48,961 bases of DNA, taken from contig JAUNVB010000008.1 of assembly GCA_030537835.1 (NCBI GenBank), positions 1 through 48,961 of the forward strand. The letters are read 5' to 3'. This DNA comes from Andreesenia angusta (GTDB lineage Bacteria > Bacillota > Clostridia > Tissierellales > Gottschalkiaceae). Positions 1 through 48,961 of the stretch are shown here, piece by piece; within the stretch, counting starts at the first letter, position 1, and every line of letters starts with the position of its first letter. The position numbers were made by a program, and so were the translations under genes. The notes below the pieces were generated by a model. The model searched no databases. It was not told the DNA's origin and saw only the letters and a list, made by a program, of their open reading frames with translations.

Positions 1-1
1 T

Positions 2-295
2 CTATCTATTCTCTATTAATTTTTCTACATATTCCTTTAATTCTATCATATCTTCATTATCTTCTTCTGTGAAATTAAATTTATTCGTTAATGGAGTCAG
101 TTTCTTATATTCAAACTTCATATGACCTGGTGCTAAAGAACCAGCCTGAGCAAAGCTCACTTCTACTACCTTATTCATATCAATCGTTGTTGGCTCAAAA
201 TCCTCATCATCTAATGCTCTTCTTCTAGATATCGTTATTTTATCTTCATCCGCCTCTACTATTAAATGTATAGGCATTTTTACTTCAAACTTCAT
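2..295 (-). CDS. small protein, possibly PH-like (DUF4429-like) fold
   Basis: A complete 97-aa protein whose stop codon is almost at the window edge. It has no signal peptide or membrane segment. The central part, 'ITISRRRAL' followed by a hydrophobic-alternating stretch and 'AGSLAPGHMKFEY' (about residues 21-63), resembles the strand pattern of bacterial PH-like/DUF4429 domains, in which a short acidic protein ends in a helix. That family link is by eye and weak. The start is supported by AGGGGGT six bases upstream of the ATG and by a good promoter (327-355). It is divergent from rpoN with only about 100 bp between them. Function not known. Confidence 0.75.
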   Translation of the reverse strand: MKFEVKMPIHLIVEADEDKITISRRRALDDEDFEPTTIDMNKVVEVSFAQAGSLAPGHMKFEYKKLTPLTNKFNFTEEDNEDMIELKEYVEKLIENR

Positions 296-326
296 TTCAC
301 TACCCCCTAAGATATTGTTTTAGTCT

Positions 327-355
327 ATTATATCATAGTATAACCCTTCTTTGAA
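327..355 (-). promoter_or_regulatory. sigma-A promoter of the small PH-like protein
   Basis: Read on the minus strand: TTCAAA (350-355), 17-bp spacer, TATAAT (327-332), with a TG just before the -10 (extended -10). It lies back to back with the rpoN promoter. Confidence 0.6.
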
Positions 356-361
356 TTCTAT

Positions 362-390
362 TTCACTTTTAAAGACTACCATGTTATAAT
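362..390 (+). promoter_or_regulatory. sigma-A promoter of rpoN
   Basis: TTCACT (362-367), 17-bp spacer, TATAAT (385-390), with the extended-10 TG at 383-384. The -10 box contains the ATG at 389 that would give the longest reading frame, so that ATG cannot be the translation start; the start is the ATG at 419. Confidence 0.65.
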
Positions 391-418
391 GAAACTACAG
401 CAAAACAGGGTGATTTGT

Positions 419-1747
419 ATGATTAATCTAAGAAATGATATAAATTTAAAACAAAATTTAAATTTAAGTCCAAAAGTTTTGAACTATTTAAAAGTAATTC
501 AAATGAATAATTTGGAGTTAAAAAAATATATAGAATTAGAGACAGAATCTAATCCTCTTATAGATTTAAACAAGCTGAGTTCAGAAGATTGGTCTAAATA
601 TTTTAGAGGAATGAATGAACAAGTCTATAGAAATAAGTCTGTTCCTGACTCTATAAATTATGAAAATTTCTTGAAAAAAGAGGATACTTTAGAATCATAC
701 CTTCTAAGCGAATTGCGTTTTAGAGTTTTAGATTCTGATGTAAGAGAAGTAATAGAAGTATTGATATATAGCTTAGATGATAATGGATTTTTACCATATA
801 GCTCTAAGGAGATTCTATCTTTTTTTGATAAAGATATTAAAATTGAAATTATAGAAAGTGCTATTAAATGCTTAAAAACTTTTGACCCACCCGGAATAGG
901 TGCTAGTGATTTACGTGAATCTCTATTGATACAAGCAAAAGATGATCTTAAGTTAAAAGAATTGATTGAAAAACACTATGAAAAACTTCTAGAAATGGAT
1001 GTACATAATATTATGAACTCAATGAATTTAACTAGGGATGATTTCGACTCATTATTATTTCGTTTGAAGAACTTAAATCCTTGCCCTTCTTCTGGCTTTT
1101 TAAAATCGAATGATATTCCTACAGAGTACATAGTGGCAGATATAATTATGAAAATAGATGGAGACTGTATATCTCTTTCTTTAGATGAGAGCTCTTATCC
1201 TAAAATCTATATTTCTCCTACTTATCTAAAAATGCTTGAAAGTGAGACGGGAGAAGTAAAGGACTATTTAACAGAAAAGCTTAATTACTCTAAAATGCTT
1301 ATTGAAAATATTGAGAAACGCAAAACTACCATAATGAAAGTAGCGAAATCTATATTTAAATATCAGAAAAACTATTTTTTAAAAGATGAAGAGCTAATGC
1401 CAATGAATATGGAGTTAATTGCTAAAGATACAGATTTTTCTGTTTCAACTATATCTAGAGCAATAAAGAATAAGTATATAAGCACACCTAAAGGACTATT
1501 TGAGTTAAATTACTTCTTTTCTAATAAAAAATATAATGATAATCTTGACTCTGTTCTAGGTATTAAAAATATGATAAAAGAAATTATAGAAAATGAAAAT
1601 AAAGAGAAACCTTTAAGTGATAACAAAATCTGTCAAAAGCTAAATAATTTAAATGTCGATATTGCAAGAAGAACGGTTTCTAAATATCGTGAGGAGCTTG
1701 ATATTCCATCTGCTCAAAAAAGAAAAAAATTGTACAAACTAATTTGA
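419..1747 (+). CDS. rpoN: RNA polymerase sigma-54 factor RpoN
   Basis: Alternative sigma factor that directs RNA polymerase to -24/-12 promoters and needs an AAA+ enhancer-binding activator to melt DNA. From the ATG at 419 (AGGGTGA five bases upstream) the protein is 442 aa, close to the family norm. Seen in order: region I with 'LNLSPKVLNYLKVIQMNNLELKK' character (residues 10-40, glutamine-poor for the family), the core-binding domain (about 70-260), a helix-turn-helix around 'DFSVSTISRAIKNKY', and a near-perfect RpoN box ARRTVSKYRE at about 416-425 (consensus ARRTVAKYRE). No enhancer-binding protein is encoded in the window and I found no clear TGGC-N8-TGC promoter, so its targets lie elsewhere. 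Identification is firm. Confidence 0.95.
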   Translation: MINLRNDINLKQNLNLSPKVLNYLKVIQMNNLELKKYIELETESNPLIDLNKLSSEDWSKYFRGMNEQVYRNKSVPDSINYENFLKKEDTLESYLLSELRFRVLDSDVREVIEVLIYSLDDNGFLPYSSKEILSFFDKDIKIEIIESAIKCLKTFDPPGIGASDLRESLLIQAKDDLKLKELIEKHYEKLLEMDVHNIMNSMNLTRDDFDSLLFRLKNLNPCPSSGFLKSNDIPTEYIVADIIMKIDGDCISLSLDESSYPKIYISPTYLKMLESETGEVKDYLTEKLNYSKMLIENIEKRKTTIMKVAKSIFKYQKNYFLKDEELMPMNMELIAKDTDFSVSTISRAIKNKYISTPKGLFELNYFFSNKKYNDNLDSVLGIKNMIKEIIENENKEKPLSDNKICQKLNNLNVDIARRTVSKYREELDIPSAQKRKKLYKLI

Positions 1748-1841
1748 AAAACAATTATATAATTACAAAAATTTGTTTAAAAGAAAAATAGATGGATAAA
1801 TATTAGAATAATTATTTTTATTATACATAGGAGGAATTAAA

Positions 1842-2852
1842 ATGATAAATAAAACTGTATTGAGTTTAGCAACTATTTTGATCTTAAATACATTTAGTAT
1901 TTCATCAGCAGAACCGATTACATCAGATACTCATCAAGGTAATTGGTATGATGATTCCGTTATATACTTTAAAAATAATAAGTCTTTAAATTTAGATGAC
2001 TATTTTAATAAATTCGAACCAAATAAAAATATAGAAAGAAAAGAGATAATTGCTCTTTTCAAAAAAGTATCTGATAGCATAGTAAATACTGAAGGGTATA
2101 TATTTCCAGAAGCTCCTTTTAAAGATATTCCTGATGATGAAAATATTAAAAAATCTATTGATTGGGCTTACGATAATTTAATAACAAATGGAATAAATGA
2201 TAATGAATTTGCCCCTGATAATAATCTTACTAGAGAAGAAGCTATAACATTTATTTATAGACTGTCAAAAATATTTAATTTAAATTTAAACGATATAAGT
2301 AAAACAATTGAATTTGATGACTATGATGACTCTAGTTCATTTGCAAAAAAACCAATTAAATGGGCTATAGATAAAGAAATTATAAAAGGATATGATAATA
2401 AAATTTATCCTAAAAATAATATAACTCAAGCCGAGATATTACAAATGACTTATAATCTTTTCAATAAAATGAATGAAAACAAAGAAAATAACTTTTCACT
2501 TAGTTTTGAAAGAGATGATATCCAAGATATAGTATTAATAAATTCTAATTTCAAAAAAATAAAAGCAGATAAAGAAAATTTAGAAGAATTTTTAAAAGAA
2601 TTTGAAGAGTTAAAATTTTCATCAGTAGAAAGTAGAGAGAATACAAAAGCTAATACATTGATCGCAGAATTTATTTTTAAAGAAAGCTCCAATAAACTAA
2701 GTTATTCATTCTTTGAATCTCATATAAATTGTGGAAGCTATAAATATAAAATTTCAGATGAGAGCTCTAAAAAATTAAAATCACTGATAAAAAAATGGGA
2801 TTCTCTCGAAGGAGAAGATTTTGAAGAAAATCAAGGTAAATTAAATAAGTAA
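1842..2852 (+). CDS. SLH-domain surface protein
   Basis: Secreted, wall-associated protein of 336 aa. A signal peptide occupies residues 1-23 (hydrophobic core, cleavage probably after 'SSA'). Three divergent S-layer-homology repeats follow: about 28-80, 85-145 ('WAYDNLITNGINDNEFAPDNNLTREEA') and 150-205 ('WAIDKEIIKGYDNKIYPKNNITQAE'). SLH repeats bind pyruvylated secondary cell-wall polymer. The C-terminal 120 residues are polar, lysine/glutamate-rich and unassigned. AGGAGGA seven bases before the ATG fixes the start. It is monocistronic between rpoN and a bidirectional terminator. Calling it SLH is secure; what the C-terminal module does is unknown. Confidence 0.85.
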   Translation: MINKTVLSLATILILNTFSISSAEPITSDTHQGNWYDDSVIYFKNNKSLNLDDYFNKFEPNKNIERKEIIALFKKVSDSIVNTEGYIFPEAPFKDIPDDENIKKSIDWAYDNLITNGINDNEFAPDNNLTREEAITFIYRLSKIFNLNLNDISKTIEFDDYDDSSSFAKKPIKWAIDKEIIKGYDNKIYPKNNITQAEILQMTYNLFNKMNENKENNFSLSFERDDIQDIVLINSNFKKIKADKENLEEFLKEFEELKFSSVESRENTKANTLIAEFIFKESSNKLSYSFFESHINCGSYKYKISDESSKKLKSLIKKWDSLEGEDFEENQGKLNK

Positions 2853-2880
2853 TAAATCTATATAATAACGATTAAAATAA

Positions 2881-2914
2881 AAGCTCTGACGGATATTCAT
2901 CCATCAGGGCTTTT
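2881..2914. terminator. bidirectional terminator between the SLH gene and the GNAT gene
   Basis: A 15-bp stem (2881-2895 with 2900-2914, two mismatches that pair as G-U in one direction) around a 4-base loop. It has T-rich DNA on the plus side and A-rich DNA on the minus side, and sits between two convergent genes. Confidence 0.85.
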
Positions 2915-2921
2915 ATTTATT

Positions 2922-3704
2922 TTATTCTTCATCTATTTTGATTTTATAAGTTCTATAATATTCTATTAATTTATATCCTAGTTTTTCATAAACCGGCTCC
3001 CCAAGTCTTGATGCTTGTAATACGACAGTATCTACACCTAAGTCTAAAGCTTCATTAGTGCCAATAGATGTTATGAATTTACCAAGACCTCTACCTCTCA
3101 TATCTTCTTCTGTTGCTACCCAATATATTCCAGCAACTCCTCCAGCTTTATAAGTTTGAACTGCCGATACAGGTCTATTTTTATAATAAACTAAATAACC
3201 TTTATTTACCTTTCCATCTAATACATCTGAGCTATTGAACATAGCTTGAGCTGTATTCTCCTCTAATGAAAAACAGTTCCTAACCACAGTTATAAAATCT
3301 CTTATCTCTTGAATAGTCTTGACTTGCACTAATTTATAATCACTATCTAAATTCGGTATATTTAGCTTCCTATCTATTGCCATAACTGGTAGTCCTGGCT
3401 CTCTATTAGGCTCATAGCCTTTATCTAGAAGTATTTTTTCTATTTTTTCATTCTTCTTATCTCTTATCCAAAAAGTATAGCTAAAACCCTTATTTTTAAA
3501 ATAATCCTCAGCTTCTTTGAATATTTTTTCTGCATTTTGATCATCGAAGCAAAATATCCCATTTGCATGACCTTCTGTCGTATTCTCCCCTACGCAGAAT
3601 AAAAAATATTCATCATTCTCTATAAACTCAGCTTTAGGACTATTTTCCATCATATTTTTTATAGACTCAATTATATTTATAAATGCTCCATCCTTTATAC
3701 TCAT
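2922..3704 (-). CDS. GNAT family N-acetyltransferase
   Basis: Acetyl-CoA-dependent acyltransferase of 260 aa. The C-terminal half (about 123-260) is a GNAT fold with the pyrophosphate-binding motif RGRGLGKF at 203-210, preceded by the beta-4 strand 'VAGIYWVAT' and followed by 'ASRLGEPVYEKLGYKLIEYYRTY', the usual C-terminal signature. The N-terminal 110 residues form a second, degenerate GNAT-like half ('TFWIRDKKNEKIEKILLDKGYE'), so this is probably a tandem-GNAT protein with one active half. Substrate not known. TAGAGGTGAG precedes the ATG. It starts 10 bp after the xth stop, so the two are probably co-transcribed. Confidence 0.85.
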   Translation of the reverse strand: MSIKDGAFINIIESIKNMMENSPKAEFIENDEYFLFCVGENTTEGHANGIFCFDDQNAEKIFKEAEDYFKNKGFSYTFWIRDKKNEKIEKILLDKGYEPNREPGLPVMAIDRKLNIPNLDSDYKLVQVKTIQEIRDFITVVRNCFSLEENTAQAMFNSSDVLDGKVNKGYLVYYKNRPVSAVQTYKAGGVAGIYWVATEEDMRGRGLGKFITSIGTNEALDLGVDTVVLQASRLGEPVYEKLGYKLIEYYRTYKIKIDEE

Positions 3705-3714
3705 ACTCTCACCT

Positions 3715-4473
3715 CTAATCTATTTCTATATCTAGCATCACTGGGCAGTGATCACTTCCCATTATATCTGTATGAATCTCAGCTTTTTTTAAACTATCAT
3801 TCAATCTTTCTGAAACTATAAAATAATCAATTCTCCATCCTGAATTTCTCTCTCTCGATTTCCTCATATAGGACCACCAAGAATAGATTTCTTCTTTATT
3901 TGGATAGAAAAATCTGAAAGTATCAGTAAAGCCTGAGCCTAAAAATTCAGTCATCTTTCCTCTTTCCTCATCAGAAAAACCTGCGTTCTTTCTATTAGTA
4001 CTCGGATTTTTAAGATCAATCTCTTTATGAGCAACATTTAAATCTCCACATACTATTACAGGCTTTTTATTATCTAAAGATTTAATATAATCTCTAAAAT
4101 CATCCTCCCACTCCATTCTATAATCAAGTCTTGCAAGCCCTCTCTGTGAATTAGGAGTATAGACATTTACCATAAAAAATTTATCAAATTCTAAAGTTAT
4201 AACTCTTCCTTCCTTGTCATGCTTTTCTATTCCAAGACCAAGCTCTATATTTATAGGTTCTTTCTTAGTAAAAATAGCTGTGCCAGAATATCCTTTTTTC
4301 TCCGCATAATTCCAATATTGATTATATCCTTCTAATTCAAGTTCTATCTGACCTTCTTGTAATTTTGTCTCTTGAACACAGAATATATCCGCATCTATTT
4401 CTTTAAAATAATCTAAAAAACCTTTCTTTACGCACGCTCTTAACCCATTGACATTCCACGAAATCAGTTTCAA
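3715..4473 (-). CDS. xth: exodeoxyribonuclease III (AP endonuclease)
   Basis: Base-excision repair enzyme that cuts 5' to abasic sites and has 3'-exonuclease and 3'-phosphatase activity with Mg2+. The 252-aa length fits the ExoA/Xth family. Visible catalytic residues: N7 (ISWNVNG), E35 (VQETK), Y105, D144 and N146 (GDLNVAHKEID), D216 (RIDYFIV), and D241-H242 (GSDHCPV). It begins with a TTG codon; GGAGGAG lies five bases upstream and no in-frame ATG is nearby. It sits between gloA and the GNAT gene in a probable three-gene minus-strand operon. Identification is firm. Confidence 0.95.
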   Translation of the reverse strand: MKLISWNVNGLRACVKKGFLDYFKEIDADIFCVQETKLQEGQIELELEGYNQYWNYAEKKGYSGTAIFTKKEPINIELGLGIEKHDKEGRVITLEFDKFFMVNVYTPNSQRGLARLDYRMEWEDDFRDYIKSLDNKKPVIVCGDLNVAHKEIDLKNPSTNRKNAGFSDEERGKMTEFLGSGFTDTFRFFYPNKEEIYSWWSYMRKSRERNSGWRIDYFIVSERLNDSLKKAEIHTDIMGSDHCPVMLDIEID

Positions 4474-4494
4474 TTTATCTCCTCCAATATATTG

Positions 4495-4872
4495 CTATTT
4501 TATCTCTATTACTTCCACTCTATATCCATCAGGATCCGTCACAAAATAGTATCTTGCACTATCATCTGATAAGCCCATAATATCTGTAACCTCATAACCC
4601 ATTTCTCTATGTTTATCTCTACTGCTCTCTAAATCTTCAGTTCCTACTGCAGTATGGCTGAAGCCATTTCCGATACTATATTTCTCCTTCTGTCCATAAT
4701 TATAAGTTAATTCTAATTCATATTTTCCTTCTTCATCAGTTAAATAAACTAAAGTAAATTCATTTTCAGGAAAATCCTTTCTCTTAGATTCAATCAATCC
4801 TATAGCCTCTTTATAAAATTTCAATGATTCTTCTAAATCGAATACCCTCAAACAAAGATGTAACATCTTCAT
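4495..4872 (-). CDS. gloA: glyoxalase I / VOC family lactoylglutathione lyase
   Basis: Metal-dependent lyase that isomerises the methylglyoxal-thiol hemithioacetal; in organisms without glutathione the thiol may differ. Two beta-alpha-beta-beta-beta VOC modules make up the whole protein. A GTG at 4881 would give 128 aa, but AAGGGGTG overlaps that GTG and lies six bases before the ATG at 4872, so I take 4872 (125 aa). The four metal ligands then fall at H5, E54 (ELTYN), H73 (FSHTAVG) and E120 (YRVEVIE), which matches E. coli GlxI numbering closely. This supports both the start and the Ni/Co-type glyoxalase assignment. First gene of the gloA-xth-GNAT group. Confidence 0.9.
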   Translation of the reverse strand: MKMLHLCLRVFDLEESLKFYKEAIGLIESKRKDFPENEFTLVYLTDEEGKYELELTYNYGQKEKYSIGNGFSHTAVGTEDLESSRDKHREMGYEVTDIMGLSDDSARYYFVTDPDGYRVEVIEIK

Positions 4873-4944
4873 ATTCAACACCCCTTACTAATCATTTTAT
4901 ATTTATTATATAACAAAATATTTAAGTTTCAAAATAAATGAATT

Positions 4945-4987
4945 TGCTAAAATAGCTTATTTTTCTAATTTGATTAGGATTTTAGCA
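4945..4987. repeat. nested inverted repeat between gloA and xdhC-like gene
   Basis: Outer arms TGCTAAAAT (4945-4953) and ATTTTAGCA (4979-4987) are perfect; inside lies a second short hairpin, CTAAT/ATTAG. It sits in the divergent gloA/XdhC spacer just upstream of a TATAAT at 5019-5024. It could be an operator or a structured leader element; a terminator is less likely because no gene runs into it from either side. Confidence 0.5.
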
Positions 4988-5059
4988 TTTTATCTCTGCA
5001 GAAACTTCCGCTTTATTATATAATAATGATATCGATAACTTTAAAGTGGTGGTGTTTTT

Positions 5060-6133
5060 ATGTACGAAAAAATATATTCTGAGCTACTTAATAATTTGGA
5101 CAATGGAATACGTTCAATATTAGTAACAGAAGTAGAAATAGAAAATTCTAGAAATAAAATTGTTAATAAAGAGTTATTCTCTCTAGAGGATTTAAAGAAA
5201 GAAAAATTTGATAAGAAGTTTGAGCCCTTAGTTGAAGAATTAAAAAATTCTTTTAACTTAGGAACGCCACAAAAGATTCAAAATAGTGATAAGATGTTCA
5301 TTATAGAACCCTTCTTCCCAAAGCCTAGGGTCGTGATATTTGGTGGAGGACATATTGCAAAACCCTTAGTAGATCTCTGTGTTGATTCGGAGTTTTCCGT
5401 CACTGTAATAGACGATAGGCCTGTTTTTGCAAATACTGGTCGATTCCCTAGAGCAGATGAAGTAATCTGTGATTCTTTCAAATCTTCATTCAATAGAGTT
5501 AATTTGAGAAAAGATGATTTTGTAGTTATAGTAACAAGAGGGCATAAACACGATAATATATGCTTAAGAAACGCACTTGAAGTAGATGGTTTAGCTTTCT
5601 TAGGAATGATAGGCTCTAAAAAAAGAGTACGTGATATGATGAATGAATTAAAAGATGATGGGTATTCTGATCAGCTACTATCAAAAGTAAAATCTCCTAT
5701 AGGACTTGATATAGGTGCAGTAACCCCGTTTGAAATAGCAATATCTATTATAGCCGAATTGATTGAATATAGGCGAAGAAAATCGAATATGGCAAAAGGT
5801 CTTCCTAGAAAATTCAATTGGCCAGAATTTGATAGAGATGTAATCAGTTCTCTTTCAAAAAAAGAGGATATGGATAGAGCTATAATAACTATAACAATGT
5901 CTAAAGGCTCTGTGCCTAGAAAAGCGGGTGCTAAGATGCTCGTATATCCTGATGGAAGAATACTAGGAAGTATTGGTGGAGGTTGTGCTGAAGCTGGAAT
6001 AATAAATACTGCTAGAGATTTAATTAGAGAAAAAGGCTGCATAGAAGAACGAGTGGATATGACTAATGAAGAAGCAGAGAAAAGCGGAATGGCTTGTGGT
6101 GGTATAATAGATGTTTTAATTGAAGCCTTTTAA
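5060..6133 (+). CDS. XdhC family (aldehyde oxidoreductase-type) molybdenum-enzyme maturation factor
   Basis: Accessory protein that handles or sulfurates the molybdenum cofactor for xanthine dehydrogenase/aldehyde oxidoreductase-type enzymes. The 357 residues show a Rossmann domain (about 88-240) with VVIFGGGHIAKP (91-102), VIDDRP (116-121), GMIGSKKR (182-189) and PIGLDIGA (213-220). An XdhC/CoxI module follows at about 272-357: GSVPRKAGAKM (283-293), GSIGGGCAE (303-311) and GMACGG (343-348). This order is the reverse of classical XdhC; the N-terminal 85 residues may be a vestige of the usual first domain. I recall this architecture in clostridial aldehyde oxidoreductase/selenium-dependent hydroxylase clusters. 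No such enzyme is encoded here. GGTGGTG precedes the ATG. Confidence 0.85.
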   Translation: MYEKIYSELLNNLDNGIRSILVTEVEIENSRNKIVNKELFSLEDLKKEKFDKKFEPLVEELKNSFNLGTPQKIQNSDKMFIIEPFFPKPRVVIFGGGHIAKPLVDLCVDSEFSVTVIDDRPVFANTGRFPRADEVICDSFKSSFNRVNLRKDDFVVIVTRGHKHDNICLRNALEVDGLAFLGMIGSKKRVRDMMNELKDDGYSDQLLSKVKSPIGLDIGAVTPFEIAISIIAELIEYRRRKSNMAKGLPRKFNWPEFDRDVISSLSKKEDMDRAIITITMSKGSVPRKAGAKMLVYPDGRILGSIGGGCAEAGIINTARDLIREKGCIEERVDMTNEEAEKSGMACGGIIDVLIEAF

Positions 6134-6162
6134 ATACAAAATAATTATAATTTGATTAGTTT

Positions 6163-6192
6163 TAATAGAATTATGATATAATAGTTCTATTA
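6163..6192 (+). promoter_or_regulatory. ilvE promoter -10 inside an inverted repeat
   Basis: TATAAT (6177-6182) with extended TG (6174-6175) lies inside TAATAGAA (6163-6170) and TTCTATTA (6185-6192), a perfect 8-bp inverted repeat with a 14-bp centre. A repressor site over the -10 is the simplest reading. No matching -35 is convincing. Confidence 0.5.
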
Positions 6193-6220
6193 GTTTTAAA
6201 GAAATTGGAGTGATTTTCAG

Positions 6221-7243
6221 ATGATTGACCCAAAAGATATTGATTGGAATAATTTAGATTTTTCTTATATTAAGACTCCCTATAGATTTATATCTAGATG
6301 GAAAGATGGAAAATGGGATCAAGGTGAATTAACAGAAGATAATATGCTTGTGATGAGTGAAGCTTCTACTGCTCTACACTATGGTCAACAGTGTTTTGAA
6401 GGTTTAAAAGCTTATAGAAGAAAAGATGGAAAAGTACAGTTGTTTAGACCTGATGAAAATGCTAAAAGAATGATTAAAAGCTGCAATAAGCTTCTAATGC
6501 CAGAATTCCCAATCGAAAGATTCATAGATGCTTGCAAGCAAGTAGTAAAAGCAAATGAAGAATACGTTGGACCTTATGGTTCAGGTGCAACTCTATATTT
6601 AAGACCATTAATGATAGGTGTTGGAGATAATATCGGTGTTAAACCAGCTCCAGAATACATATTCACAGTATTCTGTACCCCCGTTGGACCTTATTTTAAA
6701 GGTGGAGTTACACCTGTAAACTTCATGATTTCAGAATATGATAGAGCCGCGCCTCATGGAACTGGTGCGAATAAAGTTGGTGGAAATTATGCAGCATCTC
6801 TTGCTCCTCATGAAGAAGCTTCAAAACTAGGCTATGCTGATTGTATTTATCTAGATCCAGAAACGCATACAAAAATAGAAGAAGTTGGATCAGCTAATTT
6901 CTTCGGAATAACTGAAGATAAAACTTTCGTTACTCCAAATTCTCCTTCTATTTTAAGATCTATTACAAGAATTTCTCTCGTTGAAATTGCCAAAAAATAT
7001 TTAGATCTTAAGGTAGAGGAAAGAGATGTTTATGTAGATAAGCTTGATGAATTTATAGAAGCTGGAGCTTGTGGAACTGCCGCTGTTATAACTCCTATCG
7101 GCGGAATTTGCTATAAAGGTCAATTACATGTCTTCCACAGTGAAACAGAGGTAGGCCCTATAGTTAAAAAACTATTCGATACACTTTCAGGTATTCAATT
7201 TGGAGATATTGATGCTCCTGAAGGTTGGATATTCGAAGTCTAA
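6221..7243 (+). CDS. ilvE: branched-chain amino acid aminotransferase
   Basis: PLP enzyme (fold type IV) that interconverts leucine, isoleucine and valine with their 2-oxo acids, using glutamate/2-oxoglutarate. The 340 aa match the longer BCAT group II. Seen: substrate-loop start '[18 protein letters not shown]' (about 49-66), PLP lysine K185 in '[11 protein letters not shown]', and the cofactor-phosphate region '[11 protein letters not shown]'. The ATG is preceded by TTGGAGTGA. It stands alone between the XdhC-like gene and a bidirectional terminator, with its own promoter. No ilv biosynthetic genes are nearby, so a catabolic/Stickland role is as likely as biosynthesis. Confidence 0.93.
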
Positions 7244-7246
7244 TTA

Positions 7247-7282
7247 AAAATAGACCTAGGATTAAAATCCTGGGTCTATTTT
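7247..7282. terminator. bidirectional terminator between ilvE and the peptidase gene
   Basis: A 16-bp stem (7247-7262 / 7267-7282) with one G-U-type mismatch and a TAAA loop, flanked by A- and T-runs. Its arm overlaps the stop codon of the minus-strand peptidase gene. Confidence 0.85.
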
Positions 7283-7927
7283 TGTTATACTAGACACTGT
7301 ATTGAAATTATTTAAATTTAAATATTTAATGTATTTCACCCAAGCGTCTGCTAATTCTAGAATTATAATTCTATCATTAAAACTATTTTCATATATTCTA
7401 TATCCAATTATAGTTATACTGTGATTCTTATAATATCCAGAAGATATATTAAAAACTATAGGTCTTAAATTCCTTATCTCATTCAATATAATATTAGTCT
7501 TTCTCTTAGAGCTTGTCCAGTCTATTCCATAGATATTCTTTGATCTATAGTTCTTCATACCAATTTCTTTAAGATATCTACTTGCTATATTATTCGCTAA
7601 TAGAGGTGTAGTTCCTCCTCTTAAAGGAATTGGATAAGCTTTTAATCCATTCGCTTTTTTAAGAACTATTTTATATATTTCATCATAATTATCTGGAAAT
7701 CCGTATCTACCAATATTTTTATGAAACTCCATAACTGTTGCTATTGCTACTAATAGACAATCCCCTTTGCTTTTCTCTCCTGCTCTATGAAAATCAATAT
7801 ATTTCTCTAAACTAAAAATCTCAGTTAGTTTATAATTCTTATTTCCATAATTATAATTTATATATTCTTCAATATCAGATATATCGCCATAAGGCTTTTT
7901 ATTAAATATGCTTTTAAGAATCTTCAT
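7262..7927 (-). CDS. C39-like papain-fold cysteine peptidase (predicted)
   Basis: 221-aa cytoplasmic protein without signal peptide. I do not recognise a named family, but the pattern is that of papain-like C39/C39-like peptidases. Cys57 sits in 'KSKGDCLLVAIATVM' at the start of a helix, His169 in 'YYKNHSITIIGYRIY', and Asp194 in 'ELADAW', the usual Cys-His-Asp order and spacing. The middle contains 'PLRGGTTP'. Its start codon overlaps the end of tcyP by 14 bp, so the two are translationally coupled. Substrate unknown; it could act on a Gly- or Cys-containing peptide or an isopeptide. Fold assignment is inference from motifs. Confidence 0.7.
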   Translation of the reverse strand: MKILKSIFNKKPYGDISDIEEYINYNYGNKNYKLTEIFSLEKYIDFHRAGEKSKGDCLLVAIATVMEFHKNIGRYGFPDNYDEIYKIVLKKANGLKAYPIPLRGGTTPLLANNIASRYLKEIGMKNYRSKNIYGIDWTSSKRKTNIILNEIRNLRPIVFNISSGYYKNHSITIIGYRIYENSFNDRIIILELADAWVKYIKYLNLNNFNTVSSITKIDPGF

Positions 7928-9284
7928 CTTCTATATCTCTTTTAAAAACTTCATCATCTACAGCATTTAAAACTCGCCCTGCTACTAATCCTGAAACTAT
8001 AGATCCATTTACATTTAATGTAGTTCTTCCCATATCAATTAAAGGCTCTATTGCAATTAAAAGTCCAGCTAATCCTACTGGTAATCCCATAGCAGACAAA
8101 ACTGTTAATGCTGCAAAGGTAGCTCCACCACCTACTCCAGCTATGCCAAAAGAACTTATCATAGTTATTATAATTAATTTAACTATAAATACTGCATTTA
8201 TCTCAACCCCTACTGCTGGTGCTATCATCATAGCGAGCATTGCAGGATATATTCCAGCACAGCCATTTTGCCCTATGCTAACTCCTAGTGAACCTGCTAA
8301 ATTGCTTACAGAACCATCAATTCCTAATTTCTCTCTCTGTAATTCTAAATTCAATGGCAAGGTTCCGGCACTACTTCTAGAAGAAAATGCAAAGACAAGA
8401 ACAGGAAAAGCTTTTTTGAGATATTTGCTTATACTATAACCAAATAATCTGATTATAATCATATGAATTATAAATACAACTATTATAGCCGAATACGATG
8501 CTATTACAAATGTCAAGAGCTTGCCTATCGCATCAAAATTACTAGTAGAAAGAAATTTAGTCATCAATGCAAGTATTCCAAATGGTGTAAGTCTTAAGAC
8601 TAAACTCACCATCCTCATTACAATATCATGTATAGAATTCATCATTTTTATAAAGAATTCTGCTTCTTCTGGTTTCTTCTTCTTAACTCCTAAAGTTGCT
8701 ATAGCTGTAAATGCAGCAAAAACGACTACTCCTAATGTAGAGTTTCCTTCTCTTCCTGTAAAAGCATAGAATACATTATCCGGAATAATCTCTGTAAGCT
8801 GTCCTTGAACGGATTTTGATGCAAAATCTTCATTCTTAGACTCTAAATTCTCAGATGCCTCTTTTTCTGTAATCCCAGCTTGTATATTTTCTGCATTTAG
8901 ATTGAAAACTTTTGCTGAACCTGCTCCGACTCCTGCTGATATAGCTGTCGTAAGCATAAGAACTGCTATTATAATTCCTGCAGTCTTACCTAGATTTTGA
9001 CTCTCTTGATTTATTATAGCTGATACTATTGATACAAAAACTAAAGGTATTACTATCATCTTCAGAAGTCTAATATATCCTGTTCCTACTATTGCAAACC
9101 ATTCATTAGATTTGCTTACAATTTCTGAAGAGTCCCCATATATAGCTTGTAAAACAGCGCCATAAATCAATCCCATTATTAATGCAGTCAAAACTCTAAT
9201 AGTAAAAGAATAATGTTTTTTTTGAAGCCAAATTAAGCCTAAAATCAACAAAATCATGATTAAAACATTTAAAAATACCTGCAA
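7914..9284 (-). CDS. tcyP: L-cystine:cation symporter TcyP-like (DAACS family)
   Basis: Membrane carrier of 456 aa that takes up cystine with sodium or protons. The dicarboxylate/amino acid:cation symporter hallmarks are visible: 'FAFSSRSSAGTLPLNLE' (re-entrant hairpin 1 serine-rich motif), 'NGCAGIYPAMLAMMIAP' (the TcyP version of the TM7 motif, Gly-Cys-Ala instead of the Asn-Met-Asp of glutamate carriers) and 'GVGGGATFAALTVLSAMGLP'. Start is TTG at 9284 with GAGGAGGG six bases upstream; no ATG nearby. The C-terminus overlaps the cysteine peptidase. Family is sure; cystine as substrate is by likeness to Bacillus TcyP. Confidence 0.88.
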   Translation of the reverse strand: MQVFLNVLIMILLILGLIWLQKKHYSFTIRVLTALIMGLIYGAVLQAIYGDSSEIVSKSNEWFAIVGTGYIRLLKMIVIPLVFVSIVSAIINQESQNLGKTAGIIIAVLMLTTAISAGVGAGSAKVFNLNAENIQAGITEKEASENLESKNEDFASKSVQGQLTEIIPDNVFYAFTGREGNSTLGVVVFAAFTAIATLGVKKKKPEEAEFFIKMMNSIHDIVMRMVSLVLRLTPFGILALMTKFLSTSNFDAIGKLLTFVIASYSAIIVVFIIHMIIIRLFGYSISKYLKKAFPVLVFAFSSRSSAGTLPLNLELQREKLGIDGSVSNLAGSLGVSIGQNGCAGIYPAMLAMMIAPAVGVEINAVFIVKLIIITMISSFGIAGVGGGATFAALTVLSAMGLPVGLAGLLIAIEPLIDMGRTTLNVNGSIVSGLVAGRVLNAVDDEVFKRDIEDEDS

Positions 9285-9375
9285 ATTAAACCCTCCTCTT
9301 ATAATTTTACAAAACAGAGTATACCTATCTGTTTACTATATATTATAGCAGGGGAATAGATTAATGAAAATAGTT

Positions 9376-9840
9376 TTATTGAAAATCTTCTTCTAAAGGT
9401 GCTCTTATTAAAAAATTCACTATAATTCCTATTATTGATCCAAAAAAAGTCTGTAATATCCTTTTTATTGCATATATCCCAGCAGTTTCCGTCGTATTTA
9501 AATATACTACCGCATAATATACTATACATCCTGGAACTATAGAATCTTTTTTATTAAATATATTTATTATGTATATTACAGGTATTACCCCTAATCCTTT
9601 TAAAAACACATTCTGAGTTGAAAGAGATATTATCATACCAATTATTCCACCTACTGCAGTTCCCACATTTCTAACGATTGTAGCATCAAATGAAGTTCTT
9701 TTAGTTTTTCCAATTCCAACAGTTGCACCTATACATGCAAAAAAAGGTGGTTCATGAAATATATAGTGCATTATTCCAGCAGTTATCATAACTGCTATTG
9801 AGGTTTTTATAGTTCTAAGTCCAATTCTATGTAATTTCAT
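9376..9840 (-). CDS. FUSC / aromatic acid exporter-like membrane protein (short)
   Basis: 154 aa with about five or six membrane segments and the ArAE/FUSC N-terminal signature: 'RIGLRTIKTSIAVMITAGI' at the N-terminus, 'PPFFACIGATVGIGKTKRTSF', then 'VRNVGTAVGGIIGMIIS' and a second half 'IKRILQTFFGSIIGIIVNFLI'. Longer relatives carry a cytoplasmic C-terminal domain; here only the membrane module is present, which is common in Firmicutes. Transported substrate unknown. Upstream is the terminator of the deacetylase gene, so it has its own promoter. Confidence 0.8.
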   Translation of the reverse strand: MKLHRIGLRTIKTSIAVMITAGIMHYIFHEPPFFACIGATVGIGKTKRTSFDATIVRNVGTAVGGIIGMIISLSTQNVFLKGLGVIPVIYIINIFNKKDSIVPGCIVYYAVVYLNTTETAGIYAIKRILQTFFGSIIGIIVNFLIRAPLEEDFQ

Positions 9841-9865
9841 AACTATCCTCCCGGTCTATAAAAAA

Positions 9866-9898
9866 GCATGTCAAATCGATTAACTAGATTTGACATGC
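9866..9898 (-). terminator. terminator of the polysaccharide deacetylase gene
   Basis: Perfect 12-bp stem (9866-9877 / 9887-9898) with a 9-base loop, followed on the minus strand by TTTTTT. Confidence 0.88.
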
Positions 9899-9906
9899 AT
9901 AATATT

Positions 9907-11466
9907 TTATTTAACTGTACCAATAGATTCTTCTTCCTCTAAATCTCTTATTGTTTCAATATTATGATATGCTTTTTCAGGATATATATTATAATTAAAG
10001 AGCTCTGAAACTGTTACCAATTGATATCCCTGTGATTTCAATTTCTTAATTGTTTTCTCTATCGCATTTACGCTTGAATCGTAGATATCATGAAATAATA
10101 TCACATCTCCAGATTTCACTGAAGATACGGCATTTTTATAAATTTTAGCTTCATTACCTTTATTTGTCCAGTCCTCAGTATCAATAGACCACATAGCTAT
10201 TGGCATATCTATTTGCTTAGCTACTCTCGCATTAACAGCTCCATAAGGCGGCCTAGTTGATTCTGGAAATTTATTACTCGCCTTATAGATTGCATAATTA
10301 GTCTTTAGAATCTCTTCATTTATTTTTTTAGGACTTATATTTAATAGATTAGAGTGAGTCCAACTATGATTACCTAGCTCATGCCCCTCATCTGCAATTC
10401 TCTTTACCACTTCTGGATTTTCAGATACTCTGCTACCTAATAGATAAAATGTTCCTTTTGAATCATTCTCTTTTAATATATCTAATAATCTATTCGTAGT
10501 CTCAGGCATTGGTCCGTCATCAAATGTCAATGCTACCCTTTTTATATCTTTATTTTCTAAATTCTCTAAATCATTCTTCTCTAAAATATTTTTACATTCT
10601 TCATCTAAAAATTCTGGTTTTATTACACTAAGTAATCTATTCAATGGTATATCTACAGAGCTTATACCATAGGCTTCTGCATTTACAGGAACTCTTAAGC
10701 CTTTATCCATAACTTCTATACCTGAGCCTAATATATCCTCTGGATAAGCTAAATTAGCTATCTCTATAATATTATCCATATCAAATTTATCAGACTTCAT
10801 CAATTCCTCTCTTGTTCTTTGATTTATAACTGGAATCGGATCTAATCCATCCTTAAATAGTTCATTTATACTAAAGCTCTTTCCTGTCTTTCCATCTATT
10901 ATACTACGTGGCTCTTTAACTTCTCTAATCATTTTAAAATCATAACTAGTCTTTTTATATAGCTTTTGATCTACTGTAAAAGAAATTATTCTATCCGTTA
11001 CATTTGAACCGCTATAGACAAGAATTAATTTCTTATCCGCTCTATTTTCTTTTTTCTTAATTATATCGTCAATCGTAGAATATGCTCTCTCTTTCATCTG
11101 AGTTTTTATCATATTCTCTACTTCTTTATCTTTTTGTTCTGGATAAATATAATTTATCTCTACCTCTTTATAATTTTCATTAAATCTTTTTGCCTCTCTT
11201 TTTCCATAGCTTTTATCAAATTCTTTTTCGATAGATTGAACTGCATGAGTATATTGATTGTTTGAAGCAATTATCTTAACTCCATGTCTAACTCCTGCTG
11301 TTACAAGCAGGGCTGTTAAAATTGCTGATGCTATTAATATATATTTTTTCCTCTTTTTTCTTAAACATATTCGTTTTTTTGTACATTTCTTTTCATTTTG
11401 ACAATCATTTTTATTTGTTTTCTTCGTTTCGACTTCTATTTCTGATATCCTGATTTTCTTCTTCAT
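9907..11466 (-). CDS. membrane-anchored polysaccharide deacetylase (PgdA/PdaC-like)
   Basis: Cell-surface NodB-type deacetylase, 519 aa, probably acting on peptidoglycan N-acetyl groups. Order: basic cytoplasmic tail (1-40, very Lys/Arg-rich), one membrane segment (about 42-58), an extracellular domain resembling the DUF4163/DUF3298 pair of PdaC (about 100-285), then the NodB domain (305-490). Catalytic motifs: TFDDGP (314-319; D316 base, D317 metal), H367-x3-H371 (metal), RPPYG (405-409), D429...W433, and H459 in LFHDI. The ATG is supported by GGAGGAAG and lies 56 bp inside the end of the EamA gene, out of frame. It is followed by a strong terminator. Exact substrate is inference. Confidence 0.9.
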   Translation of the reverse strand: MKKKIRISEIEVETKKTNKNDCQNEKKCTKKRICLRKKRKKYILIASAILTALLVTAGVRHGVKIIASNNQYTHAVQSIEKEFDKSYGKREAKRFNENYKEVEINYIYPEQKDKEVENMIKTQMKERAYSTIDDIIKKKENRADKKLILVYSGSNVTDRIISFTVDQKLYKKTSYDFKMIREVKEPRSIIDGKTGKSFSINELFKDGLDPIPVINQRTREELMKSDKFDMDNIIEIANLAYPEDILGSGIEVMDKGLRVPVNAEAYGISSVDIPLNRLLSVIKPEFLDEECKNILEKNDLENLENKDIKRVALTFDDGPMPETTNRLLDILKENDSKGTFYLLGSRVSENPEVVKRIADEGHELGNHSWTHSNLLNISPKKINEEILKTNYAIYKASNKFPESTRPPYGAVNARVAKQIDMPIAMWSIDTEDWTNKGNEAKIYKNAVSSVKSGDVILFHDIYDSSVNAIEKTIKKLKSQGYQLVTVSELFNYNIYPEKAYHNIETIRDLEEEESIGTVK

Positions 11467-12364
11467 AAACTTCCTCCAACTTAGTCATACCTAATTTTCT
11501 TCTCATAATTATTCTTTTTGTAAGGAAATTTATTATAGCAGCAACTATTATCAGTATTCCTCCTAATGCCGAATGCTTATCTGGTATCTCGTTAAATATT
11601 AAAAATCCAATTATAGCTGAAAAAATTGTATCTGCATAAAGATATATTGATACTTCCGATGCATCTGCTACTCGATATCCATAAGTCATAAATATCTGCC
11701 CTAATGTTGCAAATACTCCTAGTCCTAAAATCAATAACAGGTCCATTCCTGTAGGTAGAATCCAATCTCCCCTTAATATGAATGGTAATGTACATATCGA
11801 AGTTATAAGTGTAAAATAAAACACTATAGTTTCAGGTCCATCAGATTTTTTTAAATACGAAACCGCTATATAAGCAGTACCCCCAAATATCGCTCCTAAT
11901 AATCCAATCAATGCAGGAAATGCACTTACATTTCCTGTAGGTTTTACTACTAAAAAAGCTCCTATTATTGCAAGGATTAATGCTGCTACTTGTCCTTTTC
12001 CTACTTTTTCATTTAATACAATATATGATAATAACACCACTACGAATGGTGAAAATTTATTTATTATTACGCCATCTGCTAAATTTAAATATTGAAGCGA
12101 ATAAAAATAGCATAGTATTCCAAGCATACCAAATATACTTCTTACTAAAAGCATTTTTTTATTATTGCCTTTAAGAGTTCCCCCTTTAGACTTAACCATA
12201 AAAAATGCAAATATAAATCCTAAAAAATTTCTAAAAAATACTTTTTCAGTTAAAGGATATGATTCTAAGCCTTTAACTGTAGCTGCCATCAATCCAAAAA
12301 AAGCTGCAGATAACAGCATAAAAATTATTCCTTTTCTATTATCTTGAGATTCTATGAATATCAA
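11411..12364 (-). CDS. DMT superfamily transporter (EamA domains)
   Basis: Ten predicted membrane segments as two EamA repeats, about residues 12-143 and 155-290; 'GAILVVKP'-type and 'LFNEIPD' repeat ends are visible. Export of metabolites or amino acids is typical; substrate unknown. The start is uncertain: the longest frame opens with TTG at 12364, where AGGAG abuts the codon. The ATG at 12319 has AAAGGAA at better distance but would remove the usual 'KGIIFMLLSAAFFG' lead-in. The C-terminal tail is basic and continues 56 bp into the deacetylase gene. The long overlap suggests coupled translation. Confidence 0.85.
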   Translation of the reverse strand: MIFIESQDNRKGIIFMLLSAAFFGLMAATVKGLESYPLTEKVFFRNFLGFIFAFFMVKSKGGTLKGNNKKMLLVRSIFGMLGILCYFYSLQYLNLADGVIINKFSPFVVVLLSYIVLNEKVGKGQVAALILAIIGAFLVVKPTGNVSAFPALIGLLGAIFGGTAYIAVSYLKKSDGPETIVFYFTLITSICTLPFILRGDWILPTGMDLLLILGLGVFATLGQIFMTYGYRVADASEVSIYLYADTIFSAIIGFLIFNEIPDKHSALGGILIIVAAIINFLTKRIIMRRKLGMTKLEEVYEEENQDIRNRSRNEENK

Positions 12365-12679
12365 CTCCTAATATTATGTATATCTATATTCTAACATAAA
12401 TTTCTATAAGTTCAAAAAAAAATAGCAGACAGATTTTGAATATATCAACCTCTGTCTGCTATTTTTTAAAATATTTAATTTTTAATATCATATATAGACC
12501 ACCCGTAAATAAAACTTGCTCCAAAATGCTATCTACGCTCTATCTAATTTTTATTTGTCCTATAATTCTTTTCTCTGCGGATAAGCCCGCTCTGCCTAAA
12601 ATTTTGATATTTTGATTAGCATTTCTGATATTATTTATATACCCAATACAGTTTATTTAAAACATTTTATAATTAAATT
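12365..12679. other. intergenic region with terminator and possible gene remnant
   Basis: A 315-bp gap. The left part holds the terminator at 12420-12466. The right part (about 12480-12657) is less AT-rich than other spacers. Read on minus it gives two short open stretches in the same frame separated by one TAG (12540-12542), one including 'GRAGLSAEKRIIGQIKIR' and the next 'SVDSILEQVLFTGGLYMI'. It also contains GCGG/CCGC, a small hairpin. It may be a decayed gene, a dispersed repeat or an RNA. I do not recognise it. Confidence 0.35.
12420..12466. terminator. long-stem bidirectional terminator
   Basis: AATAGCAGACAGA (12421-12433) pairs with the complementary arm starting at 12451, around a 16-base AT-rich loop, flanked by A8 on the left and T6 on the right. 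It works in either direction; on minus it ends transcripts coming from the Cys-rich membrane protein gene. Confidence 0.85.
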
Positions 12680-13423
12680 TCAATAAAATATTTTATTAGA
12701 TTCTTTAGAGTCACTCTTATTATATAAAGGCTTTCGAATCTTACAGATTTTATCCTGACAATATCTACAGCTCAATAATATATTGCTTTCTTCTTGAAAT
12801 CTCTCAGGATATACTAGATAAGCATATTCCCATTTTAAAAAAATTATAATTCCTAAACTGACTAATGACCAAGTAAAAAAACTTTTTATAAATATAAATG
12901 GTGTAAACATCATTATATGATCCCAACTATAAATTCTACATACTGAGCAGCATCTATTCTTCATTATTATTCTTTGAAAAGGACAGTAGAATAATACACA
13001 GATTAAATCACCAAGAAAATAGAGCAAGGATAATAAGAGCATTTCTTTTTCCCCGATATAATCAAATATATAGAATAAACTTATAAAAAGATTGCCTACA
13101 GACCATATAATGAATACCTTAATGGCTTGTATATTCATTATTCTAATATTTCTATAAAATTCTAATTCATCAATATCTTTGAAATTAGCTTTATAGTTTA
13201 TAGAAAACTGTTTACCACATCCAACAACTATATTCTTTCTAGGTATAATCTGAGTTAAAGACTCTATAAAAAATATAATCCATAGTATATGGATATAGTA
13301 GAATCCATCTGTAAAAGGATTTAAGTGAAAGTCTAGAGCTGATGGATTCTTAAAATATACTACTATTGTACTAAGCACAATAAAAAGCCTTATTATAAAT
13401 TTAATTGAGTACTTTTTAAACAA
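12680..13423 (-). CDS. uncharacterised membrane protein with zinc-type cysteine pairs
   Basis: 247 aa with about five membrane segments (roughly 8-25, 42-56, 102-122, 128-147, 172-195). I do not recognise a named family. Distinctive are cysteine clusters facing one side of the membrane: 'NRCCSVCRIYSWDH' (about 155-168) and 'CRYCQDKICKIRKP' near the C-terminus (about 219-232), plus 'VGCGKQF' at about 68. These could bind zinc or an iron-sulfur centre. Start is TTG with AGGAAGTGAG upstream. It lies 28 bp after the helicase gene, likely in one operon topB-helicase-this gene. Function unknown. Confidence 0.65.
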   Translation of the reverse strand: MFKKYSIKFIIRLFIVLSTIVVYFKNPSALDFHLNPFTDGFYYIHILWIIFFIESLTQIIPRKNIVVGCGKQFSINYKANFKDIDELEFYRNIRIMNIQAIKVFIIWSVGNLFISLFYIFDYIGEKEMLLLSLLYFLGDLICVLFYCPFQRIIMKNRCCSVCRIYSWDHIMMFTPFIFIKSFFTWSLVSLGIIIFLKWEYAYLVYPERFQEESNILLSCRYCQDKICKIRKPLYNKSDSKESNKIFY

Positions 13424-13450
13424 ATCCGCTCACTTCCTAATACAAAAATA

Positions 13451-14557
13451 TTAATCTGCTTTCCACTTTATCAGATTCTTTTTTATCTTTCTCTCTAGTA
13501 TACGAAATTGATCCATATTTTTTTCAGTTACAAATGTATAAGCTATTCCTCTATCTCCAGCTCTGCCTGTTCTCCCTATCCTATGAATATAAGTTGTAGT
13601 GTCTTCTGGCATATCATAATTAAATACATGAGTTATTCCTTCTATATCTAACCCTCTAGCAGCTAGATCCGTAGCAATAAGGTATTGCGTCTTCATATCT
13701 CTAAAATTCTTCATAGCCCTTTGTCTCTTTGCTTGAGATAGATCTCCATGTAATTCATCACAATTATATCCTCTTGAACCTAAGTCTAGATTTAATTTCT
13801 TCACTCTATTCTTAGTTCTACAGAATATAATTGCTAAAAAAGGGTTTTCTTCTTCAAATATCTTAATAAGATCAGTTAATTTTTTTCTATCAGTAGTCTC
13901 TACAACTATCTGTCTTATATTTTCAACAGTCACTTGCTTGTCATCTGTAGATATTTCCTTAGGATTTTTCATATAAACTTTTGCCATTCTTTTTACTTCA
14001 TTAGGTATTGTAGCAGAAAACAATAGAGTCTGTCTTCTCTTTGGCGTTCTTTTTATTATGGATTCAGTAAGTCCTAAAAATCCCATATCAAGCATCTGAT
14101 CCGCTTCATCAAGGACTAGGTATTTTATCTTACCTATATCTAAGCTATTTCTATCTAAATGATCGATAAGTCTTCCAGGTGTTCCTACGACAATCTTTGG
14201 CGTCCTTCCTAATTTTCTTATCTGCATAAAAATATCTTGACCACCTAATATTAAAAGACAATCTGTGCTATCTTTTAAAAGTTCTTTTATCTCCTTACTT
14301 ATCTGTGTAGCTAATTCTCTAGTCGGTGTAATTATTAATGCTTGTATATTATTTCTATTCATATCTAAATTCTGAATTATTGGCAATATAAAAGCTAAAG
14401 TCTTTCCTGTTCCTGTCTTTGCCTTCCCTATAATATCCTTTCCAGATAATATCTCAGGGATCGATAGTTTCTGTATTTCGGTTGGTTTTCTTATTCCTTT
14501 TTTCCAAAGTTTATCAGTAAGCTCATCTCTAATTTTTAGTTTTTTAAAATCTGACAT
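13451..14557 (-). CDS. DEAD-box RNA helicase
   Basis: ATP-dependent RNA unwinding protein of the CshA/DbpA/RhlE-like group; short (368 aa), only the two RecA lobes and no C-terminal RNA-binding extension. Motifs in order: Q motif (GIRKPTEIQ), AKTGTGKT, PTRELA, GGQD, TPGRLID, DEAD, SAT, 'IIFCRTK', 'DLAARGLDIEGITHV', HRIGRTGR. An ATG at 14581 is in frame, but AAGAGGTGA lies four bases before the ATG at 14557, which also clears the topB stop codon, so I use 14557. Downstream of topB and probably co-transcribed. Likely roles: ribosome assembly or mRNA decay (inference). Confidence 0.92.
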   Translation of the reverse strand: MSDFKKLKIRDELTDKLWKKGIRKPTEIQKLSIPEILSGKDIIGKAKTGTGKTLAFILPIIQNLDMNRNNIQALIITPTRELATQISKEIKELLKDSTDCLLILGGQDIFMQIRKLGRTPKIVVGTPGRLIDHLDRNSLDIGKIKYLVLDEADQMLDMGFLGLTESIIKRTPKRRQTLLFSATIPNEVKRMAKVYMKNPKEISTDDKQVTVENIRQIVVETTDRKKLTDLIKIFEEENPFLAIIFCRTKNRVKKLNLDLGSRGYNCDELHGDLSQAKRQRAMKNFRDMKTQYLIATDLAARGLDIEGITHVFNYDMPEDTTTYIHRIGRTGRAGDRGIAYTFVTEKNMDQFRILERKIKKNLIKWKAD

Positions 14558-14580
14558 ATATTCACCTCTTCTAAATATCA

Positions 14581-16719
14581 TTATAAGTCTAGCTTTGACA
14601 ATGCATCTGCCAGTGCTGAGTTTATAGGTTCATCCTTCTGTTTATTTAAATACTGTTTGACTTCTCTTTTTGAAACTTTAGCACCTCTTTTTTTCTTTCT
14701 TTCATTAAATGTACTGAGTCGCTCTCTATAACCGCATTTACAAGTAAATATCTTTTTATCTCCTCTTCCTCTTAATTCAAGTTTTTTTCTACAATTAGGA
14801 CATCTTGCATTAGTTATAGTAGATATGACTTCTCTATATCCACACTCTCTATCTTGGCAGACTAACATCTTGCCTTTTTTCCCATTTACATCTAACATAT
14901 ACTTCCCACATTCTGGGCATTTACTCCCAGTTATATTATCATGTCTAAACTTAGACTCATCAAGTTTTATTTCCTTTACTATTTCTTTTGTATAGTTCTT
15001 AGTCTCGTCTATAAAATTTTTAACATTTAATTTGCCTTCCGCTATTTTTTCAAGCTTCATTTCCCATTCTGCCGTCAATACTGGTGATTTTAAATCTTCT
15101 GGAACTAGATTTAAAAGCTGTCTTCCTTTAGATGTTATAAATATATCCTGTCCTCTTTTTTCTATTAAAAAAGAATTAAATAATTTATCTAATATATCAG
15201 CTCTAGTAGCTACTGTACCTATGCCTCCGGTTCTTCCAAGAGTTTTAACCGCTTTACTGTCTTTAATATCCATATGACTTGCCGGATTTTCCATAGCTCC
15301 TAATAGAGTTCCTTCAGTATATCTAGAAGGTGGTGATGTTTCTCCCTTTGTCTTTTTAATAGTAAAACTATCACCTTTTTTTATACCAAAATCATTATTC
15401 AGAGAAGATTTTTTATCCTGATATATAATCTTCCATCCTATATTTATATCTCGATCTACCTTGGTCGTAAACTTCTCTCCCGCAATAGATATATCAATTC
15501 TTGTCTCTTCATATTCACATGGCTCCATCATATTAGATAAAAATCTAGAAACGACTAAATCGTATATTTTCCATTCTCTATCATTTAAAAGCTGTAAACT
15601 TGCTTTTTCTTCTGTAGGTATTATAGCATGATGGTCGGTTACTTTAGAATCATTTATTATAGATTTATTGTATTTAAAATCTTTTTTCAATATCATATTC
15701 GAATATTCTGAAAATTTATCTATTGAAACTGCTCTAATTCTTTCTTTTAATGTGCTGATTATATCTTTAGTCAGATATCTTGAATCCGTCCTTGGATAGG
15801 TTAATACCTTGTGAGATTCATATAAGGATTGCATAGTATTCAATGTCTCTTTTCCAGAAAAGCCATATATTCTATTTGCATCTTTTTGTAATTCTGTCAG
15901 ATCATAGAGTGCTGGAGGGTATTGTTTTTTTCTCTTAACTCTCTTTTCTACGCTCTCAACTTTTGATTTCTCTATTTTAGTTATTAATTTATCGATTTTC
16001 TCTTGATCGAAACTTCTATTCGAATTATTTCTATCTCTCCATTCAAATTCATTTCCTTTTAATTCTACTTTTATTCCATAAAACTCTTTAGGTACAAAAT
16101 TATTTATATCATTCTCTCTTCTCTCTACCATTGCTAATGTAGGTGTCTGCACTCTTCCACAAGAAAGCTGTGCATTGTATTTGCATGTCAAAGCCCTAGT
16201 TCCATTTATTCCAACATACCAATCTGCTTCTGCTCTAGCTTCTGCAGATCTATATAGATTATCGTATTTTCTACCATCTTTTAAATTTCTAAAGCCATCT
16301 TTTATAGCTTTTTCAGTAACAGATGATATCCACAGTCTCTTTATAGGTTTTTTCACCCTTGATTTTTCTATAATCCATCTAGCAACTAATTCCCCTTCTC
16401 TTCCAGCATCAGTTGCTATTACTATCTCATTTACATCTTTTCTATTTAACTGTGATTTTATAGTATTGAATTGCTTAGAAGTTTTCTTTATTACTATAGT
16501 TTTTAATCTATCCGGTAAAATTGGAAGATCTTCTGATCTCCAACTAGCATATTTTTTACTATACGCCTCTGGATTCGCTAATGTAACAAGATGACCTAAT
16601 GCCCATGTAACAATATAGTTTTTGCCTTCCATAAATCCATTTCTCTTACTATTTGCATTTATAGCTTTTGCAATATCTCTTCCTACCGATGGCTTCTCTG
16701 CTATTACTAATTTTTTCAT
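14581..16719 (-). CDS. topB: DNA topoisomerase III
   Basis: Type IA topoisomerase of 712 aa that decatenates and relaxes negatively supercoiled DNA. N-terminal Toprim domain with E8 (IAEKPSVG) and D104 (ATDAGREGE); active-site tyrosine Y308 in 'LTYPRTDSRYL'; 'CGRVQTPTL' at about 187-195. The C-terminus carries two zinc-ribbon-like CxxC...C(x)C units ('CPECGKYML...CQDRECGY' and 'CPNCRKKLEL...CKCGY') and a basic tail, as in Firmicute TopB. AAAAGGAG precedes the ATG. A terminator of the SLH gene lies 20 bp upstream, so topB starts its own unit followed by the helicase. Confidence 0.95.
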   Translation of the reverse strand: MKKLVIAEKPSVGRDIAKAINANSKRNGFMEGKNYIVTWALGHLVTLANPEAYSKKYASWRSEDLPILPDRLKTIVIKKTSKQFNTIKSQLNRKDVNEIVIATDAGREGELVARWIIEKSRVKKPIKRLWISSVTEKAIKDGFRNLKDGRKYDNLYRSAEARAEADWYVGINGTRALTCKYNAQLSCGRVQTPTLAMVERRENDINNFVPKEFYGIKVELKGNEFEWRDRNNSNRSFDQEKIDKLITKIEKSKVESVEKRVKRKKQYPPALYDLTELQKDANRIYGFSGKETLNTMQSLYESHKVLTYPRTDSRYLTKDIISTLKERIRAVSIDKFSEYSNMILKKDFKYNKSIINDSKVTDHHAIIPTEEKASLQLLNDREWKIYDLVVSRFLSNMMEPCEYEETRIDISIAGEKFTTKVDRDINIGWKIIYQDKKSSLNNDFGIKKGDSFTIKKTKGETSPPSRYTEGTLLGAMENPASHMDIKDSKAVKTLGRTGGIGTVATRADILDKLFNSFLIEKRGQDIFITSKGRQLLNLVPEDLKSPVLTAEWEMKLEKIAEGKLNVKNFIDETKNYTKEIVKEIKLDESKFRHDNITGSKCPECGKYMLDVNGKKGKMLVCQDRECGYREVISTITNARCPNCRKKLELRGRGDKKIFTCKCGYRERLSTFNERKKKRGAKVSKREVKQYLNKQKDEPINSALADALSKLDL

Positions 16720-16739
16720 AAAAATCTCCTTTTAAAAAA

Positions 16740-16763
16740 ACCCCTCAATAAATTTTGAGGGGT
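16740..16763 (-). terminator. terminator of the SLH/CAP-like gene
   Basis: CCCCTCAA (16741-16748) pairs with TTGAGGGG (16755-16762), extended by one A-T pair, 6-base loop; on minus it is followed by T7. Confidence 0.88.
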
Positions 16764-16773
16764 AATTTATTAT

Positions 16774-17991
16774 TTACTTGTTCTTTTCATATATCTTTTT
16801 TGCATTTTCAAAATCTAATATATGATCTAATTCATCCGTATCGGCTTTAAAGCCCATATATATTATCATTGATGTGTTCTTCTTATCTTTTTCTATTGAA
16901 ACTCCTGCTCTATCAAAGCTCTTTATATATTGACCTGATAATAGAGTCTGATCTATCAACTTATATGCATAAGTAGATTTCAACTTATCATTACTCACCA
17001 ACAAACTTCCTCTTTGTGGTGGTGTCTTGTCTTCAACACCTGCTTCTTTTAAGAATTTCAAAAGTTCTTTTCCCTTTACAGAGTCTTTTTTCCCTTTCTT
17101 CAAATCTTCTTTAGAAATCAGACTAGAAAGAGTATTTAGTTTTTCATTTTCTTCTAAAGTTGGTAGATTTTCTGATGCTCTTTTAATATTCAATGTTTCT
17201 AATATTATATCAATATTAGTGTTTTTATCAGATTTAAAATCTACTTTTAATTCATCTTTAGGATCGATAGTCTTAACAAGGCTTTCATTTTCACCGCTGA
17301 GCTTATATTCATAACTAGTTGAAGCTTCTATCACTTCGTCATAAGACCATCTCTTTGGGTTCATATCATTAAATTTATTTCTAATCTTTAATCTTAATTT
17401 ACTATCTCTATTACCTCTTTTTTCTATTATCTTAGTCATTCTATTAACTACTGTTACAGCTTCCTCTCTAGTCAGTAAATCTTCTGGTTTGAAAGTTCCA
17501 TTTGCATGACCTTTTAATATGCCTACAGCTTCCATTTTTTTAATATCTTCTACTGCCCAATGATCTGAAATATCAGTCAATTTAGTTTCATTCTGAACTT
17601 CTATAGCTTGACCTGTTATATCTTTATATGCATTATCTAGTAATCTCGCTAATTCCCCTCTAGTTATGCAATCTTCAGGTCTAAACGTCCCGTCTGAATA
17701 ACCTTCTATTATTTTCTTAGTAGCTAAGGCACCTACTGCACCTGCTGCCCAATGATTTTCTGTGCTTATATCATTAAATTGTTCTGGCTCTACTTCTTCG
17801 AGCTTCATCTTTCTAGACATCATTGCTGCAAGCTCTGCTCTAGTAACCTCATAATCTGGTTTAAATTCAGCTTCTGTGAATCCTTTTATATATGATTCAT
17901 TTATATTCTTTTCTGCCTTATCTGCTAAAACAGACAATGGAGACATAAGCATCAATCCTGCAAGAGCGAATGTAATCGTTCTTTTTTTCAA
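16774..17991 (-). CDS. SLH-domain surface protein with possible CAP/SCP-like C-terminal domain
   Basis: 405-aa secreted protein. Signal peptide 1-23 ('MLMSPLSVLA' core). Three SLH repeats: about 33-70 (YIKGF...FKPDYEVTRAELA), 75-130 (NHWAAGAVGALATKKIIEGYSDGTFRPEDCITRGELA) and 139-195 (DHWAVEDIKKMEAVGILKGHANGTFKPEDLLTREEA). These anchor it to wall polymer. The C-terminal 150 residues begin 'ETLNIKRASENLPTLEENEKLNTLSSLISKEDL' and end 'AGVSIEKDKKNTSMIIYMGF', which has the layout of a CAP (SCP) domain, though catalytic histidines are not obvious. Start is TTG with AAGGTGG five bases upstream. Single-gene unit with its own terminator. SLH assignment firm; CAP is a guess. Confidence 0.85.
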   Translation of the reverse strand: MKKRTITFALAGLMLMSPLSVLADKAEKNINESYIKGFTEAEFKPDYEVTRAELAAMMSRKMKLEEVEPEQFNDISTENHWAAGAVGALATKKIIEGYSDGTFRPEDCITRGELARLLDNAYKDITGQAIEVQNETKLTDISDHWAVEDIKKMEAVGILKGHANGTFKPEDLLTREEAVTVVNRMTKIIEKRGNRDSKLRLKIRNKFNDMNPKRWSYDEVIEASTSYEYKLSGENESLVKTIDPKDELKVDFKSDKNTNIDIILETLNIKRASENLPTLEENEKLNTLSSLISKEDLKKGKKDSVKGKELLKFLKEAGVEDKTPPQRGSLLVSNDKLKSTYAYKLIDQTLLSGQYIKSFDRAGVSIEKDKKNTSMIIYMGFKADTDELDHILDFENAKKIYEKNK

Positions 17992-18084
17992 TTATACCAC
18001 CTTCTCTTTCTATTAAATCTTTCGTCACCAATATATTATACACTATTTGTTACTTTTTTGTAATAATTCTATAAGATTTATTTT

Positions 18085-18624
18085 TCAAATTATGATTTTA
18101 TCATTATAATATAATAACAATATGCATAAAACTATTAAAACTAATTTTATAAAAAAAGCTTCTAATTTAGTTCCTGACTTTATCTTAGATATATATATTT
18201 TTTTCTTATATATTGGAAATAAAAGCTTAGTTCCATTACCTACAAATAAATCCATAAATATATGCATACTTGAACCTACTATAATTCCTAAGAATCCAAA
18301 TTCAAATAATTGTGAATCTGGATAATCAAAGTAATTTTTAAATATATTCTTTATAATTATTAAAATAATTATGAATAATAAAGAATGTGTAAACCCCCTA
18401 TGGGAAAATATCTTACTGATCAATTTACCAAATATATTTAATTTTCTAGCAAGTAAACTGCCTGGATGATCTATATCGGGTAATGCTGAACCTATAACTA
18501 TTCCTGCTGAATAAATTACTATTTCTGCTGGGTCTATTGAAATATCTCTATATAGACTGAAAATAACTAGTACTCCTGCAATAGCTCCTGTTTTTAAATG
18601 ATTTTTATAATCCATAGTTATCAT
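18085..18624 (-). CDS. YdjM-like membrane metal-dependent hydrolase (DUF457)
   Basis: 179-aa protein with four to five membrane segments. The family signature is clear: 'GSALPDIDHPGS' (about 47-58), 'SHRGFTHSLLF' (about 74-84) and 'GSSMHIFMDLFV' (about 117-128), giving Asp/His clusters that bind metal at the membrane surface. Members of this group include LexA-regulated YdjM; real substrates are unknown. Two nearby ATGs (codons 1 and 4) have weak ribosome sites; I keep the first. It is divergent from the degenerate RlmH gene, with 90 bp between. Confidence 0.85.
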   Translation of the reverse strand: MITMDYKNHLKTGAIAGVLVIFSLYRDISIDPAEIVIYSAGIVIGSALPDIDHPGSLLARKLNIFGKLISKIFSHRGFTHSLLFIIILIIIKNIFKNYFDYPDSQLFEFGFLGIIVGSSMHIFMDLFVGNGTKLLFPIYKKKIYISKIKSGTKLEAFFIKLVLIVLCILLLYYNDKIII

Positions 18625-18714
18625 CTCTATTTCTCATGCTTCCTCTATTATACCATTTATTTATAAAATAATATATTATATACTTATAGTGAATATTGTT
18701 TAAGGAAGGTAAAA

Positions 18715-19119
18715 ATGCATATAAATATATATATAAATAAAAAAATTAAGGATAAAAATATAAAGAATGCTACTGAAGAATATTTGAAAAGATTATCCAA
18801 ATACTGCAAAATAAAGACCATTAATATCAAGAAAAAAGACAATCTTGAATCTATTTTGAGAGATTCTAAATATTCCATTCTAATTTCAAATAAAGAGAAA
18901 TCAATAAGCTCCGAAGATTTAGCAAAAAATATCTCTTCATTAAATATTAATGGAATTTCTGAACTGAATATTTTTATAGAAACTGATAGTAATTTAATTT
19001 ATGATTCTTCTTTCTGTCTCACTTATTTAAATTTCTCTGAAGAAATCGACTATATGATTCTTCTAGAACAAATATATAGATCATATAGAATTATAAATAA
19101 TGAACCTTATCATAAATAA
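18715..19119 (+). CDS. degenerate RlmH paralogue retaining the catalytic C-terminal tail
   Basis: 134 aa, shorter than RlmH (about 155-159). Homology is plain at both ends: 'ATEEYLKRLSKYCKI' (19-33) matches the family's N-terminal helix, and 'LLEQIYRSYRIINNEPYHK' (116-134) is an almost perfect RlmH C-terminal tail. The middle has lost the enzyme core: the IGGxxGL SAM loop is replaced by 'IETDSNL' (88-94), and the MTFPHQ segment by 'LNFSEEI' (105-111). It therefore cannot bind SAM in the normal way. AGGAAGGT four bases before the ATG and a perfect terminator after the stop argue that it is expressed, not a pseudogene. See the intact-core, tail-less copy at 23050-23493. Confidence 0.8.
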   Translation: MHINIYINKKIKDKNIKNATEEYLKRLSKYCKIKTINIKKKDNLESILRDSKYSILISNKEKSISSEDLAKNISSLNINGISELNIFIETDSNLIYDSSFCLTYLNFSEEIDYMILLEQIYRSYRIINNEPYHK

Positions 19120-19156
19120 ATAGAGAATCTACCAAGTTTTAGTAGATTCTCTATTT
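19118..19156. terminator. bidirectional terminator between the RlmH-like gene and the aminotransferase
   Basis: A perfect 15-bp stem (19118-19132 / 19142-19156) with a 9-base loop, starting in the stop codon of the plus gene and covering the stop of the minus gene. Confidence 0.9.
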
Positions 19157-20275
19157 ATTGTTAAAAGCTTTATGGATTTCTCTTTTAAGTTCTACACCTA
19201 ATTCTCTCATCGTTCTATCAAGAGCTTCTAGAGCTCTATAGACTTTATCTTCTCTGGCATTTTCTCCCATATTTCCAATTCTAAATACTTTATTCTCTAA
19301 TATATCGAATGCTCCTGAAATCATGACACCATTTTCTAGCATTTTTTCATATATTTCAGAATAAGATAGTCCCTCTGGTATTTCTATAACCGTAACACAG
19401 TTAGAGTAATCTGATTTGGTATAAAGTGAAAGGCCCGATTCGGTAATCGCTCTTCTAATCCTAAGGGCTATATCCTCATGTCTCTTAATATAATCTCCCT
19501 CTTCAATTATATTATCTACAGCTTTCCTCAATCCATAAATATCTGATATAGATTGTGTATAAGGAAACCATTTTTTTTCATACCAATTTTCCCAAAGCCC
19601 AATATTGCAATAATAAGACTTTACTGCTGTTTTTCTATTTTTTATTGCATTCCATGCTCTATCGCTTACTGATAATATAGTCAATCCTGGTGCTGCAGAT
19701 ATACATTTCTGTGAAGCTCCTATTCCAATATCTATTTTCCATTCATCAACCTTTACCTCATCTCCACCTATAGAAGATACTATATCCGATATTACTAAAA
19801 TTCCATATGAATTTAAAATTGGTCCTATTTTATCTAATTGATTCGCCACTCCTGATGGTGTCTCACATCCTACTACTGTAGCCAGTTTAAAATCACTATC
19901 TTTTAAAAGAAATTCTTTTAAAGCTGATATATCAACACCTCTTCTATAACTTGATTTAAAATACTCTACATCTGCTCCATATAGCTTTGCAAAATCACCA
20001 AAATCTCTACCAAATATCCCATTTTCTATACAGAGCACTCTATCTCCCTCTTCTATTAAAGAGGCACAAGCTGCTTCTAGACCGAGTATTCCTTCTCCAG
20101 CCATTATCAATATATCATTATTAGTTTTCATCAATTCTCCAATTTTATCAGCTGTCTCCTTATAGTATTCAAAAAATGATGGTTCAAAATCTGGACTTAC
20201 AATTTCCCTTGACATTGCCATTCTCACATCTTCTCTTATTTGAGTCGGTCCTGCTGTCATAATTAATTTATCCAT
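19151..20275 (-). CDS. class V aminotransferase (alanine-glyoxylate / serine-pyruvate type)
   Basis: PLP-dependent aminotransferase of fold type I, 374 aa. Starts with the family's 'MTAGPTQIREDV'; cofactor residues visible are D164 (VISDIVSS) and Schiff-base lysine K190 in 'GIGASQKCISAAPGLTIL'. 'TPSGVANQLDKIG' contacts the ring. The C-terminal 'RIGNMGENAREDKVYRALEAL' is typical. Likely amino donors are alanine or serine, or ureidoglycine as in PucG; the sequence does not decide. It follows the ECF S component by 18 bp, so they form a two-gene operon. A link through vitamin B6 supply is possible but unproven. Confidence 0.88.
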   Translation of the reverse strand: MDKLIMTAGPTQIREDVRMAMSREIVSPDFEPSFFEYYKETADKIGELMKTNNDILIMAGEGILGLEAACASLIEEGDRVLCIENGIFGRDFGDFAKLYGADVEYFKSSYRRGVDISALKEFLLKDSDFKLATVVGCETPSGVANQLDKIGPILNSYGILVISDIVSSIGGDEVKVDEWKIDIGIGASQKCISAAPGLTILSVSDRAWNAIKNRKTAVKSYYCNIGLWENWYEKKWFPYTQSISDIYGLRKAVDNIIEEGDYIKRHEDIALRIRRAITESGLSLYTKSDYSNCVTVIEIPEGLSYSEIYEKMLENGVMISGAFDILENKVFRIGNMGENAREDKVYRALEALDRTMRELGVELKREIHKAFNNK

Positions 20276-20293
20276 ATAATTCTCCTTAAATTA

Positions 20294-20839
20294 TTATCTA
20301 TTTTCTAATATTCCACTTTTCTTTATACCTGGTACTAATATCAATGCTAATATTCCACCTACTAATACTTGAAGTATATTTCCACCAATAGACGCTATTG
20401 GAGTATACCAGTTTCCAAATGTCAATCCTTCTCCAATATAATAGCCTACTACCATCCAAGCTCCGCCAATGATTATAGCAAGAAAATTCCTTATAGTACT
20501 ATTTTTCGATTTTCCATTTTTATTTGCTATGCTACCAATGATCAATCCCATTATAAATCTCGTAATTATTGTAGTAGGTGCCCAAATTGTATATTTAGAA
20601 AAGATATCAAACATTCCCATAGCTGCAGCTGAGGATACTGCTCCAGTCTTTCTGCCAAATAGTATCGATACAATCATCATCATTCCTGTACCTAAATGGA
20701 CTAAGCCTCCTCCATTTGGTGTTGGTATTTCAAATTTCAAAAAAGCTGTTGCTATATATATGAGTGCAATAGATAAGCCGATAAGCACTAGTTCTCTAGT
20801 TTTTGTCCTAGAATTCTTTCTCTCTATTGTTTTTTGCAT
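20294..20839 (-). CDS. ECF transporter substrate-binding (S) component
   Basis: 181-aa membrane protein with six predicted segments; binds a vitamin and docks to the shared EcfAA'T module, which is not encoded here. Visible: the S-component entry 'RELVLIGLSIALIYIATAFLKFEIP' and the family's 'GLVHLGTGMMMIVSILFGRKTGAV' with a conserved small-residue patch. The vitamin cannot be read from sequence with certainty; the PLP-dependent aminotransferase immediately downstream makes a B6 vitamer, or a thiamin pyrimidine precursor as in HmpT, reasonable guesses. GGGGGT lies before the ATG. Confidence 0.8.
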   Translation of the reverse strand: MQKTIERKNSRTKTRELVLIGLSIALIYIATAFLKFEIPTPNGGGLVHLGTGMMMIVSILFGRKTGAVSSAAAMGMFDIFSKYTIWAPTTIITRFIMGLIIGSIANKNGKSKNSTIRNFLAIIIGGAWMVVGYYIGEGLTFGNWYTPIASIGGNILQVLVGGILALILVPGIKKSGILENR

Positions 20840-20975
20840 ATTTATACCCCCGATTCTGATAATTTAAATCTTATCTATACTCTAATTGTACAATATTTTA
20901 TTTATGGATACAATAGTTTTTTGTATCTATTTTTATTTATTATGTATCGCTACAATAATTAATATTTATATTAAA

Positions 20976-21017
20976 AAGAACCAAATAGTTAAGAGAGTCC
21001 TCAACCATTCGGTTCTT
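20976..21017 (-). terminator. terminator after the DUF1846-DUF1648 genes
   Basis: AAGAACCAAATAGTT (20976-20990) pairs with the arm 21003-21017 with one mismatch and G-U pairing; a 12-base loop; T-rich on the minus side. Confidence 0.75.
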
Positions 21018-21060
21018 ATAGTTCTACTTCTATATATGAATTTTAAATTTATAAATTTTA

Positions 21061-21435
21061 TTATATATATTTTACTAAAATCATAAATGAAAATAGTGAA
21101 AAGGCTGCTGTTATTACTATTCCCATATATTCCATTATCTTTACTATTCTTAAGTAATTGTCTTGTTCGGGTTTAAAATTAATACTTAATATAAATTTTA
21201 AACCGAATGTGATTATAATAGCCGATATAATTCCTAATGAAGCTTGTAAAAGCATATCTATACTATATTTACTTGCATAACTGATTATCTTACCATCATC
21301 ACTGTATTGAACTGGAATTTGAGCTGGTATTCTATGAAATATTATTATTAAAAATAATAATGGTAATACCGCTATTATCCATTTAATATATACTAGTTTA
21401 TTGCTTTTATATTTATCTTTTATTCTTTCTAGCAA
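21061..21435 (-). CDS. DUF1648-containing small membrane protein
   Basis: 124 aa with three membrane segments (about 17-34, 58-82, 104-122). The first is followed by 'FHRIPAQIPVQYSDDGKI', which matches the DUF1648 motif (hydrophobic, LPxxIPxHxxxxG) found in SdpI-type and related proteins. Start is TTG with AAAGGAG seven bases upstream. It lies 12 bp after the DUF1846 gene and shares its transcript, ending at the terminator 20976-21017. No function can be given; the SdpI partner domain is absent. Confidence 0.7.
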   Translation of the reverse strand: MLERIKDKYKSNKLVYIKWIIAVLPLLFLIIIFHRIPAQIPVQYSDDGKIISYASKYSIDMLLQASLGIISAIIITFGLKFILSINFKPEQDNYLRIVKIMEYMGIVITAAFSLFSFMILVKYI

Positions 21436-21447
21436 TTCGATTCTCCT

Positions 21448-22953
21448 TTAATTATAAAAAAGATTTGATGTAGCATATTCAGGATCTGATGTAACTTCTA
21501 TTCCTAACCTTCTATATGTTTGTTCATCACTAGGAGATAATATTGTAGTTGAATGTGCTTGACATCTACTTATCTTTTTCAGCTGTTCTAAGGCTACCTG
21601 AGCTGTTGGATTAGTCGCAGCACTTATAGTTAGAGCGATTAAAACTTCTTCACAGTTCAAAGCTGCATTACTTATCATTAAAGTATCCTTTTTCAACTTT
21701 CTAATAGGTTCTAATACCACTGGTGATATCAGATGTATACTATCTGATATATTAGCTAAATATTTAATAGCATTTAATAAAGCCGCAGCTGTCGCATCCA
21801 TTATATCTGAGCTTCTACCAGTCAATATGGTTCCATCTTCGATTTCTATACTTACTACCGAACAAATCTCTTTATTACAAGCTTTGTCCTTTAATCTTCT
21901 TGCATATTCTCTTGCTGGTTTTACTACTTTTCTATCCTCTTCTTTTAAATTCAATTCTTCCATCAAAAGTCTAACTCTTTCAGAAGTTTCTTTATCTACA
22001 TAGCCTTTTTTATATTCACACATAGTCTTAAAATATCTTCTTATAATTTCTTGTTTAGAAGCATATCGAACTACATCGTCATTTATTATTCCAAATCCTA
22101 CTCTATTTACTCCCATATCTGTAGGTGATTTAAATGTAGATTCTGCGCCTGTTATTTTCTCAATTATTCTCTTCAGAAGAGGAAATGACTCAATATCTCT
22201 ATTGTAATTTACTGACTGTATATTATAAGCATCTAAATGGAATGAATCTATCATATTCACATCTTTTAAATCTGCTGTAGCCGCTTCATAAGCCATATTC
22301 AGTGGATGCTTTAACGGAATATTCCATACAGGAAAAGTTTCAAATTTTGAATATCCAGTTTCTTTTCCTCTTTTATACTCATGATACATTTGAGAGAGAC
22401 ATGTTCCTAATTTACCGCTTCCAGGACCTGGCCCTGTAACAACTACAATAGGTTTTTCTGTTTCTATATAAGGATTTGCTCCATATCCTTCATCTGAAAC
22501 TATTGTATCTACTTCCATAGGATATCCTTTTGTATAGCCATGTTTATAAACACGTATTCCTCTTCTCTCAAGTCTATTTATGAATACTTTTGCCGATGGT
22601 TGATCTGCATATCTCGTTATGACAACACTATTGACTTTTAAATCATATTCTCTTAAATCATCTATAAGTCTTAAAACATCAACATCATAAGTTATTCCAT
22701 AATCGCCTCTCATCTTATTTCTCTCTATATCTCCAGCATAAACACATATTATGATTTCGACTTTTTCCTTCAATTTAGCTAAGAGCTTTATCTTCGCATT
22801 CTCATCAAAGCCTGGTAAAACTCTCTTTGCGTGTAAATCGCCTATTAATTTCCCACCGAATTCTAAATAGAGTTTATCATAATCATTTACTCTTTCTAAT
22901 ATATACTTTGACTGTTCTTCAATATATTTCTGAGGATTAAATCCCATCTTCAT
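21448..22953 (-). CDS. DUF1846 family protein
   Basis: 501-aa soluble protein of the DUF1846 family, widespread in anaerobic Firmicutes and of unknown function. A P-loop-like '[24 protein letters not shown]' (about 170-193) suggests nucleotide binding; further conserved stretches are '[19 protein letters not shown]', '[15 protein letters not shown]' and '[22 protein letters not shown]'. The length matches the family. AAGGTGAGGG precedes the ATG. It follows rlmH across a terminator and runs into the DUF1648 gene. Family is certain by pattern; biochemical role unknown. Confidence 0.85.
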
Positions 22954-23028
22954 CTAAATTCCCTCACCTTCAATTATCAAAACTCTTATTAATCTATTTT
23001 ACCATATTTTCTAATCTAAATTAAAAAT

Positions 23029-23047
23029 GGTGGAGATTTTCTCCACC
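23029..23047 (-). terminator. terminator directly after rlmH
   Basis: GGTGGAG (23029-23035) pairs perfectly with CTCCACC (23041-23047), 5-base loop, followed on minus by ATTTTTAA. It begins two bases after the rlmH stop codon, leaving no room for a normal RlmH C-terminal tail. Confidence 0.85.
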
Positions 23048-23049
23048 TA

Positions 23050-23493
23050 TTATATTATTATACTAGCGATTTCATATAATAATAAAACTCTCACCATCTG
23101 ATGAGCAAATGTCATATCTGAAAAAGATATCCTTTTATCAGCTTTCGATAAAATATCTTTTGATAATCCAAATGAACCTCCTATTATAAAGACTATATTT
23201 CTATCAATAATATTATCTCTTAATAATCTTTCTAATACTTTTTCATCCGTCTTTTTTCCTTCTATATCCAAAGCTATTATAAAATCATCATGATTTAATT
23301 TTTTAATAATTCTATCTGATTCTTTTTTTAAAATCATTCTCTTTTCTTTATCACTAGGATTATCTATAGTCTTTTCATCATATACTTCCATTACTTCTAT
23401 TTTATATCGCTTATTTATAATGTTTATTTTTTCTTCTATTATTTTTCTAAAATAATCCTCTTTTATCTTTCCAACAGCTATTATTTTGATCAT
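23050..23493 (-). CDS. rlmH: RlmH, 23S rRNA pseudouridine-1915 N3-methyltransferase lacking the C-terminal tail
   Basis: SPOUT methyltransferase of 147 aa; the family methylates Psi1915 of 23S rRNA (helix 69) on assembled ribosomes. N-terminus 'KIIAVGKIKEDYF' and SAM-knot residues IGGSFGL (104-110) and MTFAHQMVRV (127-136) are intact. But the protein ends 'LLLYEIASIII', where relatives continue with EQxYRAxxI...GExYHK, so the catalytic tail is missing. The N-terminal 'EYxKRLxxY' helix motif has also drifted (EKINIINKRY). The other two frames downstream contain no lost tail and a terminator starts two bases later, so this is not a simple frameshift. It is the last gene of the walJ-htrA-CxxH/CxxC-rlmH block. 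Confidence 0.85.
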   Translation of the reverse strand: MIKIIAVGKIKEDYFRKIIEEKINIINKRYKIEVMEVYDEKTIDNPSDKEKRMILKKESDRIIKKLNHDDFIIALDIEGKKTDEKVLERLLRDNIIDRNIVFIIGGSFGLSKDILSKADKRISFSDMTFAHQMVRVLLLYEIASIII

Positions 23494-23510
23494 AATATTT
23501 CTCCGTTTAA

Positions 23511-23678
23511 TCAGACTATTAAATACACAGGTTTTTCTTTACAAAAATCACAGTTTTTTGGACTAGCCCAATCTGTAAAGCTCACCCTTTCTAATTCATA
23601 TATATCTGGTGATTGCTCATAGACATCAACAAACTCCTCTATTGCTATCTCCAAATGCTCATTACATACAGTGTACAT
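23511..23678 (-). CDS. CxxH/CxxC small protein
   Basis: A 55-aa protein. AAGGTGA lies five bases before the ATG at 23678; the stop TGA is at 23511-23513. It carries CNEH (residues 5-8) near the N-terminus and CDFC (43-46) near the C-terminus, with an acidic helix between them: a likely zinc-binding pair. I recognise it as the small CxxH/CxxC protein (BA_5709-like) that sits between htrA and rlmH in many Bacillota; position and motifs agree here. It is 17 bp from rlmH and 57 bp from htrA in the same operon. Function unknown. Confidence 0.85.
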   Translation of the reverse strand: MYTVCNEHLEIAIEEFVDVYEQSPDIYELERVSFTDWASPKNCDFCKEKPVYLIV

Positions 23679-23735
23679 TTTTTCACCTTCAATCGACTGC
23701 TACCGCTCTTAACTGGTCGCTTTATTTTATTAACT

Positions 23736-24896
23736 TTATTTTTTATCCATACTAGTCAATTCTAAATTTATATCTAATGTCTGTTTATCTCTAACTATTC
23801 CTAAATTAATCGATTCACCAGGCTTAAATCTATATAGTATCTTTCTTAGTCCTTGCAAGGACTCTACTTTATCCCCATTTATACTCGTTATAATATCACC
23901 TGGCTTTAATCCAGCCTTTTCAGCAGGAAGGTCTTTTTTAACTTCTCTTATCAATACTCCATATTCAACACCGAAATCTATTCCACTTGCTTTTTGATAT
24001 CTTACAGCGTCTTCTCCAGTAATTCCAATATAAGCACCTATAAACTCACCTTTAGTAATTATTTGATCAATAACAGGTTTTACAAGATTAATAGGCTGTG
24101 CAAAGCCCATACCTTCTACTGATTTTATTTTCAATGTATTAATTCCTATGACTTTTCCTTCTTTGTTTAATAAAGGGCCTCCACTATTTCCTGAGTTAAT
24201 TGAGGCATCGGTTTGTATAAGACCTTCCATAGATCCATCTTCAGAAATCTGTAACGATCTATTAAGACCACTTATAATTCCAGATGTAACAGTTCTTTCA
24301 AATTCAAGACCAAGAGGATTTCCTATTGCTATTGCAACTTCTCCTATATTTACTTCGTCTGAATTTCCTAATTCAGCAGCCTTCAAGCCCTCTCCTTCAA
24401 CTTTTATAATAGCTAAATCTAATGTTCTATCTTGCCAGACTAGATTACCATCTTTTTCACTTCCGTCAATAAATAGAACCTTCATATCTTCAGCTTTTCC
24501 TCCAGCAATTACATGTGAATTAGTCAATATATATCCATCTGAACTCACTAATACTCCTGAACCTGTTCCCTCCACTAATTGTCTTGTCGGTCCAAAGAAT
24601 AAATCATTACTTTCACGAACTTGTCTTGTCGTTATTCCAACTACAGACTCCATAGTCTTTTGAGCAACTACTTCTGGAATATTAGGATCTTCTGAAGTCT
24701 CTATAGTTATATTCTGTCTTTGCTCATTTTCTTTATTAATCTCTTTCTTTAAAGGCAATGATATAGGTCTAAATATCATAGCAAATATCAATGCTCCAAT
24801 TAATCCTGATGTAAGACTGACAATTACATAAGATGGATACGATCTTTGATTATTTCTCTTATTATTGAAATCATAGTTATTTCTTTCATCGTTCAT
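23736..24896 (-). CDS. htrA: HtrA/DegP-type membrane serine protease
   Basis: Surface quality-control protease, 386 aa. A short Asn/Arg-rich cytoplasmic N-terminus is followed by one membrane segment (about 23-42), a trypsin-like S1C domain (about 75-265) and one PDZ domain (about 285-380, 'GVLIREVKKDLPAEKAGLKPGDIITSING'). Catalytic triad H128 (NSHVI), D160 (LDLAI), S238 (GNSGGP). It faces the outside of the cell and degrades or refolds damaged exported proteins. It follows walJ by 38 bp, the conserved Bacillota order, although walRK-yycHI are not seen; a MATE gene is in their place. Confidence 0.95.
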   Translation of the reverse strand: MNDERNNYDFNNKRNNQRSYPSYVIVSLTSGLIGALIFAMIFRPISLPLKKEINKENEQRQNITIETSEDPNIPEVVAQKTMESVVGITTRQVRESNDLFFGPTRQLVEGTGSGVLVSSDGYILTNSHVIAGGKAEDMKVLFIDGSEKDGNLVWQDRTLDLAIIKVEGEGLKAAELGNSDEVNIGEVAIAIGNPLGLEFERTVTSGIISGLNRSLQISEDGSMEGLIQTDASINSGNSGGPLLNKEGKVIGINTLKIKSVEGMGFAQPINLVKPVIDQIITKGEFIGAYIGITGEDAVRYQKASGIDFGVEYGVLIREVKKDLPAEKAGLKPGDIITSINGDKVESLQGLRKILYRFKPGESINLGIVRDKQTLDINLELTSMDKK

Positions 24897-24934
24897 TCTA
24901 TCACCTCTCCCATAATAAGCTTAAAATACTTATA

Positions 24935-25711
24935 TTATAATTTAAATAATTCTGTTCTAAAGTATCTACTAGATAATTTTATTTTAACTTCATCTATACC
25001 AGAAGATTTTAAAGCTCCATCAATAGTAGAATATGCCAATTCAGGAAAATTATTCTCCTTACTTAAATGCCCTAGTACTACTATTGAATTATCTTTCTTA
25101 GATACTTCCTTTATTATATCTGCAGCAGCATCATTAGATAAATGTCCCCATGAACCCATTATCCGTTTTTTTAAATGAATAGGATAATTTCCTATTTTCA
25201 ATAAGTTCTCATCATGATTAGACTCTATCAACAATATATCGCATGAATCTATCTTATTCAATATATTTTGATCTACTTTACCCGTATCCATAAGAACTCC
25301 GATTTTCTTTTCTCCTCTATGAAATGTAAATCCTAGAGGTTGATTACAGTCATGATATAGGTCGAATGTTCTAATTCCTAAATTTCCAATTTCAAATTCT
25401 TCTCTATCTATCAATTTTATATTATTCTCTCTTATCTTTCCAATAGAATCTTCTATACCTATCCAAGTTCCTTCATTTGCATATATCGGTATATCATAGC
25501 GTCTAGAAAGCACACCTGCTCCCTTAATATGGTCAGAATGCTCATGTGTAAGTAGTATCCCATCAATATCTGATGCATCTATATCAATTTCTTTCAATAG
25601 ATTTTCTGCTTTTTTACCACTTAGCCCTGCATCTATTAGAAGCTTAGTTCCCTCTGATTCTATAAATTGACAATTTCCACTACTTCCACTCATAAGTGAG
25701 CAAAATTTCAT
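24935..25711 (-). CDS. walJ: MBL-fold hydrolase WalJ/YycJ
   Basis: Metallo-beta-lactamase-fold hydrolase of 258 aa, family YycJ/WalJ, linked to DNA processing and cell-wall/division coordination in Bacillota. Starts 'MKFCSLMSGSSGNC', the family's N-terminus. The binuclear metal site is visible: H56-x-H58-x-D60-H61 (THEHSDH), then 'YHDCNQPLGF', D142-region 'VLMDTG' and 'LIESNHD', and 'LGHLSKENN' near the end. It lies between a MATE gene (30 bp upstream) and htrA. Precise substrate is not established; 5'-to-3' exonuclease activity has been reported for relatives as far as I recall. Confidence 0.92.
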   Translation of the reverse strand: MKFCSLMSGSSGNCQFIESEGTKLLIDAGLSGKKAENLLKEIDIDASDIDGILLTHEHSDHIKGAGVLSRRYDIPIYANEGTWIGIEDSIGKIRENNIKLIDREEFEIGNLGIRTFDLYHDCNQPLGFTFHRGEKKIGVLMDTGKVDQNILNKIDSCDILLIESNHDENLLKIGNYPIHLKKRIMGSWGHLSNDAAADIIKEVSKKDNSIVVLGHLSKENNFPELAYSTIDGALKSSGIDEVKIKLSSRYFRTELFKL

Positions 25712-25740
25712 CTAATTTCCTCCCTTCCATATCTAATAAA

Positions 25741-27108
25741 CTATTCAGTCACTCTATTCATCCATTTTTCAGACATCAATCGCTTAACACATATTCCACA
25801 TTTTATTGCCTCTTCTGCAAATGTAAGTGCTACTACCCCATATACTGGCAATTTCAATACGAAAGCACCTATAAGTGCTAATGGCAGTCCTATCAACCAC
25901 ATAGTTATAGCTTCCGTTCTCATTCCAAACTTTGCATCTCCTCCACCTCTAAGCGTTCCAACTATCAGTACTATATTTACAGAGCGCAAAGTAAAAATTA
26001 AAGCCGCTATATAGAGTATTAGTTTTGCATCATTTCTAACCGTTTCAGTTATATTAAATACCTTCACTATATAAGGTGCTGTTATAAAAACTAATATAGA
26101 CATTAGAACACCTATAATAGTTCCAAGAATTAATGAATAGTATCCATATTCTTTCGTCTTTTTAAAGTCACACATTCCTAATTCTTTGCCTACCATTACA
26201 GATGAGGCTGTAGCAAGTCCAAATATCAATATTAAAAAAAATGTTTGAACCATATTATATATCTGTATTGCCGCTAAAGCACTGCTTCCAATATGCCCAT
26301 ATATTATTGAATATATTACTGCAGCAAGTCCCCAGAACAGCTCGTTTAAAACCACATCTCTAACTAAAATCAATACTCTCTTAGTAAATTCCCATGATGA
26401 ATCTATCATATCTTTAAATGATCCGAAAAGATATTTATTCGTCTTAAAGATATATATGAATAATAGTAAGAACTCAAAGATTCTAGCTATTAATGTTCCT
26501 ATCGCCGCTCCAGCTACTCCCATTTCTTCAAACCCTAGTTTTCCAAATATTAAAATATAATTCAGACTACCATTTACTAATAATGCTAGTACACTGACTA
26601 CCATAGGAGGACGTGTCCTTTCTAAACATCTAGAGCCTGTTGAAATTGCAAATGTTAAGGCAGTAAATATATAACTTATACTCACTATTTCAATATATTT
26701 GCTTCCTTGTTCTAATACTCCTATTTCTTTATTAAATATACCTATAACGAATTCTGGTGCTAATTGTATCACTATCATAAAAGGTAATGATAATAATATT
26801 ACACCTATTATTGCTATTCCGAATACTTTTCTAATATTCTTTACATCACCTTTACCCCAGTACTGTGAAATAAAAACTCCACAACCACTAGATATTCCCA
26901 TAGATAATATATTAAAGAATAAAAATATTTGATTACCAACACCAACTGATGCTATCGATATCTCCCCTAGTCTTCCAACCATGATTGTATCCATAATATT
27001 TAGTGATGAAGTTATCAGATTTTGTACAACTATAGGAAGGGCAATAAATATTAGTTTTCTAAAATATTCTTTATCATTAAATAGCTTTTTAATTAAAATA
27101 CCTGTCAA
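25741..27108 (-). CDS. MATE family efflux transporter
   Basis: 455-aa multidrug/toxin extrusion carrier with 12 predicted membrane segments, cation-driven. Family features: 'ALPIVVQNLITSSLNIMDTIMVGRLGE' at the N-terminus, 'GCGVFISQYWGKGD' (about 75-88) in the first lobe, and 'ASSVMVGKELGM' in the second lobe. Start is TTG with AGGAAGTG five bases upstream and no ATG nearby. It stands immediately ahead of walJ where walRK/yycHI would be expected, so the operon has been rearranged. Substrates unknown. Confidence 0.9.
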   Translation of the reverse strand: MTGILIKKLFNDKEYFRKLIFIALPIVVQNLITSSLNIMDTIMVGRLGEISIASVGVGNQIFLFFNILSMGISSGCGVFISQYWGKGDVKNIRKVFGIAIIGVILLSLPFMIVIQLAPEFVIGIFNKEIGVLEQGSKYIEIVSISYIFTALTFAISTGSRCLERTRPPMVVSVLALLVNGSLNYILIFGKLGFEEMGVAGAAIGTLIARIFEFLLLFIYIFKTNKYLFGSFKDMIDSSWEFTKRVLILVRDVVLNELFWGLAAVIYSIIYGHIGSSALAAIQIYNMVQTFFLILIFGLATASSVMVGKELGMCDFKKTKEYGYYSLILGTIIGVLMSILVFITAPYIVKVFNITETVRNDAKLILYIAALIFTLRSVNIVLIVGTLRGGGDAKFGMRTEAITMWLIGLPLALIGAFVLKLPVYGVVALTFAEEAIKCGICVKRLMSEKWMNRVTE

Positions 27109-27229
27109 CTCTTCACTTCCTAATTATTTCACCTAATACTTTTACTAATATAAATATTATATCATCAATTTTAATTCTGTGTTATTTAGTTATAAATCTA
27201 CATAATCTCTATAATCTTAATCTGTATTT

Positions 27230-27258
27230 TATTCTCTATCCTTTTTATATGTTATAAT
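27230..27258 (+). promoter_or_regulatory. promoter of the dnaD-like/dnaI operon
   Basis: TATAAT (27253-27258) with extended TG (27250-27251); the -35 region is weak (about 27230-27235). Confidence 0.5.
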
Positions 27259-27294
27259 ATAGAAACAGAATTTTAATTTATGGGAGGTGTTTTT

Positions 27295-28413
27295 TTGAAA
27301 TTCAAACTTAAAGATACTGAAATGGAATTAGGCTATACTGCTATAGAAAATATATTCATAGATGAGTTTCTTCCTAGTGCAGACGGAAGGTTTGTAAAGG
27401 TCTATCTATTTGCTTTTAGATATGCTAAGACTGGAAAAACAAACCCAAATTTCGATCATGCTTATATTGCAAAAAGACTGCAACTTCCCATATCTGAAGT
27501 GATTGAAGCTTGGGCTTACTGGGAAAAAATGGGTGTAGTAAAGAGAGTATATAATTTAGAGGAATCTGAAGATCTTACTAGTCTTGATTTCGATATAGTA
27601 TTTAATAATCTAACTGAACTCTATATCAATAGTGCTCTTAAAGCTAATAATAATATCTCAGATGATATATATGAGAAAGATGATATAAATATTATTGATC
27701 AAGTAGTTTTTGCTAATCAAAATCCTGTTTTAAGTAAGATGTTTAAAGATATAGAGTATTATTTAAGAAGAAATTTAAGCCCTAAAGAAAAAAATCTAAT
27801 AATTGAATCGGTAAATGATTATTCAATGGATCCAGAAGTATTTTCCTATGCAGCTGAAGAAGCTGATAGCAAGGGAAAAAACAGAGTCAATTATATGATA
27901 GGCATAATAAAGAATTGGTATAATGATGGTGTTAGAACGGCAGAAGATGCAAGAGAGCATATTATGAATATGAGTCCTGAGAACTATATGGGCGGATGTA
28001 TAAAAAAAGATCTAGGATCTTCTAGAGTTTTGATGAGTTCTGGTGAAAAAATACTTTTAAAAAAATGGATTTCAGATTTTGGATTCGACCTAGATATGAT
28101 TCTCAAGGCTTGTGAATACACAGGTTCTACTACTGAGCCTAGCTTTGCTTATATCGATTCTATATTAAAATCATGGCATGAAAATGGGATTAAAACTATT
28201 AAAGAAGCCAGTAAATATCAAGAAGAATATAGTATGAGAAAGAATAAAAAGAGAGAAGAATATAAAAATTATTCTAATAAGAACGATCGAAATAAATCTT
28301 ATAATAATAAGAAAATTAAAACAAGATTTCATAATTTTGAACAAAAGAGCTCTAAATACACTAATGAAGAATTATTTGATATATGGATGGGCGATAGATT
28401 AAGAAAGAAGTGA
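27295..28413 (+). CDS. DnaD domain replication protein (DnaB/DnaD-like primosome loader)
   Basis: Primosomal protein that helps load the replicative helicase. N-terminal winged helix ('PNFDHAYIAKRLQLPISEVIEAWAYWEKMGVVKR', about 50-85), then two DnaD-type C-terminal modules: 'YYLRRNLSPKEKNLIIESVNDYSMDPEVFSYAAEEA...YMIGIIKNWYNDGVRTAEDA' and a second ending 'FAYIDSILKSWHENGIKTIKEA'. The Lys/Asn-rich tail is probably DNA-binding. The ATG at 27280 overlaps the ribosome site; GGAGGTG (27283-27289) points to the TTG at 27295, giving 372 aa. The 2x DnaD arrangement and linkage to dnaI suggest the DnaB-of-Bacillus equivalent. Confidence 0.88.
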   Translation: MKFKLKDTEMELGYTAIENIFIDEFLPSADGRFVKVYLFAFRYAKTGKTNPNFDHAYIAKRLQLPISEVIEAWAYWEKMGVVKRVYNLEESEDLTSLDFDIVFNNLTELYINSALKANNNISDDIYEKDDINIIDQVVFANQNPVLSKMFKDIEYYLRRNLSPKEKNLIIESVNDYSMDPEVFSYAAEEADSKGKNRVNYMIGIIKNWYNDGVRTAEDAREHIMNMSPENYMGGCIKKDLGSSRVLMSSGEKILLKKWISDFGFDLDMILKACEYTGSTTEPSFAYIDSILKSWHENGIKTIKEASKYQEEYSMRKNKKREEYKNYSNKNDRNKSYNNKKIKTRFHNFEQKSSKYTNEELFDIWMGDRLRKK

Positions 28414-28420
28414 TCTGAAA

Positions 28421-29473
28421 TTGAATTATGATTTGAATGATATATTAAGAGAATATAAATTAAAACAAACTAGAGCTATCGAAGAAGCAAGACAGAGAAG
28501 AGAAGAGATATATAAAGAACTACCAGAAGTTAAAGAAATTGATAAAAAATTTAAGAAATTAGGTTTAAAGATATCAATGGCAGCTTTAGATTCAAAAGTA
28601 GATCCAAATAAAGTTAGATTGAAGATTAGTGAATTAAATAATAAAAAGATTAAACTTTTAAAATCTAAAAATTATAAACTTGAAGACTTTGAGCCTAAAT
28701 ATGAATGCAATATATGTAAAGATGAAGGATATACTGAAGACGGTGAAAGATGTACTTGTCTTAAAAATGAAATTATAAAAAAGTTATATCTAGATTCGAA
28801 TTTAAAAAACTTATTAGAGAAAGAGAATTTCTCGACTACGAAATTTGATATTTTTTCTGAAGAATCGGATGATCCTGATAGACTCTCACCAAGAGAGACT
28901 ATTATAGAGTATTTCGTTATAGCTTATGATTTCTGCAATGATGCAAAAAAGAATGATATTCCGACCTCAAATAAAAACCTATTACTCTTCGGAGCTACGG
29001 GACTTGGTAAAACATTCTTAACTAATTGTATAGCTAAAGAATTCCTCGACAGTGGTCTTTCGGTAATCTATCTAGTAGCTTTTCAATTATTCGATATAAT
29101 AAGTGACCATAGATTCACAAATGATTCTAGAAGAATTGATATTACTAAGGAAAAATATGATTCGATTTTCAATTGTGATTTGTTGATAATTGATGACTTA
29201 GGAACTGAACTCACGAATTCATTTACTATAAGTGAACTCTATAATGTAATAAATTTAAGAATTATTAATGATAAAAGAACTATAATTTCTACGAATCTAA
29301 ATCCTAAGGAATTATCAGAAATTTATACAGACAGAATATTCTCTAGGATATCTGCTTATTATAAACAATTATACTTCTTTGGTGATGACCTGAGATGGGA
29401 AAGTAATAAACATAGTAAAAAAAGTATGGAAGAGCAAGAGTCTTCATTTTTAAATGATAAAAATAAAAAATGA
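28421..29473 (+). CDS. dnaI: helicase loader DnaI/DnaC-type AAA+ ATPase
   Basis: 350-aa ATPase that opens or loads the DnaB ring. N-terminal region (1-105) is helical and Lys-rich; a CxxC...CxC zinc knuckle follows ('CNICKDEG...GERCTCLK', about 98-115). The AAA+ core has Walker A GATGLGKT (about 190-197), Walker B 'LLIIDDLGTE' (about 255-264), and the sensor/arginine finger region 'STNLNPKELSEIYTDRIFSRI'. Start is TTG at 28421, eight bases after the DnaD-like stop, with AAGAAGTGA upstream, so the two are co-translated. Target helicase dnaB is in the window at 34.1 kb. Confidence 0.9.
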   Translation: MNYDLNDILREYKLKQTRAIEEARQRREEIYKELPEVKEIDKKFKKLGLKISMAALDSKVDPNKVRLKISELNNKKIKLLKSKNYKLEDFEPKYECNICKDEGYTEDGERCTCLKNEIIKKLYLDSNLKNLLEKENFSTTKFDIFSEESDDPDRLSPRETIIEYFVIAYDFCNDAKKNDIPTSNKNLLLFGATGLGKTFLTNCIAKEFLDSGLSVIYLVAFQLFDIISDHRFTNDSRRIDITKEKYDSIFNCDLLIIDDLGTELTNSFTISELYNVINLRIINDKRTIISTNLNPKELSEIYTDRIFSRISAYYKQLYFFGDDLRWESNKHSKKSMEEQESSFLNDKNKK

Positions 29474-29490
29474 TGTCAATATTGACATCA
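29471..29490. terminator. palindromic terminator between dnaI and ddh
   Basis: A perfect 20-bp palindrome, halves TGATGTCAAT and ATTGACATCA, that includes the dnaI stop codon. It is followed by T6 on the minus strand, so it mainly ends ddh; the hairpin needs a small loop. Confidence 0.7.
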
Positions 29491-29500
29491 TCTTTCTATT

Positions 29501-30475
29501 TTATAATAATTCTTTTCTCAATTCTTCAGGAGATTTTGGCGATAATAAACCGAATGGTATATCAAAAACTGTTAAAGCTCCCGTTTTTCCATCTTTTGCT
29601 AATCTATAAACCGCTCTACAGAATGCTACAGCAACAGATGATGTAAACTCTGGATTACTATCTAGATTCAATTTAAATTCTATAACCTGTCTATTTCCAT
29701 CTCCTGTAGTTCCTGTACGGAAAACACTACCTCCATGTGGCATTCCTAAATGATTCTTGTCAAATTCTTCATCCGATATAAAATGAACTGTTGTATTATA
29801 GTCAGCGAAATAATTAGGCATATTTACTATTTCTGACTCTATCTTTTCTTTATCTGCACCTTCTTCAACAACTATATAGCATTCTCTAGTATGTTTCTCT
29901 GCCGTAGAAAGTTCTAGAACTTCTCCGGCTCTTATTCTATCAAGTGCTTCTTCATTAGGTACAGTATATTGCACTCCTCTTTTTACTCCTTCTAATCTTC
30001 TAATAGCATCTGAATGTCCTTGGCTTACTCCTTTACCCCAAAATGTATAATCATGTCCTTCTAAAAGAATCGATTGGCCTAAAAGTCTGCTAAGTGAAAA
30101 TAGGCCAGGATCCCATCCTGTCGATATAAGGCTTAAATTTCCATTTGAGCTTGATACTTCATTCATCTTCTCAAAATATTCAGGTATTTTTGCATGAGTG
30201 TCGAAGCTGTCAACTGTATTAAACATCTTCGCTATAGCTGGTCCTTGAACTTCTAAATCTGTTGCTGAACCACCACAAAGCATCATAAGGTCAATCTCAC
30301 CCTTATATTTTTCAATATCTTCTATCGAAACTGCATTTGCTTTACTCTTTAGTGTAGCTGGATCTCTTCTAGTAAATACGGCAACGACTTCCATATCGTC
30401 AGTCTTTTCTACAGCTTTTTCTACACCTTTACCAAGATTTCCATACCCTACTATTCCTATTTTTATTTTACTCAT
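29501..30475 (-). CDS. ddh: meso-diaminopimelate D-dehydrogenase
   Basis: NADPH-dependent enzyme that makes meso-diaminopimelate from tetrahydrodipicolinate in a single step (dehydrogenase route to lysine and peptidoglycan). The 324 aa match the family. N-terminal dinucleotide fold 'IGIVGYGNLGKGVEKAV' (5-21) with R36/R37 for NADP phosphate; substrate contacts 'FDTHAKIPEY', 'STGWDPGLFSL', 'FWGKGVSQGHSDAIRR' and 'HLGMPHGGSVFRTG' are all present. Monocistronic between the dnaI terminator and the tRNA cluster. It implies a mDAP-containing wall or lysine made this way; ddh is patchy among Firmicutes. Confidence 0.94.
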   Translation of the reverse strand: MSKIKIGIVGYGNLGKGVEKAVEKTDDMEVVAVFTRRDPATLKSKANAVSIEDIEKYKGEIDLMMLCGGSATDLEVQGPAIAKMFNTVDSFDTHAKIPEYFEKMNEVSSSNGNLSLISTGWDPGLFSLSRLLGQSILLEGHDYTFWGKGVSQGHSDAIRRLEGVKRGVQYTVPNEEALDRIRAGEVLELSTAEKHTRECYIVVEEGADKEKIESEIVNMPNYFADYNTTVHFISDEEFDKNHLGMPHGGSVFRTGTTGDGNRQVIEFKLNLDSNPEFTSSVAVAFCRAVYRLAKDGKTGALTVFDIPFGLLSPKSPEELRKELL

Positions 30476-30520
30476 GATATCACCTCTTTGATTTTTATTT
30501 TCATCTCTATAATCTAAAAA

Positions 30521-30543
30521 AACTCAGAACAAAGTTCTGAGTT
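30521..30543 (-). terminator. terminator of tRNA cluster 1
   Basis: Perfect 10-bp stem AACTCAGAAC / GTTCTGAGTT with an AAA loop (read on plus), followed on minus by T7; it directly follows the tRNA-Thr 3' end. Confidence 0.88.
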
Positions 30544-30546
30544 AAA

Positions 30547-30622
<76 letters not shown>

Positions 30623-30653
30623 TAATTATATAGTATTTATTTTTAAAAAATAA

Positions 30654-30730
30654 TGGCGACCTGGAAGGGACTCGAACCCTCGACCTCCAGCGTGACAGGC
30701 TGGCATTCTAACCAACTGAACTACCAGGCC
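30654..30730 (-). tRNA. tRNA-Asp (anticodon GTC)
   Basis: 77 nt with encoded CCA; acceptor GGCCTGG pairs with CCAGGTC through one G-T; anticodon loop CTGTCAC; standard T-arm GGTTCGAGTCC. Confidence 0.95.
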
Positions 30731-30734
30731 ATAA

Positions 30735-30810
30735 TGGTGGTCGCAATAGGGCTCGAACCTATGACCCCCTGCTTGTAAGGCAGATGCTCTCCCAGCTGAG
30801 CTATGCGACC
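30735..30810 (-). tRNA. tRNA-Val (anticodon TAC), copy 1
   Basis: 76 nt with encoded CCA; acceptor GGTCGCA; anticodon loop CTTACAA. Identical to the copy at 48472-48547. Confidence 0.95.
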
Positions 30811-30816
30811 TAGTTA

Positions 30817-30891
30817 TGGTGACCCTACCGGGATTCGAACCCGGGTTACCGCCGTGAAAGGGCGATGTCTTAACCGCTTGACCATAGGGCC
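30817..30891 (-). tRNA. tRNA-Glu (anticodon TTC), copy 1
   Basis: 75 nt with encoded CCA; acceptor GGCCCTA; anticodon loop CTTTCAC. Identical to 48554-48628. Confidence 0.95.
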
Positions 30892-30936
30892 ATCCTTGCT
30901 TTCTTATTATGCTTTAGTCAATTTAAATTTTAAATT

Positions 30937-31012
30937 TGGTGATCCATCCGCGACTCGAACGCGGGACACCCTGATTAAAAGTCAGGTGCTCTACCGACTG
31001 AGCTAATGGATC
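30937..31012 (-). tRNA. tRNA-Lys (anticodon TTT)
   Basis: 76 nt with encoded CCA; acceptor GATCCAT pairs with ATGGATC; anticodon loop CTTTTAA. First tRNA of cluster 1. Confidence 0.95.
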
Positions 31013-31029
31013 TCAATACTTACTTTATT

Positions 31030-31058
31030 AGTTTACTCTATAAGATTAGTTGTGTCAA
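31030..31058 (-). promoter_or_regulatory. promoter of tRNA cluster 1
   Basis: Consensus -35 TTGACA (31053-31058), 17-bp spacer, -10 TAAACT (31030-31035), ending 17 bp before the tRNA-Lys 5' end. The best -35 in the window, as expected for stable RNA. Confidence 0.85.
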
Positions 31059-31129
31059 CCTTTTTAAGATATTTTTATTAATACATTAATTCTTATAATT
31101 TCTTATATAATGTTTATATGCATAATAAA

Positions 31130-31155
31130 AGACGTCAATAATCAAATTGACGTCT
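31130..31155 (-). terminator. terminator of the ABC transporter pair
   Basis: AGACGTCAA (31130-31138) pairs perfectly with TTGACGTCT (31147-31155), 8-base loop; on minus it is followed by TTTATTAT. Confidence 0.8.
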
Positions 31156-31160
31156 CCATT

Positions 31161-31913
31161 TTATATCCTATTATCATATTCTAATTTAATACTATTTATT
31201 GTAAAGTAATTTATTAAATTCGATATTAATATCACAACTCCCATAGCAATTAGATTATATCCTCTATTGCTTATATTCATCATAGATTCTATAGATTTCA
31301 TTATAGGAGAAAATGATATATTAAGTCCTTTATTTACTAATATCAATATCAATATTATGCCAACAAATATCAACCATATTTTAAATCCAAATTTATTATT
31401 TAAACTCACAATTAAATTCAATAAAGATATAAATGTAAATATCATTACGAATAATATTCCAATTATTACAATTAAATTGTCCGTCCAGCTATTGAATAAT
31501 ATAAAATTATCTCTTGAGTTCTTTTCAAATACACTTAGTATTAATGGTTCAGCTTTAAACAACATTCCTTGAACAATAGAGAATATTAGTGATATTATAA
31601 TTGAATTTATTATCATAGATTTATAAAAGTTTTTTCTAGTTAAAGAATAGTTTATAGCTATATATAAATTTTCTGATATCATAATCATCGAATTTGTAAG
31701 AAAGTATATAGTGAATGGTAATATATTCAATGCAAAAATACTCAATAATTGATTCTTTCCAGATCCTGTAACAAGTCCTAAAGAAAAATTATCAAAATAT
31801 AAATTTAATAAGACCAACGCTAAATCCAGTATCAGAGTGACTATTCCTGTTATTATTAAACCTTTTTTTAAATTGCTATTTACAAGTTTTCTAGATCTAC
31901 TTAGGCTCGACAT
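31161..31913 (-). CDS. ABC transporter membrane component (probable)
   Basis: About 250 aa with six predicted membrane segments. No recognisable sequence family beyond the ABC-2-like layout, but it overlaps the ATPase gene and must be its partner. A GTG at 31922 is in frame; AAGGTGA points instead to the ATG at 31913 ('MSSLSRSRKL'), which I use. It starts inside the last codons of the ATPase gene, a sign of coupled translation. The second half carries 'SWTDNLIVIIGILFVMIFTFISLLNLIVSL'. Cargo unknown. GntR-linked YtrB-type systems have a similar two-gene shape, but no regulator is present. Confidence 0.7.
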   Translation of the reverse strand: MSSLSRSRKLVNSNLKKGLIITGIVTLILDLALVLLNLYFDNFSLGLVTGSGKNQLLSIFALNILPFTIYFLTNSMIMISENLYIAINYSLTRKNFYKSMIINSIIISLIFSIVQGMLFKAEPLILSVFEKNSRDNFILFNSWTDNLIVIIGILFVMIFTFISLLNLIVSLNNKFGFKIWLIFVGIILILILVNKGLNISFSPIMKSIESMMNISNRGYNLIAMGVVILISNLINYFTINSIKLEYDNRI

Positions 31914-33093
31914 TCTTCTCACCTTCCTTCGTCTCAGTTATCATCTCTTCTTTTAATTCATTATTTTCTACCTTAGTTATTTCTTCATTCTTTGCTTCTA
32001 ATTCTAGATTACCAGTTAATTTATCTTCAACTAAGATCTCATCTTTTGAAATAGTTTCTACTATTTCACTATCAATATCTGTATTAATCGTCTGTTCTAT
32101 TTCTGACTTAACTACTTTGCTTTTCTCTTCGGCAGAATCTTTAAGCTCTTCAGTTTCTATTAAAATATCCGGCTCTTCTAAATGGTCACCATACATTTTT
32201 AATACAATGTCTATATCTTCCTCTTTCTCATATCCCATATACTCTTCTGTAAAATATGAATATCCCCTATATATAGGCATATCACTTATAGATATGTTTT
32301 TTTCTTTATATCTTTCAATTTCATCCTTTTCTATATCATCATATATACCTAGAACTGTTGTATTTCCAAACTCTTCTCTAAATATTATATTCTTCTCTAA
32401 TTGTATATCTAGGATATCATCTTGACCAGAAGCATAATACAGTTTTTGTTTAACTACATCTATATCCTCATCTAAAAGCACTTTTCCATCTCTTAATATT
32501 ATGATTTTATCAAAAAGCTTTATACTACAGTCAATTGTACTACTAGATATTACTATAGTCCTCGGATATTCTTCTAAATCTCTTCTTATTATTTCACAGA
32601 ATTTATGCGAATTTATCTTACTCAAATTCTTTATTGGTTCATCAAATAATGTCCATTTTGCTCTTGAAGCAAGTCCTATTATTATTCTGACTAATGCTTG
32701 CTTTTCATCAGTCATCTTATAATAATGTTGATTTAAATCTATTTCAAACTCATTTACCAATAGATCTTTAAATACCTCATCCCAATTCTTATATGCTATT
32801 TTCGCAAACTCCATTATTTTTTTTACTTTTAAATTGTCTATGACACCACCGTTTTCTTTAACAAGTGCAATCTCTTCAACTACTTTTGGATTTTCATATA
32901 CATTCAATCCTTCATATTTAATTTCACCATTACTAGCTTTTACTTGTCCTGAAATTATATTCAGTAGTGAAGATTTTCCAGAATATTTTTTACCTATTAA
33001 TCCATATATATATCCCGATTTTAATTCTATTTCAATATTTCTTAGAGCTTTTTTATTCTTATAGCTCTTTTCTATATTTTTTAATTCTATCAA
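31897..33093 (-). CDS. degenerate ABC ATPase with long acidic C-terminal tail
   Basis: 398 aa. Walker A GKKYSGKS (34-41) and Walker B WTLFDEP (147-153, E152) are intact. The ABC signature (normally LSGGQ) is replaced by 'MTDEKQ' (about 127-132), the D-loop by 'IKNLSKINS', and the H-loop histidine is absent in 'VISSSTIDCS' (181-190). It resembles YtrB-type ATPases in the 'LKVKKIMEFAKIAYKNWDE' region. Residues about 285-398 form a Glu/Lys/Ile-rich low-complexity tail with no known domain. ATP binding is likely, normal hydrolysis doubtful. Start is TTG with GGAGTGAG five bases upstream. Confidence 0.8.
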   Translation of the reverse strand: MIELKNIEKSYKNKKALRNIEIELKSGYIYGLIGKKYSGKSSLLNIISGQVKASNGEIKYEGLNVYENPKVVEEIALVKENGGVIDNLKVKKIMEFAKIAYKNWDEVFKDLLVNEFEIDLNQHYYKMTDEKQALVRIIIGLASRAKWTLFDEPIKNLSKINSHKFCEIIRRDLEEYPRTIVISSSTIDCSIKLFDKIIILRDGKVLLDEDIDVVKQKLYYASGQDDILDIQLEKNIIFREEFGNTTVLGIYDDIEKDEIERYKEKNISISDMPIYRGYSYFTEEYMGYEKEEDIDIVLKMYGDHLEEPDILIETEELKDSAEEKSKVVKSEIEQTINTDIDSEIVETISKDEILVEDKLTGNLELEAKNEEITKVENNELKEEMITETKEGEKNVEPK

Positions 33094-33326
33094 ATTATTC
33101 TCACTCCAAACTCTATAATTTTGAATATTAAATCTATTTTTATAAATAATACCTATATCTATTTAGTCTTATATTTTATCATTTTAAAAATTATAAATCA
33201 AATAATCTATGCTTATTATATCACACGATAGAAGAAGAATTGAGATAAATAAAGATTTTATTTAATTATACGTTTTTATAAGTAAATCAATGTATTTTGG
33301 GTAAAATATATAGAGAGGTGATTAAT

Positions 33327-34040
33327 ATGAAATTCTATACGGAAATTGCAAATTACTATGATGAGATATTCCAGAGAAATGAAGACGAGTTAAATTTTTT
33401 AAAAGATATTGCTGGTAAACCAATTAAGTCGATTTTAGATATCGCTTGTGGTACTGGAGAAAATGCAATTGCTCTAAATGAAGTTGGTCATATTGTAACA
33501 GGGATAGATTTAAATAGAAGTATGATAGCCGCATTGAAAAAGAAAAGCTTGAAGATAGATTCTTATGTAATGAATATGTTGCATATAGATAATTTGAGAT
33601 CTTCATTCGACTTAATATACTCTGTTGGTAATTCCATTGTACATTTAGATAATAATGAAGAAATCTATACCTTCTTTAAAAAAGCCTATGATTCATTAAA
33701 TTATGGCGGAAAATTCGTAATACAGATAGTTAATTATGATAGAATTCTTAATCACGATATAAAATCTCTTCCTACTATTAAAAATTCAGAGCGCGGAATA
33801 GAGTTTATAAGGAATTATAGATACGATGCCGATAGAGATAAGGTAGAATTCGAAGCTATATTAAAAACTCAAGCAATCGAAATCGGCAATAAAGTTTTTC
33901 TTTTTCCACTTCGTCAAGAAAGTCTAGAAAAGCTTCTGAAAGATGCTGGCTTTAAAGATATAGAATACTTTGGATCATTTAAAAAAGATGAATTTGATAT
34001 AGATAAATCCTTCCACCTTATCTCTCTTGCCTTTAAATAG
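33327..34040 (+). CDS. class I SAM-dependent methyltransferase
   Basis: 237-aa Rossmann-fold methyltransferase. Motif I 'ILDIACGTGENAIAL' (about 34-48), acidic residue of motif II 'VTGIDLNRSMI', and motif IV 'FDLIYSVGNSIVHL' are visible; the C-terminus 'LLKDAGFKDIEYFGSF' is typical. A TTG at 33297 extends the frame, but AGAGAGGTGA points to the ATG at 33327 ('MKFYTEIANYYDEIF'), a classical start for this group. Substrate unknown. It stands alone between the divergent ABC genes and dnaB. Confidence 0.88.
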   Translation: MKFYTEIANYYDEIFQRNEDELNFLKDIAGKPIKSILDIACGTGENAIALNEVGHIVTGIDLNRSMIAALKKKSLKIDSYVMNMLHIDNLRSSFDLIYSVGNSIVHLDNNEEIYTFFKKAYDSLNYGGKFVIQIVNYDRILNHDIKSLPTIKNSERGIEFIRNYRYDADRDKVEFEAILKTQAIEIGNKVFLFPLRQESLEKLLKDAGFKDIEYFGSFKKDEFDIDKSFHLISLAFK

Positions 34041-34077
34041 ATTTATATAGAAAATAATCCTTCAAAGATTAATTATT

Positions 34078-34086
34078 TGTTATAAT
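34078..34086 (+). promoter_or_regulatory. extended -10 promoter of dnaB
   Basis: TG (34078-34079) one base before TATAAT (34081-34086); no good -35. Confidence 0.5.
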
Positions 34087-34119
34087 GTTTATAGTTAGAA
34101 ATATTTTGGAGGGATACTT

Positions 34120-35463
34120 TTGGAAGGCATGGACAAAACAAATCTTCCTCATGATATAGAAGCTGAAAGAGCCGTTCTAAGCTCTATGTTATCTGATATA
34201 GATGGACTTATAACAGCTAAAGATGCTCTTGATAGGGAAGATTTCTTTCTAGATAAACACAAACATATATTCGATGTTTTTAATTTTCTCAGCGATAAAG
34301 GTTATCCTGTAGATTATATTTCAGTCGTTTCTGAATTAAATAAGCGTGGATTTATTGAATTAATAGGTGGATCCGTCTATATTATGGATTTAACAGATGT
34401 TTATTCTACTTCTGCAAATATAGAGCATTATTGCAAAATTGTTAAAGACAAAGCTGTTCTGAGAAACTTAATAAAAGCTTCCAATGAAATTATTAACTCC
34501 AGCGTTGAAGATAGCTTAAGCACAGATCAAATAATTGAAATTGCAGAAAAAGGCATCTTTGATATAACTCAGAAAAGAACTAAAGATGGACCAGAGTCTA
34601 TTAAAAATATATTAATGGATACTTTAAAAGATATAGAGGAGGCTTCCCTAAATGAAAATAATCTTAGGGGCATTACTACCGGCTTTGTAGATTTAGACAA
34701 TAAGACTTCTGGGTTACAGAAATCTGATCTTGTATTAGTTGCAGCAAGACCTTCTATGGGAAAGACTGCTTTTTCTGTAAATCTTGCATTAAATGCAGCT
34801 AATAAAGGCAATGCCTCTGTTGCAATTTTCAGTCTAGAGATGTCGAAAAACCAAATTGCTCAGCGTATGGTATCTTCTGAATCTCATATAGAGTTGCAAA
34901 AAATTATAAGTGGTGATTTAAGTAACGATCCCGAAAACTGGATTAAAATAATGAAAGTTTTAGAAAGCTTGTCAAGAATGAATATAACCGTTGATGATAC
35001 ACCAGGTATAACACTTTCAGAATTAAGAGCAAAGTGCAGAAAGATTAAATTAGAATCGGGATTAGATATTGTTTTGATAGATTATCTTCAATTAATGAGT
35101 GGTGAAGGACGTTCCGAAAGTCGACAGCAGGAGATATCTGCAATTTCAAGAGGCTTAAAAGCACTTGCAAAAGAAATGGATTGTACTGTAATAGCATTAT
35201 CGCAACTTTCACGTGCTCCAGAGCTCCGCTCTGATCACAGGCCTATATTATCAGATCTTAGGGAATCTGGTGCTATAGAGCAGGATGCTGATATAGTTAT
35301 GTTTCTTTATAGAGATGACTATTATAATCCTGATTCAGAGAAAAAAAATACGACTGAAGTTATTGTGGCTAAACATAGAAATGGGCCTACGGGGATAGTA
35401 GAACTAGTATTTATTGGTGAATTTACAAAGTTTGTAAATATGGAAAAAATTGGTAATAATTAA
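34120..35463 (+). CDS. dnaB: replicative DNA helicase DnaB
   Basis: Hexameric 5'-3' fork helicase, 447 aa. N-terminal DnaG-interacting domain starts 'LPHDIEAERAVLSSMLSD'; RecA-like core from about 195: Walker A 'ARPSMGKTAF', H1a 'FSLEMSKNQIAQRM', Walker B 'DIVLIDYLQLMSG', then 'ISRGLKALAKEMDCTVIALSQLSR' and the arginine-finger end 'DADIVMFLYRDDYY'. No intein. Start is TTG with GGAGGG six bases upstream. In Bacillus dnaB (called dnaC) follows rplI on the same strand; here it faces the rplI-gdpP group from the opposite strand about 2 kb away. Confidence 0.95.
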   Translation: MEGMDKTNLPHDIEAERAVLSSMLSDIDGLITAKDALDREDFFLDKHKHIFDVFNFLSDKGYPVDYISVVSELNKRGFIELIGGSVYIMDLTDVYSTSANIEHYCKIVKDKAVLRNLIKASNEIINSSVEDSLSTDQIIEIAEKGIFDITQKRTKDGPESIKNILMDTLKDIEEASLNENNLRGITTGFVDLDNKTSGLQKSDLVLVAARPSMGKTAFSVNLALNAANKGNASVAIFSLEMSKNQIAQRMVSSESHIELQKIISGDLSNDPENWIKIMKVLESLSRMNITVDDTPGITLSELRAKCRKIKLESGLDIVLIDYLQLMSGEGRSESRQQEISAISRGLKALAKEMDCTVIALSQLSRAPELRSDHRPILSDLRESGAIEQDADIVMFLYRDDYYNPDSEKKNTTEVIVAKHRNGPTGIVELVFIGEFTKFVNMEKIGNN

Positions 35464-35490
35464 TTTTATATATAAATTGGGGGTATTTAA

Positions 35491-36705
35491 ATGGATAATT
35501 CTAAAGTTTTAAATTTAAATGATGATGTGAAATGGATAGGAATATTGGATCCTTCATTAGTTACTTTCGATGTTGTTATGGAGACAAGATTTGGTACAAC
35601 TTATAATTCTTATTTTATTGATGCTGATAAAAAGACTATTTTAGAGACAGCAAAGGATAAATACACTGATGAATATATAAAAAAAGTCAAATCTGTTGTA
35701 AATCCTGAAGAATTAGAGTATCTCATAATGAATCATACTGAGCCAGATCATTCAGGTAGTGTTAATGCATTATTAGAAATAGCACCACAAATTACAATTG
35801 TAGCAACTAAGACTGGTATAAAATTCTTAAAAGATATAACTAATAAAGATTTTAAGCATATAATTGTAAATGACGGAGACGAATTAGATCTTGGCAATAA
35901 AAAGATAAAGTTTATAACAGCTCCTTTTTTACACTGGCCAGATACTATGTATTCATATCTAGTTGAAGATAAAATTTTATTCTCTTGTGATTCTTTCGGT
36001 TCACATTTCTGTGATGAAAGAATGTTCAATGATGAAGTTGGTGATTTTTCTAATGCCTTCAAATATTATTTCGATGTAATAATGAAACCGTTTAGCGAAT
36101 ATATGTTAAAAGCTATCGACAAGATTAAAGATATCGATATTTCGATCATAGCTCCAGGGCATGGTCCAATATTGAGAGAAAACTATCAACAATATGTTGA
36201 TACAACTAAGGAATACGCAGAAAATGCTATAAATATGAAAAAATCAGGTACTCCTAAAGTATTTATTTCTTATGTTTCAGCATATGGAAATACTAGAAAA
36301 ATAGCTGAAATAATAAAAGAAGGTCTGCTTTCTGTAGCCGATATGAATGTACTGATTATGGATGTAGAACATGCTGATTTAGATGATGTGAAGTTTGAAA
36401 TAGAACATTCAGATGCTTTCTTAATCGGTACTCCTACTATTACACAGAATACTTTCCTTCCTATATATCAGATATTTGGAGCAATAAATCCTGTCGTAAA
36501 TAGAGGCAAAGTAACTGGTGCTTTTGGTTCTTATGGCTGGAGTGGGGAAGGTGTTGATATAGTTCATAATCTTTTAGAGTCATTAAGACTTAAACCACAT
36601 GGTAAAGGACTTAAAGTTAATTTTGTACCTGATACAGTAGAAGACAATGATTGCTATAATTTCGGAAAAGAAATTGGCGAAGAAATAATGAAGAAGTTTG
36701 ATTAA
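35491..36705 (+). CDS. fprA: flavodiiron protein (FprA, A-type flavoprotein)
   Basis: O2/NO-scavenging reductase of anaerobes, 404 aa: a beta-lactamase-like diiron domain (1-245) and a flavodoxin domain (255-404). Iron ligands in order: H82, E84, D86, H87 ('NHTEPDH'), H148, D167 and H224; all present. FMN-binding P-loop 'SAYGNTRKI' (263-271) and 'GTPTITQNTFLP', 'GSYGWSGEGV'. Reduces O2 to water or NO to N2O with electrons from rubredoxin; no rubredoxin gene is adjacent. 27 bp after dnaB, with GGGGGT before the ATG, so it may be read from the same promoter. It supports a strict-anaerobe lifestyle. Confidence 0.95.
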   Translation: MDNSKVLNLNDDVKWIGILDPSLVTFDVVMETRFGTTYNSYFIDADKKTILETAKDKYTDEYIKKVKSVVNPEELEYLIMNHTEPDHSGSVNALLEIAPQITIVATKTGIKFLKDITNKDFKHIIVNDGDELDLGNKKIKFITAPFLHWPDTMYSYLVEDKILFSCDSFGSHFCDERMFNDEVGDFSNAFKYYFDVIMKPFSEYMLKAIDKIKDIDISIIAPGHGPILRENYQQYVDTTKEYAENAINMKKSGTPKVFISYVSAYGNTRKIAEIIKEGLLSVADMNVLIMDVEHADLDDVKFEIEHSDAFLIGTPTITQNTFLPIYQIFGAINPVVNRGKVTGAFGSYGWSGEGVDIVHNLLESLRLKPHGKGLKVNFVPDTVEDNDCYNFGKEIGEEIMKKFD

Positions 36706-36711
36706 TTAAAT

Positions 36712-37323
36712 ATGATAAAAACTAAAAGATTGATTATAAATGATTTGATTTTAGAAGATGTTGAACAGATTTTTAATTGGAAAAGAAATTCTGCTTTACT
36801 GATGTTAGAATATGATTTTATAAATTCTTCAGACACAGATACTAATTACTGGTATAGAGAAAGAATAAGTCAACCTAGATTAAAATCTTATACTGTAAAA
36901 AATTCTGAAGGAAGGGTTATTGGTTTCATAAGTATTAGAAATATAAGAAGATTTTTTAAATCCGCGATTTTAGGAGTAACTTTTGATGAAAGATATATTG
37001 GAAAAGGTTATGGTACAGAAGCTCTTATCGGTTTTTTAGACTATTATTTCAATACTCTGAATATGAGAACGATGAAATTAGATGTTGGTATGTATAATTT
37101 TAGAGCTTTAAAATGTTATAAAAATTTGGGTTTTGAAATTAAGAAAAAGACTAATTTCCTTGTTCCTAGAAGATTCGGTAGATTTAAGCACGAACTTATA
37201 AAAAATCCCGATCAATACAATAACAATACTTTTTTTATTCTACAGGATAATCTAGTTCTAATCTATTATCGCATGAGCTTGACTAAGACTAAGTTCAATA
37301 AGTTATTCACAAATTGTGGATAA
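36712..37323 (+). CDS. GNAT family N-acetyltransferase (RimJ/RimL-like)
   Basis: 203 aa, 6 bp after the flavodiiron gene. Core: 'RLIINDLILEDVEQIFNWKRN' (beta1-alpha1), 'GRVIGFISIRNI' (beta2-3) and the acetyl-CoA motif 'ERYIGKGYGTEALIGFLDYYF', then 'VGMYNFRALKCYKNLGFEIKKK'. Relatives usually stop soon after the last strand; here an extra basic tail of about 40 residues follows ('LIYYRMSLTKTKFNKLFTNCG'), and its final codons lie inside DnaA-box-like repeats. No good ribosome site lies before the ATG; translation probably depends on the upstream gene. Substrate unknown. Confidence 0.82.
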   Translation: MIKTKRLIINDLILEDVEQIFNWKRNSALLMLEYDFINSSDTDTNYWYRERISQPRLKSYTVKNSEGRVIGFISIRNIRRFFKSAILGVTFDERYIGKGYGTEALIGFLDYYFNTLNMRTMKLDVGMYNFRALKCYKNLGFEIKKKTNFLVPRRFGRFKHELIKNPDQYNNNTFFILQDNLVLIYYRMSLTKTKFNKLFTNCG

Positions 37324-37355
37324 CTCTGTTAGTAAGTTCATGAATTTGTGGATAA
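37303..37355. promoter_or_regulatory. cluster of DnaA-box-like 9-mers
   Basis: Two exact copies of TGTGGATAA (37315-37323 and 37347-37355; reverse complement of the DnaA consensus TTATCCACA) and one near-match TTATTCACA (37303-37311) within 53 bp. An AT-rich stretch follows (37365-37400). It lies between convergent genes close to dnaB, rplI and ssb. See findings. Confidence 0.5.
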
Positions 37356-37400
37356 CTCGAACTTTTTGTTAATAATCTAGGAAAATATTAAGTAAAAATA

Positions 37401-37430
37401 AAAAAGAGGTCAATAATTTGACCTCTTTTT
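37401..37430. terminator. bidirectional terminator between GNAT and rplI
   Basis: Perfect 13-bp stem (37401-37413 / 37418-37430) with a TAAT loop, A-run and T-run at its ends. Confidence 0.9.
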
Positions 37431-37434
37431 TTAA

Positions 37435-37887
37435 TTATTTGCTTTCCTCAACTTTAACTTTCAATTCTCCTACTACACCTGGATATAGCTTAATCTGTGC
37501 TTTTGTAACGCCTAGATCTTTTATCTGTCCACCTTCTAATTCAATTTTTCTTTTATCTACTTCTATATCATGTTTAGATTCTAGTTCACTAGCTATATCT
37601 TTAGTAGTAACTGATCCGAATAATTTTCCGTTTTCACCAACTTTAGTTTTGAAAATCAATTCAACGCTCTCTAATTTCTTTGCTATAGATTCTGCTTCTT
37701 TTTTTTCTTCTTCTTCTCTAAACTCTTGTGACTCTTTTTTATCCTTTAATTTTTTTAAATTTGCTTGATTTGCCTCTACAGCAAATTTTCTTGGTAAAAG
37801 AAAGTTTCTAGCATATCCATCCTTTGCATCTATTACTTCTCCTTTTTTACCAACATTTTTAATATCTTTTAATAATATAACTTTCAC
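37435..37887 (-). CDS. rplI: 50S ribosomal protein L9
   Basis: 150 aa. N-terminal rRNA-binding domain with the signature '[18 protein letters not shown]' (about 23-40), a long central helix rich in Lys/Glu, and the C-terminal domain ending '[15 protein letters not shown]'. Start is GTG with AGGAAG upstream. It ends the DUF2232-gdpP-rplI operon, 26 bp after gdpP. Confidence 0.96.
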
Positions 37888-37913
37888 TTAAATCTTCCTT
37901 TCTTACCATTTTA

Positions 37914-39851
37914 TTAAAAATGCTTATATATAAGCTTTTTTACTTTTTCAACTGCTTCCTCCATACTAGTATTTAGCCTTGCTCCTGAAGCATTTAAATG
38001 GCCACCACCACCTAATTCCTCCATAACAGATTGAACATCAACTTCACCGACAGATCTGGCTGAAATATGGATTCCTGATTCTAATTGCGAAAATACGAAT
38101 GTAGCTTTTGCAGACTTCGTATTCAATAATTCATCTGCTGTCTGAGCTGCAATTAAATTTGCACTTTCTGTTAATTCTTCAATTTTTGCAATTGCAACAT
38201 AATCATTTATCATTTCCGATTCTCTTATAGCCTCTGCCTTTATTTTAAGATCTTTCATATTATTCCTGAATAATTCAGATACCATTTCTGTATCAGCACC
38301 TTTTCTTTTAAGGTAAGCTGCTGCTTCAAAAGTTCTGACACCAGTTTTAACGGAAAAATGCTTAGTATCTAGAGCTATTCCCGAGAGCAATGCTTCTGCT
38401 TCTAATTTATTCATTTTAAGATTTTCTGCTATATAGGATATTATCTCCGTGATTAGCTCACAAGTAGATGATGCATATGTCTCTATATAACTTAATATAG
38501 TATCATCTATTACATCTGACCCCATTCTATGATGATCTATTACGACTTTCTTCTCCATTTTTCTTAAAAAGTCTTCTGATTCTACATGACTATATTTATG
38601 CGTATCTACCACTATACATATACTATTTTCTGTCACTAATTTTCTTGCATCTTTAGAGCTTATTATATTCATATCGTATTCTTCTATATTATCCCTAATT
38701 TTACGATAAATCAAATCTATAGAAGAGCTTGCTCTATCCATGACTATATAAGCTTCCTTATTTCTAAATTTTGAAATTCTATACATCCCTATTGCTGCTC
38801 CAAAACAATCTAAATCAGGACTTCTATGACCCATTATAAAGATTTTATCGGCTTGATCTATTATGCTTCTTAATGCATATGCAATAACTCTAGCTTTTAC
38901 TTTTGTTCTTTTTTCAACAGCCTTTGTCTTACCACCATAAAATGAAAGCTTATCATTTGACTTTATAACTGCCTGATCTCCTCCTCTTCCTAGAGCTATA
39001 TCCATAGCGTTCTTCGCATTATAGTAATTTTCCTTAACATTTTTACCCTCTGAACCTACACCGATACTTATCGTAACTGGAAGTTTTCCGCCAAAGTCCA
39101 TTTTTTTAATATCATCTAATATATCGAATCGTCTTCTTTTTAAGAATTCTAAATATCGCTTTTCAAAGAATATTAGATATTTATAATCGTCTATTTTTTC
39201 TGCAAATCCATTAAGTTTATTCAATAGAGTATAGATATATCTATCTATTTCAGCTAAATTTTTATTTTGATCAATATTGCTTTCCATTCCAAATATATCT
39301 TCAAAATTATCGATATATATTATACCAATTGTCAATTCTTTAGCCGAATAGTTCTGTAGTATTTGCTCTCTATCTGAAACATCGACCATATAGAGTTTTA
39401 TCACATTTCCTAAGTCCTTAGTATTTAAATTTTCTTTTATTGTTTTAAAATATTTCCCGTTATTGCTATAGATATATTCATCTTTAGTATATAAATTCTC
39501 TATATTGAATTTAGGAAAAATATTAAATATATAATTTTGATTAATCTTAACTACATCTGTAATTTTTTTAACACTATCGTTATGCCAAATTATTTTTCCT
39601 TTATTATCTATAATTATATAAGGAAGAGGTGAATTATATACTTCATTATCTATATGAAGTATTTGTTTTAATTCTCTATCTCTATTGTGATTTCTTTTTT
39701 CTATTGTTCTATATGCTAGTATTAAAGCTAGTAAGATCATATTTACAATAAATATAATAGTTGTTAAGATATAATTCAATTTTAATAAATGAAATACTAA
39801 TGGCAGTAATATTAAATATGAAATTATTAATACTCTAATGAAATTTCTCAT
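37914..39851 (-). CDS. gdpP: cyclic-di-AMP phosphodiesterase GdpP (DHH family)
   Basis: Membrane enzyme that hydrolyses c-di-AMP to pApA and thereby sets potassium, osmotic and cell-wall homeostasis. The 645 aa show two N-terminal membrane segments (about 8-50), a degenerate PAS domain (about 75-155), a degenerate GGDEF domain ('GKLPVTISIGVGSE', 'GRGGDQAVI') and DHH-DHHA1 domains: 'GHRSPDLDCFGAAIG', 'VVDTHKYS', 'VIDHHRMG', and 'GGGGHLNASGARL' near the end. A TTG at 39863 is in frame, but GGAGGTATTT points to the ATG at 39851. It lies between the DUF2232 gene (14 bp) and rplI, the usual Bacillota order. Confidence 0.94.
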   Translation of the reverse strand: MRNFIRVLIISYLILLPLVFHLLKLNYILTTIIFIVNMILLALILAYRTIEKRNHNRDRELKQILHIDNEVYNSPLPYIIIDNKGKIIWHNDSVKKITDVVKINQNYIFNIFPKFNIENLYTKDEYIYSNNGKYFKTIKENLNTKDLGNVIKLYMVDVSDREQILQNYSAKELTIGIIYIDNFEDIFGMESNIDQNKNLAEIDRYIYTLLNKLNGFAEKIDDYKYLIFFEKRYLEFLKRRRFDILDDIKKMDFGGKLPVTISIGVGSEGKNVKENYYNAKNAMDIALGRGGDQAVIKSNDKLSFYGGKTKAVEKRTKVKARVIAYALRSIIDQADKIFIMGHRSPDLDCFGAAIGMYRISKFRNKEAYIVMDRASSSIDLIYRKIRDNIEEYDMNIISSKDARKLVTENSICIVVDTHKYSHVESEDFLRKMEKKVVIDHHRMGSDVIDDTILSYIETYASSTCELITEIISYIAENLKMNKLEAEALLSGIALDTKHFSVKTGVRTFEAAAYLKRKGADTEMVSELFRNNMKDLKIKAEAIRESEMINDYVAIAKIEELTESANLIAAQTADELLNTKSAKATFVFSQLESGIHISARSVGEVDVQSVMEELGGGGHLNASGARLNTSMEEAVEKVKKLIYKHF

Positions 39852-39865
39852 AAATACCTCCAAAG

Positions 39866-40807
39866 CTAATTCCCTTTAATTTTTCTAAAATTAAATATTA
39901 TATCTATCATTCCTATAAAGAACACTATCATTCCTAGGATAAGACTGAATAAAGATAAAAATATTATTATATACCTTACTATTTTAGGAATATTAAACTT
40001 TTCTAATATATATATCATCACGCTCAAGCCTTGAATGAATATAATAAAATAAAATATTATCGTTATATTACTTATTAAAACTTTATAAATGGATGGATTT
40101 ATCTTACCAATAATATAAGTAAATATTAAGATTATTATAGATGCTATAAAAAACTTAATACTCACTTTAAATTCACTGAACTTCATTGGTGATAATATTT
40201 TTATATTCTTTCTTCTAATTATAAAATTAGTTAAGCTATTAGATACTAAACTGATGATTAAAGAGCCAAGTAGTAAAATAGAAAATATACTATTTCTAAA
40301 GAAATCTATTAATAAAGGCTTTATGCTATTCAATTCTTCTATTTGTTCCTTACTATACTTTATACCCATATTTTTGAGCTCTTCTAAAGAATTATCGAAT
40401 AAATTTGAATTAGTCTTTATTAAATTATCTATGATATCATAATTGAAAACTTTCTTACTTAAAATCATAAATAATATTATTACTATAAATATATATGCTG
40501 TAGTTTTTAAAATTCTATGCGATATTTCTTCATTTCGATCAATGCTATTAACTATTATAATTGTCATACCTATAAAGACTATACTAAATGGAAGAGTATA
40601 ATTCCCTAATAAAAGGAAAAATAATATAGAGCTTAAAAATATATTTATAATACTATATTTCATTCCATATTTTACTCCTAAAATTATACTTGGTATAGAA
40701 TATAGTAATAAAAATATATTAGTAATGTAAAATCCTATGCTTCCTAAAATTAAACTAAGTATGAACGATATAATAAATTCTTTTATAAGATTATTTTTTA
40801 CATTCAC
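39866..40807 (-). CDS. DUF2232 (YybS-like) membrane protein
   Basis: Polytopic membrane protein with about eight segments; the family sits next to gdpP in many Bacillota and its role is not known. An ATG at 40834 lies inside the rpsR terminator region without a ribosome site; AGAGTGAT four bases before the GTG at 40807 makes that the likely start ('MNVKNNLIKEFIISFILS', 313 aa). 'ILGVKYGMKYSIINIFLSSILFFLL' and 'NIPKIVRYIIIFLSLFSLILGM' are typical of the family. Possibly a substrate or regulatory partner of GdpP (inference from position only). Confidence 0.82.
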   Translation of the reverse strand: MNVKNNLIKEFIISFILSLILGSIGFYITNIFLLLYSIPSIILGVKYGMKYSIINIFLSSILFFLLLGNYTLPFSIVFIGMTIIIVNSIDRNEEISHRILKTTAYIFIVIILFMILSKKVFNYDIIDNLIKTNSNLFDNSLEELKNMGIKYSKEQIEELNSIKPLLIDFFRNSIFSILLLGSLIISLVSNSLTNFIIRRKNIKILSPMKFSEFKVSIKFFIASIIILIFTYIIGKINPSIYKVLISNITIIFYFIIFIQGLSVMIYILEKFNIPKIVRYIIIFLSLFSLILGMIVFFIGMIDIIFNFRKIKGN

Positions 40808-40842
40808 AAATATCACTCTTTTCTTCTTAATCATATCAAAAA

Positions 40843-40863
40843 AGCGTCGACTATGTCGACGCT
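40843..40863 (-). terminator. terminator of the rpsF-ssb-rpsR operon
   Basis: Perfect 9-bp stem AGCGTCGAC / GTCGACGCT with a 3-base loop, followed on minus by T6. Unusually GC-rich for this window. Confidence 0.9.
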
Positions 40864-40868
40864 CTTAA

Positions 40869-41099
40869 TTATTCTGCTGTATATGGTAAAAAAGCAACTT
40901 GTCTTGCTCTTTTAATAGCTTTTGTTATTTCTCTTTGATGTATAGAACAGTTTCCTGAAACTCTTCTAGGAAGTATTTTTCCTCTTTCAGTTACATACTT
41001 CTTAAGTTTATTAACATCTTTATAATCTATAGTAGATTTTTTATCGGCACAAAAACTACATACTTTCTTTCTGCCTCTAAATCTTCTTCCACCTGCCAT
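40869..41099 (-). CDS. rpsR: 30S ribosomal protein S18 (zinc-binding type)
   Basis: 76 aa. Signature '[25 protein letters not shown]' is clear. C14-x2-C17 and C51-x2-H54 make a putative zinc site, so this is the C+ form of S18. AGGAGG precedes the ATG. Last gene of rpsF-ssb-rpsR; S18 pairs with S6 on the 30S platform and, as a complex, can bind the rpsF leader. Confidence 0.96.
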
Positions 41100-41119
41100 C
41101 TTCAGTTACCTCCTTTATA

Positions 41120-41593
41120 TTAGAATGGAATATCGTCGTCATCAATATCTTCATTGAAATCAGAATCAGTTCCAAAGTCATTTTGTGAACCAAAATCACT
41201 TTCTCTTCCAAAATTAGATTGATCGTAGTTGGAGTTACTATTTCCTGATGTATTCTTCCAATCTATAGGTTCTATAGAATTCGCTGTAACCTCTGTAGTA
41301 TATACTCTCTTGCCGTCCTTGCCTTCGTAGCTTCCTGTCGTAATTCTTCCTTGAATCGCAACACGATTACCTTTTTCTATATAATTAGCACAGAATTCAG
41401 CAGATTTACCCCAAGCTGTTATAAATATAAAATCAGCTGTTTGTCTTCCTGCTGCTTCAGCTTCCTGTCTTTGCTGTTTACTGTAATTTCTGTCTACCGC
41501 AAGCGTAAAACGTGCTACAGCTTGTCCTCCATTTGGAAGATATCTCAATTCAGGATCTTTCACCAATCTTCCTATTAATGAAACATTGTTCAA
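41120..41593 (-). CDS. ssb: single-stranded DNA-binding protein
   Basis: Protects ssDNA in replication, repair and recombination. 157 aa: OB fold (1-110) with 'NNVSLIGRLVKDPELRYLPNG', 'FTLAVDRNY', 'FIFITAWGKSAEFCANYIEKGNRVAIQGRI' and 'YTTEVTANSI'; a Gly/Asn/Ser/Asp-rich linker; acidic tip 'DIDDDDIPF' that binds partner proteins. A TTG at 41608 is in frame but forms part of the ribosome site; GGAGGTG is correctly placed for the TTG at 41593 ('MNNVSLIG'). Between rpsF and rpsR as in most Bacillota. Confidence 0.95.
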   Translation of the reverse strand: MNNVSLIGRLVKDPELRYLPNGGQAVARFTLAVDRNYSKQQRQEAEAAGRQTADFIFITAWGKSAEFCANYIEKGNRVAIQGRITTGSYEGKDGKRVYTTEVTANSIEPIDWKNTSGNSNSNYDQSNFGRESDFGSQNDFGTDSDFNEDIDDDDIPF

Positions 41594-41618
41594 AATAAGC
41601 ACCTCCAAGATATTTTTA

Positions 41619-41906
41619 TTACTCGTCTACTCTTATTATCATATTTCTGATAATTGAGTCTGTTATCTTGCTAACTCTTTCTAATTCATTCACAACTGAT
41701 GATTCTGCTTCAAAGTTTATCAATACATAATAGCCTTCTCTGAAATCTTCTATTTCATATGCTAGTTTTCTCGATCCCCACTCATCTAGGTTGGTAACAG
41801 AACCAGCTGATTCTATTATCGTCTTCAATCTCTCTACTATTGTATTTCTATTTTCTTCCTCCACTACAGGTGAAAATATAAATACTGCTTCATAATCTCT
41901 TTTCAC
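41619..41906 (-). CDS. rpsF: 30S ribosomal protein S6
   Basis: 95 aa. 'YEAVFIFSPVVEEE' at the start, 'DEWGSRKLAYEIEDFREGYYVLINFEAE' in the middle, ending 'SIIRNMIIRVDE'. Start is GTG with AGGAGGTG seven bases upstream. First gene of rpsF-ssb-rpsR, preceded by a strong promoter and by a leader hairpin of the S6:S18 type. Confidence 0.96.
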   Translation of the reverse strand: MKRDYEAVFIFSPVVEEENRNTIVERLKTIIESAGSVTNLDEWGSRKLAYEIEDFREGYYVLINFEAESSVVNELERVSKITDSIIRNMIIRVDE

Positions 41907-41927
41907 TAATCTACACCTCCTTTTGGA

Positions 41928-41958
41928 CTTAGCGGCTCTATATAAATATAGAGCAAGG
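41928..41958 (-). ncRNA. S6:S18-binding autoregulatory leader hairpin (rpsF leader)
   Basis: On the transcript an 8-bp stem GCTCTATA/TATAGAGC carries a TTTA loop. Just 3' of it are C-G, so that with GAG paired the strand reads CCG and then CTAAG, which closes with the 5' CTT. A CCG in an internal loop next to a hairpin is the hallmark of the known S6:S18 leader motif, and the element sits where it should, between the promoter and the rpsF ribosome site. Assigned by eye. Confidence 0.6.
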
Positions 41959-41976
41959 ATTTAAATCGTACAAATC

Positions 41977-42005
41977 ATTATACCATTTCTATATTTTATT
42001 ATCAA
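41977..42005 (-). promoter_or_regulatory. promoter of rpsF-ssb-rpsR
   Basis: TTGATA (42000-42005), 17-bp spacer, TATAAT (41977-41982), with TG in the extended position. Strong sigma-A promoter. Confidence 0.8.
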
Positions 42006-42011
42006 GTTTTT

Positions 42012-42197
42012 TTACTTTTTCTTCTTAAGCTTTTTCAAAAATTCTCTTCTCGGAATCATAATCTGTCTTTCACAACCAAGGCATTTTAATTTAAAATCTA
42101 TCCCTGTCCTTCTTATTTCCCATTCATTTGTTCCACAGGGATGCCCCTTCTTCAAAATAACTATATCTCCTATATTAAAATCCTGTATATTGTTCAT
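42012..42197 (-). CDS. DUF951 family protein
   Basis: 61-aa basic protein. 'IGDIVILKKGHPCGTNEWEIRRTGIDFKLKCLGCERQIMIPR' contains a GHPCG motif and a CxxC (residues about 39-42), likely binding zinc; the C-terminus is Lys-rich. DUF951 proteins are small and commonly lie near rpsF or mscS-like genes in Bacillota. 16 bp downstream of the mscS-like gene, in the same operon. Function unknown. Confidence 0.85.
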   Translation of the reverse strand: MNNIQDFNIGDIVILKKGHPCGTNEWEIRRTGIDFKLKCLGCERQIMIPRREFLKKLKKKK

Positions 42198-42212
42198 AAA
42201 TATCTCCCAATT

Positions 42213-43043
42213 CTATTTAGATATCGAAATTTTTCTAAGATTCTTTATATCTACACCACTCTTTATGAGATGCTCAATAATCAATTTCCTCATATTATAT
42301 GCCACTTTAAATTGACTGCTAGGCTTAGTCATAGCATACATATTTATTCGCATATCTGTATTCGTAAATTCTGCTATACCATTTATAATTGGTCCTGATG
42401 TTATATCTTCTCCATACTTATCCTTTATAATATCAGACACTTCTTCTAATTTCCTAAAGACTTGATCTATATCTTCTTCGTATGAAATTCTAATGTCTAC
42501 ATCTGCTTTCATACTTCCCCTACTTTTATTCGTAACTGTTTCTATCTGTCCATTTGGTATTATATGCAGTTCTCCATTAAATGCCCTTATCTTAGTAACT
42601 CTTATTTGCATATCTTCAACTATTCCATCAAAATCTCCAATTTGTATATGTTCTCCTACGGAATATTGATCTTCAAACAATATAAAAAATCCCGTTATTA
42701 CATCTTGAACTAAAGACTTAGCTCCGAATCCAATAGCTACTCCTCCAATTCCTGCTGTTGCTATTAAAGAACGTGTCTCTATACCTATCCTTTGAAGAAT
42801 CATAACTCCAGCTATAAAATAAATAAAATATTTCACTAGTGATTGAGTTATAACTGAGAGAGTTATAGCTTTACGAGATTCTATACTAAATTTTTTTAAT
42901 TTAGTATTTCTCTTAAAGAATTTATCTATTGCCTTAGAGCTTAAAAATATTGAAATCTTTGCTAACATTAGAATTACAATTATAGTTATAAGGCCATTTG
43001 CTAAGCCTATTATATTTATATTACTTATAAATCTTTTTACCAT
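42213..43043 (-). CDS. mscS: MscS-type mechanosensitive ion channel
   Basis: 276-aa channel that opens under membrane tension to release osmolytes. Three membrane segments (about 13-35, 55-78, 85-115); the pore-lining TM3 reads 'TAGIGGVAIGFGAKSLVQDVITGFFILFEDQYSVGEHIQIGDFDG', the glycine/alanine-rich signature of the family, followed by the beta domain ('VTKIRAFNGELHIIPNGQI') and the C-terminal alpha-beta domain. AAAGGAG before the ATG; 3 bp after the DUF3343 gene. Part of yedF-DUF3343-mscS-DUF951. Confidence 0.93.
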   Translation of the reverse strand: MVKRFISNINIIGLANGLITIIVILMLAKISIFLSSKAIDKFFKRNTKLKKFSIESRKAITLSVITQSLVKYFIYFIAGVMILQRIGIETRSLIATAGIGGVAIGFGAKSLVQDVITGFFILFEDQYSVGEHIQIGDFDGIVEDMQIRVTKIRAFNGELHIIPNGQIETVTNKSRGSMKADVDIRISYEEDIDQVFRKLEEVSDIIKDKYGEDITSGPIINGIAEFTNTDMRINMYAMTKPSSQFKVAYNMRKLIIEHLIKSGVDIKNLRKISISK

Positions 43044-43046
43044 AAT

Positions 43047-43340
43047 TTACTCCTTTGAATTTATATCAAGTTCATTAACTTCAACTTTTTCCTTAGTTCT
43101 AATTATATTAAATACCCCTCTTAATATAATTTGTCCTTCTGAAATCATCTCTTTAAGCACGGAAAATATATCATCTTTTTCCTCATCTTCAAATCTAATA
43201 GAAAGACCACAGCTTGCTGTTATCTCCCTTGGTGTAGGTATTACTTTTATCTTAAATTCTCTTTTCTTTAAAGCTTTTTCTGTTTTTATTGCATGATGTG
43301 TTGATCTAAAAGTTATTACATTCATCTCAGTTTCTATCAT
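43047..43340 (-). CDS. DUF3343 protein (putative Se/S-carrier-like)
   Basis: 97 aa. 'VITFRSTHHAIKTEKALKKREFKIKVIPTPREITASCGLSIRFE' is the DUF3343 signature; the cysteine in 'TASCGLS' (about residue 44) is conserved in the family and is the probable carrier site. It sits directly between yedF and mscS. DUF3343 genes often accompany yedF and selenium-utilisation genes in Clostridia, hence the putative carrier label; activity is not proven. AGAGGTGT precedes the ATG; a second ATG five codons on is possible. Confidence 0.85.
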   Translation of the reverse strand: MIETEMNVITFRSTHHAIKTEKALKKREFKIKVIPTPREITASCGLSIRFEDEEKDDIFSVLKEMISEGQIILRGVFNIIRTKEKVEVNELDINSKE

Positions 43341-43372
43341 TTTTTATACACCTCTAAATTTTACTTTTTTAT

Positions 43373-43990
43373 CTATAGCTTTATAGTATTTGAAGCATTC
43401 AGTAATTTTTCTGCTATAGTATACATATTAGTTACTTCTCCAACTTTTAATTTATCTGCTAAATTATAATAATCTAAGCAAGTTCCACAAGAGTAAATTT
43501 CGACTCCTTCTTTTTCTAATTTTTCTATATCTAAAACTACATCTGAGCCTTCTGTTGTCAGTTTAACTCCACCATTTAAGAATATTAGAGTCTTCGGTTT
43601 GTTTTTAAACTCTGTAAGAGTATATAGGAATCCTTTGATTAAAACTCCTCCTAATTCATCATTACCATGACCTAATTTGTCTTTATCAAATAAAATGACA
43701 GTATTATCTCCTATCTGAGATAATCTGTTAGATATTTCTCCAGATTCTTTTTCATTTTTTCCCTCTAAAGTTTTGCCCTTTATACCTTCTATATAAAAAT
43801 AACCATCTTTTTCTTCAACCTCAAATTCATAGCCAAGATTAGAATAGAGTTTTGACATATTTATTCTAGCAGCTTCATTATCTACTATCGTCAATAATCT
43901 CTCATCTTCTTTCATATCATCTAATTCTTTCTTTGTTAAAATAACTGGCTTAGGGCAAAGCATGCCTCTTGCATCTATTTCTCTTGCCAT
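43373..43990 (-). CDS. yedF: sulfurtransferase-like selenium metabolism protein YedF
   Basis: 205 aa, a fusion of an N-terminal TusA/SirA-like domain (1-70) with catalytic-type 'GMLCPKPVILTKKEL' (C12) and a C-terminal DsrE-like domain (about 88-200) with 'LIFLNGGVKL' and a CxxC-type 'YSCGTCLDYYNLA'. This architecture is the YedF form associated with selenium metabolism in selenate- and selenoprotein-using bacteria. GGAGGG precedes the ATG. First of the yedF-DUF3343-mscS-DUF951 operon. No selA, selB, selD or selenoprotein gene is visible in the window, so the selenium role is by family only. Confidence 0.9.
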   Translation of the reverse strand: MAREIDARGMLCPKPVILTKKELDDMKEDERLLTIVDNEAARINMSKLYSNLGYEFEVEEKDGYFYIEGIKGKTLEGKNEKESGEISNRLSQIGDNTVILFDKDKLGHGNDELGGVLIKGFLYTLTEFKNKPKTLIFLNGGVKLTTEGSDVVLDIEKLEKEGVEIYSCGTCLDYYNLADKLKVGEVTNMYTIAEKLLNASNTIKL

Positions 43991-44062
43991 TATATTCCCT
44001 CCATATTATAATTGTATACTTATAGTATAACAATAAAACTATTTATTTTTCAATTCTTTTGC

Positions 44063-47000
44063 TTATTCCACTGATTTAAGTGATTCTATCATATTTATAG
44101 CCTTTAGTTTCTTATGAATTATAAAAAGAACTCCTATAGAAATTATCAGAGTCACTATTGAAGAGATTAAATAGTTATACCATCTTGTTTCAGGGTCCAT
44201 CATAACGGATGGTGGTTCAACACTTAGGAGAACGTATCTGTGTAGAAATATTCCAATAAATAATCCTAAAGCTATTCCCATTATTGTTAATAAAAGAGTT
44301 TCACGATATACATAAGCTGTAACCTCTTTATTATAAAAACCTAGAACTTTTATAGTAGACAGCTCTCTTTCTCTTTCAGAAACATTTATATTAGTTAAAT
44401 TATACAGAACTACTATTGCTAATAAAGATCCACAAGCTAATATTACTAATACTATAGCATCTATAGAATCTTCCATATCACTAATTATATTTCTTATATA
44501 ATTAGTACTTATTATAGCCATTGTTGCCTTATTTTCCATTATTTCTTTACTCATCTCTTCCATAGCTTTGTTCCCATTATTTTTAGCTTTTATAAGATAT
44601 GAGTTATTATTATATTTATCATTAAAAATTTTATTATAATAATTATCCGTCATATAAATATATTGACCTGCATAGTTTTCCGTTATCCCTGATACCTTAA
44701 GATTATATATTTTATTATCTTCATCTTTAAATTTTATATAATCTCCATTTTTTATATTTTCAACTTTAGCTATTTTTTCTCCAATATATACTCCATAGTC
44801 ATTGAGTTCATAATTCTCGAGTGTCTTTCTATTTCTTAATTTTATAAATTTACTAAATTCTTCTTTAGAATCTGTAGAGAGCAGAATTGCATTCTCATAT
44901 TTCAATAGTGGAGAATCTATATTTCCTGATTTATAATTAACCTTTAGAGACTCTTTTACATTTTCCACATCATCTATTGCATTTTCATATTTATCCTTTG
45001 GATAATCTTCCAAGTTATAAGCAATTATGGCATCAAATTTAAATAGCTCTTCGTATTGTTTCTCTTCTATTCCACTTAATGAGTTTTTTATTCCTATTCC
45101 CATGAAGATCAAAGCAGTACAACCTGCAACACCAAATACAGTCATCAGCATTCGCTTTTTATATCTAAATATATTTCTAGCTGTAACCTTTTGAATGAAA
45201 GTTAATCTCTTCCAAATAAATTTAAATCTTTCTAAAAATATTCTTGATCCTATTTCAGGTGCCTTTGGTCTCATAAGACTAGCAGCATTTTCTTTTAAAT
45301 CTTTTATCGAAACCCAGTAAGCTGCTCCCGCAGTGCTTAATAAAGATATTAGTGACGCTATGACAATATCTTTGTAGTGAATTTTTATAGCTATATCTCC
45401 TATATCTTGTGGAGCCATATAAGCATCAAATATTACTTTCGATAATACTGTTGTCCCAAAAGTTGAACCAATTATTATCCCTATTATTGCTGAAAAAAGC
45501 CCATAATGTGTGAATTTTTTTATTATATCCCTGTTACTATATCCTAATGCCTTCATAGTGCCCATGAAACTCCTCTGTTCATCTACCATCCTAGTCATAG
45601 TTGTTAAAGAAACTAGAATTGCTATTGCAAAGAAGAAAACAGGAAATATATTCGATAAACTATCAATATTTCTAGAACTCGTTAATATATAGTTGTAATT
45701 TGGATCGTCTATTTTAGAATTTATGAAATATTTAGGTTTTTTTATTTTTTTTATTTCCTCTTTTGCTTCCTCTATTTCAATTTCTCCACTTTCTATCTTT
45801 TCTTCTGCTTCTACCTTCTTATCATCATATTCTTTTAAACCTCTCTGATATTTCTTCTCTCCACTTTCTATTTCGTCTTTTGCTCTATTGAGCTCTATTT
45901 TTGCTTTTAATTTTGCTTCTTGATATTTCTTTTTTTCTTGATTTAATATATTCTCTGCTGAATTCACATCATTTAAACCGGAATCTAATTCAAAATTAGA
46001 TTCTAATATTGTTTTTCTATTCATATCAATCTCTTTTTTTATCTCATCTACTCTAGCTCTAATCTTATTATAATCAGATAATAAGAGATTATATTTATAT
46101 TTTTTCGAATTTAAAATTTCTTTCTGATTAGAGTTTAAATCTTCTAAACTTTCTAAATCATAAATATCGGAACTTAGTTTATCTAATTTCTTTCTTGCTT
46201 TTTCTAAACTATCTTGACTAGAGTTTAATTCTTTCTCCATTCTAAATAGCTTATTATCTCCGAAGTTTTTTAATAAATTTCCTGTATCTAATCGAATTTT
46301 AGCATCTTTAATCTTATTTTCGCCCTCTAATAGCTTTTCTTTTCCTTCTATAAATTTTAAATTTGCCTCAGCATTCTCTGTATATAATCTTTCTTTTCCT
46401 TCTTCAATATCTTTTTTTGCATTTTCTAATTCATTCTTTCCTCTATCTAATTCTTCTCTAGCTGCCTTTAATTCATTCTCCGCTTCTTCTATCTCTAATT
46501 CTGCCTCATTTATAAATGTACTTAATCTATTTTCTGATCTGTTTTCAAATCGCTTTCTGAGTTCATCAGCATATTCGCTTACTTTATCTTCATATTCTTT
46601 TGAATAGCTTTTTAAATCGCCTATATCTTTATACTTCAATCTTGCTATCGTATAAAAAGGTAGATTGAAATTCTCATCTTTAATTATTCCAAATCCTAAT
46701 ATATCGCCTGAGCCTATATTAGTCTTTCCTCTATCTTCTTTGCTCAAATATTCAGGACTCTTTACAAATCCTACTATATTAAACTTTTTTGTTTTTAATG
46801 AATCTGTCTGATTTTCTTCTGATTTAACTTCTAATTCTTGTCCTATATCATATCCTTTTTTCTTTAATTTTATATCTAATAATATATCATTAGGTTCTTT
46901 TAAAGCCTTGCCCTCTAATAATTTGTATAAAGCTAAATCTGAAGATTCAGATTGAAGTCTTATTATATTTCTATCATTGTCTAAAATATAATCTGAAATA

Positions 47001-47266
47001 TATCCATATTCTACTCTTTCTAAATTTCTAGTATTATTAATTATCTTTTCATCAACTTCATCTATTCCTAATGTCGATCTTATCGTTATATCTGGCATAT
47101 TATAATACTCACAATAATTCTCTAAAGTCTCTCTTATATTTATTCCTGTAGCTTTTAATCCTGTGTAGACAAATACTCCTAATGCAATTAGACATAGTAT
47201 AGATAAAAATCTTGTTTTTGTCTTTATTGCTTCAATCATCCTATCTTTTCTAATTGCTTCTTTCAA
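44063..47266 (-). CDS. large FtsX-type ABC permease with coiled-coil insert
   Basis: About 1,067 aa. N-terminal membrane segment (about 22-40), a MacB-like extracellular region, then a long coiled coil (about 255-515) built from repeating 'ELxxAKxELxxGxxEL' and 'KKxDxLxSxxxDxE' units, a first FtsX domain with three membrane segments (about 535-660), a linker with 'VTARNIFRYKKRMLMTVFGVAG' (about 690) and a second FtsX domain (about 950-1070). Firmicute relatives work with a LolD-like ATPase in export or envelope stress. A GTG at 47275 is possible, but AGGTGAT is better placed for the TTG at 47266. It immediately follows the ATPase gene. Confidence 0.9.
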   Translation of the reverse strand: MKEAIRKDRMIEAIKTKTRFLSILCLIALGVFVYTGLKATGINIRETLENYCEYYNMPDITIRSTLGIDEVDEKIINNTRNLERVEYGYISDYILDNDRNIIRLQSESSDLALYKLLEGKALKEPNDILLDIKLKKKGYDIGQELEVKSEENQTDSLKTKKFNIVGFVKSPEYLSKEDRGKTNIGSGDILGFGIIKDENFNLPFYTIARLKYKDIGDLKSYSKEYEDKVSEYADELRKRFENRSENRLSTFINEAELEIEEAENELKAAREELDRGKNELENAKKDIEEGKERLYTENAEANLKFIEGKEKLLEGENKIKDAKIRLDTGNLLKNFGDNKLFRMEKELNSSQDSLEKARKKLDKLSSDIYDLESLEDLNSNQKEILNSKKYKYNLLLSDYNKIRARVDEIKKEIDMNRKTILESNFELDSGLNDVNSAENILNQEKKKYQEAKLKAKIELNRAKDEIESGEKKYQRGLKEYDDKKVEAEEKIESGEIEIEEAKEEIKKIKKPKYFINSKIDDPNYNYILTSSRNIDSLSNIFPVFFFAIAILVSLTTMTRMVDEQRSFMGTMKALGYSNRDIIKKFTHYGLFSAIIGIIIGSTFGTTVLSKVIFDAYMAPQDIGDIAIKIHYKDIVIASLISLLSTAGAAYWVSIKDLKENAASLMRPKAPEIGSRIFLERFKFIWKRLTFIQKVTARNIFRYKKRMLMTVFGVAGCTALIFMGIGIKNSLSGIEEKQYEELFKFDAIIAYNLEDYPKDKYENAIDDVENVKESLKVNYKSGNIDSPLLKYENAILLSTDSKEEFSKFIKLRNRKTLENYELNDYGVYIGEKIAKVENIKNGDYIKFKDEDNKIYNLKVSGITENYAGQYIYMTDNYYNKIFNDKYNNNSYLIKAKNNGNKAMEEMSKEIMENKATMAIISTNYIRNIISDMEDSIDAIVLVILACGSLLAIVVLYNLTNINVSERERELSTIKVLGFYNKEVTAYVYRETLLLTIMGIALGLFIGIFLHRYVLLSVEPPSVMMDPETRWYNYLISSIVTLIISIGVLFIIHKKLKAINMIESLKSVE

Positions 47267-47275
47267 ATCTATCAC

Positions 47276-47977
47276 CTACCATTCTAATAGCTCTGGATCA
47301 ATAGGATTCTCATTAATATCTTCTCTTATTACTTTAGCATCTCTCATTTCTATTATTCTATCCGCCATATCTGTTAATGCCTTATTATGTGTTACTAGAA
47401 TAACTGTAGTTCCTGTTTTATCACACATATCTTTTAATAACTTTAATACTGCTTTCCCTGTATTATAATCTAAGGCACCAGTAGGTTCATCACAGAGCAA
47501 TAATTTAGGTTTTTTTGCTATAGCTCTGGCTATGGAGACTCTTTGTTGTTCTCCTCCTGAAAGTTGTGCTGGAAAATTATCTTTTCTATCTTCTAATCCT
47601 ACACTTTTAAGTGCCTCTATTGGGTTCATAGCATCTGAAACTATTTGCGTAGCTAATTCTACATTTTCAAGAGCTGTAAGATTAGGTACTAAATTATAGA
47701 ATTGAAATACGAATCCTATATCATACCTTCTATATTTAGTGAGCTCTCTTTCATTATACTTAGATATATCTTGACCATCAATTAATATGCTTCCTTCATC
47801 TACACTTTCCATTCCACCTAGTATATTAAGTAATGTCGATTTACCCGCTCCAGAACTTCCAACCATTACTGCAAATTCACCTTTTTCTACTTTAAAATTA
47901 ATTTTATTATTTGCAATTATAGTTATTTCACCATTTTTATAAAACTTAGAACTATCTATAGCTTCTACATAGGCCAT
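47276..47977 (-). CDS. LolD/MacB-like ABC transporter ATPase
   Basis: 233 aa, complete and canonical: Walker A GSSGAGKS (about 41-48), Q-loop '[16 protein letters not shown]', signature LSGGEQQR (about 139-146), Walker B '[12 protein letters not shown]' and H-loop 'ILVTHN'. Drives the FtsX-type permease whose gene follows with no gap. Start ATG with AAGGTGAG. Cargo not known; systems of this shape often handle peptides, cell-wall components or antibiotics. Confidence 0.93.
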
Positions 47978-48084
47978 ATACTCACCTTCTTTACTTATTA
48001 TAGTGAATAATATAATTTTAACAGATATATATAATTTTTAAACTCTATTTTCATAAATCTTATATTTCTATATAAATAAAAAAA

Positions 48085-48111
48085 CAGACCATGAAATTAT
48101 ATCATAGTCTG
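48085..48111 (-). terminator. terminator of the rRNA/tRNA cluster 2 transcript
   Basis: 10-bp stem CAGACCATGA / TCATAGTCTG with one mismatch, 7-base loop; T7 on the minus side. It ends the long tRNA array that begins with 5S rRNA. Confidence 0.8.
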
Positions 48112-48119
48112 CAATTCTT

Positions 48120-48208
48120 TGGCGGAGAGGGTGGGATTCGAACCCACGTGGGCGTGAACCCTAACGGTTTTCAAGACCGCCCCGTTATGACCACTTCGGT
48201 ACCTCTCC
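48120..48208 (-). tRNA. tRNA-Ser (anticodon TGA)
   Basis: 89 nt with encoded CCA and a long variable arm, acceptor GGAGAGG, anticodon loop CTTGAAA. Confidence 0.95.
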
Positions 48209-48227
48209 AAATATTTAATTAATAAAA

Positions 48228-48302
48228 TGGCTGGGGTAGCTGGATTCGAACCAACGAATGTCAGAGTCAAAGTCTGATGCCTTACCGCTTGGCGATACCC
48301 CA
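48228..48302 (-). tRNA. tRNA-Gln (anticodon TTG)
   Basis: 75 nt with encoded CCA; acceptor TGGGGTA (U1-A72 as usual for Gln); anticodon loop CTTTGAC. Confidence 0.93.
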
Positions 48303-48309
48303 ATATTAT

Positions 48310-48386
48310 TGGCGCACCTGGGAGGATTCGAACCCCCGGCGCACGGATTAGAAGTCCGTTGCTCTATCCTACTGAGCTACAGGTGC
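48310..48386 (-). tRNA. tRNA-Arg (anticodon TCT)
   Basis: 77 nt with encoded CCA; acceptor GCACCTG; anticodon loop CTTCTAA. Reads AGA, the main Arg codon in this window. Confidence 0.95.
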
Positions 48387-48392
48387 ATATAA

Positions 48393-48466
48393 TGGAGCGG
48401 GTGAAGGGAATCGAACCCTCGCAACTGGCTTGGAAGGCCAGGGCTCTACCACTGAGCTACACCCGC
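48393..48466 (-). tRNA. tRNA-Gly (anticodon TCC)
   Basis: 74 nt with encoded CCA; acceptor GCGGGTG; anticodon loop CTTCCAA. Confidence 0.95.
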
Positions 48467-48471
48467 GTATT

Positions 48472-48547
48472 TGGTGGTCGCAATAGGGCTCGAACCTATG
48501 ACCCCCTGCTTGTAAGGCAGATGCTCTCCCAGCTGAGCTATGCGACC
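48472..48547 (-). tRNA. tRNA-Val (anticodon TAC), copy 2
   Basis: 76 nt with encoded CCA, identical to 30735-30810. Confidence 0.95.
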
Positions 48548-48553
48548 TAGTTA

Positions 48554-48628
48554 TGGTGACCCTACCGGGATTCGAACCCGGGTTACCGCCGTGAAAGGGC
48601 GATGTCTTAACCGCTTGACCATAGGGCC
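48554..48628 (-). tRNA. tRNA-Glu (anticodon TTC), copy 2
   Basis: 75 nt with encoded CCA, identical to 30817-30891. Confidence 0.95.
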
Positions 48629-48637
48629 TTAATTTAA

Positions 48638-48712
48638 TGGTTGCGGAGGCTGGATTCGAACCAACGACCTTCGGGTTATGAGCCCGACGAGCTGCCACTG
48701 CTCCACTCCGCG
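48638..48712 (-). tRNA. initiator tRNA-fMet (anticodon CAT)
   Basis: 75 nt with encoded CCA. The C1-A72 mismatch at the acceptor end and the three consecutive G-C pairs in the anticodon stem (GGG/CCC around the CAT loop) mark the initiator tRNA. Confidence 0.93.
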
Positions 48713-48732
48713 TTATCTTTTTTATTATTTTA

Positions 48733-48821
48733 TGGTGCCGAGGACCGGAATCGAACCGGTACGATCTGTGAGGATCGCAGGATTTTAAGTCCTGTGCGTC
48801 TGCCAGTTCCGCCACCCCGGC
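48733..48821 (-). tRNA. tRNA-Leu (anticodon TAA)
   Basis: 89 nt with encoded CCA, acceptor GCCGGGG, long variable arm, anticodon loop CTTAAAA. Confidence 0.94.
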
Positions 48822-48827
48822 ATCATT

Positions 48828-48902
48828 TGGCTCCTGGGGTGGGATTCGAACCCACAGCCTATCGGTTAACAGCCGAGTGCTCCACCGTTGAGCTACCCAG
48901 GA
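48828..48902 (-). tRNA. tRNA-Asn (anticodon GTT)
   Basis: 75 nt with encoded CCA; acceptor TCCTGGG; anticodon loop CTGTTAA. First tRNA after the 5S gene. Confidence 0.94.
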
Positions 48903-48910
48903 ATAATAAC

Positions 48911-48961
48911 TGGCGATGTCCTACTCTCCCAGGCCGTCTCCAGCCAAGTACCATCAGCGCT
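48911..48961 (-). rRNA. rrf: 5S ribosomal RNA, 3' part (truncated by the window edge)
   Basis: The minus strand reads GGTACTTGGCTGGAGACGGC, then CTGGGAGAGTAGGACATCGC and CAG, the conserved 3' third of bacterial 5S rRNA. The rest, and presumably 23S and 16S, lie beyond the right edge. Confidence 0.92.

Follow-up and report, generated by a model that had tools for sequence, protein, structure and literature searches.

Two rlmH-like genes of Andreesenia angusta, here called L and S, most probably encode the two different subunits of an obligate heterodimeric RlmH, judging from their sequences. Both lie in the window, the whole stretch of 48,961 nucleotides that was analyzed (contig JAUNVB010000008.1). 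Losses and retentions of functional residues are complementary in the two genes, both genes are under purifying selection, and loss of the L tail accompanies S in 19 of 20 genomes. A change of RlmH from identical to different subunits appears to have occurred repeatedly in clostridia-like bacteria and, in at least one case, the element that severed the rlmH tail appears to carry the tail-giving subunit.

RlmH (YbeA/OrfX), the pseudouridine-1915 N3-methyltransferase of 23S rRNA, is a homodimeric SPOUT protein of the same fold and family as L and S. In the E. coli homodimer, SAM is held by one monomer and the catalytic tail comes from the other (PMC5430550, Koh et al. 2017). The accessible portion of that study describes Y152, H153 and R154 as essential and the mutants Y152F, H153F, R154A, E138A and E138Q as inactive. 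According to the accessible part of a review (PMC9508554), only one of the two sites of each RlmH dimer is thought to work.

Results

The 3′ end of L

Table 1. Features of L and S, in positions of the window.
Feature	Position	Strand	Basis
L, RlmH of 147 aa; SAM-binding side intact, catalytic C-terminal tail absent	23050..23493	minus	open frame and profile match
Glycine-rich SAM loop GGSFG of L, residues 105-109	23167..23181	minus	aligns with 103-GGPEG-107 of E. coli RlmH
Degenerate L end LLYEIASIII and TAA stop; ordinary RlmH has LLEQIYRA..GEPYHK there	23050..23085	minus	alignment
Terminator-like hairpin, 8 pairs, two bases past TAA	23029..23047	minus	folding and terminator scan
S, RlmH paralogue of 134 aa; tail-side residues intact, SAM loop absent	18715..19119	plus	profile match and alignment
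Catalytic tail EPYHK of S, residues 130-134	19102..19116	plus	sequence

The L frame closes with ...MVRVLLLYEIASIII and a TAA at 23050-23052, and its sequence retains the SAM-binding part (GGSFG, SFSDMTFAHQ). L matched the Pfam profile SPOUT_MTase (PF02590) with 119.4 bits, above the curated cut-off of 27, and the match broke off at profile position 138 of 154. As the protein is RlmH by this score and the match stops there, the loss of the tail is not a chance effect. L scored below all NCBIfam RlmH cut-offs (best model, 138.8 bits versus 172), and the fold was retained in the predicted single-chain structure (pLDDT 93.1). Like genes of homodimeric RlmH, L stands in the neighborhood MBL-fold/HtrA-like/rlmH, which was found in the window and in several relatives.

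A preliminary description of this DNA had read the L end as LLLYEIASIII and TAA, with a hairpin starting two bases on and a TAG one codon further; the peptide, stop and hairpin were correct, but the TAG is the very next codon. The hairpin consists of GGTGGAGA-AAA-TCTCCACC and is followed by ATTTTTAATT. A terminator scan of the 801-base region at the L end yielded three terminator-like sites versus 0.2 expected; two of them are this hairpin, which scores on the plus strand too, and the third lies at 23105-23090 on the minus strand. Being nearly symmetric, the hairpin could serve a plus-strand transcript as well. The 91-nt 3′ end of L gave a folding z of -5.0. No shift of the terminator towards the stop, as suggested there, need be assumed, since hairpin-stop distances are alike in truncated and intact genes: the best hairpin started between 17 bases before and 53 after the stop in truncated L, and between 13 before and 48 after in intact RlmH.

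Reading both other minus-strand frames at the L end revealed no EQxYR or YHK remnant, in agreement with the preliminary description, and a recent frameshift in the window's L was thereby ruled out. That the short end is a sequencing or assembly artifact, for which one could invoke the draft state of the genomes and stops arising from single-base errors, has a negligible probability. Besides the missing remnant, truncated ends were found in the same-genus genome and in 17 others, where the L endings differ from genome to genome; the sister species G554 and G623 share the same short form with a dN/dS of 0.15; and cases on long contigs agree, such as G231 (796-kb contig). For the whole set of truncated L the artifact reading is refuted.

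The view that the loss is old and fixed was borne out by G001, the only other genome of the genus. It does not leave the window as a lone deviating strain, as it has both a tail-less L (ending LILLEQLSKARA before the stop) and a tail-bearing short paralogue. The claim of erosion rather than an indel does not hold as a general rule: the window shows no trace of an indel, but abrupt cuts occur in the relatives G231 and G214. How the window's tail went has left no trace; in relatives the first step, as their sequences suggest, can be an insertion, and erosion of truncated L later extended well past the tail.

The short paralogue S

S lies 3′ of L in convergent orientation, 3.9 kb off, and ends in LLEQIYRSYRIINNEPYHK. 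About 20-25 residues near residues 41-65 are deleted in the alignment. S matched PF02590 with 71.6 bits (cut-off 27) and stayed below the NCBIfam RlmH cut-off (best model, 65.7 bits versus 172). Its predicted single-chain structure retained the fold (pLDDT 91.3), with B. subtilis RlmH (1to0) as the best PDB match (E 2.8e-11). Apart from L and S, the window's genome has no PF02590 match. S would supply exactly what L has lost, a point absent from the preliminary description.

Complementary residues in L and S

The sharing of SAM and tail between E. coli monomers predicts that functional residues are split between L and S. SAM-side and tail-side residue sets were fixed from the accessible portion of PMC5430550 before counting in an alignment of 19 truncated L, 20 S and 76 ordinary RlmH sequences; the ordinary sequence L250, whose predicted end runs past YHK, and the S of G412, which starts at a contig end, were left out. 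Retention over the 14 SAM-side sites that ordinary RlmH conserves was 0.978 in ordinary RlmH, 0.970 in L and 0.386 in S, and over the seven tail-side sites 0.992, 0.391 and 0.993, respectively. SAM-side residues were thus conserved in one paralogue and tail-side residues in the other. Of the 20 S, 19 had all 7 tail-side sites, and each of the 19 L had 12-14 of the 14 SAM-side sites.

The glycine loop GGxxG, GGSFG in L, is missing from S, where G104 and G107 were retained in 0 of 20 sequences. The C-terminal Y-H-K/R tail was present in 20/20 S and in 0/19 truncated L, the window's included. The division reaches beyond these two motifs: R25, R26 and R142, outside the tail, were retained at 0.63, 0.58 and 0.47 in L and at 1.00 in S, and I74 and H129, outside the glycine loop, at 1.00 in L and 0 in S. 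E138 was retained alike in both (0.95), which counts against a complete split. Among 70 positions conserved in ordinary RlmH, retention fell below 0.5 for 9 in L, 23 in S and none in both; with a threshold of 0.7 the numbers were 15, 30 and 1. The dN/dS values of three close species pairs were 0.11-0.18 for L and S alike, indicating purifying selection; two more distant pairs were mostly saturated.

Two relatives showed another change at the tail. G068 and G069 (L162 and L163; genus g19, family f11) have a single divergent RlmH ending in YNK or YDK instead of YHK, which alters a histidine essential in E. coli.

Occurrence of S and of tail loss

Among the four genomes of the window's family, G001 (same genus) and G003 (another genus) have a tail-less L and S, and G002 has one ordinary RlmH. 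The window's order (249 genomes) was searched with PF02590 and with an S profile. RlmH exceeded the cut-off in 231 genomes and its tail could be judged in 229, the RlmH of G171 and G240 being contig-end fragments; tails were judged by where the profile match ends, and some were read residue by residue. The RlmH of a named Peptoniphilus, compared in order to anchor the order, reached at most 61% identity. Intact S was found in five genomes, in four of which (G000, G001, G003 and G231) the tail of L is gone; in the fifth, G205, S stands next to an L with an intact tail. Without intact S, the tail was lost in 1 of 224 genomes. This one is G214, whose rlmH ends ...GEPL-TAG with a serine recombinase directly behind and in which no S was found; it counts against the heterodimer. 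A broken S accompanies an intact rlmH in G004. In G206, of the genus of G205, the first ~45 residues of rlmH are joined out of frame to the tail (L158:5392-5617); the middle is missing, and no other copy was found in this 98% complete genome.

Fisher's test of intact S versus tail loss in the order gave 2.2e-7 with kinship ignored, and the association is inflated by shared ancestry. Only three independent pairs lay on starred branches, of which 2.5 on average went in the expected direction, and the sign test on these three was not significant (p 0.25 at best).

Searches with the S profile added at least eight further S genomes from a class sample (391 genomes) and at least six from a phylum sample (398 genomes), samples that overlap in part with each other and with the order. 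S was picked there by score and short length among the matches listed, which may have passed over weaker S; loss of the tail in the absence of S was counted in the order only. The family of G316 (6 genomes) yielded two more. Among the at least 21 S genomes, L was found in 20, and its tail is absent in 19 of the 20; in G412, S begins at the contig end and the assembly has no L.

Seventeen of the 20 L-S pairs share a contig, and in every one of these S is located 3′ of L. The genes are adjacent in tandem in G316, G390, G605, G622, G664 and G1003 and adjacent and convergent in G869, G901, G994 and G647, and are 4-46 kb apart in the remaining same-contig pairs. In G994 and G869 the convergent genes overlap by 10 bases (L276:5752-5761 and L277:6047-6056), and the last codons and stop of S, read in antisense, form the end of L.

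PF02590 was absent even at E 0.1 in 15 of the 249 order genomes. RlmH is thus dispensable in some relatives, and a dead remnant pair is conceivable, the more so as each copy lacks residues essential in E. coli (accessible part of PMC5430550). It is nevertheless very unlikely that L and S are both decaying relics and that m3-pseudouridine 1915 was given up: the low dN/dS of both genes, the near-complete site sets counted above, losses that hardly overlap and the recurrence across many families all speak against it. Also unlikely is a new job of S, for example as an RNA-binding or regulatory homodimer, with L using another tail donor or none. G205 shows that S can occur without a lost tail to replace, and the interface residue I74 is gone from S, both as a new job would allow. 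S retains, however, the active-site residues of a partner monomer, needless for a general RNA binder; no RlmH-like gene besides L and S turned up in the window's genome; and tail loss from L accompanies S.

Tree of RlmH and S

In a quick tree of about 150 columns with long branches, S formed one clade (SH-aLRT 99) and truncated L was scattered: the L of G231 grouped with the intact RlmH of G237 (88), that of G003 with the intact RlmH of G002 (97) and that of G664 with the intact RlmH of G739 (93). A single clade of truncated L was rejected (AU p = 0.0105). One kind of S therefore seems to have met many RlmH, with the tail lost many times. The presence of S with intact L in G205, and of broken S with intact L in G004, suggests that tail loss can follow the arrival of S.

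Integrative elements at the rlmH 3′ end

In G231, an integrated serine-recombinase element of 12.8 kb (L148:5318-18136, with junctions at 5318 and 18136) lies inside the last codons of rlmH, and at the element's left end the gene stops with ...KGEP-TGA. A large serine recombinase (PF07508/PF00239, L148:5399-7555) adjoins the rlmH 3′ end and is followed by a resolvase, a C5 methylase with a HaeIII-type nuclease, other genes and then S. Behind S lies the severed tail, GAACCG|TACCATAAGTAA, 12.8 kb from the rlmH stop. The junctions bear the inverted arms ACTGAATACAT and ATGCATTCAGT, and the tail was not regenerated on insertion.

Recombinases 66% identical to that of G231 are found in G301 and G581, also at rlmH. 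Their element arm, TATCATCGCTAA, re-encodes the tail as YHR, whereas the element of G231 leaves the tail severed and carries S. Neither the stretches at rlmH nor the S profile revealed a second RlmH in G301 and G581. Related elements thus either rebuild the tail in cis or, in the case of G231, come with S. In G328, the truncated L ends in nearly the G231 arm (TGATTTACTGAATACATGACTCC) and S is 13.6 kb away; no recombinase was found near this L. G205 has both a YHR tail and S. In G004, the broken S (L159:2562-2991) is accompanied by attachment-arm-like sequence, with TACCATAAGTGA about 300 bases on, and the S fragment closely resembles the S of G328, a distant genome, which suggests transfer. 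A relative of the G231 recombinase in G515 (L291:17874) has a tail-less arm and stands next to a frame resembling an ABC transporter rather than at rlmH, and its genome yielded no S.

The accessible part of PMC6222049 describes the rlmH 3′ end as a hotspot, occupied by SCCmec in staphylococci and by ECC in enterococci. The G231 element resembles these in its site, its large serine recombinase, its att sites and its variable cargo.

PYHK-stop motifs 3′ of S in G003, G001 and G554, which resemble right junctions, were rejected as proof of an element, as such motifs occur elsewhere too. A control set of 80 loci from named genomes (1.10 Mb) held 20 of them away from any rlmH-like context; the majority were YGEPYHK-stop in the orientation of rlmH, and L076 and L077 each had a row of four. 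A displaced-tail remnant by itself is therefore not specific to S. The control motifs look like att repeats at the rlmH hotspot. (Y)GEPYHK-stop recurs 3′ of rlmH, in the orientation of the gene, in L045, L049, L057, L063, L065, L076 and L077 (Clostridia and relatives); as many as four copies follow one another at spacings of 1-2 kb, as if an array of SCC-like elements had inserted at rlmH. Only G231, with both junctions and matching arms, is taken as evidence for the element, and the traces in G003, G001, G554 and G004 are suggestive.

Plasmids and phages yielded 12 plasmid and 19 phage records with matches, and among the matches listed all were full-length RlmH and none S; viral contigs yielded one locus, an ordinary RlmH, not S. 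No element or att remnant was found next to the window's L or S and no displaced tail in the window, whose single arm-like match, at 14058, is away from both genes. As no element is left there, we infer rather than observe an element origin for this genome.

Discussion

In the proposed heterodimer, L would bind SAM with its knot and present the SAM-side monomer's surface. S, which would have given up SAM binding, would set its tail (E138, R142, Y152, H153 and K154, E. coli numbering) over the SAM of L and add a basic patch, R25/R26. The single composite active site of the L:S pair would presumably still methylate pseudouridine 1915 of 23S rRNA, and the homodimers L:L, without a tail, and S:S, without SAM, would be inactive. 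A dimer with exactly one complete site would match the one working site per RlmH dimer considered in the accessible part of PMC9508554. Three of the four hydrophobic interface residues named in the accessible part of PMC5430550 are altered in S (I74 lost, L122 and L127 changed), and the L:S interface would accordingly have to differ.

L and S would share with homodimeric RlmH a composite active site, to which one monomer brings SAM and its partner the tail, as described in part in PMC5430550 and predicted here from sequence. Unlike homodimeric RlmH, they would be two different, complementary subunits, both below the NCBIfam cut-offs and each without about half of the functional residues.

SPOUT heterodimers are already known from trypanosome mitoribosomes: T. 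brucei mt-LAF5/mt-LAF6 are, like the proposed L:S, heterodimeric SPOUT proteins on large-subunit rRNA (PMC12123411, PMC8316566). They differ in that they are not RlmH but assembly factors of the mitoribosome that act at the A-loop (H92), and the accessible portions of the two papers mention no link to mobile elements. No report of a heterodimeric RlmH was found in the open-access literature, subscription literature lying mostly outside the search.

TRM6 and TRM61 are paralogues, one of which is unable to bind SAM, and the enzyme they form is not a SPOUT enzyme. It is the tRNA m1A58 methyltransferase (PMC5007650, accessible part), which resembles the proposed L:S in having two subunits.

The history of S is evenly balanced in our estimation between other origins and a beginning as an element-borne rescue gene that gave the tail in trans, the pair then being domesticated many times while the element decayed. 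S-bearing elements would insert in the last codons of rlmH. Where sister elements rebuild the severed tail from the attachment arm, these would provide it in trans, on an RlmH subunit blind to SAM, and this subunit would heterodimerize with the truncated host enzyme. With repeated domestication of the pair and decay of the element, the host enzyme would stay permanently heterodimeric. Because the rlmH 3′ end is an SCC-type hotspot, an element replacing the severed tail in trans would represent a new way to pay for insertion.

If the heterodimer proposal is true, these bacteria hold a natural heterodimer in which each chain lacks its unused half, confirming the asymmetry of RlmH by evolution, and a ready-made system for mapping cis- and trans-acting residues on the ribosome. 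It would also account for the short, odd RlmH proteins in annotation, and a gene named rlmH in such genomes may not function alone.
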